From contig JAIXUN010000002.1 in NCBI GenBank assembly GCA_027483535.1, forward strand, positions 1,488,001 to 1,552,000: 64,000 nt of DNA, written 5' to 3'. Origin of the DNA: a bacterium. GTDB taxonomy: Bacteria > Armatimonadota > Fimbriimonadia > Fimbriimonadales > Fimbriimonadaceae. This document shows, piece by piece, positions 1-64,000 of the stretch (positions within the stretch are counted from its first letter, which is position 1; each line of letters starts with the position of its first letter). The notes below the pieces were generated by a model, which saw nothing but the letters and a program-made list of their open reading frames with translations, was not told the DNA's origin and made no database searches. Made by a program: the position numbers and the translations under genes.

Positions 1-1303
<1,303 letters not shown>

Positions 1304-1370
1304 AAGCTTTTATTAAGTGTAAGACGCGCTAGAATCTTTGTACGGTTTTCAAAGGGCTAAGCCCTTCGAT

Positions 1371-1490
<120 letters not shown>

Positions 1491-1498
1491 CAAGTTCA

Positions 1499-1531
1499 AG
1501 AACCCCACTTCGGTGGGGTTTTTTTGTTTTT
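1499..1531 (+). terminator. rrn operon terminator
   Basis: A hairpin AACCCCAC-TTCG-GTGGGGTT is followed by a T-rich run (TTTTTTTGTTTTT). It ends the 23S-5S transcript. Confidence 0.93.
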
Positions 1532-1583
1532 AAAACCATCGGTTTGAGACTTTCAAGTTAGGCGGTACGTATCACCTTGAGGT

Positions 1584-2054
1584 ATGGCTATCGCTGTTGG
1601 AACCAAAGCACCCGCATTAACTTTGAAAAGCATGGGACCTGAGGGTCTCGTGGACGTCGATCTTGCTAGCGAATACGCTGCAGGCCCTGTCGTTCTTTTG
1701 TTTTTCCCTGCCGCATTCACGGGTGTTTGCACCCAAGAGATGTGTGATGTGAGCGGTGGAGTTCACAGCATCCCCGGTGCCAAGGTCTTTGGAGTGTCCG
1801 TTGACTCTCCCTTTGCGCAATCGGCTTGGGCGAAGGCCAACAACATCTCGGTTCCACTCTTGAGCGACTATCGACATCAACTCGTGGAAGGGTTTGATGT
1901 AGTTCTGCCTGACCTGGTTGGTCTCGGACCGTCTTCTAAGCGAGCCGCTTTCATCGTTGCTACGGACGGGACGGTTGCGTATTCCGAAGAGACTCCGACC
2001 CCCCTCGACCTCCCCGATTTTGGTGCGGTTGCGGCAGCAGTTGCAGCACTCTAG
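1584..2054 (+). CDS. Peroxiredoxin (AhpC/TSA family, 1-Cys/AhpE or Prx5-like)
   Basis: A 156-residue thiol peroxidase that would reduce hydrogen peroxide and organic hydroperoxides in the cytoplasm. The active-site segment FPAAFTGVCTQEMC lies at residues 41-54. Cys49 is the likely peroxidatic cysteine, in the P-x-x-x-T-x-x-C setting, and Cys54 is a nearby candidate resolving cysteine. There is no signal peptide. The gene is monocistronic between the rrn terminator and its own terminator at about 2070. Length and motif fit the AhpE/BCP/Prx5-like branch; the exact subclass cannot be fixed by eye. Confidence 0.88.
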   Translation: MAIAVGTKAPALTLKSMGPEGLVDVDLASEYAAGPVVLLFFPAAFTGVCTQEMCDVSGGVHSIPGAKVFGVSVDSPFAQSAWAKANNISVPLLSDYRHQLVEGFDVVLPDLVGLGPSSKRAAFIVATDGTVAYSEETPTPLDLPDFGAVAAAVAAL

Positions 2055-2068
2055 TCTTGTTGTCGATC

Positions 2069-2100
2069 AAAGCCCCTCGCTTTAGAGGGGCTTTTTTTGT
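2069..2100 (+). terminator. Terminator after peroxiredoxin gene
   Basis: AGCCCCTC and GAGGGGCT form an eight-pair stem followed by seven Ts. Confidence 0.92.
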
Positions 2101-2155
2101 TTCCGATGTAAAGAGGTTCGACACCGTCTTCTGATTCCGGGTAACAACATAGGCA

Positions 2156-3130
2156 ATGAAGATCGGACTGTTCATTGCGCTTTTCGGCGACCGACCTCTT
2201 GAGGATGCTCTCGATACCTGCGTAGCCGAAGGGATCCAGAGTGTGGAAATTGGCGCCGGTGCTTATCCTGGAACGCCCCACATCGACGTTCCCGCTTTGA
2301 TTGAGAGCAAAGCCGAGCGAGACGCCTTGCTGAATAAGATTCACAGCCGAGGTCTCACTTTGTCTGCTCTTTCGATCCACGGAAATCCGGTTCACCCGAA
2401 CAAGGCAATCGCCGAAGACCACCATAACGCGTTTGTGAACGCGGTCAAACTTGCGGGTCTTCTGGGCGTGCCCTGCGTCAACGGTTTTTCGGGCTGTCCG
2501 GGGGACGGTCCTAACGCGGTCAACCCGAACTGGGTTACCTGTGCTTGGCCAGACGAGTTCCGAGACATCTTGGAGTATCAGTGGAACGAGGTGATGATCC
2601 CCTACTGGACGGAGCAAGCAAAGCTCCTGAAGGAGAACAACGTCAAGTTCTGCATCGAAATGCACCCCGGCTTTGCGGTCTACTCCAACGACACGCTCCT
2701 GAAACTTCGGAACGCTGTCGGCGATTCGATCGGTGCCAACTTCGACCCTTCGCACCTTTGGTGGCAGGGAATCGATCCCATCGCTGCTGTTAGAGAACTT
2801 GGACAAGAAGGCGCTCTGTATCACGTCCACGCGAAGGACACCAAGATCGATCCGTACAACTCGGGTCGAAATGGCAACCTGGACACCAAGTCCTACGGCG
2901 ACATCATGAACCGGAGCTGGGTGTTCCGATCCGTTGGTTACGGACACTCGGTGGAGTGGTGGAAGGATTTTGTCTCCACACTTCGAACCGTTGGATACGA
3001 CTACGTGCTGAGCATCGAGCACGAGGATGGTCTGATGTCTTCCATGGAAGGGCTGCGAAAAGCGCTCGGCGTACTCAAAGAGGCCGTCATTTTCGAGGAA
3101 GCCGGCCCCATGTTCTGGGCTCGAGACTGA
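2156..3130 (+). CDS. Sugar phosphate isomerase/epimerase (xylose isomerase-like TIM barrel)
   Basis: A 324-residue protein of the AP endonuclease 2 / xylose-isomerase-like barrel superfamily, which contains metal-dependent sugar and inositol isomerases and epimerases. The N-terminus MKIGLFIALFGDRPLEDALD is the usual first strand and helix. Candidate metal ligands are the Glu in CIEMHPG, the Asp and His in NFDPSH, the His in YHVHAKD and the Glu in LSIEHEDG, in the expected order along the barrel. There is no signal peptide. The gene stands alone, so the substrate is not indicated. Two Gfo/Idh/MocA oxidoreductases near 61-63.6 kb are a common functional pairing with this family, but they are not adjacent here. 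Confidence 0.85.
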   Translation: MKIGLFIALFGDRPLEDALDTCVAEGIQSVEIGAGAYPGTPHIDVPALIESKAERDALLNKIHSRGLTLSALSIHGNPVHPNKAIAEDHHNAFVNAVKLAGLLGVPCVNGFSGCPGDGPNAVNPNWVTCAWPDEFRDILEYQWNEVMIPYWTEQAKLLKENNVKFCIEMHPGFAVYSNDTLLKLRNAVGDSIGANFDPSHLWWQGIDPIAAVRELGQEGALYHVHAKDTKIDPYNSGRNGNLDTKSYGDIMNRSWVFRSVGYGHSVEWWKDFVSTLRTVGYDYVLSIEHEDGLMSSMEGLRKALGVLKEAVIFEEAGPMFWARD

Positions 3131-3147
3131 TTCAAAACGGAACCATA

Positions 3148-3182
3148 CATTGCCCTCGGTCATTGGCCGAGGGCAATCTCTT
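3148..3182 (+). terminator. Probable terminator after sugar isomerase gene
   Basis: ATTGCCCTCGG and CCGAGGGCAAT pair across a short loop. The following run (CTCTTT) is only moderately T-rich, so termination strength is uncertain. Confidence 0.6.
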
Positions 3183-3250
3183 TATCAACCCTCTTCCCCC
3201 TGGTTGGTATACTTCGACGGTTATCTCTTAACTAAGAGACGGGTAGCAAT

Positions 3251-5770
3251 TTGCAAGCACGCAGTTATTATTTCCTTCTGTTCGTGGTCGCGCTAGGAAT
3301 CATCTCCGGATTGATTTTCAAGGCTCTGCCGACCTCCTACGGCCTTGACATCAAGGGTGGCGTTCGCCTCACCTACCGCATGGAACTTACCAAGGCGGAC
3401 AGAGACAAGGGGGCCACGGAGGAGTCTGCATTCAACTCTGCACGGGACAAGATTGTTAACGTCATGACCCGGCGAGCTTCGGGAATGGCTGCGGAACCTG
3501 TTGTTGCGGCAAAGGGCGTTGACCAAATCATCGTCGAACTGCCCGGAATCAAGGACATCGACAAAGCCAAAGCCCAGATCGGATCCAGTGCTCGAATCGA
3601 GTTTTACTGGGCAAAGACCGTGGACACGGAAAAAGCCAGCTACCGCGACTACCGAGAAGCCGGTGACGGTAAAGACCCGGATAACCCCGAAGTCTCGTTC
3701 ACAAGGAAGTCCGATGGCAAAGTCCTGACCCCTGGAACGCCGGAATATACGGCGATGATCGAGGGTTGGGAGCCAATCCTGGCAGGCGAAGAACTGGCGA
3801 ACGCCCAAGCTAATCCGCTTGGCGACTCCTTCGAGCCTGTCATGAACTTCTCGCCCGCGGGTGCAGAGAAGATGGGTCTGTGGAGTGAGACGTACAAGGG
3901 CAAGCGAGAAAAAATCGCCTGTGTTCTTGACGGACGGGTTCTGAGTATCGCGGCGGTGGTCGAAGACCAGGTTCTCCGAGAATCCGCTCGAATCACCGGA
4001 ACCTTCACGCCTACCTACGTGCGCAACCTTGTTAACTTGCTCAACGCAGGTTCTTTGCCCGTAAACCTAAAGGAAGAAGCGAGCCAAGTCGTCGACCCAA
4101 CCATCGGATCGAGCGCGTACGACAAAATGATGATCGCTGGTGCGGTGTCGTTCGCAATCATTTCGCTTTATCTCATCGCCTACTACCTGTTCCCAGGTTT
4201 CGTCGCGCTTATCGCGCTCTGCCTGTACACGCTCTTTACGCTCACCGCTCTCAAAGCGGTTGGTGCAACGTTTAGCTTGGCCGCCATCGCAGGTTTCATC
4301 CTCTCTGTTGGTATGGCGGTGGACGCTAACATCCTTGTCTTCGAACGATTCAAGGAAGAGATGAAGGCCGGACGATCGCTACAGACGGCTCTCGAACTCG
4401 GGTTCAAGCGAGCTTTGCCTGCCATCGTTGACTCCAACGCCTGTACGATCCTTACGTCGATCGTTCTTGCTGGAGTCGGAACGGGTCCGGTCAAAGGCTT
4501 TGCCACCACGCTCATCATTGGTGTTGCGATCTCGCTGTTCACTGCGGTGACGGTCACTCGGTCGCTTCTTATCTTCCTTGTCGGTTCAGGCATCGGCGCG
4601 AATCCTAAGTGGTACGCCCTTGAAACCAACTGGTTCAAGAAGCTCGAGCAGAAAGAGATGCACATCGTCGACAGGCCAAAGAAGTGGTTTATCATTTCTG
4701 CCCTCACGGTGGTTGTTGGCATTCCGTTCGCGTTCATGGGCGGATTCAAGTTCAACGTTGAGTTCACCGGTGGAACAGAACTCGTCTATACGGTTCCTGC
4801 TTCTTCAAACCTGGTCCCAAGCACCGTTTCGTCCAATCTCGAAAAGGCCGGACTGAAGGGAAGTAACGTCAAACTTGGTTCTAGCCAAGCGAACGAGAAG
4901 ATTCTCTACATCACCATCCCGCCTTCGGAAAAAGTGAAGTCGATGACCACCAACGCCGCAAAGGGTGACTTCGTCGCTCAATCCGGTGGACTTCAAGGCG
5001 CGACGCTGAAGGAGCTCAGCGACATCGGACCTACCGTACAGCGGGAAGTCCAAGAAGGTGCGATCAAGGGTGTTGTTTTCTCGACGGGCTTGATCATCAT
5101 CTACCTCGCTCTCCGATTCGGATTCTCGGTCGGTGGTTTCAAGCAGGGTCTCCGATTTGGTCTCTCCGCAGTGGGTGCCCTCATCCACGACATCTTGGTG
5201 GTTATCTTCCTCGCTGCGGCGGTTGGTTTCTTCCAAGGGTGGGAAATCAGTGCGCTCTTCTTGACGGCGATGTTGACCATCATCGGCTTCTCGGTCCACG
5301 ACACGATTGTCATCTTCGACCGAATTCGAGAGAACTTGGCTCACCCGACGGCGGGTGAAAACCTTGCGCACTTGATGAACGAGTCCGTTCGACAGTCGTT
5401 CGCCCGATCCTTGAACACGTCGCTCACGGTTATTGCGACCCTGCTCATCCTTATCTTTGGCGGAACGACTTCGCCGGACCTGAAGTTCTTCATGCTCACG
5501 ATGCTCATCGGTATCGTGTCCGGTACGTACTCGTCCATCTTCAATGCTGCACCGATCCTCTACCTATGGGACAAGGCGATCATTAAGAAGCGAGGCGAAA
5601 GCGAGGGATTGGTTGCGCATGCGCTCAAGCAGCTCAACCAGAACCAGGTCGTTGCTACCCGCGTCGAGCAAGCAACCGTAACCGCGCAGTCGGGTACTCA
5701 GCGACAATACGGTCAGGTTCGGCGACGAGCCAATCAGCAAGTCAAAGACAGCTGGAAAGAACTCGACTAA
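3251..5770 (+). CDS. secDF: Fused protein translocase subunit SecDF
   Basis: An 839-residue inner-membrane RND-type protein that uses the proton gradient to help complete Sec-dependent export. The SecD half covers about residues 1-440: an N-terminal membrane segment, DIKGGVRLTYRME, a periplasmic domain, and the membrane core with FILSVGMAVDANILVFERFKEE. The SecF half starts near 470, with FNVEFTGGTELVY around 500 and GFSVHDTIVIFDRIREN near the fifth helix. The two halves are in one uninterrupted frame, as in some Firmicutes and related lineages. A basic, Gln-rich tail of about 70 residues follows. The start is TTG at 3251, where the membrane segment begins without excess residues. A TATACT element lies about 45 bases upstream. 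Confidence 0.95.
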   Translation: MQARSYYFLLFVVALGIISGLIFKALPTSYGLDIKGGVRLTYRMELTKADRDKGATEESAFNSARDKIVNVMTRRASGMAAEPVVAAKGVDQIIVELPGIKDIDKAKAQIGSSARIEFYWAKTVDTEKASYRDYREAGDGKDPDNPEVSFTRKSDGKVLTPGTPEYTAMIEGWEPILAGEELANAQANPLGDSFEPVMNFSPAGAEKMGLWSETYKGKREKIACVLDGRVLSIAAVVEDQVLRESARITGTFTPTYVRNLVNLLNAGSLPVNLKEEASQVVDPTIGSSAYDKMMIAGAVSFAIISLYLIAYYLFPGFVALIALCLYTLFTLTALKAVGATFSLAAIAGFILSVGMAVDANILVFERFKEEMKAGRSLQTALELGFKRALPAIVDSNACTILTSIVLAGVGTGPVKGFATTLIIGVAISLFTAVTVTRSLLIFLVGSGIGANPKWYALETNWFKKLEQKEMHIVDRPKKWFIISALTVVVGIPFAFMGGFKFNVEFTGGTELVYTVPASSNLVPSTVSSNLEKAGLKGSNVKLGSSQANEKILYITIPPSEKVKSMTTNAAKGDFVAQSGGLQGATLKELSDIGPTVQREVQEGAIKGVVFSTGLIIIYLALRFGFSVGGFKQGLRFGLSAVGALIHDILVVIFLAAAVGFFQGWEISALFLTAMLTIIGFSVHDTIVIFDRIRENLAHPTAGENLAHLMNESVRQSFARSLNTSLTVIATLLILIFGGTTSPDLKFFMLTMLIGIVSGTYSSIFNAAPILYLWDKAIIKKRGESEGLVAHALKQLNQNQVVATRVEQATVTAQSGTQRQYGQVRRRANQQVKDSWKELD

Positions 5771-5795
5771 CGCACCAAAGAGTCAGCAGAGTCAA

Positions 5796-5826
5796 AAGGC
5801 GGTCACTTCGGTGACCGCCTTTTTGT
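5796..5826 (+). terminator. Terminator after secDF
   Basis: AGGCGGTCAC-TTCG-GTGACCGCCT is followed by a T run. Confidence 0.92.
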
Positions 5827-5851
5827 TAACTGAGGGTCAAAAGCTCAAAAG

Positions 5852-7135
5852 ATGGGGTTTCCTTTGAGGGTGATCCGAAGTGCAGTTCGAATCTTTTCAC
5901 TTTTCGTGACTCTTTGTCTTGCCGTCCTGGGCGCCGCGCAATCGGCGGTTCCAGAACGAGTCCTTCTCAACTCGCACGAAGACCTCAGCCGCAACGCCGT
6001 GGTTTCATGGCGAACCGAAGCTACGGTCGAAAAGGCTTTGGGTCAGATTTCGGTTGCCTCGGCTGACCCACGATTCGTCAAGACGGCGCGTGAGGTCGTG
6101 GGTACCTCGCAGGCAGTGGCGCTTTCTAACGGGAACAAGGTGCAGTATCACCGAGTTCGATTTGAGGGACTCACGCCTGGGACAGCCTACAGCTACCGAG
6201 TGGGTGATGGAAAGACGTGGAGCGAGTGGATCGACTTCCGGACGGCCCATGCCGTGACGGAGGCTGAAAAGGTTCAACCGTTCAGCTTCATCTATTTCGG
6301 CGATGCCCAAAACGACGTCAAGTCACTTTGGTCGCGAGCGATTCGCAACTCGTATCGAGAACTTCCCAAAGCGGATTTGCTGCTCCATGCCGGAGACCTG
6401 ATCAACGTTGGAAACAACGACAACGAATGGGCTGATTGGTTCTATGCGGGATCGTTCATCCATGGATCCATCCCGTGCCTTGCCGTGCCCGGCAACCACG
6501 AGTACGCGAAGGTGGGCGACGCACGGTTGATCTCGACGTTTTGGAAACCACAGTTCGCCCAACCCTCTAACGGGCTTGCCGGACTCGAAGGCTCCAACTT
6601 CGCCATCAACTATCAGGGGGCGCTGTTCATCGCTCTTAACTCAAACGAGCGCATCGAAGAGCAAGCCAAATGGTTGGAGTCGACTCTCTCCAAGGCAAAG
6701 GCCCGGTGGATTTTTGCGACCTTCCACCACCCGGTCTACTCGACGGCAAAGAATCGAGATAACCCGGAAATCAGGAAGCTTTGGCAGCCGATTTTCCAGA
6801 AGTACAACGTCGCGTTGGTTCTTCAAGGGCACGATCACACGTACGGAAGGTTCAACGTTCCCACGGGCCTAACCGCTCAAGATAAGGGCAGCGGAACCGT
6901 GTACGTCGTCTCGGTGAGTGGCCCGAAGATGTACGAGCTTGGCGAGACCGCAGAAAAGGATATGGATAAGGTCGCCAACTGGACGCAGCTTTTCCAGATC
7001 ATTCGAGTCACCCACGACAAAGTGCGCTTCGAGGCTTACAAGATCACGGGTGAACTGTTCGACGCGTTCGAACTAACTAAGAACCGAAACGGGTCGAATC
7101 GATTCGTCAAGGTGAAGATCCCCAGCACCCGCTAG
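5852..7135 (+). CDS. Secreted purple acid phosphatase-like metallophosphoesterase
   Basis: A 427-residue exported phosphoesterase. Residues 1-30 form a signal peptide with a hydrophobic core (FSLFVTLCLAVLGAAQS). A fibronectin/Ig-like N-terminal domain follows at about 35-135, as in purple acid phosphatases. The calcineurin-like domain then shows all metal-binding blocks in order: FGDAQ near 149, HAGDL near 181, PGNHE near 213, FHHP near 291 and GHDH near 327. The likely reaction is phosphomonoester hydrolysis in the periplasm or outside the cell; the substrate is unknown. The gene converges on era, with only five bases between the stop codons and no obvious terminator. Confidence 0.88.
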   Translation: MGFPLRVIRSAVRIFSLFVTLCLAVLGAAQSAVPERVLLNSHEDLSRNAVVSWRTEATVEKALGQISVASADPRFVKTAREVVGTSQAVALSNGNKVQYHRVRFEGLTPGTAYSYRVGDGKTWSEWIDFRTAHAVTEAEKVQPFSFIYFGDAQNDVKSLWSRAIRNSYRELPKADLLLHAGDLINVGNNDNEWADWFYAGSFIHGSIPCLAVPGNHEYAKVGDARLISTFWKPQFAQPSNGLAGLEGSNFAINYQGALFIALNSNERIEEQAKWLESTLSKAKARWIFATFHHPVYSTAKNRDNPEIRKLWQPIFQKYNVALVLQGHDHTYGRFNVPTGLTAQDKGSGTVYVVSVSGPKMYELGETAEKDMDKVANWTQLFQIIRVTHDKVRFEAYKITGELFDAFELTKNRNGSNRFVKVKIPSTR

Positions 7136-7140
7136 GGAAG

Positions 7141-8025
7141 TTATTCGTACATCTCTCGAAGGGTGCGGGGATTTTGCCTCCACCCTTCCTCAACTCGAAC
7201 GTGCAATTCCAGGAAGATTTGCTTCCCGAGCATTTCCTCGATTTCCTTGCGGGAATCGGTGCCGATGCTCTTGATGAATTGCCCCCCTCTTCCTAAGAGA
7301 ATTGCCCGCTGACTCGATTTGTCGACAATGATCGAGGCGAGGATCCGGACGATGTTCTCTTCGTCCTGCCAGGATTCGACCACGACGCCCGTTGCGTGAG
7401 GAACCTCTTCGCGAGTCCTTTCCAGGATCTTTTCTCGCACAAATTCCCCGGCCATGAACCGGGCACTCTGGTCCGTAAACTCGTCTTCTGGGAATAGGGG
7501 CGCTCGCTGCGGCAGCCGAGAAACCAGTAGGTCGACCAATTTCTCCACGTTTGTGCCCTTGGTGGCCGTGGTGAGCATGTAGTCTTCCTCGCCCACACCA
7601 ACCAGTTCGCAATAGGCTTCTACATTTCTAATCACTTGCTCGGCCCGCAGTTTGTCCATCTTGTTCAGACACACGACAACGGGAACTCCGCAAGATCGAA
7701 CGAGAGCGGCGACGTGTCGATCCTCATCGTCCGGCGACTTGGATCCATCGACGACATACAGAACGAGGTCCAGATCGTGAAGCGCAGAGCGAGCCTGCTC
7801 CACCATCGATCGGCCGAGGCGGTTGTGCGGCTCGTGAATACCAGGGGTATCCACAAACGCAATCTGATACGTGTCGGTGGTGGCAATTCCCAGAACACTC
7901 CTTCGAGTGGTCTGGGGCTTGTTCGAGACAATGCTCACTTTATGCCCAACAATGAAGTTGAGCAGGGTGCTTTTGCCTACGTTGGGTTTACCGATGAGGG
8001 CGACGCGTCCGGATCTAAAGTCCAT
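7141..8025 (-). CDS. era: GTPase Era
   Basis: A 294-residue GTPase that binds the 3' end of 16S rRNA and assists small-subunit assembly. The G1 motif GKPNVGKS is at residues 12-19, G3 DTPG at 59-62 and NKMD at 121-124. A C-terminal type-II KH domain carries GRGGQFIKSIG. Length is normal for the family. It is the last gene of a minus-strand group with the 1150-residue protein and a HAD phosphatase; the gap to the upstream gene is only five bases, so co-transcription is likely. Confidence 0.96.
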   Translation of the reverse strand: MDFRSGRVALIGKPNVGKSTLLNFIVGHKVSIVSNKPQTTRRSVLGIATTDTYQIAFVDTPGIHEPHNRLGRSMVEQARSALHDLDLVLYVVDGSKSPDDEDRHVAALVRSCGVPVVVCLNKMDKLRAEQVIRNVEAYCELVGVGEEDYMLTTATKGTNVEKLVDLLVSRLPQRAPLFPEDEFTDQSARFMAGEFVREKILERTREEVPHATGVVVESWQDEENIVRILASIIVDKSSQRAILLGRGGQFIKSIGTDSRKEIEEMLGKQIFLELHVRVEEGWRQNPRTLREMYE

Positions 8026-8030
8026 CTCTC

Positions 8031-11000
8031 TCAGTCCTTCCTTCGGAACACTACGGGCATGTCAAAGTCGTCTCCAACCGCGTAATTTTCAACGGTCGCA
8101 TCCGCCGGAATATCGTTCCGATCGCGTCCTCGATTCCCTCGTCGTCGTCGTCGTCGAGACCGACCCGGAACCTCGGAGGTCACTTCATCCTCGGCGGAAT
8201 CTTCAGACGTCTCCTCCACCGGTCGCAAGAACCATTCATCAATGGAATCTTCGGTTTCGAATCCGTTCATGAACTCGTCCAGCCGAACGATCGGAACGTC
8301 AAAGTTCGTGGCGTCGACCCGGATATTGGAGTCTCTCGGCGGCAGCTCAGAGATCTTGAGCAAGTCGTTCGGGTTCTGCTCAAGCATCGCTTGAAGCTCT
8401 TCCTTTGGACCGACATAGTAGGTGTGGTTGCTGCCATCGATTCCGACAAATCGGAGGTTTGTGGCATCCACCATCGCCCAATCGCCGGAAGAAGCGTTGA
8501 TGGCGCTCCAACGGTTCGGCATGGTGATCGCCCTGGATCCCTCGGCGGAGCAGTGCACGGTAAGGAACGGCGGTCGAACGTGGACCACGTCATCACTGTG
8601 GCTCCAAACGTGAGCACCTGCCATCTGAGCCAGAGCCCGAATGAGCCCCGAATTCACGGTTGCTTCGCCAAGGAACACCGATGTCCAATCAAGATCGGGC
8701 ATCTCGCCGGTCACATTCCGAACCACGAAGCTGGGGAGACCGCTCTGGGTGTACTCGCCGATCACGTGTCCGTCTTCAGGAATGGCAAAGTAGGTTGGTG
8801 ACAACTCTACGTCTGATTTGATCGTCCCGGTTGGGAACGCAGAAGCGAGCGGATGGCGCCGATCGAGGATCGTCGTTCCGGGCTTGCTGAAGATGGGCTG
8901 GGGCTTGATGGCGATACCCGTTACTTCGCGCACTCGCTCCAAGGAATCTCGACCGGAGTCGAAGAGTCCACCCGCATATAGCCAAGCGAGAACTTTGCCA
9001 TCGCGCTGTAGGCGAGTTTTGATCGCGGCGCGTAGGTCAGACCGAATATCCCAGGCGTTGACGAAGATGTTGAGCTTCGTCTCTGGGAATCGCTCACGGT
9101 GCGCAAGGTCGCTGATCAGATAGAAACCAACGCTCACGCCTGCTCGAAGCACCGCCTCGCGCAGGGAGTGAAGAAGGGTCTTGAAGGCGTTTTGGTCGTT
9201 GACGTAAGCCAGGGTTCGCTCGTCTAGGAAGACGGCAACTTCTGGATCCTTCGTATCGGCTGCCATTCGGCGAACAAGAACATCTTCGCTCTTTGCGGCG
9301 CGCTCCCAAACGCTGTTGGCGGTGAGCCATCCGTTGCCAAAGGTATCGGACCAGATGAGGCCCGCCGAGTGCGCCAACGCTCCACCGAGGTCGCGATTGT
9401 GGACGCTCTCAAGAGCCTGAGGCGTTCGAAGCATCACGTTGTGCGTGTCCGGCTCGGTTCCTCGGGCAAGGGAAGTCTTGTAATCCAGCTCGCTAAAGAA
9501 CAATTTGCCGTTGAGGGCAAAGCTGTCGACCATGGTTGCGAAGGGCGCACACTGCCCCGGCTCTCGTGAAGAGTAGCCGCTTGGGGCGGAGATAAAGTCG
9601 ATTTCTGGTGTCCGTAGAACCTTGCCGAGCGAAAGTTGGCAGCTGTTTGGATGCGGATGCTCCAGGCTCAGGCCGTATTCGAGACCGATCAGGAACCAAC
9701 CTTCCGATGCTTCCTTAAGGGCATACGAAACGTCGGCGATTCGGGCCATCGTTTGATCGCTGTAGAACAGCATCGCATCCACAATCGGCCGTTGCTTACG
9801 GTCGAGGAGGATCGAACGATCTTCTTTTCGGAGTTCGACTTTCGGAAGGATAATGTCTTCGAAGGTCGCCGAGCCATCGAACCAAGAGGCTTGGAGCATG
9901 ACGTCGTCGTTAACGTAGCGCTCTCGCACCCACGCTCGGAACTTCTCCTGCGCGGCTTGGCTTCGATCCGGTGTGATATCCGCGGATTGGAACCAGATTC
10001 CACTGTCTAGGTGAAGACCCAAAACGCTGCTTGCCACGTTGGAGGACCGCAGGGCTTTGGTAAACCGGACCAGCAGTTTGATGGCGTCGTTCCAGATGGA
10101 GTCATCGGAAAGACTCGGCCGACCAATGCGACCATTACCCAATCGGTAAACCGCATTGGGATACCGCTCGTCCCATCCACCCGCGAAATCGAGCCGGATT
10201 CGGAATGCGACCTGAGCTTGCGGATCGACTTCAAGAGTCTTTCTGACAAGATCGGATGCACGCCGGGCGGCTGCATCTACACCGTTCTCATCGAGGTGAA
10301 CATCCAACCGATAAAGGAAGAGATGAACGCCTGCCTCTGCCGCCTGTTTGACCTGGTCGAGCACGTTAGCAACACGAGTGTCGTCCGCAGGCTCGGAGGC
10401 AAAGAAGAATGGCGGGAATACTTTGCCACCCTTTACGAGGGTCGGCTGACCGTTTCGCAAGATGACCTGAGGCGCGGCCTCGGGAATCTCGATAAGAGCT
10501 CTCGGCGGGATGATCGACTTTGGCTTTTCGCGAAGTTTCGGCCGGAACGTCGGAGCCGAGTTGTCATCTTCAACGGGCGAATCCCATTCGGATTCTTCGG
10601 ACTCCTGTGCAGATGCCTTTTCTGGAGCTACCTCCGGTTTAGACCCCCGGCGGTTGTTGCGCGAGCGGCGCCGATCCCCATCTCGGTCGGACGATCGTGG
10701 CTCTTCAGATTCGGTGGGACCCTCTGTCTTCTCACGCCATACGGGCATCGGAAGATCAATATCGAGGCTTAGGAACTCCTCGATAGGGGCGAGTTCCACG
10801 GCCGGAAGCTTCGCTACCTTGCGCTCTGGGGTTGCCGGTTTCGCCGAGTTTTCGGTGGTCTCCCGGGGCTTCGGATCACGATCAGGCCTCGCTGCTGGAG
10901 CCGACGTTGATCGTGGTCGGAAGGAGAGCTGAATGTCGCTCAGATCGCCATCGACTTCGGTGGGCGAGAACGCAGGAGCAGAGACCTTCGCTACGGGAGC

Positions 11001-11483
11001 GGTCGGCGCGCTAACTGCGGTGTCTTCCGTCTTTGCTCGACCGAGTCGACCGCGAACCGGACGTGCCGTTGCTTTGGACTCCTCTGGAGCAACCTGCTCA
11101 GTTGCTTTAGGCTCAGAAACGCGGGGCTTGTCGGTGGTCCTCGCTGGACGGACCGATTCTCGCGATCGGAACGTTGGAATCGGAAGATCCAGGTCGTCAG
11201 CGGTATCCGTTGCGCTTACTGCCGCAACCGGCGCAGGAGTTTCCTTTGGCTCTACCTCTCGCTTATTGCGGAAGCTCCGCCGAGGCGATTTTTCCTCGAG
11301 TTTTGGCTCAACGGGGACCTCTGGAGCGACCACGACAGCGGGAGCAGTCATGTCAGTTTTCTCTTCTGACTTAGGAAGCTTTTTGCCCAATCGCTTTGGC
11401 GCGGAGGGTGTTGCAGGGGAGCTTTGGTTTGAAGGGGCAGACGTCTCGGTGGAGGCGGTTTCTAGTTGCTTTTTCCGGGGCAT
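8031..11483 (-). CDS. Large protein with disordered charged tails and a glycoside hydrolase-like (GH42-type) core
   Basis: About 1150 residues with no signal peptide. Roughly residues 1-330 are low-complexity, rich in Pro, Ala, Glu, Lys, Arg and Ser, and look disordered. About 340-1050 resemble the GH42/beta-galactosidase-like barrel followed by a glutamine-amidotransferase-like (trimerisation) domain. Landmarks are PFFFAS, GLHLDSGIWF, the stretch EIDFISAPSGYSSREPG, FFSELDYKTSL, and VAVFLDERTLAYV with a GKVLAWLYAGGLFDSG segment. The usual acid/base NE or GE pair is not evident at GLHLDSG, so activity is doubtful. The C-terminus is strongly basic (SRRRRRRGNRGRDRND), like RNA-binding tails. ATG at 11483 is preferred over the in-frame GTG at 11516; either start overlaps the end of the upstream HAD gene. 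Function unknown. Confidence 0.72.
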   Translation of the reverse strand: MPRKKQLETASTETSAPSNQSSPATPSAPKRLGKKLPKSEEKTDMTAPAVVVAPEVPVEPKLEEKSPRRSFRNKREVEPKETPAPVAAVSATDTADDLDLPIPTFRSRESVRPARTTDKPRVSEPKATEQVAPEESKATARPVRGRLGRAKTEDTAVSAPTAPVAKVSAPAFSPTEVDGDLSDIQLSFRPRSTSAPAARPDRDPKPRETTENSAKPATPERKVAKLPAVELAPIEEFLSLDIDLPMPVWREKTEGPTESEEPRSSDRDGDRRRSRNNRRGSKPEVAPEKASAQESEESEWDSPVEDDNSAPTFRPKLREKPKSIIPPRALIEIPEAAPQVILRNGQPTLVKGGKVFPPFFFASEPADDTRVANVLDQVKQAAEAGVHLFLYRLDVHLDENGVDAAARRASDLVRKTLEVDPQAQVAFRIRLDFAGGWDERYPNAVYRLGNGRIGRPSLSDDSIWNDAIKLLVRFTKALRSSNVASSVLGLHLDSGIWFQSADITPDRSQAAQEKFRAWVRERYVNDDVMLQASWFDGSATFEDIILPKVELRKEDRSILLDRKQRPIVDAMLFYSDQTMARIADVSYALKEASEGWFLIGLEYGLSLEHPHPNSCQLSLGKVLRTPEIDFISAPSGYSSREPGQCAPFATMVDSFALNGKLFFSELDYKTSLARGTEPDTHNVMLRTPQALESVHNRDLGGALAHSAGLIWSDTFGNGWLTANSVWERAAKSEDVLVRRMAADTKDPEVAVFLDERTLAYVNDQNAFKTLLHSLREAVLRAGVSVGFYLISDLAHRERFPETKLNIFVNAWDIRSDLRAAIKTRLQRDGKVLAWLYAGGLFDSGRDSLERVREVTGIAIKPQPIFSKPGTTILDRRHPLASAFPTGTIKSDVELSPTYFAIPEDGHVIGEYTQSGLPSFVVRNVTGEMPDLDWTSVFLGEATVNSGLIRALAQMAGAHVWSHSDDVVHVRPPFLTVHCSAEGSRAITMPNRWSAINASSGDWAMVDATNLRFVGIDGSNHTYYVGPKEELQAMLEQNPNDLLKISELPPRDSNIRVDATNFDVPIVRLDEFMNGFETEDSIDEWFLRPVEETSEDSAEDEVTSEVPGRSRRRRRRGNRGRDRNDIPADATVENYAVGDDFDMPVVFRRKD

Positions 11484-12172
11484 GTTAGTGATTTGTTCGT
11501 TGTTCGTAAAGCCCACTCGAGAAGAGCTTGGGGGGTGTCAAGTAAAACGGTTGGCTCTTCACCTTGAAGAGCATCCTTAGAGGCGGCACCGTAAGAAACC
11601 GCCACTGTGGCGAGCCCTGCTTCCGCGCCGCATCTCATATCAAAGACGGAATCGCCAATGAATAAGGAGCGCGATGCCTGGCATCCGAGTTTCTGCAGTG
11701 CAAGCAGCGCACTTTCCGGATGGGGCTTAGGGTCGTGTACGTCAGAAGCGCAGACGGTTGCGTCGATGTAATCTGCCCAGTCGATTCGCTGCATAAAGCT
11801 CTCGAGTTCGAATCGGTTTTTGGAAGTTACAAGGGCAATCCGTGCGCCGGATTGAGAGAAAATCTTTAAGGCTTCAATGGCCGAAGAAAACGGTTGCTCC
11901 AGGGAGACGTTCTTTTCGAATGCCTCCATTGCGAACTCGGTCATCTCGTCGATCTCGTCCTGCGACGGTTCGATGTCGGTGAAAAGCCGAAGTTGCTTGC
12001 GAAGGGGTGTCCCGATGAGTCCACGCACCACTTCCGGAGCTAGATGCACGCCACGATACTTTGCGAAAGTCTCGGTTAGACCGGCGACGATCATGTCAAC
12101 GCTATCCATTAAGGTGCCGTCGACGTCGAAGAGGACAGCTTCAATGGTAGTTGGGATCGGCCGTCCTGGCAT
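11462..12172 (-). CDS. HAD-family phosphatase (phosphoglycolate phosphatase-like)
   Basis: A 236-residue HAD hydrolase. Motif I FDVDGTLMDS starts at residue 15, with Asp16 as nucleophile and Asp18 as acid/base. Motif II is VTSKNR, motif III the Lys in DPKPHPE, and motif IV GDSVFDMRCG. The helical cap between motifs I and II fits the Gph/beta-phosphoglucomutase group, which acts on small phosphorylated metabolites such as 2-phosphoglycolate. It is the first gene of the minus-strand group leading to era. Its last codons overlap the start of the following gene by about 22 bases, suggesting translational coupling. The exact substrate cannot be read from sequence. Confidence 0.86.
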   Translation of the reverse strand: MPGRPIPTTIEAVLFDVDGTLMDSVDMIVAGLTETFAKYRGVHLAPEVVRGLIGTPLRKQLRLFTDIEPSQDEIDEMTEFAMEAFEKNVSLEQPFSSAIEALKIFSQSGARIALVTSKNRFELESFMQRIDWADYIDATVCASDVHDPKPHPESALLALQKLGCQASRSLFIGDSVFDMRCGAEAGLATVAVSYGAASKDALQGEEPTVLLDTPQALLEWALRTTNKSLTCPGKSN

Positions 12173-12235
12173 CTCCCCTATTATGGCAGATTCACTGAAC
12201 CTATGTCGAACTTGAATGAGTGAGCGTGGGGGGAC

Positions 12236-12262
12236 TAAAGGAAATCGTGATCTCGCCGATAA
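12236..12262 (+). promoter_or_regulatory. Sigma-28 (FliA/SigD)-type promoter of the hook gene block
   Basis: TAAAGGAA, an 11-base spacer and GCCGATAA match the flagellar sigma-28 consensus (TAAA, N15, GCCGATAA) with the -10 perfect. The expected transcription start is near 12269, only about eight bases before the fliK start codon, so the transcript would be almost leaderless. Confidence 0.85.
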
Positions 12263-12276
12263 CCCCTGTGTAGAGC

Positions 12277-14586
12277 ATGGAAGTTAAAAACGTCTCTGAG
12301 ACGCCCTTCCTGTTCGGATTCGCCCCGCTAAGTGCTGAAGCAGAAATTCCTTCCAGGGAATTCGCTACGGTCTTGGCAGGGATCAGCGAATCACGAACAC
12401 CGCTCTCAACAATGGCAGAAGCAGTGGGACTGGAGCCGAATGCTCCCCTACAGAAGCTGGACTCGCCAGAGTTGAGACAGGGCGAAGTTGGTATAGACCT
12501 GGTGCCGCATTTGCACGAGGTTGATCAGTCGTTCATCGCCAAACCGGACGGGGCCGAGATTGCCCCGAAGGCGTCCTCTCGACCGAAAGCGGTGTTCCTA
12601 GAACACGGGTTTGCAGCGGTCGAGGTTATTGCCCACACTCCTCTTTTGCAGCCGGAAGTTGTAGAACTCCCCTCGAGCCCGATCCTAACAAGCAGGGAAG
12701 GTTCCGCGGTATCGATCGTGAATCCTTCGTTGGCCGGCAAAGAAGAAATCCTCTCGGCTGAGTTGGAATTGCAAACTACTGATCTCCAGCAACTCATAGG
12801 CGAGGAACTGGCGCAAAAACCTACTCTCGATGCACCCCTGATTCAATTCCCGATCGCCCTCTCGCTAGCCTCGACGGGACTTGGCAAAGGAGAAGTGCAA
12901 GGGTTGCCTCTTTCAAATCAAGTTCTCGATGAGGGGTCAGGCACGAGATCTGCCCAGGCTTCTCCCGAGATCGCGGGCGGAATCCAGCGGGGCCAGAGAA
13001 CAGTTGACAATCAACGTCAGTTGTTCGGTCCGGTGAATGAGAAGGCAAAGCTACGAGGCGCGGACGTTCCGTTCTTCGACCAGGTTCGCAAAGTTTCTGG
13101 ACTAAACGGCCCACTCCCAAGAGTCGACCTCAATCAACCCAGGGTCCCCGGTGGAACTCCCATGATCCTCCAACCTAATCTGGGTGGAGAAGGAAAGGTT
13201 TCTACAGACCCGGAGAGCTTGGAACTCAGTTACTTGCCCGGCACGAAGTCCACCTTCGCTGAGGTCAGCCAGGCGTTAGGAATCATCGGCATTTCTATCG
13301 CCCAAGAGACGACTTTCGAACCGGATTCCGATCCCACAACTTCACTCGAGATCACGGCTGAGACGCCTGAATCAGCGGAGTCGAAGATCCTTTCCCCGGC
13401 TCCTGATTTCGGAGCAAGGTTACAAAGTTCTTCGTCCGCGAAAGCATCTGGGATTGCACCTCTACTGATCGAGAAGGCAGCAAGCCCCAGGGCAGAGGCG
13501 GTCCCAGTTGAGACGCTACCGAGTAGCGGATTCAACCAACTCTCGACTTCGCCGGACTCGGTCAAGAAGGCAATCGCGCATACCTGGGCAGTGCTTGACA
13601 AGACGGCTCGAAAGGGATCGGGTACGGTGCCAAATCCGGCTCCTCTCGATGCTAAAGCATTTTCGGCGACAGGAACATCGGCTTCGGTGTTGAATTCACC
13701 AGGGACTGTGTTTCGTGCGGCCGAACCCGTGACCATCGGCTCGAACCTGAACTCACCACTCTCTTTGAACCAGCTTTTGCAAGCCGAAAACGTGGTTTCA
13801 AACAAACCCGTTCAAGGACTGTCAAAAGAATCTCAGCCAGGGGATCAAGCGTTTGCTCCTGAAATTGGAGCCCGATTCCACTCAGAGTCTGAGGGGTTCG
13901 TTGTTGGAAAAGGGTCGGAAGTGCAACTTCCTGCTCCATCGATTCTGGCCGTGCCACCAAGCATGAGCAAGTTGGAACCGAAGGCAGTCGTGAACAAAGT
14001 CTCCGATGGTCGCCTTGCTATTGAAGGGAACCACTCGCTGCTAGAGATTCGGTCAGAAACGGTCCGAAAGGTGGCGGAGCACCTTGATCGACTCCTCGTG
14101 ACCCGATCCAAATCGGAAAGTGTCATTCGGATGCAACCCGAAGAACTCGGCTCGATCACGCTCGTCGTGCGTAATGTCAAGAACGATATCGAAGCGGTTG
14201 TTACGGCTTCAGACGAGCGAGTTCGTGAACTTCTGCACGATTCTCGACAAGACCTCGTTCATAACCTTCAACAAAAGGGGCATTCGGAGGTGCGCGTAAC
14301 GGTCGCCGCCGAATCGAATCCGGGAGATCGGCAACCCTCTCACCGGGATTCTTCACCGGGCGATCAGGGACAACGCCATCCGGGTAACTCCGATTTCAGC
14401 TCGTCGTCCAATGGGCAGTCCTTCTCAAGAGACCAGGGACAGCAAAGTCAACAGGGTCAGCAGGGAAGTAACCAGAGCAGATCGTTCCGTTTCGAAGATG
14501 ATCGAAGTCTTCAACCGGAAACAGCCCCCTCGAAAAAATCGGAAACCTTCCGAAGATTCCAGAAAGTGATCGACGTGGCGATCTAA
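12277..14586 (+). CDS. fliK: Flagellar hook-length control protein FliK
   Basis: A 769-residue protein, long for FliK (often 400-600). Most of it (about 1-590) is low-complexity, rich in Ser, Pro, Glu and Leu, with no clear domain, which is typical of the extended molecular-ruler part. The conserved C-terminal hook domain lies at about 590-690, with IRMQPEELGSITLVVRN and LRELLHDSRQDL-like segments that switch export specificity when the hook is complete. A Gln/Ser/Gly-rich tail follows. Position directly before flgD and behind a sigma-28-type promoter supports the call. Confidence 0.87.
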   Translation: MEVKNVSETPFLFGFAPLSAEAEIPSREFATVLAGISESRTPLSTMAEAVGLEPNAPLQKLDSPELRQGEVGIDLVPHLHEVDQSFIAKPDGAEIAPKASSRPKAVFLEHGFAAVEVIAHTPLLQPEVVELPSSPILTSREGSAVSIVNPSLAGKEEILSAELELQTTDLQQLIGEELAQKPTLDAPLIQFPIALSLASTGLGKGEVQGLPLSNQVLDEGSGTRSAQASPEIAGGIQRGQRTVDNQRQLFGPVNEKAKLRGADVPFFDQVRKVSGLNGPLPRVDLNQPRVPGGTPMILQPNLGGEGKVSTDPESLELSYLPGTKSTFAEVSQALGIIGISIAQETTFEPDSDPTTSLEITAETPESAESKILSPAPDFGARLQSSSSAKASGIAPLLIEKAASPRAEAVPVETLPSSGFNQLSTSPDSVKKAIAHTWAVLDKTARKGSGTVPNPAPLDAKAFSATGTSASVLNSPGTVFRAAEPVTIGSNLNSPLSLNQLLQAENVVSNKPVQGLSKESQPGDQAFAPEIGARFHSESEGFVVGKGSEVQLPAPSILAVPPSMSKLEPKAVVNKVSDGRLAIEGNHSLLEIRSETVRKVAEHLDRLLVTRSKSESVIRMQPEELGSITLVVRNVKNDIEAVVTASDERVRELLHDSRQDLVHNLQQKGHSEVRVTVAAESNPGDRQPSHRDSSPGDQGQRHPGNSDFSSSSNGQSFSRDQGQQSQQGQQGSNQSRSFRFEDDRSLQPETAPSKKSETFRRFQKVIDVAI

Positions 14587-14595
14587 GGCAAATAC

Positions 14596-15213
14596 ATGAG
14601 CATTTCAAACGTTAGCAATACTTCAAACTACGTCGTTCCGAAACTTCCAACCGCTCGGAAAAGCGAATTGGATATGGACGCATTTCTGAAGCTCCTCACC
14701 GTTCAGCTCGCAAACCAAAACCCGCTGGAACCGATGAACGACCGAGACTTCTTTGCGCAGATGGCACAGCTTGGTCAGGTGCAGGGAATGGATCAGTTGA
14801 ATAAACAAGCTCAACTGGAACAAGCTCAGAACCTCATGGGCAAAGAAGTTACCGCTGTTCGCCCAATGACCGAAGGAAACACGGGTGAAAATGAACTGGT
14901 CACGGGCATCGTGAGCAAACTCAACGTGCGGAACGGGCAGTACTACGTCGGCATTAAAGAGCCTAACGGCGGCATCGTTGAGGTTCAAATGAACAACATC
15001 CAAGCGGTGACGCCTCAACGCAACGTCAGTGACTACTTGCCTCTGGTTGGCCGTCAGGTGACGGGTTCCATCACGAACGGTACGGCTTCCATTCCCGTTG
15101 CTGGACAAGTGAAGGGCGTCGAGACGAACGATGGACAAATCGTTCTTCGGGTCCAAGATGCGTCTGGGAAGGTGCAGACCTTGCCTCTTGAACGTCTAGA
15201 GTCCGTTAGCTAG
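14596..15213 (+). CDS. flgD: Flagellar hook cap protein FlgD
   Basis: A 205-residue scaffold protein that caps the growing hook and is needed for FlgE assembly. The family signature is at residues 27-60: MDAFLKLLTVQLANQNPLEP followed by MNDRDFFAQMAQ. The rest fits the FlgD tudor/Ig-like domains. The gene lies ten bases after fliK and four bases before the next small flagellar gene. Confidence 0.94.
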   Translation: MSISNVSNTSNYVVPKLPTARKSELDMDAFLKLLTVQLANQNPLEPMNDRDFFAQMAQLGQVQGMDQLNKQAQLEQAQNLMGKEVTAVRPMTEGNTGENELVTGIVSKLNVRNGQYYVGIKEPNGGIVEVQMNNIQAVTPQRNVSDYLPLVGRQVTGSITNGTASIPVAGQVKGVETNDGQIVLRVQDASGKVQTLPLERLESVS

Positions 15214-15216
15214 CGT

Positions 15217-15591
15217 ATGGATAGGATTCAGAACCCAAAAATCGCAGGGTTAGTCCCAAATGGACTCCCTGAGATTCAACCTGCAGCCCGAACTGGGCCC
15301 GCAATTGCCCCTGGCGAGTTTCAATCGATCCTTGAAGATCGGTTGAAAGTTTCCGGTCACGCCCAGACGCGCATGCAGAGCCGAAACATTCAGCTCGAAC
15401 CTGCCGACTGGGATCGTGTGATGAAGGGTGTCGAAAAAGCAGCCGAAAAAGGAGCGAAGGAATCGTTGGTGCTAGTCGATGATGTAGCGCTCGTGGTTAG
15501 CATCAAAAACCGTACGGTGATCACAGCAGTGGATCGCCAGAACTTGAAAGAAAACGTCTTTACAAATATTGATAGCGCGGTGGTCGTCTGA
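15217..15591 (+). CDS. Small flagellar operon protein (TIGR02530-like)
   Basis: A 124-residue protein of the small family commonly found between flgD and flgE in Gram-positive and deep-branching flagellar operons. The core from about residue 40 onwards (FSGHAQTRM-like, then RSIQL-like, VDDVALVVSIKNRTVITAVD) matches that family: a conserved HA..R segment and a C-terminal block ending in VFTNID. Its biochemical role is not established. It is co-transcribed with flgD. The last codons overlap the start of a sigma-28-type promoter for flgE. Confidence 0.82.
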   Translation: MDRIQNPKIAGLVPNGLPEIQPAARTGPAIAPGEFQSILEDRLKVSGHAQTRMQSRNIQLEPADWDRVMKGVEKAAEKGAKESLVLVDDVALVVSIKNRTVITAVDRQNLKENVFTNIDSAVVV

Positions 15592-15593
15592 CC

Positions 15594-15620
15594 TAAAGAA
15601 CTATCAAACTAGTCCGATAC
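15594..15620 (+). promoter_or_regulatory. Second sigma-28-type promoter, upstream of the flgE leader
   Basis: TAAAGAAC, an 11-base spacer and TCCGATAC resemble the sigma-28 consensus, with two mismatches in the -10 (T for G at the first position and C for A at the last). The spacing equals that of the fliK promoter. The predicted start, near 15627, is exactly where a folded leader begins. Confidence 0.65.
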
Positions 15621-15626
15621 AATCTG

Positions 15627-15727
15627 TGGTGGAAAAGAGCTGGACCAGGTGAACCCTGGAGGCCAAGCTAGAGGAGCGAATCTCCAAAGGCAATCCACCC
15701 TGTTCAACAGCAAACAGGGAAACAAAT
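15627..15727 (+). promoter_or_regulatory. Structured 5' leader of flgE, candidate RNA switch
   Basis: About 100 bases between the putative promoter and the flgE ATG fold well by eye. A closing helix pairs GGTGGA (15628-15633) with TCCACC (15694-15699). Inside are an AGCTGG/CCAAGCT arm (15638-15643 with 15663-15669, one bulge) capped by CCAGG/CCTGG, and a GGAG/CTCC hairpin (15673-15676 with 15682-15685). A last hairpin, CCCTGTT (15698-15704) with AACAGGG (15713-15719), buries the AGGGA ribosome-binding site and shares two bases with the closing helix, so the two compete. No known riboswitch class was recognised. Confidence 0.55.
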
Positions 15728-17026
15728 ATGCTACAAGCACTCTTGGCCGGTGTTGCCTCTATTAAGTCGCAACAAACTCGAATGAACGTTATTGGCAACA
15801 ACCTTGCCAACGTCAACACAACAGCCTACAAAGGCTCCCGCGTGACCTTTCAGGACATGCTTTCTCAAACCGTTCGCGGCGCCGCTCGACCGAGTGAGAG
15901 CCGAGGTGGTACTAACGCTATCCAATACGGCTTGGGCGTTTTGGTTGCCGGTACGGACACTAATAACGAGCAAGGTTCTTTGAACGCAACGAACCGACCG
16001 ACCGACCTTGCCATTCAAGGGAACGGCTACTTTATGATCTCTAACACAGATCGTATTGCCTACACCCGAGACGGTGGTTTTGACCTTGACGCGGCGGGTG
16101 ACCTGGTTCACCGAGCCACGGGTGAGCGTGCGGCGGGTTGGAGTGCAGACGCATTCGGCAATATCGATACGAGCGCGCCGATTGGTACGGCAAGCACGAT
16201 CAACGTTCCTCTTGGCAGCCTCAACGCGGTTCAGGTGACGTCTCGAATGTCCTTCACGGGCAACTTGAACGGAAACGCCACGCCGACCGACGCCTGGACG
16301 GCGCAGATTCGAGTCTTCGATGGTCTTGGTGGTTCGCACGACTTGACGGTTGAGTTCACCAACCGACAAAACCCGGCGATTGGAACTCCTCCGACTGGAG
16401 CGGTCACTTCTTGGGACTGGGCGATGTATGAAGGACCTGCCGGAACAGGAACGCTTGTTGGTTCATCGGCGACCGCTGGAAACGAGCGACTTTACTTCGA
16501 TACCAACGGACGAGCGGTGAGCGATCTAGCTACGGGTACGTTCAACTCCATCACCGTGCCCGGTTCGGGTGGCGCGGCTGCGTTTCCGATTCAGGTCGAT
16601 TTTGGAACCATCACGCAGTTGCGGGGTGATACTCAGGTGAACGCCCGAGAGCAAAACGGTTTCCCTCCCGGATCGCTGCAAAGCTTCACCGTAGGAAGCG
16701 ACGGTGTGATCACCGGTCTGTTTACCAACGGTCTGACCCGACCCCTTGGACAACTCGCAATGAGCATCTTCTCGAACCCGCAAGGCCTGGAGCGAATGGG
16801 TAACAACCTTTGGCGCGCCACCGATAACAGCGGAATCGCCGTTGTGGGTGCTCCGAGAAACGGTGGTCGAGGCATCATCAACGCCGGCTTCCTTGAGCAA
16901 TCCAACGTCGACATTGGAAACGAGTTCACCGACTTGATCGTCACCCAACGGGGCTTCCAAGCCAACACCCGAGTGGTCACCACGGTTGACGAGATGCTTC
17001 AAGACCTCATCAACATGAAGCGATAA
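15728..17026 (+). CDS. flgE: Flagellar hook protein FlgE
   Basis: A 432-residue hook subunit. The N-terminal rod/hook helix is intact (ASIKSQQTRMNVIGNNLANVNT, then TAYKGSRVTFQDM), as is the C-terminal helix (EFTDLIVTQRGFQANTRVVTTVDEM and the DLINMKR end). The centre is Gly/Thr-rich beta structure with the FlgE D2 pattern (ALGSLNAV-, DAWTAQIRVFDGLGGSHDLTVEF-like). It follows a structured leader and its own sigma-28-type promoter and ends at a terminator. No other flagellar genes follow. Confidence 0.95.
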   Translation: MLQALLAGVASIKSQQTRMNVIGNNLANVNTTAYKGSRVTFQDMLSQTVRGAARPSESRGGTNAIQYGLGVLVAGTDTNNEQGSLNATNRPTDLAIQGNGYFMISNTDRIAYTRDGGFDLDAAGDLVHRATGERAAGWSADAFGNIDTSAPIGTASTINVPLGSLNAVQVTSRMSFTGNLNGNATPTDAWTAQIRVFDGLGGSHDLTVEFTNRQNPAIGTPPTGAVTSWDWAMYEGPAGTGTLVGSSATAGNERLYFDTNGRAVSDLATGTFNSITVPGSGGAAAFPIQVDFGTITQLRGDTQVNAREQNGFPPGSLQSFTVGSDGVITGLFTNGLTRPLGQLAMSIFSNPQGLERMGNNLWRATDNSGIAVVGAPRNGGRGIINAGFLEQSNVDIGNEFTDLIVTQRGFQANTRVVTTVDEMLQDLINMKR

Positions 17027-17049
17027 TCGCTTCAATAACCAGAGTGCTT

Positions 17050-17088
17050 AAAGCCCTCCTCATTTTGGGGAGGGCTTCGCTTTTTTCG
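17050..17088 (+). terminator. Terminator after flgE
   Basis: AAGCCCTCC and GGAGGGCTT form the stem. The sequence CGC then a run of six Ts follows. Confidence 0.85.
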
Positions 17089-17116
17089 ATCCAGAATTCG
17101 TCGGTATCATGGCTTT

Positions 17117-17497
17117 ATGCAACGTGAAATCGTCTCCACGGATCAGGCACCCGCGGCAATTGGGCCGTATAGCCAGGCTGTAAAGGTCAGCGGCAACTTT
17201 CTCTTCATGAGCGGCCAGATTCCTCTGACTCCTACCGGAGAACTTGTTCAGGGCGAGGTCCGAGTTCAAGCCGAGCAGGTGATGAAGAACATGAAAGGTG
17301 TTCTCGACGCGGCCGGACTCACCTTCGACCACATCGTAAAGACAACGATTTTCCTGAGCACCATGGATCACTTTGCCGTCGTCAACGAGGTTTATGGTTC
17401 TGTGTTCACCGGTCAACCGCCGGCCCGTTCGACAGTAGCTGTTGCAGGACTTCCGCGCGGCGTCGATGTCGAAATTGAAGCAATCGCCGTCTACTAA
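17117..17497 (+). CDS. ridA: RidA family enamine/imine deaminase
   Basis: A 126-residue RidA/YjgF protein that hydrolyses reactive enamine and imine intermediates from PLP enzymes such as threonine dehydratase. It has the family opening (IVSTDQAPAAIGPYSQAV), the catalytic-site Arg104 in PPARSTV, and Glu120 in VEIEAIA. A possible -10, TATCAT at about 17103, lies so close that the transcript may be leaderless. The next gene starts seven bases downstream and may be co-transcribed. Confidence 0.94.
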   Translation: MQREIVSTDQAPAAIGPYSQAVKVSGNFLFMSGQIPLTPTGELVQGEVRVQAEQVMKNMKGVLDAAGLTFDHIVKTTIFLSTMDHFAVVNEVYGSVFTGQPPARSTVAVAGLPRGVDVEIEAIAVY

Positions 17498-17503
17498 GGT
17501 CTG

Positions 17504-18418
17504 ATGAAACACGTCGTCTCCATCAGTCTCGGCTCGAGCAAGCGGAACAAATCCAGCAAGATTCATCTCCTGGGCGAAGAGTTTTTGGTTGAGCGAGTTG
17601 GAACCGATGGGGACATGGCCGCATTCGCGACGAAGTTCAAAGAGCTCGATGGAAAGGTCGACGCCCTCGGGGTGGGCGGGGCTGATGTCTACGTGGTGGT
17701 CGAAGATCGAACGTACGCGTTTCGAGAGATCAAACAGATCATCGATGTTGTCAAACAAACGCCCGTCCTGGATGGCAGCGGACTCAAACACACGTTGGAA
17801 CGGTCCGCGATTGCCTATCTAGACGAGGAAAAGATCGTCGACTTTCGCCGGTGCAAGACTCTTTTGGTATCCGGGGTAGATCGGTTTGGAATGGCTCAGG
17901 CGCTCGCCCAGCGGAGCGGTTCGGTGGTTTTTGGAGACCTTCTCTTCGGCCTTGGTCTTCCCATCCCAGTGAGAACCTACGCGAGTTTCGTTCGATTAGC
18001 GAAGCTGCTTTTGCCACTGGTCACGGTTCTCCCCTTCAAATGGTTTTATCCAACCGGAGAAAAGCAGGATAAGCGCACTCCCAAGCATGAGCGCTTCTTT
18101 CAGGAAGCGGACCTCATTGCCGGAGACTGGCACTACATTCGCCGATACATGCCGGATCGACTCGAAGGAAAGATCGTTTTGACGCAAACCTTGCGAACCG
18201 CTGACATCGAGTTTCTACGATCTGCCGGGGTCAAGTTAGCGATAACGACCACGCCAGAAGTGGAAGGCGAAACCTTTGCCACGAATGTCATGGAAGGAGT
18301 TCTTGTCGCCTTGTTGAACGCGCGAGGCGAGCCTGCCTCGGTCGAAAACTATGCTCCCATCTTGGCCCAACTGGGTTGGAAGCCAAACGTGATCTCTTTA
18401 TCGCCTCCGAATCACTGA
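17504..18418 (+). CDS. Dehydrogenase-like protein (quinate/shikimate-dehydrogenase-type relative), uncertain
   Basis: A 304-residue soluble protein opening with MKHVVSISLGSSKRNKSSKIHLLGEEF, a start typical of proteins often annotated as quinate 5-dehydrogenase in Deinococcus and Firmicutes. That name is from memory and has not been verified biochemically. Other visible features are GVGGADVYV, a possible Rossmann-type segment CKTLLVSGVDRFGMAQALA, and a hydrophobic stretch near 160-185. Its consistent neighbour, the acyl-ACP-reductase-like gene 118 bases downstream, suggests a shared pathway in lipid or aldehyde metabolism. Function is not established. Confidence 0.55.
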   Translation: MKHVVSISLGSSKRNKSSKIHLLGEEFLVERVGTDGDMAAFATKFKELDGKVDALGVGGADVYVVVEDRTYAFREIKQIIDVVKQTPVLDGSGLKHTLERSAIAYLDEEKIVDFRRCKTLLVSGVDRFGMAQALAQRSGSVVFGDLLFGLGLPIPVRTYASFVRLAKLLLPLVTVLPFKWFYPTGEKQDKRTPKHERFFQEADLIAGDWHYIRRYMPDRLEGKIVLTQTLRTADIEFLRSAGVKLAITTTPEVEGETFATNVMEGVLVALLNARGEPASVENYAPILAQLGWKPNVISLSPPNH

Positions 18419-18536
18419 TTCCGGTGGTTCAAAGGAGGGGGCTGAAGCGTAAGGTATCTTAAGACCCGCTTGCCTTTATGATTCTCGTATTCCTTACGGG
18501 CATCACCGCAAGCTTGAACAAGGCAGGCAACACCCA

Positions 18537-19616
18537 GTGACGCGATTTGCATTTGTCGTTCATCCGCTTAAAGCGAAAGACGCGGCGAAGAAGTATCCCA
18601 TCTTCAAATACTTCCCGGATTCGGTCATCGAGTCCATCGGTCGAAAACTGAAGCCGAGCGTTGTCAGCCACATCACCGGAATCGAATCGATCACTGGAGC
18701 CAAAACCGAAGGTTGGTTCATCGGGTGCCCGCTCACGCCGGACATGATGACCAAGAAGATGCCGCTCGAAGAGGTGTACGAGAAGATCATCGGTTGCACC
18801 CAACTTGCGAAGGAACTTGGAGCAGACCTGATTGGTCTTGGAGCTTTCACAAGCGTTGTCGGGGACGGTGGGATCACGGTGGCTAAGCATTCGCCGATCG
18901 CCGTTACGTCGGGCAACAGCTACACCGTCGCGACCGCGATCGACGGCACCCTCAAAGCCTGCTCGATTCTAGGGATCGATCCTGCCAACGCAACGCTCGC
19001 AGTGGTGGGCGCGACGGGGTCGATCGGCAAAACCTGTGCAATCGTGCTTTCCCGGTCCTTCGCTAAGACCATCGTCGTTGGTCGAGACCTGGAGCGCACC
19101 GAAGCGGTTGCGGAGCTTGTTCGCAATGGCGTTGCTTCGGTGAGCGTTGAGGATATCCGGCAGGCCGATGTCCTCATCACGGTCACTTCGGCAGGCGCGG
19201 AAATCGTTAAGCCTGAGCATCTGAAGCAGGGCGCCATCGTCTGCGACGTCGCCCGACCCCGAGACGTGAGTGTCCGAGTCGCCAAGGAGCGGCCCGATGT
19301 TCTGGTGATCGAAGGCGGAGTTGTCCGAATCCCCGGAAACGTCAACTTCAATTTTGAGTTCGGGTTCCCACCCCAAACCGGATATGCATGCATGTCGGAA
19401 ACGATCATGCTCGCGCTCGATGGTCGCGCCGAAAACTTTACGCTCGGCAAGGATGTGACCGTCGAACAAGTGGAAGAGACGCGCCGTCTCGCAGCGAAGC
19501 ACGGCTTCGAACTGGACTGGTTCCGATCGTTTGAGAAGGCGGTGCCTCAAGAAGCGTTCGACCGTACTCGCTCCGCCATCTTGGCTCGCACACAGAAAGA
19601 AGGAGTTGTGGCGTAA
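18537..19616 (+). CDS. Acyl-ACP reductase (AAR)-like / shikimate-dehydrogenase-type oxidoreductase
   Basis: A 359-residue NAD(P)H-binding protein that closely resembles the cyanobacterial long-chain acyl-ACP reductase, which makes fatty aldehydes. Conserved landmarks are GLGAFTSVV at 100-108, the VTSGNSYT segment at 123-130, the nucleotide-binding VVGATGSIGKT at 156-166, and a Cys in GYACMSETIMLALDG (Cys285) that aligns with the catalytic Cys of AAR. The start is GTG at 18537. The stop codon sits in the loop of a near-perfect hairpin shared with the convergent lemA gene. No aldehyde-deformylating oxygenase gene is nearby. The fatty aldehyde role is inference from motif similarity. Confidence 0.72.
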   Translation: MTRFAFVVHPLKAKDAAKKYPIFKYFPDSVIESIGRKLKPSVVSHITGIESITGAKTEGWFIGCPLTPDMMTKKMPLEEVYEKIIGCTQLAKELGADLIGLGAFTSVVGDGGITVAKHSPIAVTSGNSYTVATAIDGTLKACSILGIDPANATLAVVGATGSIGKTCAIVLSRSFAKTIVVGRDLERTEAVAELVRNGVASVSVEDIRQADVLITVTSAGAEIVKPEHLKQGAIVCDVARPRDVSVRVAKERPDVLVIEGGVVRIPGNVNFNFEFGFPPQTGYACMSETIMLALDGRAENFTLGKDVTVEQVEETRRLAAKHGFELDWFRSFEKAVPQEAFDRTRSAILARTQKEGVVA

Positions 19617-19629
19617 GCCCCAACTCCTT
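19600..19629. terminator. Stop-codon hairpin at the aar-lemA convergent junction
   Basis: AAGGAGTTGTGG (19600-19611) pairs with CCCCAACTCCTT (19618-19629), one mismatch, and the TAA stop of the plus-strand gene lies in the six-base loop. There is no T run on the plus strand; the minus strand reads a modestly T-rich CTTTC after the stem. Confidence 0.6.
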
Positions 19630-19653
19630 GCAATTCCCCTTTGGATCAGTTCC

Positions 19654-20205
19654 TTAGAAACTGACTTTGATGCTCTTTCGAGCTTCCGGTTCCTCTAGCT
19701 CAAAAAGTTCTTTCGCCTTGAAGCCACCGGCAAACAGCTTGCTCGGGAAGGTTTCCAGGCGAGTGTTGAAGTTCGTGACGGCGTCGTTGTAGTACTGTCG
19801 AGCAAACGCGATCTTGTTCTCCGTGCTCTTCAGTTCTTCTTGCAAAGAGAGCATGTTCTCGTTCGAACGCAACTCTGGATAGGACTCGCTGAGGGCAAAA
19901 ATGCCGTTCAGAGCCGAAGTGACTTGTGCATCGGCAGCCGTCTTTTCCGAAATCGATCGCGCTCCGAGGGCGGAGTTACGAGCCTGGATCACTTTTTCCA
20001 GCGTCTCTTGCTCGTGCTTCATGTAGCCCTTCACGGTTTCGACAAGATTCGGGATCAGATCGTATCGGCGCTTTAGTTGCACATCGATTTGAGAGAATGC
20101 GTTCTCTGCCTCGCGTCGGCTTGCGACGAGACCGTTATAGATCGAGATGCCGCCGAACACGACGACGACCAGGATCACGATGATCAGAATTAAAGCGGGG
20201 AGCAT
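19654..20205 (-). CDS. LemA family protein
   Basis: A 183-residue protein with one N-terminal membrane segment (LPALILIIVILVVVVFGGISIYNGL) and a long helical domain. The LemA signature is clear: VASRREAENAFSQIDVQLKRRYDLIPNLVETVKGY, then HEQETLEKVIQARN. LemA proteins are widespread membrane-anchored helical proteins of unclear function, often linked to membrane or stress roles. The small lipoprotein gene lies directly upstream on the same strand, 36 bases away. Confidence 0.92.
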   Translation of the reverse strand: MLPALILIIVILVVVVFGGISIYNGLVASRREAENAFSQIDVQLKRRYDLIPNLVETVKGYMKHEQETLEKVIQARNSALGARSISEKTAADAQVTSALNGIFALSESYPELRSNENMLSLQEELKSTENKIAFARQYYNDAVTNFNTRLETFPSKLFAGGFKAKELFELEEPEARKSIKVSF

Positions 20206-20241
20206 AGTTTCTTTCCAGTTGGGGTTACGAACGATAAGACG

Positions 20242-20652
20242 TTAGGGTTGCGAAAGGCGATTCAAGTTAACAGGCTTTGTGATGCCTGGAGCCGTAATCG
20301 AGAGAGTATCCGAATTCTTGATAGACACTTTGATCTGAGCGGCAACGGTCTTTAACTGTTCCGGTTGAGATTCGATCGATCTCTCGGCAACGTATTTGGG
20401 CTTCAGCTGAAGCTCCGTACCGTTGACAAACGATTCGCCGCTCCAGGGCAGCCCGAGCAGCATCAGTGAGAACTTCCCATCAGGCTCTAAGGTCAGTTCG
20501 ACTCGGCGGATCGCGCGTGCGAGGGTCTCATCGGTGGTGTTCAAATTTCCAACTTGGGCAACACCTTTGAAGGTTCCTTTCAGCTCTGGACCCTCCTGAC
20601 AACCCATGGCAAACGCGACTAGGGAAGCGAGAACGACCTTTCTTGTCCCCAT
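20242..20652 (-). CDS. Small predicted lipoprotein
   Basis: About 136 residues with a signal sequence MGTRKVVLASLVAFAMGC; the Cys in A-M-G-C is the likely lipidation site. The mature part is a mixed beta protein with no domain recognised. ATG at 20652 is chosen because the longer in-frame start at 20718 would run into the divergent purL start, whereas 20652 has AAGGA upstream. It is probably co-transcribed with lemA. Function unknown. Confidence 0.7.
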   Translation of the reverse strand: MGTRKVVLASLVAFAMGCQEGPELKGTFKGVAQVGNLNTTDETLARAIRRVELTLEPDGKFSLMLLGLPWSGESFVNGTELQLKPKYVAERSIESQPEQLKTVAAQIKVSIKNSDTLSITAPGITKPVNLNRLSQP

Positions 20653-20704
20653 GGGTGCAGCGTTCCTTACGGTTTGAACGCGCTTCGCAGATATACTCGG
20701 ACCG

Positions 20705-22954
20705 ATGGTTCCGATCACGAAAGAAGTCTACACGTCCATGGGACTGAACGAATACGAGTTCAATTTGATCGTTCAGATGATCGGGCGAGAGCCATCCTAC
20801 ACCGAACTCGGCATGTTCGCCGTCATGTGGAGCGAGCACTGCGGATACAAATACTCCCGGCCCATCCTTTCGAAGGCTTTTACAAAATACAAGGAAGCCA
20901 TCGAGGGCGCAGGGCTTGAGAATGCGGGCGTGATCGACATCGGTGATGGAATGGGAGTCACCATGAAGGTCGAGTCCCACAACCACCCCAGCTCGGTGGA
21001 GCCCTATCAGGGTGCGGCAACGGGTGTTGGTGGAATCATACGAGACATTCTCACCATGGGTGCTCGTCCGATCGCCTCGCTTAACTCACTTCGTTTTGGA
21101 CCGATCGAGAACGGCAAAGCTCCGGATGCGATCGTCCAACGAAACCGCTTTCTCTTCGACCATGTTGTCGGCGGAATCGCTGGATACGGGAACTGCGTTG
21201 GCGTCCCGACTGTCGCCGGAGAAGTCAATTTTCATCCTCGATACAGTGGCAATCCGCTTGTAAACGCCATGTGTGTCGGAATTTTGCCTCTGGACAAGGT
21301 CACCACCGCCGCCGCTGCGGGAGAAGGTAATCCGGTGCTCTATCTTGGTTCTGCCACCGGGCGCGACGGGATCCACGGTGCGACCTTCGCCTCCGAAGCT
21401 TTGGACGAGGAAAGCGAGTCGAAGCGACCGAACGTTCAGATCGGTGATCCATTTGCGGAAAAGCAGGTTATTGAGGCAACTTTGGAAGCGCTCGAAACGG
21501 GCGCGATTGTTGCGATTCAAGACATGGGTGCAGCGGGATTGACCTGCTCGACCATCGAGATGTCAGCCAAGGGTGAAGTCGGCATGGAGATCGACCTTGA
21601 CCTGGTCCCCATGCGCGAGTCGGACATGAGCGGCTACGAACTCATGCTCAGCGAGAGCCAAGAACGGATGCTCGCGGTGGCTCACAAGGGTCGAGAGAAG
21701 GAAGTCCTAGACATCTTCCACAAGTGGGGAGTCAAGGCTGAGGTCGTTGGCCATGTGATCGAGGAACGAGTCGTTCGAGTGAGACGCCATAGCGAACTCA
21801 TTGCCGAAGTGGACCCGCTGTTGCTTGCCGATCAGTGTCCTACTTACACCACCGAAGCAGCAGTGCCCGCTTACTTCGAGGAGTACGCGAAGTTCGATCC
21901 TAAGGCCCTACCGCCCGCGGATGTTGAGAGCGCGCTGATCAGTCTTTTGAAGTTCCCAGACATCGCCTCCAAGCGGTTTGTTTTCCGGCAGTACGACCAG
22001 CAGGTTCAGACTCAGACCGCCCTAAAGGCAGGGAAGGGTGACGCGGCCGTTCTGGCTCCAGCAGGCTGCAAACGAGGTATCGCCGTAAAGATCGATGGGA
22101 ATGCGCGATACGTGTTTGCCCACCCACGTCGAGGCGGACGTCTGGCCGTTGCGGAAGCTGCTCGAAACGTTGCCTGCACCGGAGCGCTTCCCGTCGCCGC
22201 TACGGATGGTCTCAACTACGGTAATCCGCAGCAACCACACGTTTATTGGCAGTTTTCCGAATCTGTGTTTGGAATCGCCGAGGCCGCGGAGGCACTTGGC
22301 ACCCCCGTCGTTAGTGGCAACGTAAGTTTCTACAACGAGTCGGAACTGGGCGAAGTACTTCCCACTCCGCTGATCGGAGTTCTCGGCGTGATCGAAGATC
22401 CGACCAAGAGCGTCGGAATCGCGGCAAATGAAGGTGACGTCATTGTCTCGGTCGCGTTTGAGCTCCCGGATGATCCTCACGGATTCCTAGGCGCATCGGC
22501 TTACGCTTATGCGATCCATGGAGTGGAGTCGGGCTACCCCGCCGACACTGATCTCGCGAAAGAGGCCGCCCTTGCGAAGTTCCTAGTGAAAGGTGCCGAC
22601 TCATGGCTCGTCACTGCCGCCCACGACGTTAGCGATGGCGGAGCCGCAGTTTCACTAGCGGAAATGGCGATCGCTTCTGGGGTAGGGATCGCGGCAGATC
22701 TTGCCGGAAACGGCGGTGTTGCAGAAAACCTCTTTGGCGAGCGACCAGGGCACGTGTTCGTAGCAACCACTGAGGTTGACAAACTTCTAAACCTTGCAAG
22801 TGAGTTTGGATTAACTGCGAATGTCGTAGGAACGGTTGGTTCGTCGGAACTGAAAGTTTCAACCCTGGGTCACACTTACAGTTGGAACTTGCAATCCCTT
22901 TCCGAGGCCTTCGAGGGAGCGATCCCTACGGCCATGGAAGGGGCAGCTATTTAG
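20705..22954 (+). CDS. purL: Phosphoribosylformylglycinamidine synthase subunit PurL
   Basis: A 749-residue ATP-dependent amidotransferase of the small PurL type, which catalyses step 4 of purine synthesis with PurQ and PurS. Typical motifs are MWSEHCGYKYSRP, KVESHNHPSSVEPYQGAATGVGGIIRD, GAAGLTCSTIEMSAKG, and the second AIR-synthetase-like half with DGLNYGNPQQP and VSGNVSFYNES. Neither purQ nor purS is in the window. A TATACT element ends seven bases before the ATG, which suggests a leaderless transcript. Transcription is divergent from the lipoprotein gene. Confidence 0.96.
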   Translation: MVPITKEVYTSMGLNEYEFNLIVQMIGREPSYTELGMFAVMWSEHCGYKYSRPILSKAFTKYKEAIEGAGLENAGVIDIGDGMGVTMKVESHNHPSSVEPYQGAATGVGGIIRDILTMGARPIASLNSLRFGPIENGKAPDAIVQRNRFLFDHVVGGIAGYGNCVGVPTVAGEVNFHPRYSGNPLVNAMCVGILPLDKVTTAAAAGEGNPVLYLGSATGRDGIHGATFASEALDEESESKRPNVQIGDPFAEKQVIEATLEALETGAIVAIQDMGAAGLTCSTIEMSAKGEVGMEIDLDLVPMRESDMSGYELMLSESQERMLAVAHKGREKEVLDIFHKWGVKAEVVGHVIEERVVRVRRHSELIAEVDPLLLADQCPTYTTEAAVPAYFEEYAKFDPKALPPADVESALISLLKFPDIASKRFVFRQYDQQVQTQTALKAGKGDAAVLAPAGCKRGIAVKIDGNARYVFAHPRRGGRLAVAEAARNVACTGALPVAATDGLNYGNPQQPHVYWQFSESVFGIAEAAEALGTPVVSGNVSFYNESELGEVLPTPLIGVLGVIEDPTKSVGIAANEGDVIVSVAFELPDDPHGFLGASAYAYAIHGVESGYPADTDLAKEAALAKFLVKGADSWLVTAAHDVSDGGAAVSLAEMAIASGVGIAADLAGNGGVAENLFGERPGHVFVATTEVDKLLNLASEFGLTANVVGTVGSSELKVSTLGHTYSWNLQSLSEAFEGAIPTAMEGAAI

Positions 22955-22956
22955 AT

Positions 22957-22972
22957 TTGGCACGAAAAATGC
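22957..22972 (+). promoter_or_regulatory. Sigma-54-like promoter of the TPR protein gene
   Basis: TTGGCACGAAAAATGC has the -24 GG and -12 GC with the required ten bases between them, and matches TTGGCACG-N4-TTGC except for one T. The predicted start, near 22984, is just before the ATG at 22987. No enhancer-binding site or sigma-54 regulator is seen nearby, so a chance match is possible. Confidence 0.5.
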
Positions 22973-22986
22973 GTTACTTGTCCTTT

Positions 22987-24516
22987 ATGAAGTTGAGTCG
23001 AAGTCTTTTTACCGCTGCAATCTCTGCAGTGATGCTGGCTTCTTTCGCAATAGCGGAGCCCATCCAAGGGTCGGCGCAGGGTACTGGGCAGGGAGATACC
23101 AACCCGCCAAAGAACGGGCAACAGATTTCTCCTGAAGAGCGCATTATCAAGCAGCGCATCGCCGAAGCCTCGGCTCTTTACGATGCTCGCGACCCTAAGC
23201 CTGCCATCGTTGCATTCGAGGCTCTTGAAAAGGATGCTCCCGATAACGCGGAGGTCAAATCCTGGCTCGGATTCCTTTACCTGCGAACAAAGGAACTCGA
23301 CAAGGCGATTCCAAAGCTGGAAGCGGCAAAGAAGGGTCGTCCGAACGATTTAGAGATCATCAATAACCTTGGAACTGCGTACATGGAGGCGGGTCGGTTG
23401 GATGAAGCAGAGAAAGTCTTCATCGAGTTCACGAAACTTGATGACGCTCGGTTTGAGCCGCACTACAACCTCGGCAACATTTATCTCGAGAAGCGCGACT
23501 ACGCCAAGGCGATCAACGCGTTCAAGTCGGCAAACGTTCGCAGCGCAAACACTCCGTACATCTTGAATAACCTCGGTGTTGCGTACGAGTCCTCCGGAGA
23601 CATCAAGAGTGCCGCAACCGCATTCCAACGGGCCTCCGATGGGCAGCAGAAGAGCGGTGCCTATGCGCGAAACGCAGGGTTGATGTTCTTCAAGCTGAAG
23701 CAGTACCCCCAGGCGATCATCTACCTAGAGCGGGCGATGGGCAATGGCGTTGCCGAAGATCCGGTTGTTCTTGCGCTGGGAGATGCTTACGCAAAGACCA
23801 ACAACTACCAGCGATCGGCTCAACTTTACGCGACCGTTGCCGGGGCAAAAGAAAACCAACCAACCTACTGGTACAACCTCGGTGCCTTGCGTGAGCGATC
23901 TGGCGACACTGCGGGTGCGGAAGAGGCTTACCGAAAGGCGCTGATGCTCGACGATCGAGATGTTGACACCCTCAACAACCTTGGTTTGCTCCTCTACAAG
24001 CGAGGCAACTACTCCGAGGCTCGAACCCATTTTGAAAAGGCGCTGGGGCTCACCCCTTCAAGTGCTCGCGCTCAGCGAAACTTCGTGGCGGCTTGCGTCT
24101 CGATGGGCGACTACAAATCGGCTTTCCCCTACATGAAGAAGATGCTCGCGGCCAACCCGAAGGATAAGGACCTGCGGTTGGACTACGCGGCAGCTCTTTT
24201 CCAAATGGGTGATTCCGAAAACGCAGAGAAAGAGTTCCGACGCGTCCTTGCAGGGGACAAGAAGAATGCCGAGGCTCTGAACGGCATCGGACTCTGCCAC
24301 CTCAAGAACTCGCAGTTGGTCCAGGCAGAAGCTGCTCTCCGATCCGCAATTAAGTACAACCCGAAGCTCGTTCCGGCTTACAATAACTTAGCCATTTGCT
24401 TAGAGAAGCGGAACCGAAGGTCGGAGGCGATCGACCTGCTCGAAAAAGCAGCCAAGATCGACCCGAATCACGCCGAGGTCCAGCGGAACCTAAAGCGGAT
24501 GAAGGCAGCAGCGTAG
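22987..24516 (+). CDS. Exported TPR-repeat protein
   Basis: About 509 residues. A signal peptide MKLSRSLFTAAISAVMLASFAIAEP is followed by a Gly/Gln-rich linker and then about ten or more tetratricopeptide repeats to the C-terminus (for example EIINNLGTAYMEAGRLDEAE, HYNLGNIYLEKRDYAKAI, TLNNLGLLLYKRGNYSEAR, AYNNLAICLEKRNRRSEAID). TPR arrays are protein-binding scaffolds; the partner is unknown. ATG at 22987 is chosen because it opens a clean signal peptide. An in-frame ATG at 22969 is possible. The stop codon abuts the NAD kinase start, so the two are probably translated from one mRNA. Confidence 0.85.
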   Translation: MKLSRSLFTAAISAVMLASFAIAEPIQGSAQGTGQGDTNPPKNGQQISPEERIIKQRIAEASALYDARDPKPAIVAFEALEKDAPDNAEVKSWLGFLYLRTKELDKAIPKLEAAKKGRPNDLEIINNLGTAYMEAGRLDEAEKVFIEFTKLDDARFEPHYNLGNIYLEKRDYAKAINAFKSANVRSANTPYILNNLGVAYESSGDIKSAATAFQRASDGQQKSGAYARNAGLMFFKLKQYPQAIIYLERAMGNGVAEDPVVLALGDAYAKTNNYQRSAQLYATVAGAKENQPTYWYNLGALRERSGDTAGAEEAYRKALMLDDRDVDTLNNLGLLLYKRGNYSEARTHFEKALGLTPSSARAQRNFVAACVSMGDYKSAFPYMKKMLAANPKDKDLRLDYAAALFQMGDSENAEKEFRRVLAGDKKNAEALNGIGLCHLKNSQLVQAEAALRSAIKYNPKLVPAYNNLAICLEKRNRRSEAIDLLEKAAKIDPNHAEVQRNLKRMKAAA

Positions 24517-25380
24517 TTGCACATTGGATTCATCGTTAATTCGCATCGCGAAGATGCGCTCATGGCCGCCCGAGAGGCGGCCAAGTGGCTTTCGTCGAAA
24601 GGCATTGAGGTCAAGACCGAAGCTCAACTTGCGCCCGTCGTTGGGCTTAGTCCCGCTTCGCGAGAGGAGCTAGCGCAGTCGGATCTTGTTGTCGCGTTTG
24701 GTGGCGACGGAACCCTTATTCGGGCGGCTCACATTTGTAGCGAGCTTGGGACGCCAATCCTCGGTGTTTACTTTGGCCGATTCGGATTCGTCACCCAGTG
24801 CGATCCCAAGGACGTCCAAAGCTCGATCGAAAAGTTTTTGGCGAAGGAGTACAGCCTAGAAACCCGGATGATGATCCAGGCCGACTTGGTTCGAGGCGAT
24901 CAAGTCGTCGCGACACTCCACAACCTCAACGAATCGGTACTGCAGCGTACGGTCACGGACCGGATGCTCACTTTCGACGTGGAAGTCAACGGATCGCCGC
25001 TTACGCGCTATCCAGCGGATGGTGTGATGGTCAGTACGCCCACTGGAAGCACGGGATACAACCTCTCCGCGGGCGGTCCGGTGGTCGATCCGAATATCGA
25101 AGCGCTGATCCTCACCGCTGTCGCGCCCCACACTCTATCGGCGAGACCACTCGTTCTTGGTCCGAAGAACAAGATAACGTTGAAACTTGATTCAGGCGGA
25201 GACTCGGTGCTTTCCGGTGACGGGCAAACCAGGCTTCATTTGCTGAAGGGAGATGAAGTGCGAATACAGAAGTCTCCCCGTATGACAAACTTAGTCTCCG
25301 TAGCCGATCAAGATTTTCTTGAGAAACTCCGCTACCGACTTCTTTGGAGCAAGAGCGTCATTGGAAACGACCCTGAATAG
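24517..25380 (+). CDS. nadK: NAD kinase
   Basis: A 287-residue enzyme phosphorylating NAD to NADP. The GGDGT motif is at about 62-66 (VAFGGDGTLIRAAH). The second signature TPTGSTGYNLSAGGP is at about 170-185, and VAPHTLSARPLVLGP follows. The start is TTG at 24517, immediately after the upstream stop, so translation may be coupled. Length is typical. Confidence 0.95.
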   Translation: MHIGFIVNSHREDALMAAREAAKWLSSKGIEVKTEAQLAPVVGLSPASREELAQSDLVVAFGGDGTLIRAAHICSELGTPILGVYFGRFGFVTQCDPKDVQSSIEKFLAKEYSLETRMMIQADLVRGDQVVATLHNLNESVLQRTVTDRMLTFDVEVNGSPLTRYPADGVMVSTPTGSTGYNLSAGGPVVDPNIEALILTAVAPHTLSARPLVLGPKNKITLKLDSGGDSVLSGDGQTRLHLLKGDEVRIQKSPRMTNLVSVADQDFLEKLRYRLLWSKSVIGNDPE

Positions 25381-25390
25381 CAAAACCGCC

Positions 25391-26320
25391 GTGGCAACGA
25401 AGTCCATCCTTTCAATCGAGGATGCGAGGGTCACTTACCCTGTCAACAAGGGAGTGGTTCGGGCACTGGATGGGGTCTCGCTGTCGGTGAGTCCGGGCGA
25501 AATTGTTGCGGTTGTCGGGGAATCCGGTTGCGGCAAAACCACTTTGGCGAAGGCGGTTCTGGGTTTGCAGAACTTAGCGGGTGGGCAAATCATCTTGAAC
25601 GACACCCCAATCAAGGGAACCAGGCGGGGAATGGCCGCGCACGTGGGAATGGTTTGGCAAGACCCATACGCGAGCCTAAATCCTCGCTGGACCGTTGCTC
25701 GATCTTTGGAAGAGCCCGCGAAGCTTGTTGGGCGAAAGATCAACGTGAAAGAAGTTTTTGAGATGGTCGGTCTCGACGAACGATTCATGGATCGGTACCC
25801 GCACCAACTCTCGGGAGGCCAAAGACAGCGCGTCGCCATCGGCCGGGCTTTGGCGCTTCAACCTGCCTTGGTGATCTGCGACGAACCGACCTCCGCGTTG
25901 GACCTCAGTATTCGCGCCCAGATTTTGAATCTGCTCAAGGAACTGAGATCGAAGCTCGGGTGCGCGTTCTTGTATATCTCGCACGATCTGACCACGGTTC
26001 GATTCTTGGCCGATCGTGTCGCAGTCATGTATTTGGGTCGAATTGTTGAAGAGGGACCTACGGAGGCGATCTTCAGCGAACCGCGGCATCCTTACACGAA
26101 GGCCCTGATGGATTCCGCACCAACATTGGATAAGTTGATGTACCTGCCGGATCCGGTCGAAGGGGAAATGCCCAGTCCTACGGAAGAGTTCGTCGGATGC
26201 AGATTCGCGGGCAGATGCCCCTACGTCACCGGTCGATGTCGAGAAACAGACCCCGAAGAGACCCATGATGGCAAGCATCGTTTCTATTGTCACCATCCCT
26301 TAACAATTCAAGTGCAATAA
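25391..26320 (+). CDS. Oligopeptide/dipeptide ABC transporter ATP-binding protein (OppF/DppF type), orphan
   Basis: About 309 residues. The Walker A motif GESGCGKTT, the signature LSGGQRQR and Walker [13 protein letters not shown] are all present. The C-terminal extension with [15 protein letters not shown] is the Cys-containing oligopeptide-transporter tail. The protein would energise import of peptides or nickel-type substrates, but no permease, binding protein or second ATPase is adjacent. The exact start is unclear: GTG at 25391 follows the nadK stop and begins at the domain edge, while TTG at 25361 has GGAG 11 bases upstream. Confidence 0.86.
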
Positions 26321-26345
26321 TCTCCTTAACAATTGGAGGAGAGTC

Positions 26346-27050
26346 ATGGAGGGAGGGCTGTATGCACGCCATGCCTACGACGCGGAATTACGAGATTTAG
26401 AGCATGAGATGTTGGCGATGGCAAGTATCGCCGAGACGATGGTTGCCGAGGCGACCGAGGCTCTACTCAAGCTCGACCGGAACCTTGCGATGGAGGTCAT
26501 TCATAAAGATGACCAGATCGACCGCTTAGACCTTCAAATCGAAGCGCGATGCATGCGATTGTTCGCATTGCAAAACCCAACCGGAGCTGATCTACGACTC
26601 GTGGGTTCGATGATGAAAATCATCACCGATGTGGAGCGGGTGGGCGACCTTGCGGTGGACCTGGCGAAGGTGGCTCTCAAGATCGACAACGAGGCAGGGA
26701 AGTCGGACGTCGTTGATCTTTCCAAAATCGCGGGTTTGTCTCGACAAATGTTCCGCGAGGCCGTGCAAGCCTTTGTGCGGCGCGACAGCACCCTTGTTCA
26801 ATCGGTGAGCGAGGTCGAAGGGGCCGTTGACGAACTCTATCGTCAGATTAGAGAGCAGATTTTCGAACTCATGAAACAAGAGCCGGAGGAAGTGGTTCCT
26901 CTTGGTTGGTTGTTCTTAGCGATCCATCATCTTGAACGAATCGCCGACCACGCGGTCAACATTGCCGAACGAGCCGAGTTTATCGTGACGGGCGAACTTC
27001 GACAGCTCACGCGTGTGCAGAGCCTTTCCGAGTCCTCCGAACCCACCTAA
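26346..27050 (+). CDS. phoU: PhoU-family phosphate signalling protein
   Basis: A 234-residue protein with two PhoU helical domains, each carrying a metal-binding E-x-x-x-D-like pattern (ADLRLVGSMMKIITDVERVGDLAVD and the C-terminal AIHHLERIADHAVNIAERA). It usually links the Pst phosphate transporter to the PhoR kinase and keeps phosphate uptake in check. No pst or phoBR genes are in view. A good ribosome site, GGAGGAGAG, precedes the ATG. The gene ends convergently with ribokinase by a four-base overlap. Confidence 0.93.
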   Translation: MEGGLYARHAYDAELRDLEHEMLAMASIAETMVAEATEALLKLDRNLAMEVIHKDDQIDRLDLQIEARCMRLFALQNPTGADLRLVGSMMKIITDVERVGDLAVDLAKVALKIDNEAGKSDVVDLSKIAGLSRQMFREAVQAFVRRDSTLVQSVSEVEGAVDELYRQIREQIFELMKQEPEEVVPLGWLFLAIHHLERIADHAVNIAERAEFIVTGELRQLTRVQSLSESSEPT

Positions 27051-27982
27051 AGGAGCGCTTGCGCTTCCCGTGGTAGTTCGTTGAAAGTGGGTTGACCGGA
27101 TTGGGCGCCTGGCTTGGTCACGGATTGCGCCGCAACGTAGTTTGCGAAGGATGCGGCAACGGCCGGAGAGAGTCCCCGGGAAAGACCGAACGACAGGCCG
27201 CCGTTGAAAGCATCTCCCGCACCGACGGTATCGACGGCCTGGACTTTGGGGGCGGGAACCAATTCTCGGGAGGTTCGGGTGGCCACATAGGCGCCTTTCT
27301 CACCGAGAGTCGCGCAGACTCCTAGAACTCCGGTAGCCAGAACGCGATCTACGGCGAGGTCTAAGGACGCTTGGTCCACAACATCAACCCCGGTGAGCCA
27401 TGCCAATTCGTGCTCGTTGGGAGTGATCAGATCGACCACCGCCAAGAATTCGGTGTTTGGCCGAGTCGAAATCTCCGGAGCCGGGTTGTAGATCAAGAGG
27501 CGATCCTCTCGGTTGTCGCGTACCCATTCGCCAACGGCTAAGTTCACGAGCGGGTCAATTTCGTTCTGGACGAGGATGACGGCGGGATTGAACTGATCGA
27601 GACTGCTGATCGCTTGATCCGGAGTGAGCTTTAGGTTAGACCCTAGGGTCACAACGATCTGGTTTTGCCCAGATTCGTCGATGCAGATAATCGCCGCTCC
27701 CGTTGATGCTTCATCTGTTCGGGCGGCAGCAGAGACATCGACTCCGGACGCTGCGAGCCCGGCAAGCAGAGTCTCGGCGGCCGCATCGTTTCCAAAACAG
27801 CCACAGAAGGCGACCTCTCCACCGAGCTTTCCGATCATCGAAGCTTGGTTCGCCCCTTTGCCGCCGCAGAAGGCAGAAAAGGACTTCCCAACTCTGGACT
27901 CTCCTGGTTTCGGAAATCGGTCGACATACGCGACATAGTCCATCACCGCGCTTCCGATCACAAGAATCCTACTACCTGTCAT
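27047..27982 (-). CDS. rbsK: Ribokinase-like PfkB-family sugar kinase
   Basis: A 311-residue kinase phosphorylating ribose or a related sugar. The N-terminal PfkB signature GGKGANQASMIGKLGGEVAFCGCFGND and the C-terminal DTVGAGDAFNGGLSFGL, with the catalytic Asp, are both present. NPAPE and LITPNEHE segments match ribokinase well. No ribose transporter or repressor is nearby, so the exact sugar is unproven. It is divergent from a small hypothetical gene. Confidence 0.87.
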   Translation of the reverse strand: MTGSRILVIGSAVMDYVAYVDRFPKPGESRVGKSFSAFCGGKGANQASMIGKLGGEVAFCGCFGNDAAAETLLAGLAASGVDVSAAARTDEASTGAAIICIDESGQNQIVVTLGSNLKLTPDQAISSLDQFNPAVILVQNEIDPLVNLAVGEWVRDNREDRLLIYNPAPEISTRPNTEFLAVVDLITPNEHELAWLTGVDVVDQASLDLAVDRVLATGVLGVCATLGEKGAYVATRTSRELVPAPKVQAVDTVGAGDAFNGGLSFGLSRGLSPAVAASFANYVAAQSVTKPGAQSGQPTFNELPREAQALL

Positions 27983-28024
27983 TCGCCAAGGATACTAAAT
28001 GCGAGCAACCGCCGTCTTATTTGC

Positions 28025-28399
28025 ATGACTTCCGCGCTGGTGATTGCGACCGTTCTGGCGACCTCCAAGTCGGCACCCGTGCCGAGACAAGAGCAAACCG
28101 TTCTGCCGAGCGGAGAAGTTTTCACCATCACCGAAAAACTCGGAGCGGCTCCGCTGGTCCCTTTGCCTGGGAAGAAACTCTTGAACGAGTGCGAGATTCG
28201 GCTCGTTGGTCGCGGGGGAACGGTGATTCTGGACACCAAAAGTCGCGGGCTCAGCTACTGGGTCGAAAGTATCGACCTGCCAACATCCATGATCGATCTT
28301 TCCGTCGCCGGTTTGGGCGCAGGCGGATCGAGAGTGATGAGTCAGCCGGACACGGGCTTATTCTTGTGGATCACCGTGCTGCAACAACGATCTAACTAG
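28025..28399 (+). CDS. Hypothetical protein, possibly exported
   Basis: About 124 residues starting at ATG 28025, with a short hydrophobic stretch (MTSALVIATVLATS) that may be a weak signal peptide. The rest shows no recognisable family. The longer frame beginning at 27845 would overlap the divergent ribokinase gene, so the short start is preferred. The gene is followed after 45 bases by the polysaccharide exporter. Function unknown. Confidence 0.5.
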   Translation: MTSALVIATVLATSKSAPVPRQEQTVLPSGEVFTITEKLGAAPLVPLPGKKLLNECEIRLVGRGGTVILDTKSRGLSYWVESIDLPTSMIDLSVAGLGAGGSRVMSQPDTGLFLWITVLQQRSN

Positions 28400-28444
28400 G
28401 CAAACGCGTGCATCCTCGGTGCGCTTCGGTATCCTGTCGCAAGC

Positions 28445-29305
28445 ATGTTAAAGGAGTTGAAGGAACTATGGGGTTTCCGCGAACTCCTCTACGTGATGGT
28501 CCAGCGCGAACTCCGGATCCGCTACAAGAACTCGATCCTAGGGATTTTTTGGTCTTTTCTCAATCCCGTCGTTCAAGTTGGCGTGATGACGCTCGTCTTC
28601 GGGCGAATCCTCAACATTGGCGTTCCCAGCTATAGCGCGTACATCCTTGCGTCCTACTTGCCGTTCATGTTCATCCAGTTCTGCGTTCTGGATTCGGCGC
28701 AGTCGGTACTCGCGTCTTTGCCGCTGATCAAGAAGATTTACTTCCCACGGGAAATCTTGCCGCTCGCCACCGTCATTTCCAACTTCATCCACCTTCTGAT
28801 TGGTTTTGGTGTGTTCTTCATGTTCCTCTTGATCACGTTCCTGCGTCACCCGCAGGTGAACCCCTTCCAGATAGGAACGCTCATGCTTCCGGCGCTGCTG
28901 CTGGTCAGCCTGATGATGGCGATCGGGCTCGGCTTTCTTGTCAGCGCGCTCAACACGTTCTATGAGGATGTGAAGTACGTCGCGGGCATCGCGATGTACC
29001 TCCTGTTCTTCCTTTCGCCCGTGATGTACTTCACCGAACAGGTGGCGGCAACGGGTGCAAACGTTGAAAGTGGGAACTGGCTCTTCCGGATCTATCACTT
29101 GAACCCCTTGGCCGTACTTTGCACCGCCTATCGCAAAGCCCTGTTGGCGCCTGTGGACGTTCCGATTCGGGGCGCAGAGGTGTCTCCGCCGGTCGACCTG
29201 AATCCGCTTTACTACGTCTGGCTCGTCGTCTTCTCGTTCGGAACCATGATCTTCGGATATTGGTTCTTCAACCGAGTGAAGTGGAAGTTTGTGGAGCGAC
29301 CATGA
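28445..29305 (+). CDS. Polysaccharide ABC exporter, permease (Wzm/TagG type)
   Basis: A 286-residue permease of the ABC-2 family with about six membrane helices. The N-terminal segment ELLYVMVQRELRIRYKNSILGIFWSFLNP is the classic signature of O-antigen and teichoic-acid exporters. It would move a lipid-linked polysaccharide across the inner membrane together with the ATPase encoded next, whose start codon overlaps this stop in ATGA. Confidence 0.92.
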   Translation: MLKELKELWGFRELLYVMVQRELRIRYKNSILGIFWSFLNPVVQVGVMTLVFGRILNIGVPSYSAYILASYLPFMFIQFCVLDSAQSVLASLPLIKKIYFPREILPLATVISNFIHLLIGFGVFFMFLLITFLRHPQVNPFQIGTLMLPALLLVSLMMAIGLGFLVSALNTFYEDVKYVAGIAMYLLFFLSPVMYFTEQVAATGANVESGNWLFRIYHLNPLAVLCTAYRKALLAPVDVPIRGAEVSPPVDLNPLYYVWLVVFSFGTMIFGYWFFNRVKWKFVERP

Positions 29306-30042
29306 ACAAGACGATGATCGAAATGAAGGGCGTCCGAAAGACGTTCCTCCTCAGCAAGTCTGGCATCGCGTCGATCAAGACTCTCTTGCTATGGTGGAAA
29401 CGTCGCGAACTTGCCAAGCTCGACGTGCTGAAAGGGGTCGATCTTTCCGTTCGTCAGGGTGAATGCGTTGCCGTAATCGGAAAGAACGGTGCGGGCAAGA
29501 GCACGCTTCTCTCGTTACTGGCTCGCATCTACAAACCATCAGACGGGGAAGTAACGATTCATGGGCGCGTGGCGCCCCTGCTGGAACTAGGAGCAGGTTT
29601 TCACCCCGACCTGAGCGGCCTGGAAAACATTTACTTTAACGGGGTTATTCTTGGGCTGACCCGAGAACAGATCCAGGCCCGATTGCCGCAAATAGTGGAA
29701 TTCTCCGAACTCGGAGACCACATTGGTGCACCCGTTCGAACGTATTCAAGCGGAATGCAGGCTCGTTTGGGTTTCAGCGTCGCAGTTCACGTGGACGCAG
29801 AAATCCTGATTGTCGACGAGGTGCTCGCCGTTGGCGACTACAACTTCGAGCGCAAGTGCTTCGCAAAGATCGATGAGTTCAGAAAGGCGGGCGGCACGAT
29901 TCTGCTGGTATCGCACCAACTGGAATTGGTGAAGAAGATCGCCGATCGAGTGGTTTGGCTGAAGAATGGGATTGTCGTGCAGGATGGATCAGCGGACGAA
30001 GTCGTTGCCGCTTATCTTGCCGAAGACCCTGCAAATAACTAG
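29302..30042 (+). CDS. Polysaccharide ABC exporter, ATP-binding subunit (Wzt/TagH type)
   Basis: About 246 residues. It has Walker A GKNGAGKST, the signature YSSGMQARLGFS and Walker B ILIVDEVLAVGD, a combination typical of Wzt/TagH. GVDLSVRQGECVAVIG precedes Walker A. There is no long C-terminal carbohydrate-binding domain like that of classical Wzt O9a proteins. ATG at 29302 overlaps the permease stop. Its end overlaps the convergent glycosyltransferase gene by four bases. The two genes together likely export a surface polysaccharide. Confidence 0.92.
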   Translation: MNKTMIEMKGVRKTFLLSKSGIASIKTLLLWWKRRELAKLDVLKGVDLSVRQGECVAVIGKNGAGKSTLLSLLARIYKPSDGEVTIHGRVAPLLELGAGFHPDLSGLENIYFNGVILGLTREQIQARLPQIVEFSELGDHIGAPVRTYSSGMQARLGFSVAVHVDAEILIVDEVLAVGDYNFERKCFAKIDEFRKAGGTILLVSHQLELVKKIADRVVWLKNGIVVQDGSADEVVAAYLAEDPANN

Positions 30043-30992
30043 GGCGCGCGTCGCACACGAGGATCGATCTGCTCCGGTTTTGCGGATCGCACCTTTGCGA
30101 AAAGGATCACCTGCTCCGCGAATCTCGAGAACAGTCCCAACGTGAGCGCAGTCGGTATCGCCCACAGGAAAAGCCGGAGCAGAGCGCCAACTCGGTTTGC
30201 GAAAGCACAGTGCTTGGCTGCGCGGTCGCCGAGCGTTTTTGAGAAGAACATCTCCTTTCCGGCGTTGTATCGGGCAACCGCCAACCAGCGCCGATTCCGG
30301 CTGCTCGATCCTAGTTCGTGAGTGAAGACCGCTTTCGGAACGTACACGATTCGCCCGTGGCGGGACAGTCGGTGACAGAGTTCAGTGTCTTCGCAGTAGA
30401 GGAAGAAATCTTCGTCAAACCGCTCTTCGAACGATCTTCTTGTCATGAGACAAGCTCCCATCACCTGGGGTGTATCGGTAGGGCTTGAACCCGTCGAGAC
30501 GAGTCGCTTGGTGTTCCAGTAGTTGGCGGGCGAAAGGGGGGCAACTCGTTGGAGCACTTTATCCAGAAGGAGCTGTTCCATCCAAACCCGTCCCAATGTG
30601 AGAGCCTCGGCCGTGCTGTTCTGTAAGGACCCGTCGAGATTCAAGAGCTTGCCGCCCGCGGCGGCTACCGAAGGATCGTCAAACGTTGCCGCGAGTCGGG
30701 TGATCGCGCCTTCTTCTGCATAGGCATCGGAATTGAGATAGAGCAACAAGTCCCTATCAGCCTGAGCCGCGCCAAGGTTGTTCGCGGGTCCGAATCCAAC
30801 GTTGTCATCAAGAGCAAGGAGCGTTACGTGCGGGAACTGTTCGCGAACCATCTCCGCCGAGCCATCGCTCGATGAATTGTCGACAACAATGATCTGCTCA
30901 TCCTGTCCAAGATGGGCAAGGCACGTTCGCAGTTGTTCCTTGGTATTGAAACTCACCACGATGACCGAAACATCCTTCGCGGTGTAAGACAT
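30039..30992 (-). CDS. Glycosyltransferase family 2 (rhamnosyltransferase-like)
   Basis: About 317 residues. The GT-A fold opens with VSVIVVSFNTKEQLRTCL, then VVDNSSSDGSAEMV and LLYLNSDAY, a DXD-like site. The GACLMTRRSFEE and EDTELCHRLSRHGRIVYVPKAVFTHELG motifs resemble those of O-antigen and rhamnan transferases. A hydrophobic C-terminal segment could anchor it to the membrane. ATG at 30992 (MSYTAKDV) is preferred over the upstream ATG at 31028. Its location opposite the exporter suggests a related surface-polysaccharide role. Confidence 0.87.
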   Translation of the reverse strand: MSYTAKDVSVIVVSFNTKEQLRTCLAHLGQDEQIIVVDNSSSDGSAEMVREQFPHVTLLALDDNVGFGPANNLGAAQADRDLLLYLNSDAYAEEGAITRLAATFDDPSVAAAGGKLLNLDGSLQNSTAEALTLGRVWMEQLLLDKVLQRVAPLSPANYWNTKRLVSTGSSPTDTPQVMGACLMTRRSFEERFDEDFFLYCEDTELCHRLSRHGRIVYVPKAVFTHELGSSSRNRRWLAVARYNAGKEMFFSKTLGDRAAKHCAFANRVGALLRLFLWAIPTALTLGLFSRFAEQVILFAKVRSAKPEQIDPRVRRAP

Positions 30993-31036
30993 AACGGTCT
31001 CAGTATGAATTGCCGAACAACCGAGCAAGACCGGTC

Positions 31037-31065
31037 TTGGGAATCTTCGAGTTGAATGCTACACT
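31037..31065 (+). promoter_or_regulatory. Sigma-70-type promoter of greA
   Basis: TTGGGA, a 17-base spacer and TACACT give a good housekeeping promoter. The predicted start, near 31072, is about three bases before the ATG, so the transcript is probably leaderless. Confidence 0.65.
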
Positions 31066-31074
31066 TGATGTTTC

Positions 31075-31554
31075 ATGGGGAAAGAGATCCAGGTAACCCG
31101 CGAAGGGTACGAAAAGCTCAAGGCCGAGCTTGAAGAACTGAAGGGTCCCGTGCGAATGAACATTGCCGAGGCCATTCGCGAGGCAAAATCTCACGGTGAC
31201 TTGCGTGAAAACGCCGCCTATCACGAGGCAAAGTTAAACCAAACTCGACTTGAAAGTCGCATCGCCGACCTTGAGCGAGCAGTGCAAATGGCCAAAGTGG
31301 TCGAGCGTCCGGACGTTCATGGCGAGATCGCTCACCTAGGTTCGCGCGTGATCTTGCACGACACCGAGTTCGACGAGGAGCTTTCCATCAAGCTTGTCGG
31401 ATCGTTCGAAGCGGACCCCGCTCAAGACCTCATTTCCATCGGATCGCCTCTTGGTGAGGCGGTTTTGGGCAAAACCATAGGCGATGTGGTGCAGGTTGAG
31501 GCACCCGCAGGTACGAGCATCTACAAGATTCTCCGCGTTTCTAACGAGTCATGA
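31075..31554 (+). CDS. greA: Transcription elongation factor GreA
   Basis: A 159-residue factor that rescues backtracked RNA polymerase by stimulating transcript cleavage. The coiled-coil N-terminal domain has the usual opening YEKLKAELEELKGPVR and EAREKSHGDLRENAAYHEAK-like tip, with the acidic residues of DLRENA. The C-terminal FKBP-like domain follows (ISIGSPLGEAVLGKTIGDVVQVEAP). A second homolog is encoded at 41167-41670. The stop overlaps the next gene in ATGA. Confidence 0.95.
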   Translation: MGKEIQVTREGYEKLKAELEELKGPVRMNIAEAIREAKSHGDLRENAAYHEAKLNQTRLESRIADLERAVQMAKVVERPDVHGEIAHLGSRVILHDTEFDEELSIKLVGSFEADPAQDLISIGSPLGEAVLGKTIGDVVQVEAPAGTSIYKILRVSNES

Positions 31555-32372
31555 AGCTTCGCCACGCCGTTCTGATCGGGCTAGTTGCGATGACCGCGGT
31601 GGGCTGTTCGACGAGTGGTATGAACGGGCCTGTCTCGATGAAGGCTGACTTCTCGGGCACGCTCGATCTCGCGGTTCCCACCCAGTTGCGTCTTCGAAAC
31701 TTCCGAAAGGACCTTCAACTCGGAGAAACCGAGGAATCGGCCTTCGAAGTGTTCTCGGCTCCAGCAAAGTCGTATCCGTTTTCCGATCTTCCTCCGGGAC
31801 TGAAACCTCCCTTCGAATCGAAAGGCTGGGAGACGACGGAAGGCGGATTTGGGGTCATTACCTTCGAAGGGCGAATCGCTCTTGCGATGCGGCAGTACGA
31901 GAATTACGATCTGTCGAAGGTCGATGCGCTCGTGGAGCAGGTTCGCCTTGCAAACGGTGAAATCACGCCGAAGGTGATGGTCGGGCAGAAGGCTCGGTTT
32001 TGGATGTGGGTGGATGGTGGCTACCGCCTGCTCATTTCCGTGCTGCCCACCTCCGACACCCGAGGGATTGTTTCCGTGACGCTTGGCGATCAGGCCTTGA
32101 TGGATTTCCTGGGACTTCAACCGTCTGAATCCAACGCCCCGGCGACAGAAGTGCAACCTGCTCCGCAGAATTCCGAGCAGAACACTTCCGCAGAGCCGAG
32201 CGGAGAACTTGGGGCACCTTCTCCCACAAACCAACCGGAAGTTCAAGGTGGAGCCGCAACTGGCCAAACTAGCGGCGAAATGGGTGGCCAACCCGTTGAC
32301 GGTGAAAAATCCCGGTCGGATTCCTTCTTTGTTTCGCCCCCAGCCGGGCAGACTTCTAGTTCATCCCTATGA
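31551..32372 (+). CDS. Predicted lipoprotein of unknown function
   Basis: A 273-residue protein with signal peptide MKLRHAVLIGLVAMTAVGC; the Cys in A-V-G-C is the lipidation site. A mixed alpha/beta region follows to about residue 185. The last 80 residues are Gly/Pro/Gln/Glu/Ser-rich and probably flexible. The gene is translationally coupled to greA upstream (ATGA overlap) and to kdsB downstream (another ATGA). No domain recognised. Confidence 0.8.
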   Translation: MKLRHAVLIGLVAMTAVGCSTSGMNGPVSMKADFSGTLDLAVPTQLRLRNFRKDLQLGETEESAFEVFSAPAKSYPFSDLPPGLKPPFESKGWETTEGGFGVITFEGRIALAMRQYENYDLSKVDALVEQVRLANGEITPKVMVGQKARFWMWVDGGYRLLISVLPTSDTRGIVSVTLGDQALMDFLGLQPSESNAPATEVQPAPQNSEQNTSAEPSGELGAPSPTNQPEVQGGAATGQTSGEMGGQPVDGEKSRSDSFFVSPPAGQTSSSSL

Positions 32373-33103
32373 GCCGATCTTGCGCGATTGTGATCCCTGC
32401 TCGCATGGCGAGCACGCGTTTTCCAGGTAAGCCCCTCGTGGACCTCTGTGGGAAGCCCATGTTGCAATGGGTGGTTGAGGCTTCGCGAAAGGCGAATCTG
32501 ACCGACCAGATTGTTGTCGCCACACCTGACGATGAGATTTTGGAAACCTGCCGGCTTCTAAAAATCGATGCGGTACGAACGGCAATCAGTCATCCAAGCG
32601 GTACGGATCGACTGGCGGAAGTCTCCGACGGGCTGTTCGCCGACGTTTACGTGAACGTCCAAGGCGATGAACCGCTGATCGACCCGGAGACCATTCGGGC
32701 CTGTGCGAAGCCCCTTCTGGATGATCCAACTCTGGAAATGGGCAGCATTTACTCGGCGATTGCCGAGGACGAGATTGAAAACCCCGCCGTCGTGAAGGTC
32801 GTTACGGATCTAGCCGGCAACGCCCTTTACTTCAGCCGACATGCGATCCCATTCCCGCGCAACCCGCGAGTGATTCCGATGAAGAAGCACGTCGGGATCT
32901 ATTGCTATCGCCGGGATGTTCTTCAACGTTTTGCGGGATGGGAACAGTCTCCACTCGAGGCGACCGAGTCGTTGGAGCAGTTGCGCTTCTTGGAGCACGG
33001 AGTTCGGATTCGGATGTCGGAAGGGAAGGCAAGTGCGGTGGCGGTTGACACGCCTGAGCAAGCCGACGAGGTGCGAAAGCTGTTGTCTGGTTCTGTTCGT
33101 TAG
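32369..33103 (+). CDS. kdsB: 3-deoxy-manno-octulosonate cytidylyltransferase
   Basis: A 244-residue enzyme that activates Kdo as CMP-Kdo for inner-core lipopolysaccharide. The family motif IPARMASTRFPGKPL lies at about residues 9-23, NVQGDEPLIDP is near 93-103, and HVGIYCYRRD and LEATESLEQLRFLEHG follow. It indicates a Gram-negative outer membrane with Kdo. It is the third gene of the greA-lipoprotein-kdsB group. Confidence 0.95.
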   Translation: MSRSCAIVIPARMASTRFPGKPLVDLCGKPMLQWVVEASRKANLTDQIVVATPDDEILETCRLLKIDAVRTAISHPSGTDRLAEVSDGLFADVYVNVQGDEPLIDPETIRACAKPLLDDPTLEMGSIYSAIAEDEIENPAVVKVVTDLAGNALYFSRHAIPFPRNPRVIPMKKHVGIYCYRRDVLQRFAGWEQSPLEATESLEQLRFLEHGVRIRMSEGKASAVAVDTPEQADEVRKLLSGSVR

Positions 33104-33214
33104 GTGAAAGAACCGCTGTCGTAGGGCTGTTCCGTAACCTATACTTACTGTCCGCATCGCAAAGAAGCGAGCGAAATCTGGAGACAAGAGGTCCAGTGCT
33201 GGCCCTTCGGGTGA

Positions 33215-35434
33215 ATGACGCGCGTTAAATTTGAACTACCTGGTGATTGGGAAGACCCGGATGGTCTGCATCACTTGGTCGCCCTTATCCGAGAAACTCG
33301 CCCGAGTGCGAATATCTCGAAGATCCGTTTGGCTTATTTCGTTGCCGAACAGGCGCACGCAGGTCAACTCCGCTCATCGGGACAGCCCTATGTGACGCAC
33401 CCGCTCGCCGTTGCCGAAATTCTTGCCGAGCTACGGATGGATGACGACACGCTCTGTGCCGCTTTCCTCCACGACGTTCTTGAGGATGTTCCCGACGTTC
33501 GGGGAGAAGATCTGGGGCGCGTATTCGGTGGGCAAGTGCTTCATCTCATCGATGGAGTGACGAAGCTTAAGTTCAAACCTCAGGGCGAACTGACCGCTAG
33601 AGAAAAGGCGGTAGCCGAGACCACTCGCACCGCTGAGACCTTGCGAAAGATGCTCCTGGCGATGGCCAAAGACTTTCGAGTCATGGTCATCAAGCTGGCC
33701 GATCGGTTACACAACCTGCAAACACTGGGCGCCCTCGCCGAAGAAAAGCGCATTCGCATCGCTCGGGAGACGTTGGACGTTTACGCCCCGCTCGCTGCCC
33801 GACTGGGTATTTGGCAGCTCAAATGGCAGCTCGAAGACCTGGCATTCAAGCACCTCCATCCCTCTGAGTTTCAACGGGTGAGCGACCTCGTTTCTAAATC
33901 TCGCGTGGAACGAGAAGCCGAACTTGCGGACTCCATTCGGGTGATCAAAGAAAAGCTTCAGGCTCGTGGTGTGGTCTCAATCGAGATTCGCGGCAGGCCA
34001 AAGCACCTCTACTCGATCTTCAACAAGATGGTGAAGCAGGGTGTGCAGTTTGAAGAGATTTACGATCTTCTGGCGCTAAGAATCATCGTCCCCGAAGTGT
34101 CCGACTGCTACGTCACCTTGGGGATTGTGCATGAGATGTTCACGCCGATCATGCAGCTTTTCTACGACTACATCGCTCGACCGAAAACGAACGGCTATCA
34201 GTCTCTTCACACGAAAGTGTTAGGACCTACGGGGCAGCCGCTTGAGATTCAAATCCGGACCGTGAAGATGCACGAGATCGCGGAGTTTGGCGTGGCGGCT
34301 CACTGGAGCTACAAAGAGGGGATCAACGCTGGCGACGAATCGGTGAAGCTCAAGGACCTTCGCGAGCAACTCTTCGATTGGTCCTCCGAGTCCAAACTCT
34401 CGAGCGATTTTCTCCGCAGCGTCTCGACCGACCTCTTTGCCGAGCAAGTGTTTGTCTTCACTCCGAAGGGGGACGTCTTAGACCTTCCGATCGGGTCTAC
34501 GCCGGTCGACTTTGCGTTTCGCGTGCATACACGCCTGGGCATGACCTTGGTTGGGGCCAAGATCAACGGCCACATCGCCCCTCTCAGTACTCAACTGCAG
34601 AACGGCGATGTGGTTGAGATCGTCAACCGCTCCAACGCGCAACCATCGTTGGATTGGCTGGAATTCGTCAAGTCTCAGCACGCTCGCAGCAAGATTCGTG
34701 CGCATTTCCGAAAACTGAATCGAGAGTCAGATTCTCACCGCGGGCGAGAATTGCTCGAAAAGGAGCTGAAGTCTCTGGGACTCGATCACAAGCAGTTTCT
34801 CGGTGAGGACAAGCTTTCCAAACTCCTGGAGCATTACAACAGCGTGGAGAGCCCGACCGAACTGCTTGCAAAAGTAGGGAGCGGTCTTGTCAGTGTTCAG
34901 AGCGTCATCCAGCGTTTGCGCGGGATCGCACCCGACCAGCAGACGCCCAACCGTGTCGAAGTCAGCAAGTCGCGCGAAGGGAAGCTGGAGCTTCGGGGAT
35001 CGGGAATGGATGGCATTCTCGTTGCCCGAGCAAAGTGTTGTGGCCCGATTCCTGGCGACGAAGTCGTTGGTTACGTCACTCGGGCTAGAGGGATTTCTTT
35101 GCACCGCAAGGTGTGTCCCAACGCGATCGCCTACCTGAGTTCCGAGCCCGAAAGGCTTATGCCGTTCGCGTGGACCGGCGATAGCAACGTCTATGGGGTT
35201 TCTCTTCGAATCATCGCGGTGGACCGTACCGGGCTACTCGCTGAGATCGTGAACATCTTGAGCGAATCGAAGACGAACCTCTCCTCTGGAAAGATCAAGA
35301 CCTTGCCTAACAGCACCGCCGAAATTGACGTAACGATCGATGTCCGGGACACCGACCACCTTCAACAAGTCATGACTAAGATTGGAAACTTCTCGGATGT
35401 GATCTCGATTCTCAGGGTGCTCGGCAAAGGATGA
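33215..35434 (+). CDS. rel: (p)ppGpp synthetase/hydrolase, Rel/SpoT type, with altered synthetase motif
   Basis: A 739-residue stringent-response enzyme. The HD hydrolase domain is intact (THPLAVAEILAEL and FLHDVLEDV at about 82-90). The synthetase has RPKHLYSIFNKM, YDLLALRIIV and NGYQSLHTKV. A TGS domain lies near 415-475 and a C-terminal ACT domain near 665-739 (IIAVDRTGLLAEIVNILSE). The motif that separates bifunctional (RXKD) from RelA-type (EXDD) enzymes reads LFYD here, so synthetase activity needs checking. The stop overlaps dtd by four bases. Confidence 0.94.
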   Translation: MTRVKFELPGDWEDPDGLHHLVALIRETRPSANISKIRLAYFVAEQAHAGQLRSSGQPYVTHPLAVAEILAELRMDDDTLCAAFLHDVLEDVPDVRGEDLGRVFGGQVLHLIDGVTKLKFKPQGELTAREKAVAETTRTAETLRKMLLAMAKDFRVMVIKLADRLHNLQTLGALAEEKRIRIARETLDVYAPLAARLGIWQLKWQLEDLAFKHLHPSEFQRVSDLVSKSRVEREAELADSIRVIKEKLQARGVVSIEIRGRPKHLYSIFNKMVKQGVQFEEIYDLLALRIIVPEVSDCYVTLGIVHEMFTPIMQLFYDYIARPKTNGYQSLHTKVLGPTGQPLEIQIRTVKMHEIAEFGVAAHWSYKEGINAGDESVKLKDLREQLFDWSSESKLSSDFLRSVSTDLFAEQVFVFTPKGDVLDLPIGSTPVDFAFRVHTRLGMTLVGAKINGHIAPLSTQLQNGDVVEIVNRSNAQPSLDWLEFVKSQHARSKIRAHFRKLNRESDSHRGRELLEKELKSLGLDHKQFLGEDKLSKLLEHYNSVESPTELLAKVGSGLVSVQSVIQRLRGIAPDQQTPNRVEVSKSREGKLELRGSGMDGILVARAKCCGPIPGDEVVGYVTRARGISLHRKVCPNAIAYLSSEPERLMPFAWTGDSNVYGVSLRIIAVDRTGLLAEIVNILSESKTNLSSGKIKTLPNSTAEIDVTIDVRDTDHLQQVMTKIGNFSDVISILRVLGKG

Positions 35435-35907
35435 GAGTGATCGTTCAGCGCGTATCGATGGCTGGGGTCCGGGTGGACGGCAAGGAAGTTGGTCGCTGCG
35501 GCCCGGGGCTGTTGCTGCTGGTGGGAATTCATGTCGACGACGACTTATCCAAAGTAGTCAAGATGGCGAAGAAAGTGGTGGGACTCAGGATTTTCAACGA
35601 CGCAGAAGGGAAGATGAACCTTTCTATCAGCGACTTTCCGTTCGATGGTCCACCCTCGCCAAACGCCCCCGCGTTCGATAAGTCGATCCTGGCGGTTTCT
35701 AACTTCACCGTTTACGGGGATGCTTCCAAGAGTCGGCGCCCGAGCTTTACGTCGTCGGCTCCATTCGAGAAAGGCAAAGAACTTTTCGATCAGTTTGTGA
35801 CCGAGCTTCGCTCACAAGGAGTAGAAGTACAGACGGGTATCTTCGGTGCCCATATGGACGTTTCGTTGGTGAATGACGGGCCCGTAACCCTTGTGGTGGA
35901 CCTCTAG
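35431..35907 (+). CDS. dtd: D-aminoacyl-tRNA deacylase
   Basis: A 158-residue enzyme removing D-amino acids (and glycine from tRNA-Ala) from tRNA. The opening MRVIVQRVSMAGVRVDGKEVG and the SNFTVYGDASKSRRPSF segment are diagnostic. The C-terminal NDGPVTLVVD with the cis Gly-Pro is present. The start is coupled to rel by the ATGA overlap. Confidence 0.95.
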   Translation: MRVIVQRVSMAGVRVDGKEVGRCGPGLLLLVGIHVDDDLSKVVKMAKKVVGLRIFNDAEGKMNLSISDFPFDGPPSPNAPAFDKSILAVSNFTVYGDASKSRRPSFTSSAPFEKGKELFDQFVTELRSQGVEVQTGIFGAHMDVSLVNDGPVTLVVDL

Positions 35908-36004
35908 TTGTTCGGGAGACGAAAGACCTATCGGAACGTGATCCCACCGAAACGGGTTATCATGTCAGACGTCCGACCTTCGAATCCGAAACGAGGGAAC
36001 GAAC

Positions 36005-36622
36005 GTGGTAACTGGAATCGCAATGAGCTTTGGTGCAGTAGCAGGAAAAGCAATGAGCGCTGACTCTGATGAGGTGCTTGTCCTGCGTGCCCGAGAAGGG
36101 GACTACAAGGCATTTGAGCTGCTTTTTGAGCGTCATCGCCTGTTGGTTTACCGATTTGCCTACCAGATGACGGGCAAGCGAGACGACGCCGAGGACCTTG
36201 TTCAAGAGGCCTTCGTTCGAGCGTATCAAAACCTTGGGCGTTATCGCGATGAGGCCAAGTTCACGACATGGCTTTTACGCATCGTCTCGAACCTCACCAC
36301 CGACCAGATGCGAACCTCCAAACGACGCTATGAGCTGGAGCAAAAAGAGGCGACGGGTGGTTTGGAATGGATGACCATTGGATCCTTCGATGATCCCGAG
36401 GAGAATCTGGAGCAAGACCGTAAGCGAAATGCCTTGCGGAAAGCACTTTTAGCCCTTCCAGAGCACCATCGACGCATGATTGTTTTGCGAGATCTGGAAG
36501 AAAGAGAGTACGACGAGATTTCTAAACTCTGCGGATGCACGATCGGAGGCGCAAAGCTTCGCGTTCTTCGTGCCCGAAGAGCACTGGCGGAAAGGGTAAA
36601 GCCCCTGTTAGGAGATAAATAA
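36005..36622 (+). CDS. ECF-type RNA polymerase sigma factor
   Basis: A 205-residue sigma-70 family factor of the extracytoplasmic group, with regions 2 and 4 but no region 1 or 3. Region 2 is DAEDLVQEAFVRAYQNLGRYRDEAKFTTWLLRIVSN. Region 4 is ALLALPEHHRRMIVLRDLEEREYDEISKLCGCTIGGAKLRVLRARRAL. GTG at 36005 is preferred because GAGGGA lies six bases upstream. A membrane protein and a protease-like protein follow in the same orientation, suggesting a sigma/anti-sigma/surface sensor unit. The promoters it directs are not known. Confidence 0.92.
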   Translation: MVTGIAMSFGAVAGKAMSADSDEVLVLRAREGDYKAFELLFERHRLLVYRFAYQMTGKRDDAEDLVQEAFVRAYQNLGRYRDEAKFTTWLLRIVSNLTTDQMRTSKRRYELEQKEATGGLEWMTIGSFDDPEENLEQDRKRNALRKALLALPEHHRRMIVLRDLEEREYDEISKLCGCTIGGAKLRVLRARRALAERVKPLLGDK

Positions 36623-36623
36623 A

Positions 36624-37448
36624 ATGTTCGGAAAGTCTGACGACAAGTGGATCGAGATTGCCTTCGGTGAGCAAAAGCTCCCCGAGAATTTCTCGGCAAA
36701 GAATGCGGATGACGCCGAAGTTCTCAAGTCCTACGAACTACTTCGAGAGGATTTGCAACTGCTCAAGGATATTCCCGAGATGCAGTTTTCGAACGAGCGA
36801 CTGCGCGATGCGATCTTAGCGGCGGGTCCCAAAGCATCTGCCCAAACACCGTGGATCATGCGTTGGGGCTGGGCAGTCGCGCCGGTTGCTGCCATGCTTG
36901 CCATCGGCGTCGTTTTCCTGAAGGGCAATTTCTCGGGTGCAGACCCAAGGGTCATCGTTCCTTCTACTTCTCTTCAGAATTCTACGGCGGTAGCTTCGAA
37001 CCTGGAAATCCCCATCACGGAAAGAACCTCCGGGAAGCTTTCGCAGAATCCGCTCCTGACTGTAGACGATTCGGGTAAGTCCGAAATGGTCGTTGTAAAA
37101 GCTCGTCCGAAGAGCGGCACGGGTCGTAGAGCGCTCAAGGGTGGCGGAGTAAGGCTAGCCATGGCATCGAATCCGATTGCGGTAAAGAAGACGCCGGGGG
37201 CTCTCACAACGTCCATTCGGGCGGAGTCCGCATCTCTTTCCCGTGATGTTGTTGCGGAGGGGATGAGCTTGACCCGAGACTCGGATAGCAATCAAGCCAC
37301 GGTAGCGGCAGATGCCATGATGGCACCTGCAAAAGCTGAGGCTGCAGGCAACGTGATTCTGATCGATGCAAGTTCCGATTCGGTCACAGGCTTACCGAAC
37401 GCCACTGAAGTTTCCAAGAATTCTGAGAAGGTCGCACTGGGTGGTTAA
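36624..37448 (+). CDS. Membrane protein, probable anti-sigma factor partner
   Basis: A 274-residue protein. The N-terminal cytoplasmic part (about 1-75) is helical and acidic, without the CHCC zinc motif of ZAS anti-sigma factors. One membrane helix lies at about 79-94 (WAVAPVAAMLAIGVVFL). The periplasmic part is Ser/Lys/Ala-rich and low-complexity. Position immediately after the ECF gene suggests it sequesters that sigma factor, but no family signature was recognised. The last bases overlap the start of the following gene. Confidence 0.62.
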   Translation: MFGKSDDKWIEIAFGEQKLPENFSAKNADDAEVLKSYELLREDLQLLKDIPEMQFSNERLRDAILAAGPKASAQTPWIMRWGWAVAPVAAMLAIGVVFLKGNFSGADPRVIVPSTSLQNSTAVASNLEIPITERTSGKLSQNPLLTVDDSGKSEMVVVKARPKSGTGRRALKGGGVRLAMASNPIAVKKTPGALTTSIRAESASLSRDVVAEGMSLTRDSDSNQATVAADAMMAPAKAEAAGNVILIDASSDSVTGLPNATEVSKNSEKVALGG

Positions 37449-38430
37449 TCTCGCTCTCGCTCTGGTTATCGGTTATGGGCAGCTCGATGCACTCGAGCAG
37501 CAAGCTTGGGTTCGCCTCAAGCGCTCCGTAGTGAAACTGGAGCGAAATGGCCAAACAGTCGGACACGCGGTCTTGGTCAACCAGAACGGTCTTTTCCTTG
37601 CACCGAAATCGACGGTCCAACCCGGGACTCAGGCGATGCGATACGATGGAAAATCCATCGAGCTAAGCGCGGTCGGATCGGATGGAACGTCTCAGCTAAG
37701 CGTTCTTCAGTCGAAAGAGCCGACGACAGGAATGGTGCCCGTAGGACTGCCTCCTTTTCGACCAGGGACGGGAACACGACTTCTTGCAGTGTTTCCAAAC
37801 GGTCCTTCGCGTGCTCAAGTGACTGCACACAACAAAATTGGCGTGGTGAAGGGTACCAACCGGGCTCTACCGCTCTTGGAACTCAAATGTGAGGTCACCG
37901 ACGACGAACTTGCGGGTGGACTCCTGTTTTCGCGAGACGGCAACTTCCTAGGAGCAATGCTCGCAACGCTTTCTGGCACTCAGCAGCAGGTCAACAACTT
38001 CAAGGAGTTTCAGGCGAACGCCGATCAGACCGGAGTTGCAGCCCAGGCAAAGAATGCCGTTCCTCGTTCTTACGGTCCTACCGGACTACTGATCGGGTTC
38101 ATACCCGCGCCGGAGGTCGTTCAACGAGCCATCATCGGTCTGAGCGAATCGGATCACCGGGCGAAATACGGATCGATCGGGGTGTTTTGCCGCGACGGCA
38201 GAGGTGTGGGTGCCGAAGTTGAGACCCTCGACCAAAAGGGATCGGCAAAGGAGGCTGGGCTCAGACCGGGCGACTTCATTCTCTCGTTGGGATCGACGGC
38301 AATTCGCGACACCTCCGACTTTGTCAGAGGCATCTACGCCTTGACACCGGGAACAATCGTCCTTGTCTCCGTTCAGCGTGGCGGACAACTGGTTAACTTC
38401 CGTGTAACGGTGAAAGAGTCTCCACAGTAG
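37441..38430 (+). CDS. Secreted HtrA-like protein with PDZ domain, catalytic residues not conserved
   Basis: About 329 residues, starting with GTG at 37441, eight bases before the end of the upstream gene. A signal-type segment (VNLALALVIGYGQLDAL) opens it. The trypsin-like domain keeps the beta pattern (VKLERNGQTVGHAVLVNQNGLFLAPKS and DDELAGGLLFSRDGNFLGAML), but the usual catalytic His and Ser positions read as Pro/Lys and Ala. A PDZ domain is intact at the C-terminus (KGSAKEAGLRPGDFILSLGSTAI). It probably works as a binding or sensing module rather than a protease. The gene runs 38 bases into the convergent recJ. Confidence 0.75.
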   Translation: MVNLALALVIGYGQLDALEQQAWVRLKRSVVKLERNGQTVGHAVLVNQNGLFLAPKSTVQPGTQAMRYDGKSIELSAVGSDGTSQLSVLQSKEPTTGMVPVGLPPFRPGTGTRLLAVFPNGPSRAQVTAHNKIGVVKGTNRALPLLELKCEVTDDELAGGLLFSRDGNFLGAMLATLSGTQQQVNNFKEFQANADQTGVAAQAKNAVPRSYGPTGLLIGFIPAPEVVQRAIIGLSESDHRAKYGSIGVFCRDGRGVGAEVETLDQKGSAKEAGLRPGDFILSLGSTAIRDTSDFVRGIYALTPGTIVLVSVQRGGQLVNFRVTVKESPQ

Positions 38431-40138
38431 ACGCAAGCCGCGCGGATTGCACTTGCCACTGAACCCTGGTTCTGCCACCAAACTCGTTGATTTCCGGCCT
38501 GAACATCACATCGAGCCGACTTCCGACTGGATACTGCGAAAGTTCCTCGTATCTTCCAAAGGCAACGCACTCTTGATCGCGTCCGTCTTCCCCCTGGACG
38601 ATTACCCGAGCGTGTTTGCCGCCACCCATCGGGCGAAGTTCCTTGAGCGTCACGTTGAGGCAACCCATGGAAGGAGCCGGATTCTCCGCTCCAAACGGTT
38701 CAAGCTTTTGGAAATCGGCGAGATCGTCGAGAGTCAGCTCGCCCGGCTGAATCGCTAGGTCAACGACTGTCCTCTTAACCAGATCCTCCTTTCGGAGTGT
38801 TTCCGAAGCAATGGCGTTGAAAGATTCTCGAACTGCTAGCAGGTTGTCAGCCGGGAAAGAACACCCTGCTGCCATCTCGTGACCACCACCGGACGTAAGT
38901 AGCGGTCGCGATCCATCTATCGCAGACGCGAGGTTGAAGCCCTTGATCGAGCGGCCCGACCCCTTCGCAAGATTCTTCTCTTCGTCGATCGCCAAAACGA
39001 ACGCGGGTCGAGCGTAAGCCTCAACGATCTTGCTCGCAGCAATGCCGACGATGCCCGGATTCCACCCCTTGCTGGCAACGACCACAACGTAGTCCTCATT
39101 CAGTTTTTGCTCTTCGGCTAATTGCAAGGCTTCTTGAACCGTCCGTTCGGTTTCGGATCTGCGTGCCGTGTTGATTTCGTCGAGTTCCTTTGCAATTCGG
39201 CGAGCCTTCTCGAGATCCTTTTCAAGCAGCAAGAGCAGGGCGCGCATGCTCTCATCCAAACGACCCGTTGCGTTCAGACGCGGCCCAATGCGAAAGCCGA
39301 CGTCCTGGGCACTGACCCGGCCGTTCACCTTAGAGACTTCCTTGAGCGCCACGATCGATGCCTTTTGGGTTTCTGAAAGTCTCTCAAGTCCGAACCTTGC
39401 AATGATTCGATTCTCTCCAACCAGCGGCATGACGTCTGCAATGGTGCCAAGAGCGGCTAAGTCCAAGAACTTCTCGCGGTAGCTAGCGACGTTTTTGCCC
39501 ATGTCGCGGGCAATGCCCTCACAAACGCGAAAGACCACGCCTGCCCCAGAAAGTTCGTGGAATGGATAGGCGGAATCGGTGCGATGAGCGTTGATGACGG
39601 CGGTTGCGCCCGGAAGCTCGATCCCGACCGTGTGGTGGTCGGTAACAACGGCGATCATGCCGAGTTCCACGGCTGCTTTGATCTGCTCGTGTGCCGCAAT
39701 CCCGCAGTCGCAGGTGAGAAATACCTTTGTTCCCAGAGCGTGGGCCTCTTTCACCACATCCATGTGGATGCCATAACCCTCACGAAATCGGTGGGGAACG
39801 TGCGTATGCACCTTGGCACCCATTTGGGTTAAGAACTTAGAGAAGATTGCCGCCGAGGTCACTCCATCCACGTCGTAGTCGCCGTGAATAAAGATCAGGT
39901 CTTGGTTTTGGATCGCCTCGATTAAGACTTTGGCTGCGGGGGCGTAGTCGGGCAGTAGGGAAGGATCGCCTAAATCGTCGAGCGAGGGGTTCAGAAATGC
40001 ATCGACTTCCTCAGGCGAGGTGAGCCCTCTTTGCAATAGGACAGCCGCCGTCAGTGGACGCACCCCGAACAACTGGGCCAGGCGATTCTCTTCGTCCAGG
40101 AATCGGGGTTGCTGATACCAAAAATGAGGGAGGGACAT
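38393..40138 (-). CDS. recJ: Single-stranded-DNA-specific exonuclease RecJ
   Basis: A 581-residue 5'-3' exonuclease of DNA recombination and repair. Core motifs of the DHH family are FIHGDYDVDGVTSAAI, AVVTDHHTVG and GLRFSTKGAG-like segments near the middle. The DHHA1-type GSGRSIKGFNLASAID follows, and then the OB-like C-terminal region (VQGEDGRDQECVAFG). Length is normal. It follows nusG by about 80 bases on the same strand. Confidence 0.95.
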   Translation of the reverse strand: MSLPHFWYQQPRFLDEENRLAQLFGVRPLTAAVLLQRGLTSPEEVDAFLNPSLDDLGDPSLLPDYAPAAKVLIEAIQNQDLIFIHGDYDVDGVTSAAIFSKFLTQMGAKVHTHVPHRFREGYGIHMDVVKEAHALGTKVFLTCDCGIAAHEQIKAAVELGMIAVVTDHHTVGIELPGATAVINAHRTDSAYPFHELSGAGVVFRVCEGIARDMGKNVASYREKFLDLAALGTIADVMPLVGENRIIARFGLERLSETQKASIVALKEVSKVNGRVSAQDVGFRIGPRLNATGRLDESMRALLLLLEKDLEKARRIAKELDEINTARRSETERTVQEALQLAEEQKLNEDYVVVVASKGWNPGIVGIAASKIVEAYARPAFVLAIDEEKNLAKGSGRSIKGFNLASAIDGSRPLLTSGGGHEMAAGCSFPADNLLAVRESFNAIASETLRKEDLVKRTVVDLAIQPGELTLDDLADFQKLEPFGAENPAPSMGCLNVTLKELRPMGGGKHARVIVQGEDGRDQECVAFGRYEELSQYPVGSRLDVMFRPEINEFGGRTRVQWQVQSARLASTVETLSPLHGS

Positions 40139-40219
40139 GGCTTTAAGTGAGGAAACCCCCCAACCGTAAGGCGGGAGGTTCCGTTGACTGCAATCTGCGA
40201 CCGGCGAGGGCCGCAGTGC

Positions 40220-40747
40220 TTACATCTTTTCGACTTGCGAGAAGTCGAGTTCGACAGGGGTGTCGCGACCGAAGATGTTGATGAGAACCTTGAGCTTCTC
40301 CTTTTCGGTGTTGACCTCTTCGATCTTTCCAGAGAAGTCGCTGAACGGACCTTCCACCACTCGGATGGCGTCTCCCTTCTGCCAGGCTGCCTTGGGAGCT
40401 TCCTTGCTGGCTTCGAGGTTCTGGATGATCCGACGAACTTCGTAGTCCTCTAGCGGGACGGGTTTGTTGCCCGACTGGACAAACCCGGTGACACCGGAAG
40501 TGGACTTCACGAGCTTGTAGGCCTCGTCGGTCAGGGACATTTGCACAAGGATGTATCCGGGAAAGACTTTCTTGTCCTTCTCGTATCGTTTCCCGTTGCG
40601 CGTGTGGAGTTCCTTCTCGGTGGGGATGAGGATCTCGTACAAGTCGAGGTCCCAAAGACCTTCCACCTGTGCTCGACGGGTGAGAACATCACGAACCTTG
40701 TTTTCGTGACCAGAAATTGTATGAACTGCGTACCAAGACTTAGGCAT
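40220..40747 (-). CDS. nusG: Transcription termination/antitermination factor NusG
   Basis: A 175-residue factor that binds RNA polymerase and couples to ribosome and Rho. The NGN domain opens with KSWYAVHTISGHENKVRDVL and has VFPGYILVQM. The KOW domain is at the C-terminus (RVVEGPFSDFSGKIEEVNTEKEKLKVLINIFGRDTPVELDFSQVEKM). The start overlaps secE by one base. No rplK follows within the window; the next gene on this strand is recJ. Confidence 0.97.
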   Translation of the reverse strand: MPKSWYAVHTISGHENKVRDVLTRRAQVEGLWDLDLYEILIPTEKELHTRNGKRYEKDKKVFPGYILVQMSLTDEAYKLVKSTSGVTGFVQSGNKPVPLEDYEVRRIIQNLEASKEAPKAAWQKGDAIRVVEGPFSDFSGKIEEVNTEKEKLKVLINIFGRDTPVELDFSQVEKM

Positions 40748-40974
40748 TAGACCGTTCCCTTCGTGAGAATTCGGATGAGCGTCTCAAAGGTGTATCCGAG
40801 GCCGGCCAGGATTGCCACCAAGATAAAGCAGACGGTCATCACGACGCCGGTGAGGCGGTTGGTTTCGTTTACGGTGGGCCAAGTTACCTTCTTGAGCTCA
40901 CGCTTCATCTCTCGGAAGAAGCCCTTTGGACCGTGTTTTGCCTTGGGCAAAGGCAGGTTAGATTCAGATGCCAT
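40747..40974 (-). CDS. secE: Preprotein translocase subunit SecE
   Basis: A 75-residue single-pass membrane subunit that clamps SecY. The typical GFFREMKRELKKVTWPT segment precedes the membrane helix TGVVMTVCFILVAILAGLGYTFETLI. AAAGGAG lies upstream of the ATG. The downstream nusG overlaps by one base. A TACAAT element at about 41010-41016 (minus strand) may be its promoter. Confidence 0.94.
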   Translation of the reverse strand: MASESNLPLPKAKHGPKGFFREMKRELKKVTWPTVNETNRLTGVVMTVCFILVAILAGLGYTFETLIRILTKGTV

Positions 40975-41050
40975 ATACGATGATGCCCGCTCCTTTTAGA
41001 CGGGGGAACCTACATTGTACCGAAAACCATCAGCATTAGGTAGGCATGTT

Positions 41051-41067
41051 TTGATCGTTCGGATCAA
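41051..41067. repeat. Perfect short inverted repeat upstream of secE
   Basis: TTGATC and GATCAA flank GTTCG. The location, between greA2 and secE and upstream of the secE TACAAT element, fits an operator, but no regulator is identified and chance cannot be excluded. Confidence 0.35.
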
Positions 41068-41077
41068 GCCGCAGAGT

Positions 41078-41113
41078 CTAAAGAGGGGCGCTCCAAATAG
41101 AAGAACGCCCCTG
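41078..41113 (-). terminator. Terminator after greA2
   Basis: On the minus strand AGGGGCG pairs with CGCCCCT (41106-41112 with 41084-41090) across a 15-base loop and is followed by TCTTTAG. Moderate strength. Confidence 0.55.
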
Positions 41114-41166
41114 CAGCAACATTCGTTGCCGCCGGGGCGCCGGATACCTAGCTAACTGACTCTGGG

Positions 41167-41670
41167 CTACTTGCCAACCGACAGAATCTTTACTTTCTTA
41201 GTTCCGTCGGGAGTGAGGTACGAAACCTCTACGCCTTCTTCTTGACCGTAGATGGCCGATCCGAGCGGCGACTCCACGCTGATCAGATCGTTGTTAGGGT
41301 CGGCTTCGATGGACATCACGATTCGCACTTCAAACTCGTCGTGCCAATCGAGATCGAGAATCTTTGCCGTGTTGCCAATTCCAACGCGATCCGTCTTCAA
41401 GTTTGAGAATTCAAGAATGGAAGCGGTGCCGAAAATTGCCTTCAACTCGGCGATTCTCGTCTCCACAATTGCTTGCTCAAATTTCACTTCGTCTAGCTCG
41501 GAGTTATCCTCGCTGTACTCGCCATGGTCCTGACTGTCTCGAATGCGTTCCGCAATTTCGGGTCTCTTGACCATAGTGAGGTGCTCAAGTTCTTTCTTGA
41601 GTTTGTCGTGTCCATCGGGGGTTAACCAAATGGTTGTGCCCTGTTCATTTATCAGCTCTGGATCGCTCAT
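41167..41670 (-). CDS. GreA/GreB-family transcription factor, second paralog
   Basis: About 167 residues. The N-terminal coiled coil (TPDGHDKLKKELEHLTMVKRPEIAERIRDSQDHGEYSEDNSELDEVK) carries the acidic tip residues in HGEYSEDNSELDE. The C-terminal domain has ISVESPLGSAIYGQEEGVEVSYLTPDG. It is clearly distinct in sequence from the first greA (31075-31554). ATG at 41670 is preferred over the upstream ATG at 41703. It would also rescue stalled RNA polymerase; the division of labour is unknown. Confidence 0.9.
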   Translation of the reverse strand: MSDPELINEQGTTIWLTPDGHDKLKKELEHLTMVKRPEIAERIRDSQDHGEYSEDNSELDEVKFEQAIVETRIAELKAIFGTASILEFSNLKTDRVGIGNTAKILDLDWHDEFEVRIVMSIEADPNNDLISVESPLGSAIYGQEEGVEVSYLTPDGTKKVKILSVGK

Positions 41671-41942
41671 TGCTAGGTTCCCAAATATCGGTAGGTCGCG
41701 CATTATAGCCCTTACACCTCTGCGTTTGTACGTTTTATGTTGGCAATCGTTTCGACTTGCTTGAGAAATTTCTCAGGGTTTGTCGGGTTTTCCTGTTTAG
41801 ATAATCGAATTACAAAATAAAACAGCCATTGAGCCAAGCGTGTTCCGGTTCCGTTCGTGAAAGTAGCTGAACGTTGTGTATTGAGAAGATGGGGAAATAA
41901 GAGGTTCCGTGGGGATCGCCATACTGGTAAGGTACGGCAAAG
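41671..41942. other. Intergenic region between divergent genes
   Basis: About 270 bases separate greA2 (minus) from a hypothetical exported protein (plus). The middle part (41790-41830) is AT-rich compared with its surroundings, consistent with promoters. No RNA gene, terminator or repeat was recognised. Confidence 0.5.
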
Positions 41943-42650
41943 ATGAAACGGATTCTGCTGAGCGTGGTGGCCCTGTTGGCAGCTTGCATTTCCTTGGGTC
42001 AGGGAGAGGTTTACGATTCGATCCGTCCGGAAGCGAACATCGTGATCAAACGGCACAGCATGGGAGCCGATTTGGTTGAGATCACCGTTCTCAGCAAGGA
42101 GTATCCGGCAGAGTCCCTTCGCGCGAAGATTGCATCGCTGGGCAAGTATCTCTCCGTTGAGCCGCGCGGAGTTGCGGTCAACTCCGTTGTTCTCGATCCC
42201 ACTTCAAAGGTAGGCGCCTTTCTGAAAGCAAGTTTTGCCGTCGATGGACTGATTCGATCCACCGAGCCGAGGCTTAACCTCCGTCCCATTCTTCAAGCGT
42301 TTGGAACCGGTTCCGATCCCTTGAAAAAGCTGTCGGTTCAATTCGCGGGCGTTGTGGAGTCAAGGGATACGTTTAGCCGCTTTCTTCCGGACGATGGCAC
42401 CGTGCGCATTGAGGCGATCGCGACTCGAACGCCTCCAGGGATCGACTACCACGTTGATGTGGTGACCGATGATCCGGAGAAGATCATCTTGCCTGGACTG
42501 AGAGCGGATTCTCATAAAGTTCGGGAAGCGACGAAAATTTCGTCGGGACCACCCCTCGGTGCCATTGTGGGATTCGGGGTCGGTGGGTTAGGATTAGGTC
42601 TCTTGGTATACTCGCTCGCGCTACGAAAGCGGGTTCCAACGGGGCGTTAA
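41943..42650 (+). CDS. Hypothetical exported membrane-anchored protein
   Basis: A 235-residue protein with a signal peptide (MKRILLSVVALLAACISLGQGEVYD), a mostly beta-type extracytoplasmic domain, and one C-terminal membrane helix (LGAIVGFGVGGLGLGLLVYSLAL) followed by a basic tail. This topology is like a periplasmic domain held by a C-terminal anchor. It precedes the pilT cluster by 105 bases and may be co-regulated with it; no family recognised. Confidence 0.75.
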   Translation: MKRILLSVVALLAACISLGQGEVYDSIRPEANIVIKRHSMGADLVEITVLSKEYPAESLRAKIASLGKYLSVEPRGVAVNSVVLDPTSKVGAFLKASFAVDGLIRSTEPRLNLRPILQAFGTGSDPLKKLSVQFAGVVESRDTFSRFLPDDGTVRIEAIATRTPPGIDYHVDVVTDDPEKIILPGLRADSHKVREATKISSGPPLGAIVGFGVGGLGLGLLVYSLALRKRVPTGR

Positions 42651-42755
42651 TGGTCTGCTGTTGCGTGTCTTTTGCATCAACGTCGGATCGTTCTTATCGG
42701 AAGGCCAATAAGTCCATTAAAGTAACTGCTCGCTACGTCTTATACGGGAATTCTC

Positions 42756-43838
42756 ATGTTTGATCCAACTACTTTGACGCTTCACCAACTGGTCGAGATG
42801 GGTTTTGACCAAAACTGTTCGGACATTTACGTGAAGGCCGGAACCGTTCCAAAAATGAAGCGATACAGTCGCTTGGTTCCTATCCATCCAGACATCCCCG
42901 CGTTGGACGAACAAAACGTTCGCCGAATGCTTGGCATGGTCATGAGTGAGCGTCAACGCCGGGTCTTTGAAGAGACCTGCGAAATGGACCTTGCGTTCGA
43001 AGTTATTGGAAAGTGCCGAATTCGGGCCAACCTTTATATGCAGCGTGGTGGTTGGGCGATCGTTATGAGAACGATCCCGCTCAGGATCAAAACGGTTGAA
43101 GATCTTGGACTCCCTGTTGTTCTGAAAGAACTCATCAAGCACAAGCAAGGCCTGGTGCTCGTCACCGGACCTACGGGTTCGGGCAAAACCACGTCTTTGG
43201 CGGCGCTGCTGGACCTTATCAACGAGACGCGCGACTGTCACATCGTGACCGTCGAAGACCCGTTGGAGTTTTCACACCCAGATAAGCAATCGTTTGTTTC
43301 TCAACGGGAAGTTGGCATCGACACCCTCGACTTCCAGCCCGCACTTCGAGCCGTTCTTCGTGAAGCGCCGGACGTCATTCTCATTGGTGAAATGCGGGAC
43401 GTCGCCACCATGAACGCGGCACTCCAGGCCGGTGAAACCGGACACCTTGTCTTCTCGACCGTTCACACCAAATCGGCGTATGAGACGATGGACCGGATCA
43501 TCAACATGTTCCCGCCCCACGAAAAGATGTATCTCTGCCAACGTATGGGAGGTTCTTTGCGGGCGATCGTTGCCCAGCAGCTCGTTCCCAGAGCAGACGG
43601 CGAGGGCCGGGTCCCCGCTGTCGAAGTCCTCATCTGTACCCCTACCGTGACCAAGGCCATCGAAGATGGTCACTTCAGCGACCTATATCAGCACATGAAC
43701 GAGGGAGGATTCTGGGGCATGCAAACCATGAACCAGAGCCTGGTGAAGTACGTCAAAGCGGGACTTATCACCGAACAAACGGCGATGACCTACGCCGGTG
43801 TTGCGTCTGAGTTGAAGCAGATGCTCCGCCGAGCATAA
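42756..43838 (+). CDS. PilT/PilU-family type IV pilus ATPase, copy 1
   Basis: A 360-residue secretion-superfamily ATPase. Walker A GPTGSGKTT is at about 138-146, the Asp box follows as EDPLEFSHPD, Walker B is PDVILIGEMRD, and the His box is TGHLVFSTVHT. The C-terminal PilT motif AIRNLIRE is replaced by TVTKAIEDGHFSDL, closer to PilU-like partners. It probably assists pilus retraction. The N-terminal ASCE-adjacent domain begins LVEMGFDQNCSDIYVKAG. It is first of three tandem paralogs. Confidence 0.9.
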   Translation: MFDPTTLTLHQLVEMGFDQNCSDIYVKAGTVPKMKRYSRLVPIHPDIPALDEQNVRRMLGMVMSERQRRVFEETCEMDLAFEVIGKCRIRANLYMQRGGWAIVMRTIPLRIKTVEDLGLPVVLKELIKHKQGLVLVTGPTGSGKTTSLAALLDLINETRDCHIVTVEDPLEFSHPDKQSFVSQREVGIDTLDFQPALRAVLREAPDVILIGEMRDVATMNAALQAGETGHLVFSTVHTKSAYETMDRIINMFPPHEKMYLCQRMGGSLRAIVAQQLVPRADGEGRVPAVEVLICTPTVTKAIEDGHFSDLYQHMNEGGFWGMQTMNQSLVKYVKAGLITEQTAMTYAGVASELKQMLRRA

Positions 43839-43937
43839 GTTCGCGCAATATTCGACGAACATTTAGGCTAGTTGATAGGTTGTTCTAACGGAGTTCTGTG
43901 GAATGCTTGGAGTGTCTAGGGGGAAGGCGGGGTTATC

Positions 43938-45038
43938 GTGGCAGCAGAAATAGATGGCTTACTCCACCAGTTGGTGGAGGCTGATGCGACGGACCTTCAT
44001 TTGAAGGCAAATGAACGTCCCAGAATGCGGGTTCGTGGCGAGCTCATTCCGATGCCGGGGCGGGAAAAAGTTTCCGACACGGATTTAGAACGGCTCTTGC
44101 TGGCCATTCTGAATGAAGAGCGGCTCGATCGCCTAAACAACTTCAAAGAGTGCGACCTCAGCTACAACGTGCCCGGGTTAGCCCGTTTTCGCGTGAACAT
44201 GTTCTGGCAACGGGCCCATCTGGGAGCCGTTCTTCGGGTGATTCCGTTCAATATCCGAACAATCGACGACCTCGGTCTTCCGCAGGTCTGTAAGCGGATC
44301 TCGATGCTGCCCCGAGGACTTGTCCTTGTAACGGGTCCGACGGGTTCGGGTAAGTCCACCTCGCTGGCGGCGATGATCGACCAGATCAACAGCAACAAGC
44401 GCTGCCACATCATGACGATCGAGGATCCGATCGAATATGTTCACAAGGACAAGATGTCCATCATCAACCAGCGTGAACTTGCGACGGATACCCACTCGTT
44501 TGCTCATGCGCTCAAGCACGTTTTGAGGCAGAATCCCGATGTCATTCTTGTGGGTGAAATGCGAGATCTGGAGACGATCCAGTTGGCGATCACCGCTGCA
44601 GAAACGGGGCACTTGGTTCTTTCGACCCTGCACACGGTTGACGCGGCTCAGACGATCGACCGTATCGTAGACGTTTTCGACCCCGAGCAACAAGCGCAGG
44701 TTCGAACCCAGCTTTCGGTCACTCTTCAGGCGGTTGTCTCGCAAACGCTTCTTCCGGTCAAGAACAAGCCGGGTCGAATCGCGGCCTTCGAAGTCATGGT
44801 CGCGACTCCCGCGATTCGAACTTTGATCAGAGAAGGGAAGACCCACGCGATGTATATGGACATCCAAACGGGTTCCCAGTACGGGATGCAAACGCTGGAT
44901 GGTCACCTGCTCCGATTACTCGATCAAGGACTCATAGACTACGAGCATGCTCTTGCGAAGTGTTCCAACACCGCAGAGTTCCAACGCAGGGCAATCAGCC
45001 ACGGACTTTTTGAGGGGGAACCCATTGCAGGCCGTTGA
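43938..45038 (+). CDS. pilT: PilT-family type IV pilus retraction ATPase, copy 2
   Basis: A 366-residue ATPase, start GTG at 43938 with a G-rich ribosome site (AGGGGGAAGGCGGGG region). Walker A GPTGSGKST is at about 133-141. Asp box EDPIEYVHKD, Walker B PDVILVGEMRD, His box TGHLVLSTLHT and the PilT-like AIRTLIREGKTH motif are all present. It should drive depolymerisation of type IV pili. The last 14 bases overlap copy 3. Confidence 0.92.
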   Translation: MAAEIDGLLHQLVEADATDLHLKANERPRMRVRGELIPMPGREKVSDTDLERLLLAILNEERLDRLNNFKECDLSYNVPGLARFRVNMFWQRAHLGAVLRVIPFNIRTIDDLGLPQVCKRISMLPRGLVLVTGPTGSGKSTSLAAMIDQINSNKRCHIMTIEDPIEYVHKDKMSIINQRELATDTHSFAHALKHVLRQNPDVILVGEMRDLETIQLAITAAETGHLVLSTLHTVDAAQTIDRIVDVFDPEQQAQVRTQLSVTLQAVVSQTLLPVKNKPGRIAAFEVMVATPAIRTLIREGKTHAMYMDIQTGSQYGMQTLDGHLLRLLDQGLIDYEHALAKCSNTAEFQRRAISHGLFEGEPIAGR

Positions 45039-46308
45039 GACTTTTCTTCATAAGTGCGTCGAAATCGGCGGCTCGGACGTTCACTTCAAGACCGATACGG
45101 GTCACGTCTACGTCCGCGTCAACGGCGACCTTGAGCAGGTCAACACCGAACCGTTCCACAATTTGGAGTTCCGAGAAGCCCTTTTCCGGATGCTTCGACC
45201 GATTCAAATCGAGCGGTACGAGAAAGATCTCGAACTCGACTTCGCGGTTGAAGTAACCGGACTGGCCCGTTTTCGCGGCAACGTCTACCAGCAACGGGGA
45301 TTCACCCAAGCGGCGTTTCGGGTTATCCCCTACGAGTTGCTGTCGATGGAAGACTTGCAACTCCCGCCTGCCTGTTTCGACTTCATTGATCGGCCTCGTG
45401 GTCTCGTACTCGTAACGGGTCCGGCTGGGTCAGGAAAGACGACGACGCTTGCGGCGATGATCGACAAGATCAATCGAACTCAGCCTGTTCACATCATGAC
45501 GGTCGAGGATCCGATTGAGTTTGTCCACGACGATATCACGGCTCGCGTCAACCAACGAGAGCTCGATGTTGATACGCTCTCGTTCGCGAACGCTCTCAAA
45601 TACGTTCTTCGACAAGACCCGGACGTGATTCTCGTCGGCGAAATGCGCGACCTCGAGACGATTCACTTGGCCATTACCGCCGCAGAGACGGGCCACTTGG
45701 TATTTGCGACGTTGCACACGGTGGACGCCGTTCAGACCGTGGACCGGATCGTGGACGTCTTCCCGATTCACCAGCAGCAACAGGTGCGAATGCAACTCTC
45801 CGTTAACCTAATCGGAGTCCTCTCGCAGACGCTTCTCAAGCGAAAGGATGGTCGAGGTCGAATTGCCGCCTATGAAACGCTCGTTGCTACAAGTGCGGTT
45901 CGAAACCTCATTCGCGAGAACAAGACCTTCCAGATCTCCAGCATCATCCAAACGGGTGCCAAGGCAAAGATGCAGTCGCTGGACCAGTGCCTTGCCAACT
46001 ACGTGCAACGAGGCTTGGTCTCTTACGAAGAAGCACGAATGCGGGCGAAAGATCCGGGCGAGTTTGACCGCTTGGTGAGCCTTTCTCGAACGGGGACGGG
46101 TGCAGGTCCTTCTGGACCGATCGACCCGACAAAAATTGCTCACGGATCAGTCTCGGCCGCGAAGATTGCGCAACACCATCATCAGGACGAAGATGATGCC
46201 GCCAAGCGGGTTGAGGAAGAGCAAGCCCAGGCGGATGCAGCCAAGGGAGAACAAGCAAAACCAAACGTTCGGGGATCCCTGTTCAGACCGGGGTATCGGC
46301 GCGAGTAG
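45025..46308 (+). CDS. PilT-family type IV pilus retraction ATPase, copy 3
   Basis: About 427 residues from TTG at 45025, which has GAGGGGG six bases upstream and overlaps the stop of copy 2. Walker A is GPAGSGKTT, with Ala in place of Thr. Asp box EDPIEFVHDD, Walker B PDVILVGEMRD, His box TGHLVFATLHT and the canonical PilT motif AVRNLIRENKT are intact. The last 70 residues are a charged, His/Lys/Gln-rich tail absent from the other two copies. The long frame back to 44947 is not needed. Confidence 0.88.
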   Translation: MQAVETFLHKCVEIGGSDVHFKTDTGHVYVRVNGDLEQVNTEPFHNLEFREALFRMLRPIQIERYEKDLELDFAVEVTGLARFRGNVYQQRGFTQAAFRVIPYELLSMEDLQLPPACFDFIDRPRGLVLVTGPAGSGKTTTLAAMIDKINRTQPVHIMTVEDPIEFVHDDITARVNQRELDVDTLSFANALKYVLRQDPDVILVGEMRDLETIHLAITAAETGHLVFATLHTVDAVQTVDRIVDVFPIHQQQQVRMQLSVNLIGVLSQTLLKRKDGRGRIAAYETLVATSAVRNLIRENKTFQISSIIQTGAKAKMQSLDQCLANYVQRGLVSYEEARMRAKDPGEFDRLVSLSRTGTGAGPSGPIDPTKIAHGSVSAAKIAQHHHQDEDDAAKRVEEEQAQADAAKGEQAKPNVRGSLFRPGYRRE

Positions 46309-46314
46309 CCTTGG

Positions 46315-47397
46315 ATGTCAAGTTCCATTGATCCCGCACTGTTCGATGAAAATAGTCGTACCGCACCTGCGGAGGCGAATCGACTCCTTTTAAAGATTGG
46401 AGAGCTTTCGACCGAAACAGGTGGAACCCTTTCGGATGTCACCGTCGCGTACGAGACATGGGGAGAGTTCCGCGGAGACAACGCGATTCTTGTCTGTCAC
46501 GCGCTTTCTGGTGATTCCCACGCCGTTGGCTGGTGGGATCGGCTTGTAGGGCCAGGGAAAGCCATTGACACCACCAAGTACTTCGTTATCTGCTCCAACG
46601 TCTTAGGGGGCTGTCAGGGCACCACGGGTCCTAGTTCGCTTCATCCCGATGGCAAGCCGTACGGGAGTCGATTTCCGATCATCACGATCGGCGATATGGT
46701 GGAGGTTCAGGGTCGCCTGCTAAGCGCCCTAGGAGTCCCGAAACTCTTCTGCGTTGCCGGAGGGAGCATGGGTGGCATGCAAGCCCTGGAATGGTCTGTA
46801 CGATTCCCAGAGCGGGTCCAGAAAGTGTTCACCACGGCATCGGCGGCGAAACACTCCGCGATGCAGATTGGGTTTAACGAGGTTGGTCGCCAGGCCATCA
46901 TGCGCGATCCCAAGTGGAACAACGGCGATTATCCGCTCAACGATCCTCCAAGCAATGGGCTGAGCGTTGCTCGAATGCTTGGGCACCTGACGTTCTTAAG
47001 CGAGTCGGCGTTTGAGTCTAAGTTCAGCCGAAGGTTGCAAGGGAAGTCTTTGCCCGACTATCACCTGGGTGTTGAGTTCGAGGTCGAGAGTTACCTTTCT
47101 TACCAGGGCGATAAGTTCACCAAACGATTCGATGCGAACACGCAACTTGTGCTCACTCGGGCCCTGGACTACTTCGAGTGGAAAGACGTGGCGCGTGCGA
47201 ATGCCGACTTCCTTTGCGTGAGTTACACGTCGGACTGGATCTATCCCACCGGGCAGTCTTTAGAGATCGAGCGCCTTGCCAAATCGGCAGGGAAGAGAGT
47301 TCAGCGGGTCGAAATCGATCTGCCTTACGGGCACGATGCTTTCTTGTTAGACGGCGAGCTTCAGGGCGATTTACTGCGATCGTTCCTAGCCGAGTAG
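46315..47397 (+). CDS. metX: Homoserine O-acetyltransferase
   Basis: A 360-residue alpha/beta hydrolase-fold enzyme making O-acetyl- or O-succinylhomoserine for methionine synthesis. The nucleophile elbow GGSMGGMQALEW is at about 150-161 (Ser near 152), CHALSGDSHAVG is near 62, the catalytic Asp is in YTSDWIYP near 305, and the His is in GHDAFL near 342. Acyl-donor choice cannot be told from these motifs. It follows pilT copy 3 by only six bases and may be co-transcribed with it. The stop codon lies at the edge of a stem-loop. Confidence 0.9.
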   Translation: MSSSIDPALFDENSRTAPAEANRLLLKIGELSTETGGTLSDVTVAYETWGEFRGDNAILVCHALSGDSHAVGWWDRLVGPGKAIDTTKYFVICSNVLGGCQGTTGPSSLHPDGKPYGSRFPIITIGDMVEVQGRLLSALGVPKLFCVAGGSMGGMQALEWSVRFPERVQKVFTTASAAKHSAMQIGFNEVGRQAIMRDPKWNNGDYPLNDPPSNGLSVARMLGHLTFLSESAFESKFSRRLQGKSLPDYHLGVEFEVESYLSYQGDKFTKRFDANTQLVLTRALDYFEWKDVARANADFLCVSYTSDWIYPTGQSLEIERLAKSAGKRVQRVEIDLPYGHDAFLLDGELQGDLLRSFLAE

Positions 47398-47413
47398 GTC
47401 ACTCGGCTAGGAA
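47383..47413. terminator. Perfect 13-bp hairpin over the metX stop codon
   Basis: TTCCTAGCCGAGT (47383-47395) and ACTCGGCTAGGAA (47401-47413) are exact inverted repeats with a five-base loop. The TAG stop of metX begins at the last stem base. No T run on either strand. It sits between the convergent metX and GH4 genes. Confidence 0.6.
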
Positions 47414-47436
47414 ATTGCCTCTTAGCGGTCGTTGGC

Positions 47437-48825
47437 TTACTTGAATCCAGGCAGGAACTCGGCCTCAGCCTCGAACAACTCGTTTGTCAGTTCGAGAATT
47501 TCGGCGGGCGAGCAAACAGCCGACGTGAGCGGATCGAGCATCAACGCCCATGCGGCGTGCTGCTTCGACTTGTGGATCGCTGCCTCGGCCGCCAGATCAA
47601 ACACCCGCATGTTAGAGTCGCAAACCGCCGCCATTTGTCTGGGTAGGGCCCCGAAATGGGTCGGTTGAACGCCGTTCTGATTGATCAAGCACGCTACCTC
47701 CACGCATCCGTCTTGGGGCAGGTTGGTGATGAGACCGTTGTTCATCACATTGCCGTGAACGAGAAGCGGTGCATTCTTTTCAACCGACTCGATGATCCAA
47801 GCTCCGTACTCGAAGGATCGCTTCAGGTCCAGCGGTTCCTCACCACTGATCTGCTTCTCTCGCTTCTCGTCGGATGCCTTTCGCCAGTTCGGCCAGTTAT
47901 TGGCGTAGAACGACTCTTCGCCGCGATATCCGGTATCGGTGTACTTATCGAGCAGGTCCTTTCGCTTCCGGTAGTAGGGAAGATATTCGCTAAGGTGTCC
48001 GCTGGACTCCGTGATGAAGGCGCCGAAGTGCAGCATCATGTCGGATCGTACGGGCTCGGCCTTGGAGAACTCGCTTTCTCGGTTCGCCGCCATCTCCATC
48101 AGCTTCGGATAGAGGCTGTTGCCATTGGCGTCATTGAGCTCCGTGAACCAGGCTAAGTGGTTGATTCCGGCGCACTTCCATTGCATGGATTCATAGGAGA
48201 TGCCTCCGTAACCCGCGAGCATCCGTCCGGTGCCTTGAACGGAGTGGCAAAGACCAACGGTCTGAACCTCCGGAACCGCTCGTCCTGCCGCCAGACACAT
48301 CATGTTCATCGGGTTCGTGTAGTTCAGAACAACCGCATTAGGGCAAAGTTCACGAACATCGCGGAGAATGTCCAGATACACCGGAACCGTTCGAAGCCCC
48401 TTCATCAATCCACCCGGGCCGATGGTGTCTCCAATGTTCTGACTGATGCCGTACTTGAGCGGAATATCGTTGTCAAACCGGACGCAGGCGACACCGCTCA
48501 CTTCGATCGAGTTGACGATGTAGTCGATGCCCGGAAGGAGCTCTCGGCGATTTGTGGAGGAGACAATCTTCCATTTGTCCGACTGACCCGTCTCTTCAAC
48601 GATCTTGCGCATCAGCCGCTCGGTTCTCTCTAAACGCTCTGCATCGATATCGACAAGGCGAAGCTCTCCACCCAGGTTGTCCGGGATCAAAACAACGTCA
48701 CGCAAAATGCTGTTCGTAAAGAAGCTTCCCGCGCCGAGCATCATTACGTTCACCTTTCGAGGCATTGCGCCAGGAAGGCCGTAGCGTGTATCGGATTGAG
48801 AATGTTCGAGATGAGACTCCGCCAT
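47437..48825 (-). CDS. GH4-family alpha-glycosidase (alpha-glucosidase/galactosidase type)
   Basis: A 462-residue NAD- and metal-dependent glycosidase of family GH4. The Rossmann-type start GAGSFFTNSILRDVVLIPDNLGG, the LVDIDAERLERT loop, NYTNPMNMMCLAAG, the metal-binding Cys in VGLCHSVQGT and His in GINHLAWF are all present. GH4 enzymes act by an oxidation/elimination mechanism on alpha- or beta-linked sugars. There is no signal peptide. The exact sugar specificity is not inferred. Its closest functional neighbours are the sugar isomerase and Gfo/Idh oxidoreductases elsewhere in the window. Confidence 0.88.
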   Translation of the reverse strand: MAESHLEHSQSDTRYGLPGAMPRKVNVMMLGAGSFFTNSILRDVVLIPDNLGGELRLVDIDAERLERTERLMRKIVEETGQSDKWKIVSSTNRRELLPGIDYIVNSIEVSGVACVRFDNDIPLKYGISQNIGDTIGPGGLMKGLRTVPVYLDILRDVRELCPNAVVLNYTNPMNMMCLAAGRAVPEVQTVGLCHSVQGTGRMLAGYGGISYESMQWKCAGINHLAWFTELNDANGNSLYPKLMEMAANRESEFSKAEPVRSDMMLHFGAFITESSGHLSEYLPYYRKRKDLLDKYTDTGYRGEESFYANNWPNWRKASDEKREKQISGEEPLDLKRSFEYGAWIIESVEKNAPLLVHGNVMNNGLITNLPQDGCVEVACLINQNGVQPTHFGALPRQMAAVCDSNMRVFDLAAEAAIHKSKQHAAWALMLDPLTSAVCSPAEILELTNELFEAEAEFLPGFK

Positions 48826-48954
48826 ATCATCAACATTAGCACAATATCGAAGAGTTATGGAATCGTGTCACTAACTGTCTTTGAACCTAAGAGTCTGGCC
48901 AGGCACCGCCTAAATCGCGGAGTTTCGAGGAATTGATGAATTCTGGGGCCGACG

Positions 48955-48983
48955 TTGACTTTTGGGCAGACTGCTGTCATACT
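48955..48983 (+). promoter_or_regulatory. Sigma-70-type promoter of the tRNA pair
   Basis: TTGACT, a 17-base spacer and CATACT; the expected start is near 48990, ten bases before tRNA-Asp. Confidence 0.75.
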
Positions 48984-48999
48984 TTCCTTTCGCAAGCAC

Positions 49000-49075
<76 letters not shown>

Positions 49076-49078
49076 CGT

Positions 49079-49154
49079 GCCACGGTAGCTCAGTTGGTAG
49101 AGCAAAGCACTGAAAATGCTTGGGTCACCGGTTCGAGTCCGGTCTGTGGCACCA
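49079..49154 (+). tRNA. tRNA-Phe (anticodon GAA)
   Basis: The acceptor GCCACGG pairs with CTGTGGC, and the D-arm is GCTC...GAGC. The anticodon loop holds GAA (CTGAAAA) and the T-arm reads GGTTCGAGTCC. CCA is encoded. It is separated from tRNA-Asp by three bases, so the two are surely co-transcribed. Confidence 0.96.
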
Positions 49155-49193
49155 CTTCTTTGACCCAAGCTTGTCTACCCAAGCAACCTCACC

Positions 49194-50183
49194 ATGGGCA
49201 GCATTTTCCCTCTCCTTTTAGCAGGGACTCTACAGGCTTCCGTCTCCGCTGAAGAGATTCGGGCAACGATTCAACTTTCGCCCGGGGACGTCTTGACCGT
49301 TCACTCGCTCGTCCAGCCTAAGATTTCATTTCAGGGGGTGGTCAACCGAGCCGGGTTCTTGAGGACCCCCGGAGGATCGCAGGTGAAGGCTATCGGTAAC
49401 GCCGAGGACGTCGCTTCGGACCTTGCGAGCATGCTCGAGCGAGAGCGGGGAAGCATAGTGAAACCGATTCGCTGGAAAGTGAGTCGGAGGCAATCCTTTC
49501 GAGTGGAAGGGGCTGTTCGCTGGGGCGGTTCGATACGAATTGGCTCGCCGCTGCCGATTTCCGAGGTTTTACTTGCGGTGCTGCCTGATGGTTTTGCAGA
49601 CGTTTCAAGCGCCTCGCTGGTCAGGGGAGGCGTCTCCGCCCCACTCGATTCGGCAGGAGGGAAGGTGCGAACTGGGGACCGGATTGTTGTGCCTACTCGA
49701 GACGAAGGCACCAACGTTGCCGTGGTCGGCGCTGTCGTCAAACCATCGTCGATCGCTCTTGAAAGTGGGCTCAGCATCCAGTCGTGCCTAGACAAGGTAG
49801 GCGGGATCGCACTCCACGGCAGTTTGGATCAAATCGAAATTCTCACCAGGGGTTCCGTAACCGAGATTGTAAAGGCCGACCAATATGCGAAGCGCATCAT
49901 GCGCCGCGGGGAGTCACTTCGCGTTCCGAGAGCCGAGAACGTTTTTTCAGTCACGGTCGCATCTTTTGCCGGAGTCTCGCAAGTCGTGGAAGTTCGCGAC
50001 GGAACCAAACTCAGTGAGGTTTTGAAAGTTTCGGGAGTCAAACCGGCCCTAGGCGATGGTTCGGTGAGCATTCGCAGAATGAATCGCAACATGCCTGCCT
50101 ATAGGGGGCGTTTTTCGGAGATTCTTTCAAATCCTCTCTCGGATGTTTTCCTTTCAAAAGGGGACGCCATTCTCGTGGAATGA
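49194..50183 (+). CDS. SLBB-domain polysaccharide export-like periplasmic protein
   Basis: A 329-residue protein with an N-terminal hydrophobic signal (IFPLLLAGTLQASVSA). A polysaccharide-export start (IQLSPGDVLTVHSLVQP, then GVVNRAGFLRTPG) is followed by two or three SLBB-like repeats (GSIRIGSPLPISEVLLAV, VVGAVVKPSSIALESGLSIQSCLDKVGGI, SQVVEVRDGTKLSEVLKVSGV). SLBB proteins carry polysaccharide or DNA across the envelope. No outer-membrane ring signature such as Wza was recognised. The end overlaps the longer frame of the next gene but not its likely start. Confidence 0.65.
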   Translation: MGSIFPLLLAGTLQASVSAEEIRATIQLSPGDVLTVHSLVQPKISFQGVVNRAGFLRTPGGSQVKAIGNAEDVASDLASMLERERGSIVKPIRWKVSRRQSFRVEGAVRWGGSIRIGSPLPISEVLLAVLPDGFADVSSASLVRGGVSAPLDSAGGKVRTGDRIVVPTRDEGTNVAVVGAVVKPSSIALESGLSIQSCLDKVGGIALHGSLDQIEILTRGSVTEIVKADQYAKRIMRRGESLRVPRAENVFSVTVASFAGVSQVVEVRDGTKLSEVLKVSGVKPALGDGSVSIRRMNRNMPAYRGRFSEILSNPLSDVFLSKGDAILVE

Positions 50184-50235
50184 GGTGAGCTACAATAGGT
50201 CCTTCACGGATACATTGCAATCCTCATCTGATCAA

Positions 50236-51003
50236 ATGGCAGAGACCACCACGGAAAAGAAATTGCCCAAGCCGATGGCGAAATGGGACCGATCAAAAGG
50301 TCGACCAGAGCCGATTCGGGCCCTAAACAAGGTGCTGGAGGTCGAAAATCAAGAGCCTCTGGTTCACATTTCCGAACTTGCCCCAACGGTGAGGATTCTG
50401 CGACCCCAGGTCATTCCTTACTTGCGAGAGAGTGTTGTTCGTATGCTCGATGGAGCGGCCCGGTCACTTCCCGAAGGGATCCACTTGGGTGTCATCGATG
50501 CTTGGAGACCGTTTGCTCGTCAGCAGCGGATCTACGATTTTATGTGGAAGGCAGCTCGTGAGGCCTTTCCCGACCGACCAGATGTAGCATTGAGACGTAC
50601 CGTCTGTCGATGGGTGGCTCCGACCGATCAACCCGCCCCTCCGGGACACTGCACGGGCGCAGCGGTCGACGTTTGGCTGGTCAACGATGCTAACGAGCAA
50701 CTCGACGTCTGCTCGCCCTATGATCGCCATCAAGCGGCACCGACCTACGCCTACGGGCTGAGTCCCGAAGCGAGTTATCATCGCACTTTGCTTGTCAATG
50801 CGATGCTCTCGCAGGAGTTTTCCAACTGCCGCGACGAGTGGTGGCACTACTCGTACGGCGATGCAGGCTGGGCCGTGCGCGTGGGGGAGACGAAGTGCTT
50901 TTACGGCCTTTGTCACTTACCGGAAGACCTGTACGCAGAACAGGAGAGACTCAGTGAAGAGTTCTTCAAAGATCGCCCGAATCCATTCCTTGAGAGCTGG
51001 TAG
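50236..51003 (+). CDS. D-alanyl-D-alanine dipeptidase (VanX family)
   Basis: About 255 residues. The zinc-binding block GHCTGAAVDVWL carries the His and Asp of the VanX/peptidase M15D family, and the final DEWWHYSYGD supplies the Glu and His. The family hydrolyses D-Ala-D-Ala, in vancomycin resistance or simply to recycle the dipeptide. No vanHA or vanRS genes are nearby, so it is probably the recycling type. ATG at 50236 is used because the frame before it overlaps the SLBB gene. The stop codon lies in a hairpin loop. Confidence 0.85.
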   Translation: MAETTTEKKLPKPMAKWDRSKGRPEPIRALNKVLEVENQEPLVHISELAPTVRILRPQVIPYLRESVVRMLDGAARSLPEGIHLGVIDAWRPFARQQRIYDFMWKAAREAFPDRPDVALRRTVCRWVAPTDQPAPPGHCTGAAVDVWLVNDANEQLDVCSPYDRHQAAPTYAYGLSPEASYHRTLLVNAMLSQEFSNCRDEWWHYSYGDAGWAVRVGETKCFYGLCHLPEDLYAEQERLSEEFFKDRPNPFLESW

Positions 51004-51014
51004 CTCTCAAGGAA
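50986..51014. terminator. Perfect 13-bp hairpin with the vanX stop codon in the loop
   Basis: TTCCTTGAGAGCT (50986-50998) pairs with AGCTCTCAAGGAA (51002-51014). The three-base loop GGT includes the first base of the TAG stop. There is no T run on either strand. Confidence 0.6.
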
Positions 51015-51030
51015 AAGTGGCCTAGGTGGG

Positions 51031-53409
51031 CTATTTCGGGATGCCCGGTTTCTGGGGCTCGGGAATGACAGGCAGGGTGTAGTCGCTGAAGGAAGATCCT
51101 CGTGGCCGGAACGGCATCGACGCAAAGACCAAGCAGTCCAGCGCGATGTCGGTACCTGGCGAAGAATCGCATTCCACAATGACTTCCGCTCGCGAGCCCA
51201 AGAATCGGCTCACGCCCAGTCTGTACCAGCCGAACCCAGCCCCGTAACGAGCAATCGACTCGCCGGAGAGTCCGAGGACTTGCCCACCAATCTTAACGCG
51301 AACCTTGGCCCGATCCCCATCGGGGATTTTTGCCGCCAGCCAGACGTCGACGTTCTCGGTCGTTTTGGGAGAGAGGGTGAGTCGAATCTGGTGCTTCCCG
51401 TTGGGGTTTTCGAACGGCACCTTAAGCGAAATGGCTCCCGTTCCGGAACAACTTGCATCGGTGATCGCCTCGCTGAAGGAGTTATCCAAAGAACGCTCCA
51501 ATTCGATCCACATCAAGGGCCCGATGTTCTTGTAAATGGCGCGATTGACTTCGTCTTGAACTCTCCAAGCGGCGAGGGGAGTGTTGAGAAACATTTCCCG
51601 GAGGTTGCGGGCCATCACCATTTCGTCGCCGATATCGCGACGAATTTTTGCCGCATGTGCCACCAGTTCGCGGAAGCGGCTCGTCGATTTCTCGATGACC
51701 ACGTTCGGCACTGGGACGTCCTCAAGCCCTTCCAAAATGATCGGAACCGGACCAATCGTTACCTCCAGTAATCCCTTCACCTCTTTAGGATCAGGATTGA
51801 CCGAGGGCGGACCTGTCACAACGATCTTTTTGGTGTTCCGCGTCGGGATCTGAACACGTGTGGGTTGTCCTGCGGACCAGAGCGCATACTTCGGAGTTGC
51901 AGATTGGTCGAATCGGTAAGCGTAAAACCCTTCGCCAAGATCAATTCGGTTGCCATTGAACGGTGCGGGCAACCAGAAGTATCCGCCTCCGAGAGGCTGG
52001 GCGAAAGCGGGATTCGTCGCATTTTCAGGGAAGAAAACCGCTCCGACTTTGGGTCGATTGAAGGTTGTTGGATCGCCACCAAACGCGTCCACTTCGGCGA
52101 TTGTCTGCACTCCGAAGTAGACGGCGCGGGTTCCTATGGCCGCGAGATCGTCCAGCAAGGGCTGAACTCCGTCTTTTGTCGGCATAGAGACATTTGTCGC
52201 CGCAAACCACCCGGGACGATTCCAACGAAGCGTGGTTGAGAGTGGTCGAGAGGCTTGCTCAACAACGGCAGCCGGGGAACGATCAAGAACTTTGAAGCCG
52301 ATGCCGTCGAATGGGCTCGTGCCTCCCTCATACACCGCCGCCCATCCCGTCCACTCTTGCAAAACGGGCACGTCGGCTAGCGAATGAATGGCTTCTACAA
52401 ATTTCGCGAAACGGCGCTCTCGAGTTTGCGCAATGGCTTGACCAATATCGTCCCAGATAACGGAGCGACGCATGTTGCAGCCAAGTTTCAGATCCTTGTC
52501 CGGATCGAACAAAAGCGCAACGCCTCTTTGGCCAGACCACAGCGGGATCAGCCGAGCAACATCGTCGAACGAGGCGAACTCGCCACCATTCGCCGCCCAG
52601 GCCTCCAGCACGTTGCGAACGTTCTTGTATTTGTCTTCAAGGAACTCGGCGAATTCGGCCCGGAAGAGAGGCGATGTTGGAACAAACCGCTGCTGAGATC
52701 CCGGGAGCTGAGAAGTGACTCCCAACGGGTTCAAGATTCCTCTGAGACGGGCTCGACCTTGCAGTAGGGAAAGGGACCTCAGAATTCGGTCTCGGTGAGA
52801 ATCGAAGCCTTCCCAAAGGTCTTCGTACTCCAAGGAGGATCCAAGGGGGTAGATCAGCGCGACGTGCTCGGCTCCTGGGATGGTTTTGAGCTCAAACTTT
52901 AGGGTGCCGCCGAGAACCGGAACCTTTGCCGAATCGACAACCGCTCCGTCTCGCTTCTGTGCCATCACCACCAGAGCCTCATCCGCCCCGGGGAGACTGA
53001 TGGAGATGGGTGCCGAATTCTTAACGCCCGTGATGCGGTAGTACATCGGCTCAACGGTGAACCCTTTTGCCATCGGCGACAACGAGTTGATCGCTAGAAG
53101 GAATCGAATGTCTTGCGGAGCAGAACCTGCGGCCTCCCACGCTCCGCCCGAAACGGGCACGTTGAAGATGAAATCTCGAACGCCTTTGCCGTAGGCTCTC
53201 GGGAAGAGTTCGCTGGAAGGATTCAAACGCAGTCCGATGGGACGATAGGGTTCTCCTCCCCACTGCAAGGAGAGGTCCGAATCCACCTTCCAGACTTTCC
53301 CAACCCCTTGAACCCCAACCGGGCGGATAGGATCAAGGACCGGCGAGTGAACGGGGCTACCCCCGACGGCGCTTGAAACACAAGCGACAAAGATGCCTAC
53401 CGAGGTCAC
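51031..53409 (-). CDS. Secreted glycoside hydrolase-like protein
   Basis: A 792-residue protein starting at GTG 53409. A short N-terminal hydrophobic segment (VGIFVACVSSAVGGS) suggests export. The central part looks like a (beta/alpha) barrel of the GH42/GH-like type: FAKFVEAIHSLADVPVLQEWTGWAAVYEGGTSPFDGIGFKVLD and GTRAVYFGVQTIAEVDAFGG. A beta-sandwich-like C-terminal region (SCSGTGAISLKVPF, then carbohydrate-binding-module-type segments) follows. Specific family and substrate cannot be assigned from sequence reading alone. It is divergent from tkt by 36 bases. Confidence 0.62.
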   Translation of the reverse strand: MTSVGIFVACVSSAVGGSPVHSPVLDPIRPVGVQGVGKVWKVDSDLSLQWGGEPYRPIGLRLNPSSELFPRAYGKGVRDFIFNVPVSGGAWEAAGSAPQDIRFLLAINSLSPMAKGFTVEPMYYRITGVKNSAPISISLPGADEALVVMAQKRDGAVVDSAKVPVLGGTLKFELKTIPGAEHVALIYPLGSSLEYEDLWEGFDSHRDRILRSLSLLQGRARLRGILNPLGVTSQLPGSQQRFVPTSPLFRAEFAEFLEDKYKNVRNVLEAWAANGGEFASFDDVARLIPLWSGQRGVALLFDPDKDLKLGCNMRRSVIWDDIGQAIAQTRERRFAKFVEAIHSLADVPVLQEWTGWAAVYEGGTSPFDGIGFKVLDRSPAAVVEQASRPLSTTLRWNRPGWFAATNVSMPTKDGVQPLLDDLAAIGTRAVYFGVQTIAEVDAFGGDPTTFNRPKVGAVFFPENATNPAFAQPLGGGYFWLPAPFNGNRIDLGEGFYAYRFDQSATPKYALWSAGQPTRVQIPTRNTKKIVVTGPPSVNPDPKEVKGLLEVTIGPVPIILEGLEDVPVPNVVIEKSTSRFRELVAHAAKIRRDIGDEMVMARNLREMFLNTPLAAWRVQDEVNRAIYKNIGPLMWIELERSLDNSFSEAITDASCSGTGAISLKVPFENPNGKHQIRLTLSPKTTENVDVWLAAKIPDGDRAKVRVKIGGQVLGLSGESIARYGAGFGWYRLGVSRFLGSRAEVIVECDSSPGTDIALDCLVFASMPFRPRGSSFSDYTLPVIPEPQKPGIPK

Positions 53410-53445
53410 ATGCGGATGCTACCGCCTGGGCGGTAACCTGTCAAC

Positions 53446-55443
53446 GTGAGCGCTACCGGTAAAGAACTCGATTTACTTTGTGTCAATACGATTCGTGGCC
53501 TTTCCATGGACGCTGTTCAAAAGGCGAACAGCGGGCATCCTGGACTTCCAATGGGTGCGGCGCCAATGGCCTACGCTCTTTGGACGAAGCATCTTAAGCA
53601 CAATCCAGCATCGCCAAAGTGGTTCGATCGGGATCGCTTTATTCTCTCCGCCGGGCATGGATCCATGCTCATCTACAGCCTGCTTCATCTGACCGGCTAC
53701 GATCTTTCCATCGACGATCTGAAGCAGTTCCGCCAAGCACATAGCAAGACCCCTGGTCACCCCGAAAACACCATGACTGCGGGCGTTGAAATGGCGACGG
53801 GTCCCTTGGGCCAGGGCTTCGCGCACGGAGTTGGGTTCGCGATTGCAGAGAAGTTTCTCGCCGCAACCTTTAATCGACCGGGCCACGAGATAATCGATCA
53901 CTACACGTACGCGATCGTCTCTGATGGTGACCTCATGGAAGGTATTTCCAGCGAGGCAGGCTCGATGGCGGGGCACCTCAAGCTTGGCAAGTTGATTTAT
54001 CTTTACGATGACAACGGGATCTCGATCGATGGATCGACCTCGCTTGCGTTCACGGAAGATGTTTACAAGCGGTTCGATGCGTTCGGTTGGCACGTTGTTA
54101 AAGTCGATGGTCACGATGTTGACGCCGTTTCCGCTGCGATCGAGGCTGCCAAGTTGGAGACCTCGAAGCCGAGCCTCATCATGTGCAAAACCGTGATCGG
54201 CTATGGATCTCCCAACAAAGCCGGAAGCCAGAAGGCGCACGGATCTCCGCTAGGACCGGACGAGGTGAAGCTCACGAAGGAAGCCCTGGGCATTCCTCTG
54301 GAACCCGATTTTTACGTCCCGGAGGAGGCGCTTTCGGTTTACCGATCGGCGCTGAGTTCGGGCGAATCCGCAGAGTCCGCTTGGAACGCAAAGTTCGAGG
54401 CCTATGCTGCCGCCTATCCTGAACTCGCCAAGCTGCTTGAGAAGGCGATTGCAGAGGATTGGATCGCCGAGATTGATGCCGCGTTGCCGAGCTTTGGTGA
54501 AGAAACCAAGATGGCCACTCGAAAGCTCAGTGAGGAAGTGATCCACAAGCTGGGAGCGGCTATTCCAACCTTCATGGGTGGAAGCGCCGACCTGGCGGAG
54601 TCGACCTTCACGCACATTAAGGGCGAAAAGTCGTTCCAGCCGGAAACCCCTGCTGGACGAAACTTGAACTTTGGTGTGCGAGAGCACGCGATGGCAGCCG
54701 CCGTCAACGGAATTCGACTCCACGGTGGCGCGAACGCGATCGCCAGTTCGTTCGTTCAATTCACCGACTACTGCCGACCCTCTATCCGTCTTGCTGCGCT
54801 GATGGAGTGCCCGTCTTTATTCGTGTTCACTCACGACTCGATTGGACTCGGTGAAGATGGTCCGACCCACCAGCCGGTGGAGCATCTTGCCGCAATGCGA
54901 TCGATTCCTAACCTGAACACGTTCCGCCCGGCAGACGGAAACGAAGTATCTGCTGCCTATCGAACGGCGCTCACGCTCGGAACGAGCCCTTCGCTATTGA
55001 TTCTCACGCGGCAGAACGTCAAGACGATCACACCTGCGCTGGGCGAAGGCGACGTGCGACATCCGGCGGAGAAGGGCGGCTATGTCCTAAAGGAAGCATC
55101 TGGGGAGGCGAAGCTCGCTCTGGTTGGAACGGGCAGTGAATTGAACCTTTGTCTAGAGGCCGCAAACGCTCTAGAGGCTGAGGGTATCCCCACTCGCGTT
55201 GTCAGCCTTCCTTCTTGGTTCTTGTTTGAGAAGCAAGACGCCGCTTACCGTTCCGAAGTCCTTCCGAAGTCGATCCCGACTCTGTCCGTTGAGGCAGGCT
55301 CGTCCTTTGGATGGGCGAAGTACGCCCACGCCCACGTTGCAGTAGATACGTTTGGTGTCAGCGGTCCGGCAGACATTCTGTTCAAAGAGTTCGGTTTCAC
55401 GGTTGAAAACGTGGTGAGCCGGGCAAAAGAGCTTCTGGCTTAA
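53446..55443 (+). CDS. tkt: Transketolase
   Basis: A 665-residue thiamine diphosphate enzyme of the pentose phosphate and Calvin-type pathways. The N-terminal ThDP region shows [19 protein letters not shown], the metal-binding [33 protein letters not shown], and the second domain [21 protein letters not shown]. Length is normal. GTG at 53446 is the first start consistent with the family N-terminus. Confidence 0.96.
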
Positions 55444-55508
55444 CTTTGTAAAGGCATCGCCGATTTTTTCCGGACCTCTCAGAGGAGGAAACCGGTAGAA
55501 CTTCTGCG

Positions 55509-57704
55509 ATGCCTTTTTCAAAAGTTGTTTCGATTGCTCTTCTCATCGGAGCGATTGGGATTCAATCGGTCACGGAGGCGCAGGTCTTTCCAAAACCGGA
55601 GATTTCGGTTGAGCGCCTCTACAGCTACCCGTTGATCAATGGTCGCAGCCCGTCTGCACCCTCCATGTCTCCCGACGGTTCAAAGATCGCCTTTGGCTGG
55701 AACCAAACGGGTGAGCGAAAGCTCGACCTCTGGGTGATGGACTATCCGTCTGGCAAGAAACGAGTCATCGTCGAAGCCGACAAAATTCTGGACCTCCCCA
55801 CGCAAGACGATCGCCGAACGGAGCTTGAGAAGACCGAATCCCGGGTGTACGACGGTGGAATCGGTGGGGCGCGGTGGTCACCCAACGGCGATGAACTGAT
55901 GTTCTCCTACAAGGGGCGAACGTGGCTCGTCTCGCCGGATGGGAAAAATCTGCGACCGATAGTAGACGGTTCGCTCCCCTACGGTGGATTCCAGTACAGC
56001 CGCGATGGCAAGTCGTTTTATCTGACGAGTGGTTCGAACCTGTACCGAATGGATCGCGCAACGGGCTCGATCAAGCAGCTCACCTTCTTGAACACGCCTC
56101 GACAAAGTGTTGGCGATTACATCGTCTCGCCCGATGGGAAGTGGATCGCCCTGGTCTGGTCCGACTCTTCGAAATCCGGTTCGCACGTGATGATGGACTT
56201 CTCCAAAGATCGTGCAACTGTTGTGAACATTCAGCGAATGTGGAACGGGGACCTCTCGATCAACGACCAGATCGGCGTGATTCCCGCCTCCGGTGGAGTC
56301 ATCAACTTCGTCACGGGCTTTCCTCGATACATGTGGTTGAAGGGGTTCGAATGGGCGCCCGACAGCAGCAAGTTCGCGGTTGGCTACATCACGGAAGACT
56401 TCCAAGAGTTCGCACTTGCGACGGTTGAACCCGCGAAGGCAGTCAAGCGAGAGATTCTGAAGGAGAAGGCTCCTAAGAACTACATCAACGATTGGCGCTA
56501 CATCGATTGGACCCGAGATTCGAAGTCGATCCTTTTGGGAACCGACCAAGAAGATGGCAAGTTCATCAATCGATCGATCTTTAAGCTCTCTGAGGATGGA
56601 ACCCAGCGCACTGCGGTCTACAAAGAGAACCACGATGTAGGTAGCTTTGCCCGACCGGAAGACAGCGACCGGATTATCGCGACGACTGCAGGGAAGAGCC
56701 CTCTCTCCGCGGAGATCACGATTATTGAACCAGACGGGAAGCGGAAGGTTCATGAGGTCATCCCCGGTGGATACAGCGTGCCAAAGGCTTTCAACTGGGC
56801 AGACCTCCCGTTGTTCAGCAAAGATGGCAAGCGGATCGCCACCATGGCCTCCTCGCGAACGATCAATGCGGAACTGTACGGGGTAGAGCCGGAGATCAAG
56901 CGGTTGACTCAGAGTCAGCTACCGGAGTTCGCGAAGATCAAGTGGGCTAAGTTCCAGCCGGTGTCGTTCCCCGGTCCGGAAGGGGCAACCATCCACGGCA
57001 TTCTGATCACGAATCCAAACATGGATCCGAACAAGAAGTATCCGGCGATCCTGAGCAACATCTACGCGGATAGCGGAAAGGCGGCTTGGGCCGGTTACGC
57101 GGAGAACTACGCCGCGATGAACCTCGATATGGTCGTTCTCTGCGTGGATTTCCGATCGAGCTGGGGACAAGGTGGTGACTTCAACAGCGGCTACTATCGC
57201 AAAATGGGCCTCATCGACGCGGATGAAGCGGTGGCGGCTAAGAAATTCTTGACCGCGCTACCGTATGTTCGCAACGACCGCGTTGGTCTGTGGGGCTGGA
57301 GCTATGGAGGCTTCCTCACCTGCATGACTCTTCTGACGAAGCCAGGCGAGTTTGACACCGGAGTGGCCGTAGCGAGCGTGACGGACTGGAAAAGCTACAA
57401 CGAGTGGTACACCCGCCGTCGTATTGGTCTGGTTTCGACAGATAAGGAAGCGTTCGATAAGAACTCTCCGATCACCTATGCGTCTGGCCTGCAAGACAAT
57501 CTGTTGCTCGTACACGGAATTCTTGACGACAACGTTCTGTTCCAAGACACCGCGCGCCTTGCACAGAGGCTGATCGAGAACGGGAAGTACTTCGACATGC
57601 TGGCCTACCCTCGAGACGATCACAGCATCGGACAGGACAAGAGCCGCCCCCACGTGTTCTCGTCGATCCTGCGGTATCTCTACATGAAGCTGCACCGACC
57701 CTGA
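55509..57704 (+). CDS. Secreted S9-family peptidase (dipeptidyl peptidase IV-like)
   Basis: A 731-residue exported serine peptidase. Signal peptide: VVSIALLIGAIGIQSVTEA. A beta-propeller follows to about residue 480 (SPDGSKIAFGWN, GGARWSPNGDELMFSYKGRTW, YTVSPDGKWIALVW-like). The alpha/beta hydrolase domain has the nucleophile in GLWGWSYGGFL, the Asp in HGILDDNV and the His in DDHSIG, in the DPP-IV/acylaminoacyl-peptidase order. It probably cleaves short peptides in the periplasm or outside. The stop codon lies inside a short tandem repeat. Confidence 0.88.
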   Translation: MPFSKVVSIALLIGAIGIQSVTEAQVFPKPEISVERLYSYPLINGRSPSAPSMSPDGSKIAFGWNQTGERKLDLWVMDYPSGKKRVIVEADKILDLPTQDDRRTELEKTESRVYDGGIGGARWSPNGDELMFSYKGRTWLVSPDGKNLRPIVDGSLPYGGFQYSRDGKSFYLTSGSNLYRMDRATGSIKQLTFLNTPRQSVGDYIVSPDGKWIALVWSDSSKSGSHVMMDFSKDRATVVNIQRMWNGDLSINDQIGVIPASGGVINFVTGFPRYMWLKGFEWAPDSSKFAVGYITEDFQEFALATVEPAKAVKREILKEKAPKNYINDWRYIDWTRDSKSILLGTDQEDGKFINRSIFKLSEDGTQRTAVYKENHDVGSFARPEDSDRIIATTAGKSPLSAEITIIEPDGKRKVHEVIPGGYSVPKAFNWADLPLFSKDGKRIATMASSRTINAELYGVEPEIKRLTQSQLPEFAKIKWAKFQPVSFPGPEGATIHGILITNPNMDPNKKYPAILSNIYADSGKAAWAGYAENYAAMNLDMVVLCVDFRSSWGQGGDFNSGYYRKMGLIDADEAVAAKKFLTALPYVRNDRVGLWGWSYGGFLTCMTLLTKPGEFDTGVAVASVTDWKSYNEWYTRRRIGLVSTDKEAFDKNSPITYASGLQDNLLLVHGILDDNVLFQDTARLAQRLIENGKYFDMLAYPRDDHSIGQDKSRPHVFSSILRYLYMKLHRP

Positions 57705-57739
57705 CAGCCGTCCCTGACAGCCGATGCTGACAGGGTCGT
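57701..57739 (+). repeat. Three tandem 13-base units over the stop codon
   Basis: CTGACAGCCG occurs at 57701 and 57714 and CTGACAGGG at 57727, a period of 13. The first unit contains the TGA stop of the S9 peptidase gene. Confidence 0.7.
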
Positions 57740-57747
57740 GACAAATG

Positions 57748-57782
57748 AAAAGGGCTCCCCAACACAGGGGAGCCCTTTTCTG
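57748..57782. terminator. Bidirectional terminator
   Basis: AAAGGGCTCCCC and GGGGAGCCCTTT pair across AACACA, with Ts after the stem on both strands (TTTCTGTTT on plus, TTTTCATTT on minus). It serves the S9 gene and the convergent hypothetical gene. Confidence 0.9.
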
Positions 57783-57800
57783 TTTCGCTTAGAAGAAGCT

Positions 57801-58397
57801 TTAGGCTTCTACTTCGCCCTTCTTACCGCGCTTCTTAGGAGCAGATCCGATCTCAACTCCGACAGCGCCTTCGGTAAAGACTGCCTTCACCTTAATGCGT
57901 CGGCTGAGTTCGCCCGCACTCACCGTAGACCAATTGGCTCGGTCAAGAGCCCATTGCCAACCGATGTCGCTGGGGTTGTAAACGAACTCCACACCCTCGG
58001 CGACGATGTCGCTGAGAAGGGTCTTCAGGTCTTCGCGAGTCTTCAACAGAGCCTCGCCTGCGGAAATGTTTGGAGCCAGCCCAACGTTCACGTTGACGGG
58101 TTCTTCTTCAACCACGGCGGCTTTAGCCGTCTTCTTCACGGGCGGAGTGGTTGCGTCAATGGCCTCCTGCACGGATCGAAGGTGACCGGACATCGACTGG
58201 AGCAGGCGCTCATTGTCGTCTGGCCAGACAAATTTGTCGCCTTCATAAACGGCCACGGCATGGCGACCCGTGAGTGAGAGGGCAGCGGCGATGAGTCCGG
58301 CGTCAGCGGGTGCCAACTTCGGATAGGCTTTGCGGATCTGATCGACCGCGCTTTCCAACTTTGTGAGGTTACAAGTGACCAAGTTTATTTGCTCCAA
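57801..58397 (-). CDS. Hypothetical protein with lysine-rich tail
   Basis: A 198-residue cytoplasmic-type protein (MEQINLVTCNLTKLESAVDQIRKAYPKLAPADAGLIAAALSL). It has a middle low-complexity linker (VKKTAKAAVVEEEPVNVNV), a second helical region (EALLKTREDLKTLLSDIVAEGVEFVYNPSDIG) and a basic C-terminus (KKRGKKGEVEA). No family recognised. It is divergent from the BMP-type lipoprotein gene; the long frame of that gene (from 58363) is not used because it would overlap this start. Confidence 0.65.
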   Translation of the reverse strand: MEQINLVTCNLTKLESAVDQIRKAYPKLAPADAGLIAAALSLTGRHAVAVYEGDKFVWPDDNERLLQSMSGHLRSVQEAIDATTPPVKKTAKAAVVEEEPVNVNVGLAPNISAGEALLKTREDLKTLLSDIVAEGVEFVYNPSDIGWQWALDRANWSTVSAGELSRRIKVKAVFTEGAVGVEIGSAPKKRGKKGEVEA

Positions 58398-58542
58398 CGT
58401 TCGCGTTTCTTTAGCGGAATGCGCGAAGTTTCAGGGAAGGCGCGGTATGCGCCATAATTCGGCAGTTTACCCGGAACGGTGGAAGCGGCTAGCGTTGCAT
58501 GCGCTCGACGGCTATCCTATCAGTTCTGCTGGAGAAGAATCT

Positions 58543-59604
58543 TTGAGGACATTTGGTTTCGGTCAGGTTCAAAAGACCCTTAAGTGGTCGCTCGTCGTCG
58601 CCTCTGCCGCACTTTTCGTTGGCGGTTGTGTCGGAACGGAAAGCTCCGATTCCAAGCCTGAGGCTAACACCGCCGCCGCTGGAGAAAATCCGGGCGGAGA
58701 AGGGAAGAAGTTAGCAATCGGGATGGTTTTTGACAGTGGCGGAATCGGCGACAAATCCTTCAACGATTCGGCGAATCGGGGTCTGGAGCGAGCCAAGGCT
58801 GAGCTGGGTGTGGATGTTCGAACCATCGACTCCAAGAGCGAGAAGGACTACACCACGAACCTTTCGACTCTCGCCGAGCAAGGATGTGATCTTGTTTTCG
58901 CGGTGGGCATCACCCAGCAAAACGCGCTCACCGAAGTTGCCGAAAACTTCCCCAAAACGAAGTTCGCGATTGTAGATGCCGTCGTCGAGAAGGAAAATGT
59001 CCGCTCTTTGCTCTTCTCGGAAGAGCAAGGCAGCTACCTTGCGGGCTACCTCGCAGGGATGACTTCGAAGTCCGGAAAGTTGGGATTCGTTGGTGGCAAA
59101 GATATTCCGCTCATCAAAAAGTTTGAGGTTGGGTATGCGGCTGGAGCTAAAGCGGCAAACCCGAAGATCGAGATGCTGCCCGCTAAGTACACCGACAGTT
59201 GGGACGACACCAACCTTGGCAAGCAGATCGCGCAAGTTCTGTTCAGTCAAGGAGCCGATATCGTCTACCACGCAAGTGGTCGATGCGGCGTAGGTGTGAT
59301 CCAGGCTGCCAAAGAAGCAGGGAAGATGGCCATTGGCGTTGATAGTGACCAGGATGATCTGGCACCTGGCTTTGTTCTGACTTCGATGATCAAGAAAGTC
59401 GATGAGGCGGTCTTCAGTTCGATCAAGGACCTCAAAGAAGGCAAGTTCGAAGCTGGATCCAAGATCTACGATCTGAAGTCTAAGGGCGTGGGAATCTCCG
59501 AACTGAAGTTCACCAAAGACAAACTCCCCGAGGGTGCGCTCGTCAAACTTTCCCAAGTCGGCGAGGATATCGTCTCCGGCAAAATCGTGGTCCCTTCTAA
59601 GTAA
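58543..59604 (+). CDS. BMP-family ABC transporter substrate-binding lipoprotein
   Basis: About 353 residues from TTG at 58543, with GGAG eight bases upstream. The signal ends in the lipobox LFVGGC. The mature protein is a Med/TmpC/PnrA-type binding protein: GMVFDSGGIGDKSFNDSANRGLERAKAELG, DLVFAVGITQQNALTEVAENFP, LLFSEEQGSYLAGYLAG and YHASGRCGVGVIQAAKE. The family binds nucleosides (purine nucleosides in PnrA). No permease or ATPase gene is adjacent. Confidence 0.92.
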   Translation: MRTFGFGQVQKTLKWSLVVASAALFVGGCVGTESSDSKPEANTAAAGENPGGEGKKLAIGMVFDSGGIGDKSFNDSANRGLERAKAELGVDVRTIDSKSEKDYTTNLSTLAEQGCDLVFAVGITQQNALTEVAENFPKTKFAIVDAVVEKENVRSLLFSEEQGSYLAGYLAGMTSKSGKLGFVGGKDIPLIKKFEVGYAAGAKAANPKIEMLPAKYTDSWDDTNLGKQIAQVLFSQGADIVYHASGRCGVGVIQAAKEAGKMAIGVDSDQDDLAPGFVLTSMIKKVDEAVFSSIKDLKEGKFEAGSKIYDLKSKGVGISELKFTKDKLPEGALVKLSQVGEDIVSGKIVVPSK

Positions 59605-59609
59605 GACCA

Positions 59610-59650
59610 AAAAAAGCGGGTTTCACCGACGAGGTGAAGCCCGCTTTTTC
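59610..59650. terminator. Bidirectional terminator between BMP lipoprotein and FmdB genes
   Basis: AAAAAGCGGG-TTTCACC and GGTGAA-GCCCGCTTTTT form a long stem (59612-59647), with T runs on both strands. Confidence 0.9.
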
Positions 59651-59663
59651 GTCGAACTTCCCA

Positions 59664-59981
59664 TTAGTTTTCGGTCGAGCAAGCGCACGAGGCGGAATCG
59701 CCTGTGCAAGTTGGCGGAGTAGCGTGATCGGAACCTGTTGCTTGGGAACCTGCTGCCTCGGAACCCGTTGATTGGGAACATGTCGCTTGGGAACCGCGGG
59801 AACCAGAGTAGTCGTTGATATGGAATCCACTGCCCTTGAACATGATTGCCGTGGGCTGAATCAATCTTTTGACGGTGCCTTCTGAGCCACAATGACAAGA
59901 CGTGAGAGGGTTTTCGGTGATGCGCTGTTCGACTTCGAACGTGGTCGAACACTTAGAACACTCGTAAACATAAGTCGGCAT
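59664..59981 (-). CDS. FmdB-family zinc ribbon protein with repeat-derived tail
   Basis: A 105-residue protein. The FmdB zinc ribbon is at residues 1-36, with CSKCS and CHCGS Cys pairs in MPTYVYECSKCSTTFEVEQRITENPLTSCHCGS. The C-terminal half is Ser/Gly/Thr-rich with extra cysteines and is encoded partly by 15-base repeats (59730-59804). FmdB-type proteins are thought to be small regulators, but the function of most members is unknown. Confidence 0.85.
   Translation of the reverse strand: MPTYVYECSKCSTTFEVEQRITENPLTSCHCGSEGTVKRLIQPTAIMFKGSGFHINDYSGSRGSQATCSQSTGSEAAGSQATGSDHATPPTCTGDSASCACSTEN
59730..59804. repeat. Five 15-base tandem units inside the FmdB coding region
   Basis: Units beginning GGAAC, at 59730, 59745, 59760, 59775 and 59790, vary by a few bases each. 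They are in frame with the minus-strand gene (15 is divisible by 3). Confidence 0.85.
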
Positions 59982-60051
59982 AGTTACTCCCTAACTTGCA
60001 GATTTTACCGATCTCGCCTCAACTCGTCTCGCGACAAACAACCGATCTCGA

Positions 60052-60894
60052 ATGCTGAATCAAACCTTTGAAATAGCCGACCTCGCTTCCGTTGCCGCTT
60101 TGATCGTTCTTGAAGGGCTCCTGTCAGCCGACAACGCCCTTGTGCTTGCCGTGATGGTCAAGCACTTAAAAAAAGACGAGCAGAAACGAGCCCTCCTCTA
60201 CGGTCTGGGTGGTGCGTTCGCATTTCGATTGGTGGCGATTCTGGGAGCGGGTTACGTCCTCAAGCTGTGGCAACTTCAGGCGGTTGGAGCAGCGTATCTG
60301 CTCTTTGTCCCGGTGAAGCACTTCTGGCTCGCTTATAAGCATCGTGATTCCGATGACAAGCACGTCAATGCGAAAAGCCTCTCCTTCTGGCGGACGGTTA
60401 TCGCAGTCGAGATTACGGATATTGCGTTCGCGGTTGATTCCGTCTTGGCGGGTGTCACGTTCGTTGGCAACAAGCAGGAAAAGATCTGGGTTGTTTACTT
60501 TGGTGCGATCATCGGCATCGTTCTCCTGCGATTTGCCGCAGGATTCTTTGTGCGCCTCCTCGATCGGTTCCCGGTCCTCGATCACGTTGCCTACGCGATC
60601 GTAGCTTGGGTCGGCGTGAAACTCACCATGATCGCCGCGCACACGTTCGACAAGAACAATCCGGGCGTGATGTCGGTGCATATCCCCGAAATGTCGAAGG
60701 GCCTCTTCTGGGGCGTCTTGCTCGCCATTGCGGGTATCGGTGCCTTTATTGCCTATAAGAACGAGCGGAAAGGGGAACTTGCAAGCGATCTGGACGACAT
60801 GGTCGAGGATGCGCAAGACCTAGTGCTCGATGAGCCCGAATCGGCCACCGCTGCCGTCGCACAATCGCCCCGCCGGATTCGAGTCGAAGACTGA
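60052..60894 (+). CDS. TerC-family integral membrane protein (YkoY/YceF-like)
   Basis: A 280-residue membrane protein with about seven to nine helices. The conserved N-terminal acidic-membrane motif EGLLSADNALVLAVMVKHL and the second EITDIAFAVDSVLAG carry the paired acidic residues of the TerC fold, which is linked to tellurite resistance or metal (Mn) homeostasis at the Sec translocon. A charged C-terminal tail follows. No yybP-ykoY riboswitch fits upstream: only about 70 bases separate it from the FmdB start. Confidence 0.9.
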   Translation: MLNQTFEIADLASVAALIVLEGLLSADNALVLAVMVKHLKKDEQKRALLYGLGGAFAFRLVAILGAGYVLKLWQLQAVGAAYLLFVPVKHFWLAYKHRDSDDKHVNAKSLSFWRTVIAVEITDIAFAVDSVLAGVTFVGNKQEKIWVVYFGAIIGIVLLRFAAGFFVRLLDRFPVLDHVAYAIVAWVGVKLTMIAAHTFDKNNPGVMSVHIPEMSKGLFWGVLLAIAGIGAFIAYKNERKGELASDLDDMVEDAQDLVLDEPESATAAVAQSPRRIRVED

Positions 60895-60952
60895 GAGGAT
60901 TACCTGCCAAAAGATGGCGTGGTGACTCGTTACATCTAGTAATCTTCGCCGA

Positions 60953-62020
60953 ATGGACGGAAAGGTTAAAGTCGGAATAATCGGAAGCGGTGGAATCGCG
61001 CAGTCGTGCCACATTCCCGGTTATTTGTCGATTCCGGATCAGTGCGAAATTGTCGCGGTTTGCGATGCGAACCCCGAAATCGCCAAGAAAGCGGCAGACC
61101 TCGTAGGGTCTCCAAAGACGTACACGGATTATCACGAGCTTCTCAAAGACCCTGAGATCCACGCCGTGTCCGTTGCCACTCCCAACAAGTTTCACAAAGA
61201 CCCTACGATTGCGGCTCTGAAGGCGGGCAAGCACGTTCTTTGCGAGAAACCTCTGGCCATGACCGCTGACGAGGCTCGTGAAATGTGCCGAGTCGCGGAA
61301 GATAGCGGCAAGATTCTCCAAGTGGCTCTTCAACAGCGGTTCAGCGGAAACGCTCGCTTCATGAAGCAGTACATCGATGCGGGGCACATGGGTGACATTT
61401 ACTACGCCCGTGCTCAAGCGCTGCGCCGCCGGGGCGTTCCGGCATGGGGCGTCTTCATCGATAAGGAGAAGCAAGGCGGCGGTCCGCTCATCGACATCGG
61501 AGTTCACATCCTGGACTTCACCCTGTTCTTGATGGGCTATCCCAAGCCGGTTTCGGCTTCCGCGAAGACTTGGAACACTCTCGGCACCAATCCCGAGCTG
61601 TTCAACCAGTGGGGAAGCTACGATCGCGATAAGTTCACCGTGGAAGACTTTGCGGTTGGCTTGATCAAGTTCGACAACGGCGCGGTGATCACCCTTGAAA
61701 GCTCGTTCATGGCCAACCTAGATGGCGATCCCTTCCAAACCCAACTGTTTGGAACGAAGTCGGGAGCGATGGTTCCGGCTTGGGGAGATATCGAAATCTA
61801 CACCGAGCAGAACCAACAACTGTTCAACCTGAAGCCGAAGAACGTGCCCAAGGTTGATAGTGCGCACACTGCCGAGGTTCAAGCGTTCATCGACGCGATC
61901 CGAAACGACAAGTCGTCCCCGGTTCCCGGACTGAACGGTCTGATCCTTAACGCCATCTTCGACGCCATGTATCTCAGCTCGGAAACGGGTAAAGAACAAC
62001 CTGTCGACGTTACGTTCTAA
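60953..62020 (+). CDS. Gfo/Idh/MocA-family oxidoreductase, copy 1
   Basis: A 355-residue NAD(P)-dependent sugar or inositol-type dehydrogenase. The Rossmann motif VGIIGSGGIAQSCHIPGYL is at the N-terminus and VLCEKPLAMTADEAREM is the conserved EKP loop. The C-terminal alpha/beta domain has GGGPLIDIGVHILDF, with the conserved D...H. The substrate is not identified. A hypothetical lipoprotein and a second family member follow on the same strand. Confidence 0.9.
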   Translation: MDGKVKVGIIGSGGIAQSCHIPGYLSIPDQCEIVAVCDANPEIAKKAADLVGSPKTYTDYHELLKDPEIHAVSVATPNKFHKDPTIAALKAGKHVLCEKPLAMTADEAREMCRVAEDSGKILQVALQQRFSGNARFMKQYIDAGHMGDIYYARAQALRRRGVPAWGVFIDKEKQGGGPLIDIGVHILDFTLFLMGYPKPVSASAKTWNTLGTNPELFNQWGSYDRDKFTVEDFAVGLIKFDNGAVITLESSFMANLDGDPFQTQLFGTKSGAMVPAWGDIEIYTEQNQQLFNLKPKNVPKVDSAHTAEVQAFIDAIRNDKSSPVPGLNGLILNAIFDAMYLSSETGKEQPVDVTF

Positions 62021-62061
62021 CTGTCGTCCTACCGACAAAAACACGAGAGACCGAGTAGAAT

Positions 62062-62448
62062 ATGCCTGTGAAGGGAAGCACCGCAATCCTTGGCACGGCT
62101 ATGCTCGGTCTGCTTTTGTCAGGCTGTCGATGGAAGGGCTATGAGAGCTTTTCATCTGCAACGACGCCTCACCCCCCAGTTGGAACTTGGAAGGGTGACC
62201 CCTATGCAAGCGGCGGATCTGCCGATGCAACGGGTGGTGTAAACGCGAAAACCACCTACGGTAAGGGCGCACGCTCTGGTCCGGGTGTTGTAGCCAATCC
62301 AAACTACGACCAGCCCGCAAAGGGAACCGGTCTTCAGCCAGGCGAAAACAACGGAAAAGCCAAAGAGGGCCACGCGAACAGTAACGCACCTGCCCTCCAA
62401 GATCAACCGGGCGAATATAGCCCGAACGCGGCTCGCGTTAAGCAGTAA
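62062..62448 (+). CDS. Small predicted lipoprotein
   Basis: A 128-residue protein with signal MPVKGSTAILGTAMLGLLLSGC; the Cys in L-S-G-C is the lipidation site. The mature chain is Gly/Asn/Pro/Ala-rich and looks disordered (FSSATTPHPPVGTWKG, GEYSPNAARVKQ). It lies between two Gfo/Idh genes. No family recognised. Confidence 0.7.
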   Translation: MPVKGSTAILGTAMLGLLLSGCRWKGYESFSSATTPHPPVGTWKGDPYASGGSADATGGVNAKTTYGKGARSGPGVVANPNYDQPAKGTGLQPGENNGKAKEGHANSNAPALQDQPGEYSPNAARVKQ

Positions 62449-62468
62449 GGTTAGCGAATTGGGTCAAC

Positions 62469-62503
62469 GACGCCCCTGAGTGGAAGCTCTGGGGCGTTTT
62501 TGT
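62469..62503 (+). terminator. Terminator after the small lipoprotein gene
   Basis: ACGCCCCTGAG and CTCTGGGGCGT pair, followed by TTTTTG. Confidence 0.85.
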
Positions 62504-62550
62504 TTGTGAACATATGACTCAAGCAATGGAAAGAAGGACAAGGGAAAGGC

Positions 62551-63606
62551 ATGGAAGAGAAGTCATCGATTAGGTTGGGGGTTTTGGGATGTGGTTCGGT
62601 TACCGACTTCGGACACGTTCCCGCTATCGAGCGTGTAAGGGCAACTTGGAATCTTGCTCCGGTAGCCTTTTTTGATCCCTTCGTGGAGAAAGCGCAGAAG
62701 TACGCCTCGCGATTCGAGGGTGCAATCGCCACCGCCTCCTACGACGAGTTCTTTGCACAGCAATTGGATGCGGTGGTCATCTGTTCTCCGATGCCGAAAC
62801 ACCACGAGAACGTTCTGCTGTGCGCCAAGCATGGAGTGCACGTTCTCTGCGAGAAGCCTATTGCTGAGAACGAGACGCAGGCGGAGGAAATGATCAAGGC
62901 GATGGAAGCAACCGGAAAGGGCTTCTTTGTTGCTTTTGTCTATCGGTTCTCGCCCATCGCGCAGACTCTGAAACATTGGTTCCACACGGGTGTGATCGGG
63001 AATGTCCGGTCCATTCGGATGGTCTACAACTGGAATCTGCATGGGCAGTGGGTGCAGGACGCAGCCGGGAAATGGATCGAGTCGCCGATGTGGCGTGGAC
63101 GAATGCTCGAAGGCGGTCCGATGATCGACTGTGGGGTTCACATGATCGACCTCATCCGATGGATTTCGGGCGAAGAGATCGTCGACGCGACCGGTCATGG
63201 CGCTTGGGTGAGCAATTTTGAAGCTCCCGACCATGTTTACGCGCATCTGGAAAGCGAAACCGGCATACACGGGATGGTCGAGATGAGCTTCACGTACGGG
63301 CACACGGCAAAGTTTCCCGCACCACAGTTCACCTACGAGCTGATTGGTACTGGTGGAGTGGCGAAATACGATCGCAACGGCTACTTGCTGGAAGCCAGAA
63401 ACGGGGAAGGGATTTTGAAGGGTCCCAGCGAGGGCGAAAAGAACTTTGATGGGATGTGGAACGCGTTCTGCCACTACATCCGAACGGGCGTGGTAGGCGA
63501 TCTTGCATCGCCGAGAGATGCTTTAGAAGCAACCCGAATCGCTCTCGAAACAACTCCGAGACGGATTCAGGTCGCTTCGACTCCAAAAAAGAAAGCGGCT
63601 CTCTAA
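62551..63606 (+). CDS. Gfo/Idh/MocA-family oxidoreductase, copy 2
   Basis: A 351-residue relative of copy 1. The Rossmann segment LGVLGCGSVTDFGHVPAIE and CEKPIAENETQAEEMIKAM are present, and the second half has GGPMIDCGVHMIDLIRWI. It is probably a sugar-type dehydrogenase; the substrate is unknown. The stop codon is in the loop of a hairpin that also acts as the glnA terminator on the other strand. Confidence 0.9.
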   Translation: MEEKSSIRLGVLGCGSVTDFGHVPAIERVRATWNLAPVAFFDPFVEKAQKYASRFEGAIATASYDEFFAQQLDAVVICSPMPKHHENVLLCAKHGVHVLCEKPIAENETQAEEMIKAMEATGKGFFVAFVYRFSPIAQTLKHWFHTGVIGNVRSIRMVYNWNLHGQWVQDAAGKWIESPMWRGRMLEGGPMIDCGVHMIDLIRWISGEEIVDATGHGAWVSNFEAPDHVYAHLESETGIHGMVEMSFTYGHTAKFPAPQFTYELIGTGGVAKYDRNGYLLEARNGEGILKGPSEGEKNFDGMWNAFCHYIRTGVVGDLASPRDALEATRIALETTPRRIQVASTPKKKAAL

Positions 63607-63618
63607 GAGAGCCGCTTT
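63592..63618. terminator. Perfect hairpin over the Gfo/Idh stop codon; glnA terminator on minus strand
   Basis: AAAGCGGCTCTC and GAGAGCCGCTTT pair around TAA, the stop of the plus-strand gene. On the minus strand the stem is followed by CTTTTTT, making it a terminator for glnA. Confidence 0.8.
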
Positions 63619-63644
63619 GAGTGTCTGACCCAAAGGGTCGCCGA

Positions 63645-64000
63645 TTAGTTGTCTGCGTAGAGGTAGAACTCGTACGGGTGCGGTCGAAGATCGACGGCGT
63701 CGCACTCGTGCTCGAGCTTGTACTCAATGTAGCTCTCGATCAGTTCCTTGGTGAACACGTCTCCCTTCAAGAGGAACTCGTGGTCGCTTGCAAGGGCGGC
63801 GAGGGTGGCTCGGAGCGAACCAGGGGTTTGCTCGATTTGAGCCTTCTCAAGCGGCGGCAGTTCGTACAGGTCCTTGTCGATCGGCTTCGGCGGCTCGATT
63901 CGGTTTTGGATACCGTCTAGGCCGGCCATCATCATCGCGGCGAACGCCAGGTACGGGTTTGCCATGGGGTCTGGAGCACGGAACTCGATTCGCTTCGCCT
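63645..64000 (-). CDS. glnA: Glutamine synthetase, C-terminal part (gene continues past window)
   Basis: The last 118 or so codons of a type I glutamine synthetase, which makes glutamine from glutamate and ammonia. Reading from the window edge inwards on the minus strand gives [28 protein letters not shown], a diagnostic GlnA segment, then [18 protein letters not shown] and [17 protein letters not shown]. The usual adenylylation-type Tyr region is further upstream, outside the window. The stop is at 63645-63647. Confidence 0.92.

Follow-up and report, generated by a model that had tools for sequence, protein, structure and literature searches.

Comparative analysis of the DNA upstream of flgE, the flagellar hook gene, indicates that a conserved structured RNA of the order Fimbriimonadales, absent from Rfam, precedes this gene. 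We favor, at a probability of roughly 0.6, a lineage-specific translational switch of flgE (and flgG) in which a closed helix P1 would be the ON state and a trans-acting factor would engage helices P2 and P3. We studied the RNA in a single stretch of 64,000 nucleotides, here called the window, and in related genomes; all features described below lie on the forward (+) strand unless stated otherwise. The window flgE gene (15728–17026) encodes a hook protein of 432 amino acids that scores above the cut-off of TIGR03506 and matches NF004241 with E = 5e-107, under that model's own cut-off. Upstream lie genes for a fliK-like hook-length control protein (12277–14586, PF02120), flgD (14596–15213, PF03963) and, as immediate neighbor and candidate partner, a flagellar protein of the TIGR02530 family (15217–15591, E = 2.6e-34). 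The 136-nt gap between the TIGR02530 gene and flgE holds both a promoter and the fold, and a hairpin followed by a T run, judged by eye to resemble an intrinsic terminator, stands 3′ of flgE. The window itself opens within a 23S rRNA gene, next to which comes a 5S rRNA (1–1489).

In the window leader, helix P1 (5′ arm GGTGGA, 15628–15633; 3′ arm P1′, TCCACC, 15694–15699) encloses an A-rich joint and two hairpins, P2 and P3, in agreement with a preliminary description of this DNA that had proposed a multi-helix fold running from the predicted transcript start. P2 (15639–15663) is built of an outer GCT/GGC helix, a GGA bulge (15642–15644) opposite A15660, and an inner CCAGG/CCTGG helix around TGAAC; P3 (15667–15691) carries an outer GCT/GGC helix and an inner GGAG–CGAAT–CTCC hairpin (15673–15685) whose pentaloop follows the pattern NGANN. 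Among 32 aligned leaders, the GG of the P2 bulge is invariant (32/32) and is followed by A, U or C, the base opposite the bulge is always a single A or G (32/32), and GA occupies positions 2–3 of the five-base P3 loop in 30. The window leader, with its GGA bulge opposite A and its CGAAT loop, shows the three features by which we define the family at flgE leaders: P1, a P2 with the GG bulge and a P3 with the GA loop. Downstream, a competing hairpin (15698–15719) formed by CCCTGTT (15698–15704) and AACAGGG (15713–15719) covers the Shine-Dalgarno sequence AGGGA (15716–15720), 7 nt 5′ of the ATG, and overlaps P1′ by exactly two bases, 15698–15699, just as had been anticipated. A further pairing suggested at the same time, between AACAGGG and CCCTG at 15654–15658, is unsupported and was rejected as incompatible with the conserved P2, which it would disrupt.

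The single-sequence folding energy of the window leader is unexceptional (z = −1.54, with 14 of 200 shuffles folding as well), and a comparison of relatives was therefore needed to settle the question. The energy model also prefers a different pairing to the conserved base of P2, in which GCT and GGC flank the GGA bulge. FlgE-like matches were present in 70 of 85 family genomes, and from the upstream regions of these orthologs we built a covariance model, R1, on a structural seed that comprises 17 relatives but not the window; pair counts within this seed lean towards structure because placements were picked by pairing. R1 finds the held-out window leader at 15629–15698 (20.5 bits, E = 3.6e-5) and no other credible match in the 64 kb, where the next-best place scores 8.8 bits inside an unrelated gene. 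The model also finds 22 other held-out flgE leaders at the same position, a few of them near-duplicates of one another, and its single match elsewhere among the held-out set, L054, turned out to be the same element.

Seven leaders from a single genus, aligned with MAFFT, which is blind to structure, and folded by RNAalifold with no structure supplied, again gave P1, P2 and P3, and 14 of the 27 pairs showed compensatory changes; the extended P3 was also recovered by RNAalifold in genus g47. When 32 real leaders were aligned to R1, an alignment fitted to the model, paired cells reached 92.6% compared with 56.5% for shuffled sequences, the covariation score was 0.96 compared with 0.27, and all four helices covaried. 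The bulged P2 core scored above dinucleotide shuffles (p < 0.05) in 45 of 65 flgE leaders. A DNA similarity search against relatives found the sequences too diverged beyond the window's own genome. Conservation, not folding energy, lifts the window fold above chance. Two checks proposed in the preliminary description thus came out in favor of the fold: compensatory changes occur in all helices, also on the structure-blind alignment, and conservation extends outside the strain to held-out relatives matched at the same place.

We scanned the window leader against all families of Rfam 15, including c-di-GMP-I and c-di-GMP-II, and obtained no gathering match; at loose thresholds none was credible at E ≤ 10 for the window leader or at E ≤ 5 for 20 relatives, consistent with the earlier failure to assign the leader to a c-di-GMP or other riboswitch family. 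With a second covariance model that includes the window leader, R2, all matches of at least 26 bits in 113 genomes of the order were flgE leaders or, in three genomes, the flgG leader, and when the model scans covered 291 genomes from the phylum, all matches of at least 31 bits lay at flgE, or at flgG in a few genera. Four extra matches outside the order among these 291 genomes (22–30 bits) were all inside coding genes and were discarded, as were non-flagellar matches within coding genes (L147–L156, L275, L276, L278, L279, L282–L285) and a window match at 32678–32757 that lies antisense within a kdsB-like gene. R1 had already found further flgG leaders, and the P2 core reached p < 0.05 in 7 of 14 flgG leaders tested. 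Copies in the gap between flgF and flgG (L129–L132, L280, L281) immediately follow the stop codon of flgF; several have an extended P3 and lack a clear P1. In families f3–f5 the P2 core is retained immediately 3′ of the TIGR02530 stop codon, and a clear P1 is lacking; in family f2 the RNA is absent from the leaders, a flgD-like gene stands directly 5′ of flgE and TIGR02530 was not found. R1 gave no credible flgE-leader match at FlgE loci of Acidobacteria and other phyla. One leader (L087, genome G069) has a near-perfect long inverted repeat, AGGACATATAGGTCTTATAAGACCTATATGTCCT, just 5′ of the RNA.

A sigma-28-type promoter had been proposed for the window leader, and the sequence at 15594–15620 bears this out: a −35 element TAAA (15594–15597), a 15-nt spacer and a −10 element TCCGATAC (15613–15620) approach the sigma-28 consensus and, compared with shuffled versions of this stretch, reach z = 5.0. 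Because of this score, and because the −10 element ends 7 nt 5′ of P1, a transcript start near 15627 (15626–15628), deduced from the promoter position, is plausible. Initiation from such a promoter would place the 5′ end of the RNA at P1 and supply flgE with a late transcript of its own. Similar sites 5–12 nt 5′ of P1 occur in most g47 leaders, in g2 and in part of the window's own genus, g1; in most other genus groups a sigma-28-type site upstream of P1 is not above chance, and a TAAA-N15-GCCGATAA-like promoter, as met in the window, is missing in most genera. Since most genera with the RNA lack the site, the RNA is conserved independently of the sigma-28 promoter, which from its distribution appears to be an add-on of some lineages, so that the earlier proposal stands for the window and not as a general part of the element. 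In other genomes the element is probably transcribed together with the operon. FliA-type sigma factors are encoded in the window's own genome and in all relatives searched. Nine genomes of the window's genus (G004–G007, G010, G012–G014, G019) lack FlgE and TIGR02530 and retain FliA-like sigma factors and CsrA, which suggests that flagella were lost and regulators retained.

To assess a possible switch at the Shine-Dalgarno, we compared pairing of each P1′ region with its own and with exchanged Shine-Dalgarno regions, and obtained mean duplex energies of −8.4 and −6.55 kcal/mol (s.d. 0.31, 0/5000), a contrast somewhat inflated by relatedness and common base composition. The comparison was therefore repeated between genera, where P1′ remains complementary to the ribosome-binding site and a sliding scan peaks exactly at P1′, where the value is −7.3 for a leader's own region and −5.5 for those of other genera (t = −3.7), with no equal peak elsewhere. 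Across 21 genera, the predicted probability that the Shine-Dalgarno is open was 0.54 with P1 enforced and 0.33 with P1 forbidden (p = 1.9e-6), and in the window the folding model gives a probability of being unpaired of 0.64 with P1 and 0.29 without. The gain in accessibility was 0.21 with a leader's own tail and 0.10 with tails of other genera (p = 0.008); blocking P2b or P3 is a trivial control, as P1 encloses both, and was not counted as evidence. A large part of the leaders show little change at the Shine-Dalgarno in the folding model when P1 is lost. The two states are near in energy, with a median difference of 2.5 kcal/mol; in the window they are nearly equal, and the competition there spans 2 bp only, so both helices are nearly able to coexist. 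An alternative pairing that hides or frees the Shine-Dalgarno, as in translational riboswitches, is thus predicted by modeling, and folding models support the previously postulated competition of P1 with the helix that would sequester the ribosome-binding site.

These models predict two mutually exclusive states; the direction of control and the existence and nature of a factor are only inferred. P2, with its GG bulge opposite a purine, and P3, with its GA pentaloop, would form a compact binding domain closed by P1. In the closed domain, P1 would hold its own 3′ arm paired and leave the Shine-Dalgarno free (ON); with P1 open, the 3′ arm or adjoining bases would base-pair to the Shine-Dalgarno, and translation would be blocked (OFF). 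A putative factor binding P2 and P3 would shift this balance, and the switch would set the timing of hook and, with flgG, distal-rod protein synthesis. Points against this reading are the many leaders in which loss of P1 changes little at the Shine-Dalgarno, the two-base overlap in the window, the gene that separates RNA and flgE in G033 and G098, and the lack of a clear P1 in families f3–f5 and in the flgG copies. An RNA-level checkpoint on hook synthesis, first raised in the preliminary description, is a reasonable inference.

The same P1/anti-Shine-Dalgarno switch could instead answer to a small molecule such as a cyclic dinucleotide, and this riboswitch reading, although unlikely, has points in its favor: a closing helix, hairpins borne on a junction and an expression platform on the Shine-Dalgarno make up a riboswitch-like architecture, and motility genes are classic targets of second messengers. 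Against it, Rfam offers no credible match even at loose thresholds, the element is carried by flgE and flgG only and by no metabolic or signaling gene, and the invariant unpaired bases are few. As the probable factor we prefer a flagellar-system protein to a metabolite, because the targets are limited to the axial subunits FlgE and, in some genera, FlgG and few bases are invariant. It is also rather improbable that the fold acts without a specific ligand, either as a passive or temperature-sensitive structure or as a processing or stability element separating flgE from the operon mRNA. The closeness of the two states in energy, the GC-rich stems and the position between genes of one operon would suit such a role, but neither a thermometer nor an RNase III stem needs an invariant GG bulge or a GA loop, and the P2 core is retained in flgG leaders and in sister families.

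Within the protein-controlled switch that we favor, the TIGR02530 product is a speculative and doubtful candidate, which would bind P2 and P3 as one half of a dedicated protein–RNA pair and couple hook (and rod) synthesis to the state of assembly. Every FlgE-bearing genome listed in families f1, f3, f4 and f5 has TIGR02530, which accompanies the RNA throughout the order, even where it lies apart from flgE, a correlation that rests on few independent events. A predicted model of the protein (mean pLDDT 73) has a core resembling ParE/RelE-type toxins at Z = 6.0, which may point to a fold that binds ribosomes or mRNA but, as the comparison tool itself notes, is perhaps just a common arrangement; a Foldseek search with TIGR02530 gave no match at E ≤ 0.001, and the protein has a weak DUF4258 match below cut-off. 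CsrA is improbable as the factor. A CsrA dimer could bridge the conserved GGA and the GGA of the Shine-Dalgarno until released by FliW, as on Bacillus hag; csrA occurs in the window's own genome and in 82 of 85 genomes searched, GGA is conserved in 35 of 47 matches, and CsrA–FliW acts on flagellar mRNA (PMC6529632). However, the remaining 12 of 47 matches have GGT (GGU) or GGC, whereas GGA is invariant among selected CsrA ligands (PMC7652899), the bulge sits in a helix and not in an ANGGAN hairpin loop, and two positions 5′ of GG stands G or C instead of A; the leaders thus lack the GGA in a short-hairpin loop with A two before GG that marks a CsrA site.

Two kinds of rearrangement bear on which gene the element serves. 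In G011 the RNA precedes flgE on a contig other than that of TIGR02530, whose 3′ end there lacks the RNA, and an inserted gene separates the RNA from flgE in G033 and G098; these arrangements therefore indicate that the element belongs to the 5′ leader of the downstream gene. The inserted gene (L054, 530–1423, and L265) is proline/threonine-rich, and the RNA now precedes it. It is very improbable that the element instead belongs to the 3′ end of the TIGR02530 mRNA or is a small RNA driven by sigma-28: in nearly all genomes it does come after the stop codon of TIGR02530, even with a gene inserted before flgE, but in G011 it stays with flgE apart from TIGR02530, it is complementary to the Shine-Dalgarno of the next gene, and a second copy stands before flgG.

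The proposed flgE switch resembles the CsrA–FliW control of Bacillus subtilis hag in acting after transcription on an exported axial flagellar protein at the Shine-Dalgarno (PMC6529632), but here the genes encode hook and rod and not flagellin, the fold is elaborate and covarying, and the GGA is loosely kept in a helix bulge. FlbT in Caulobacter and Brucella is likewise a protein proposed to bind a flagellar structural mRNA in its 5′ UTR (PMC4347634), although that system joins an alphaproteobacterial flagellin mRNA and protein. The flg-Rhizobiales RNA (RF01736) is also a candidate structured RNA of one bacterial order with a flagellar-gene name (PMC2864571), but belongs to another lineage and gave no match in the all-family Rfam scan. 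Campylobacter CJnc230 (FlmE) is an RNA element of the flgE transcript in flagellar regulation (PMC11187230), yet that small RNA is processed from downstream of flgE and is not a 5′ leader. Translational riboswitches with P1/anti-Shine-Dalgarno platforms also have a closing helix in competition with a pairing that masks the ribosome-binding site, as modeled here, whereas the element described here is confined to flgE and flgG and matches no such family.

Transcription and FlgM export account for most of the flagellar hierarchy, with translational control known for flagellin. The open-access literature searched contained no earlier description of a flgE leader RNA, no structured leader for a hook gene and nothing relevant on the flgE leader or TIGR02530. 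A conserved RNA confined to flgE and flgG would be a direct handle on setting the amounts of hook and rod subunits. Together, these data add a structured-RNA family missing from Rfam, from the poorly studied phylum Armatimonadota, and point to a possible role for the TIGR02530 flagellar protein.
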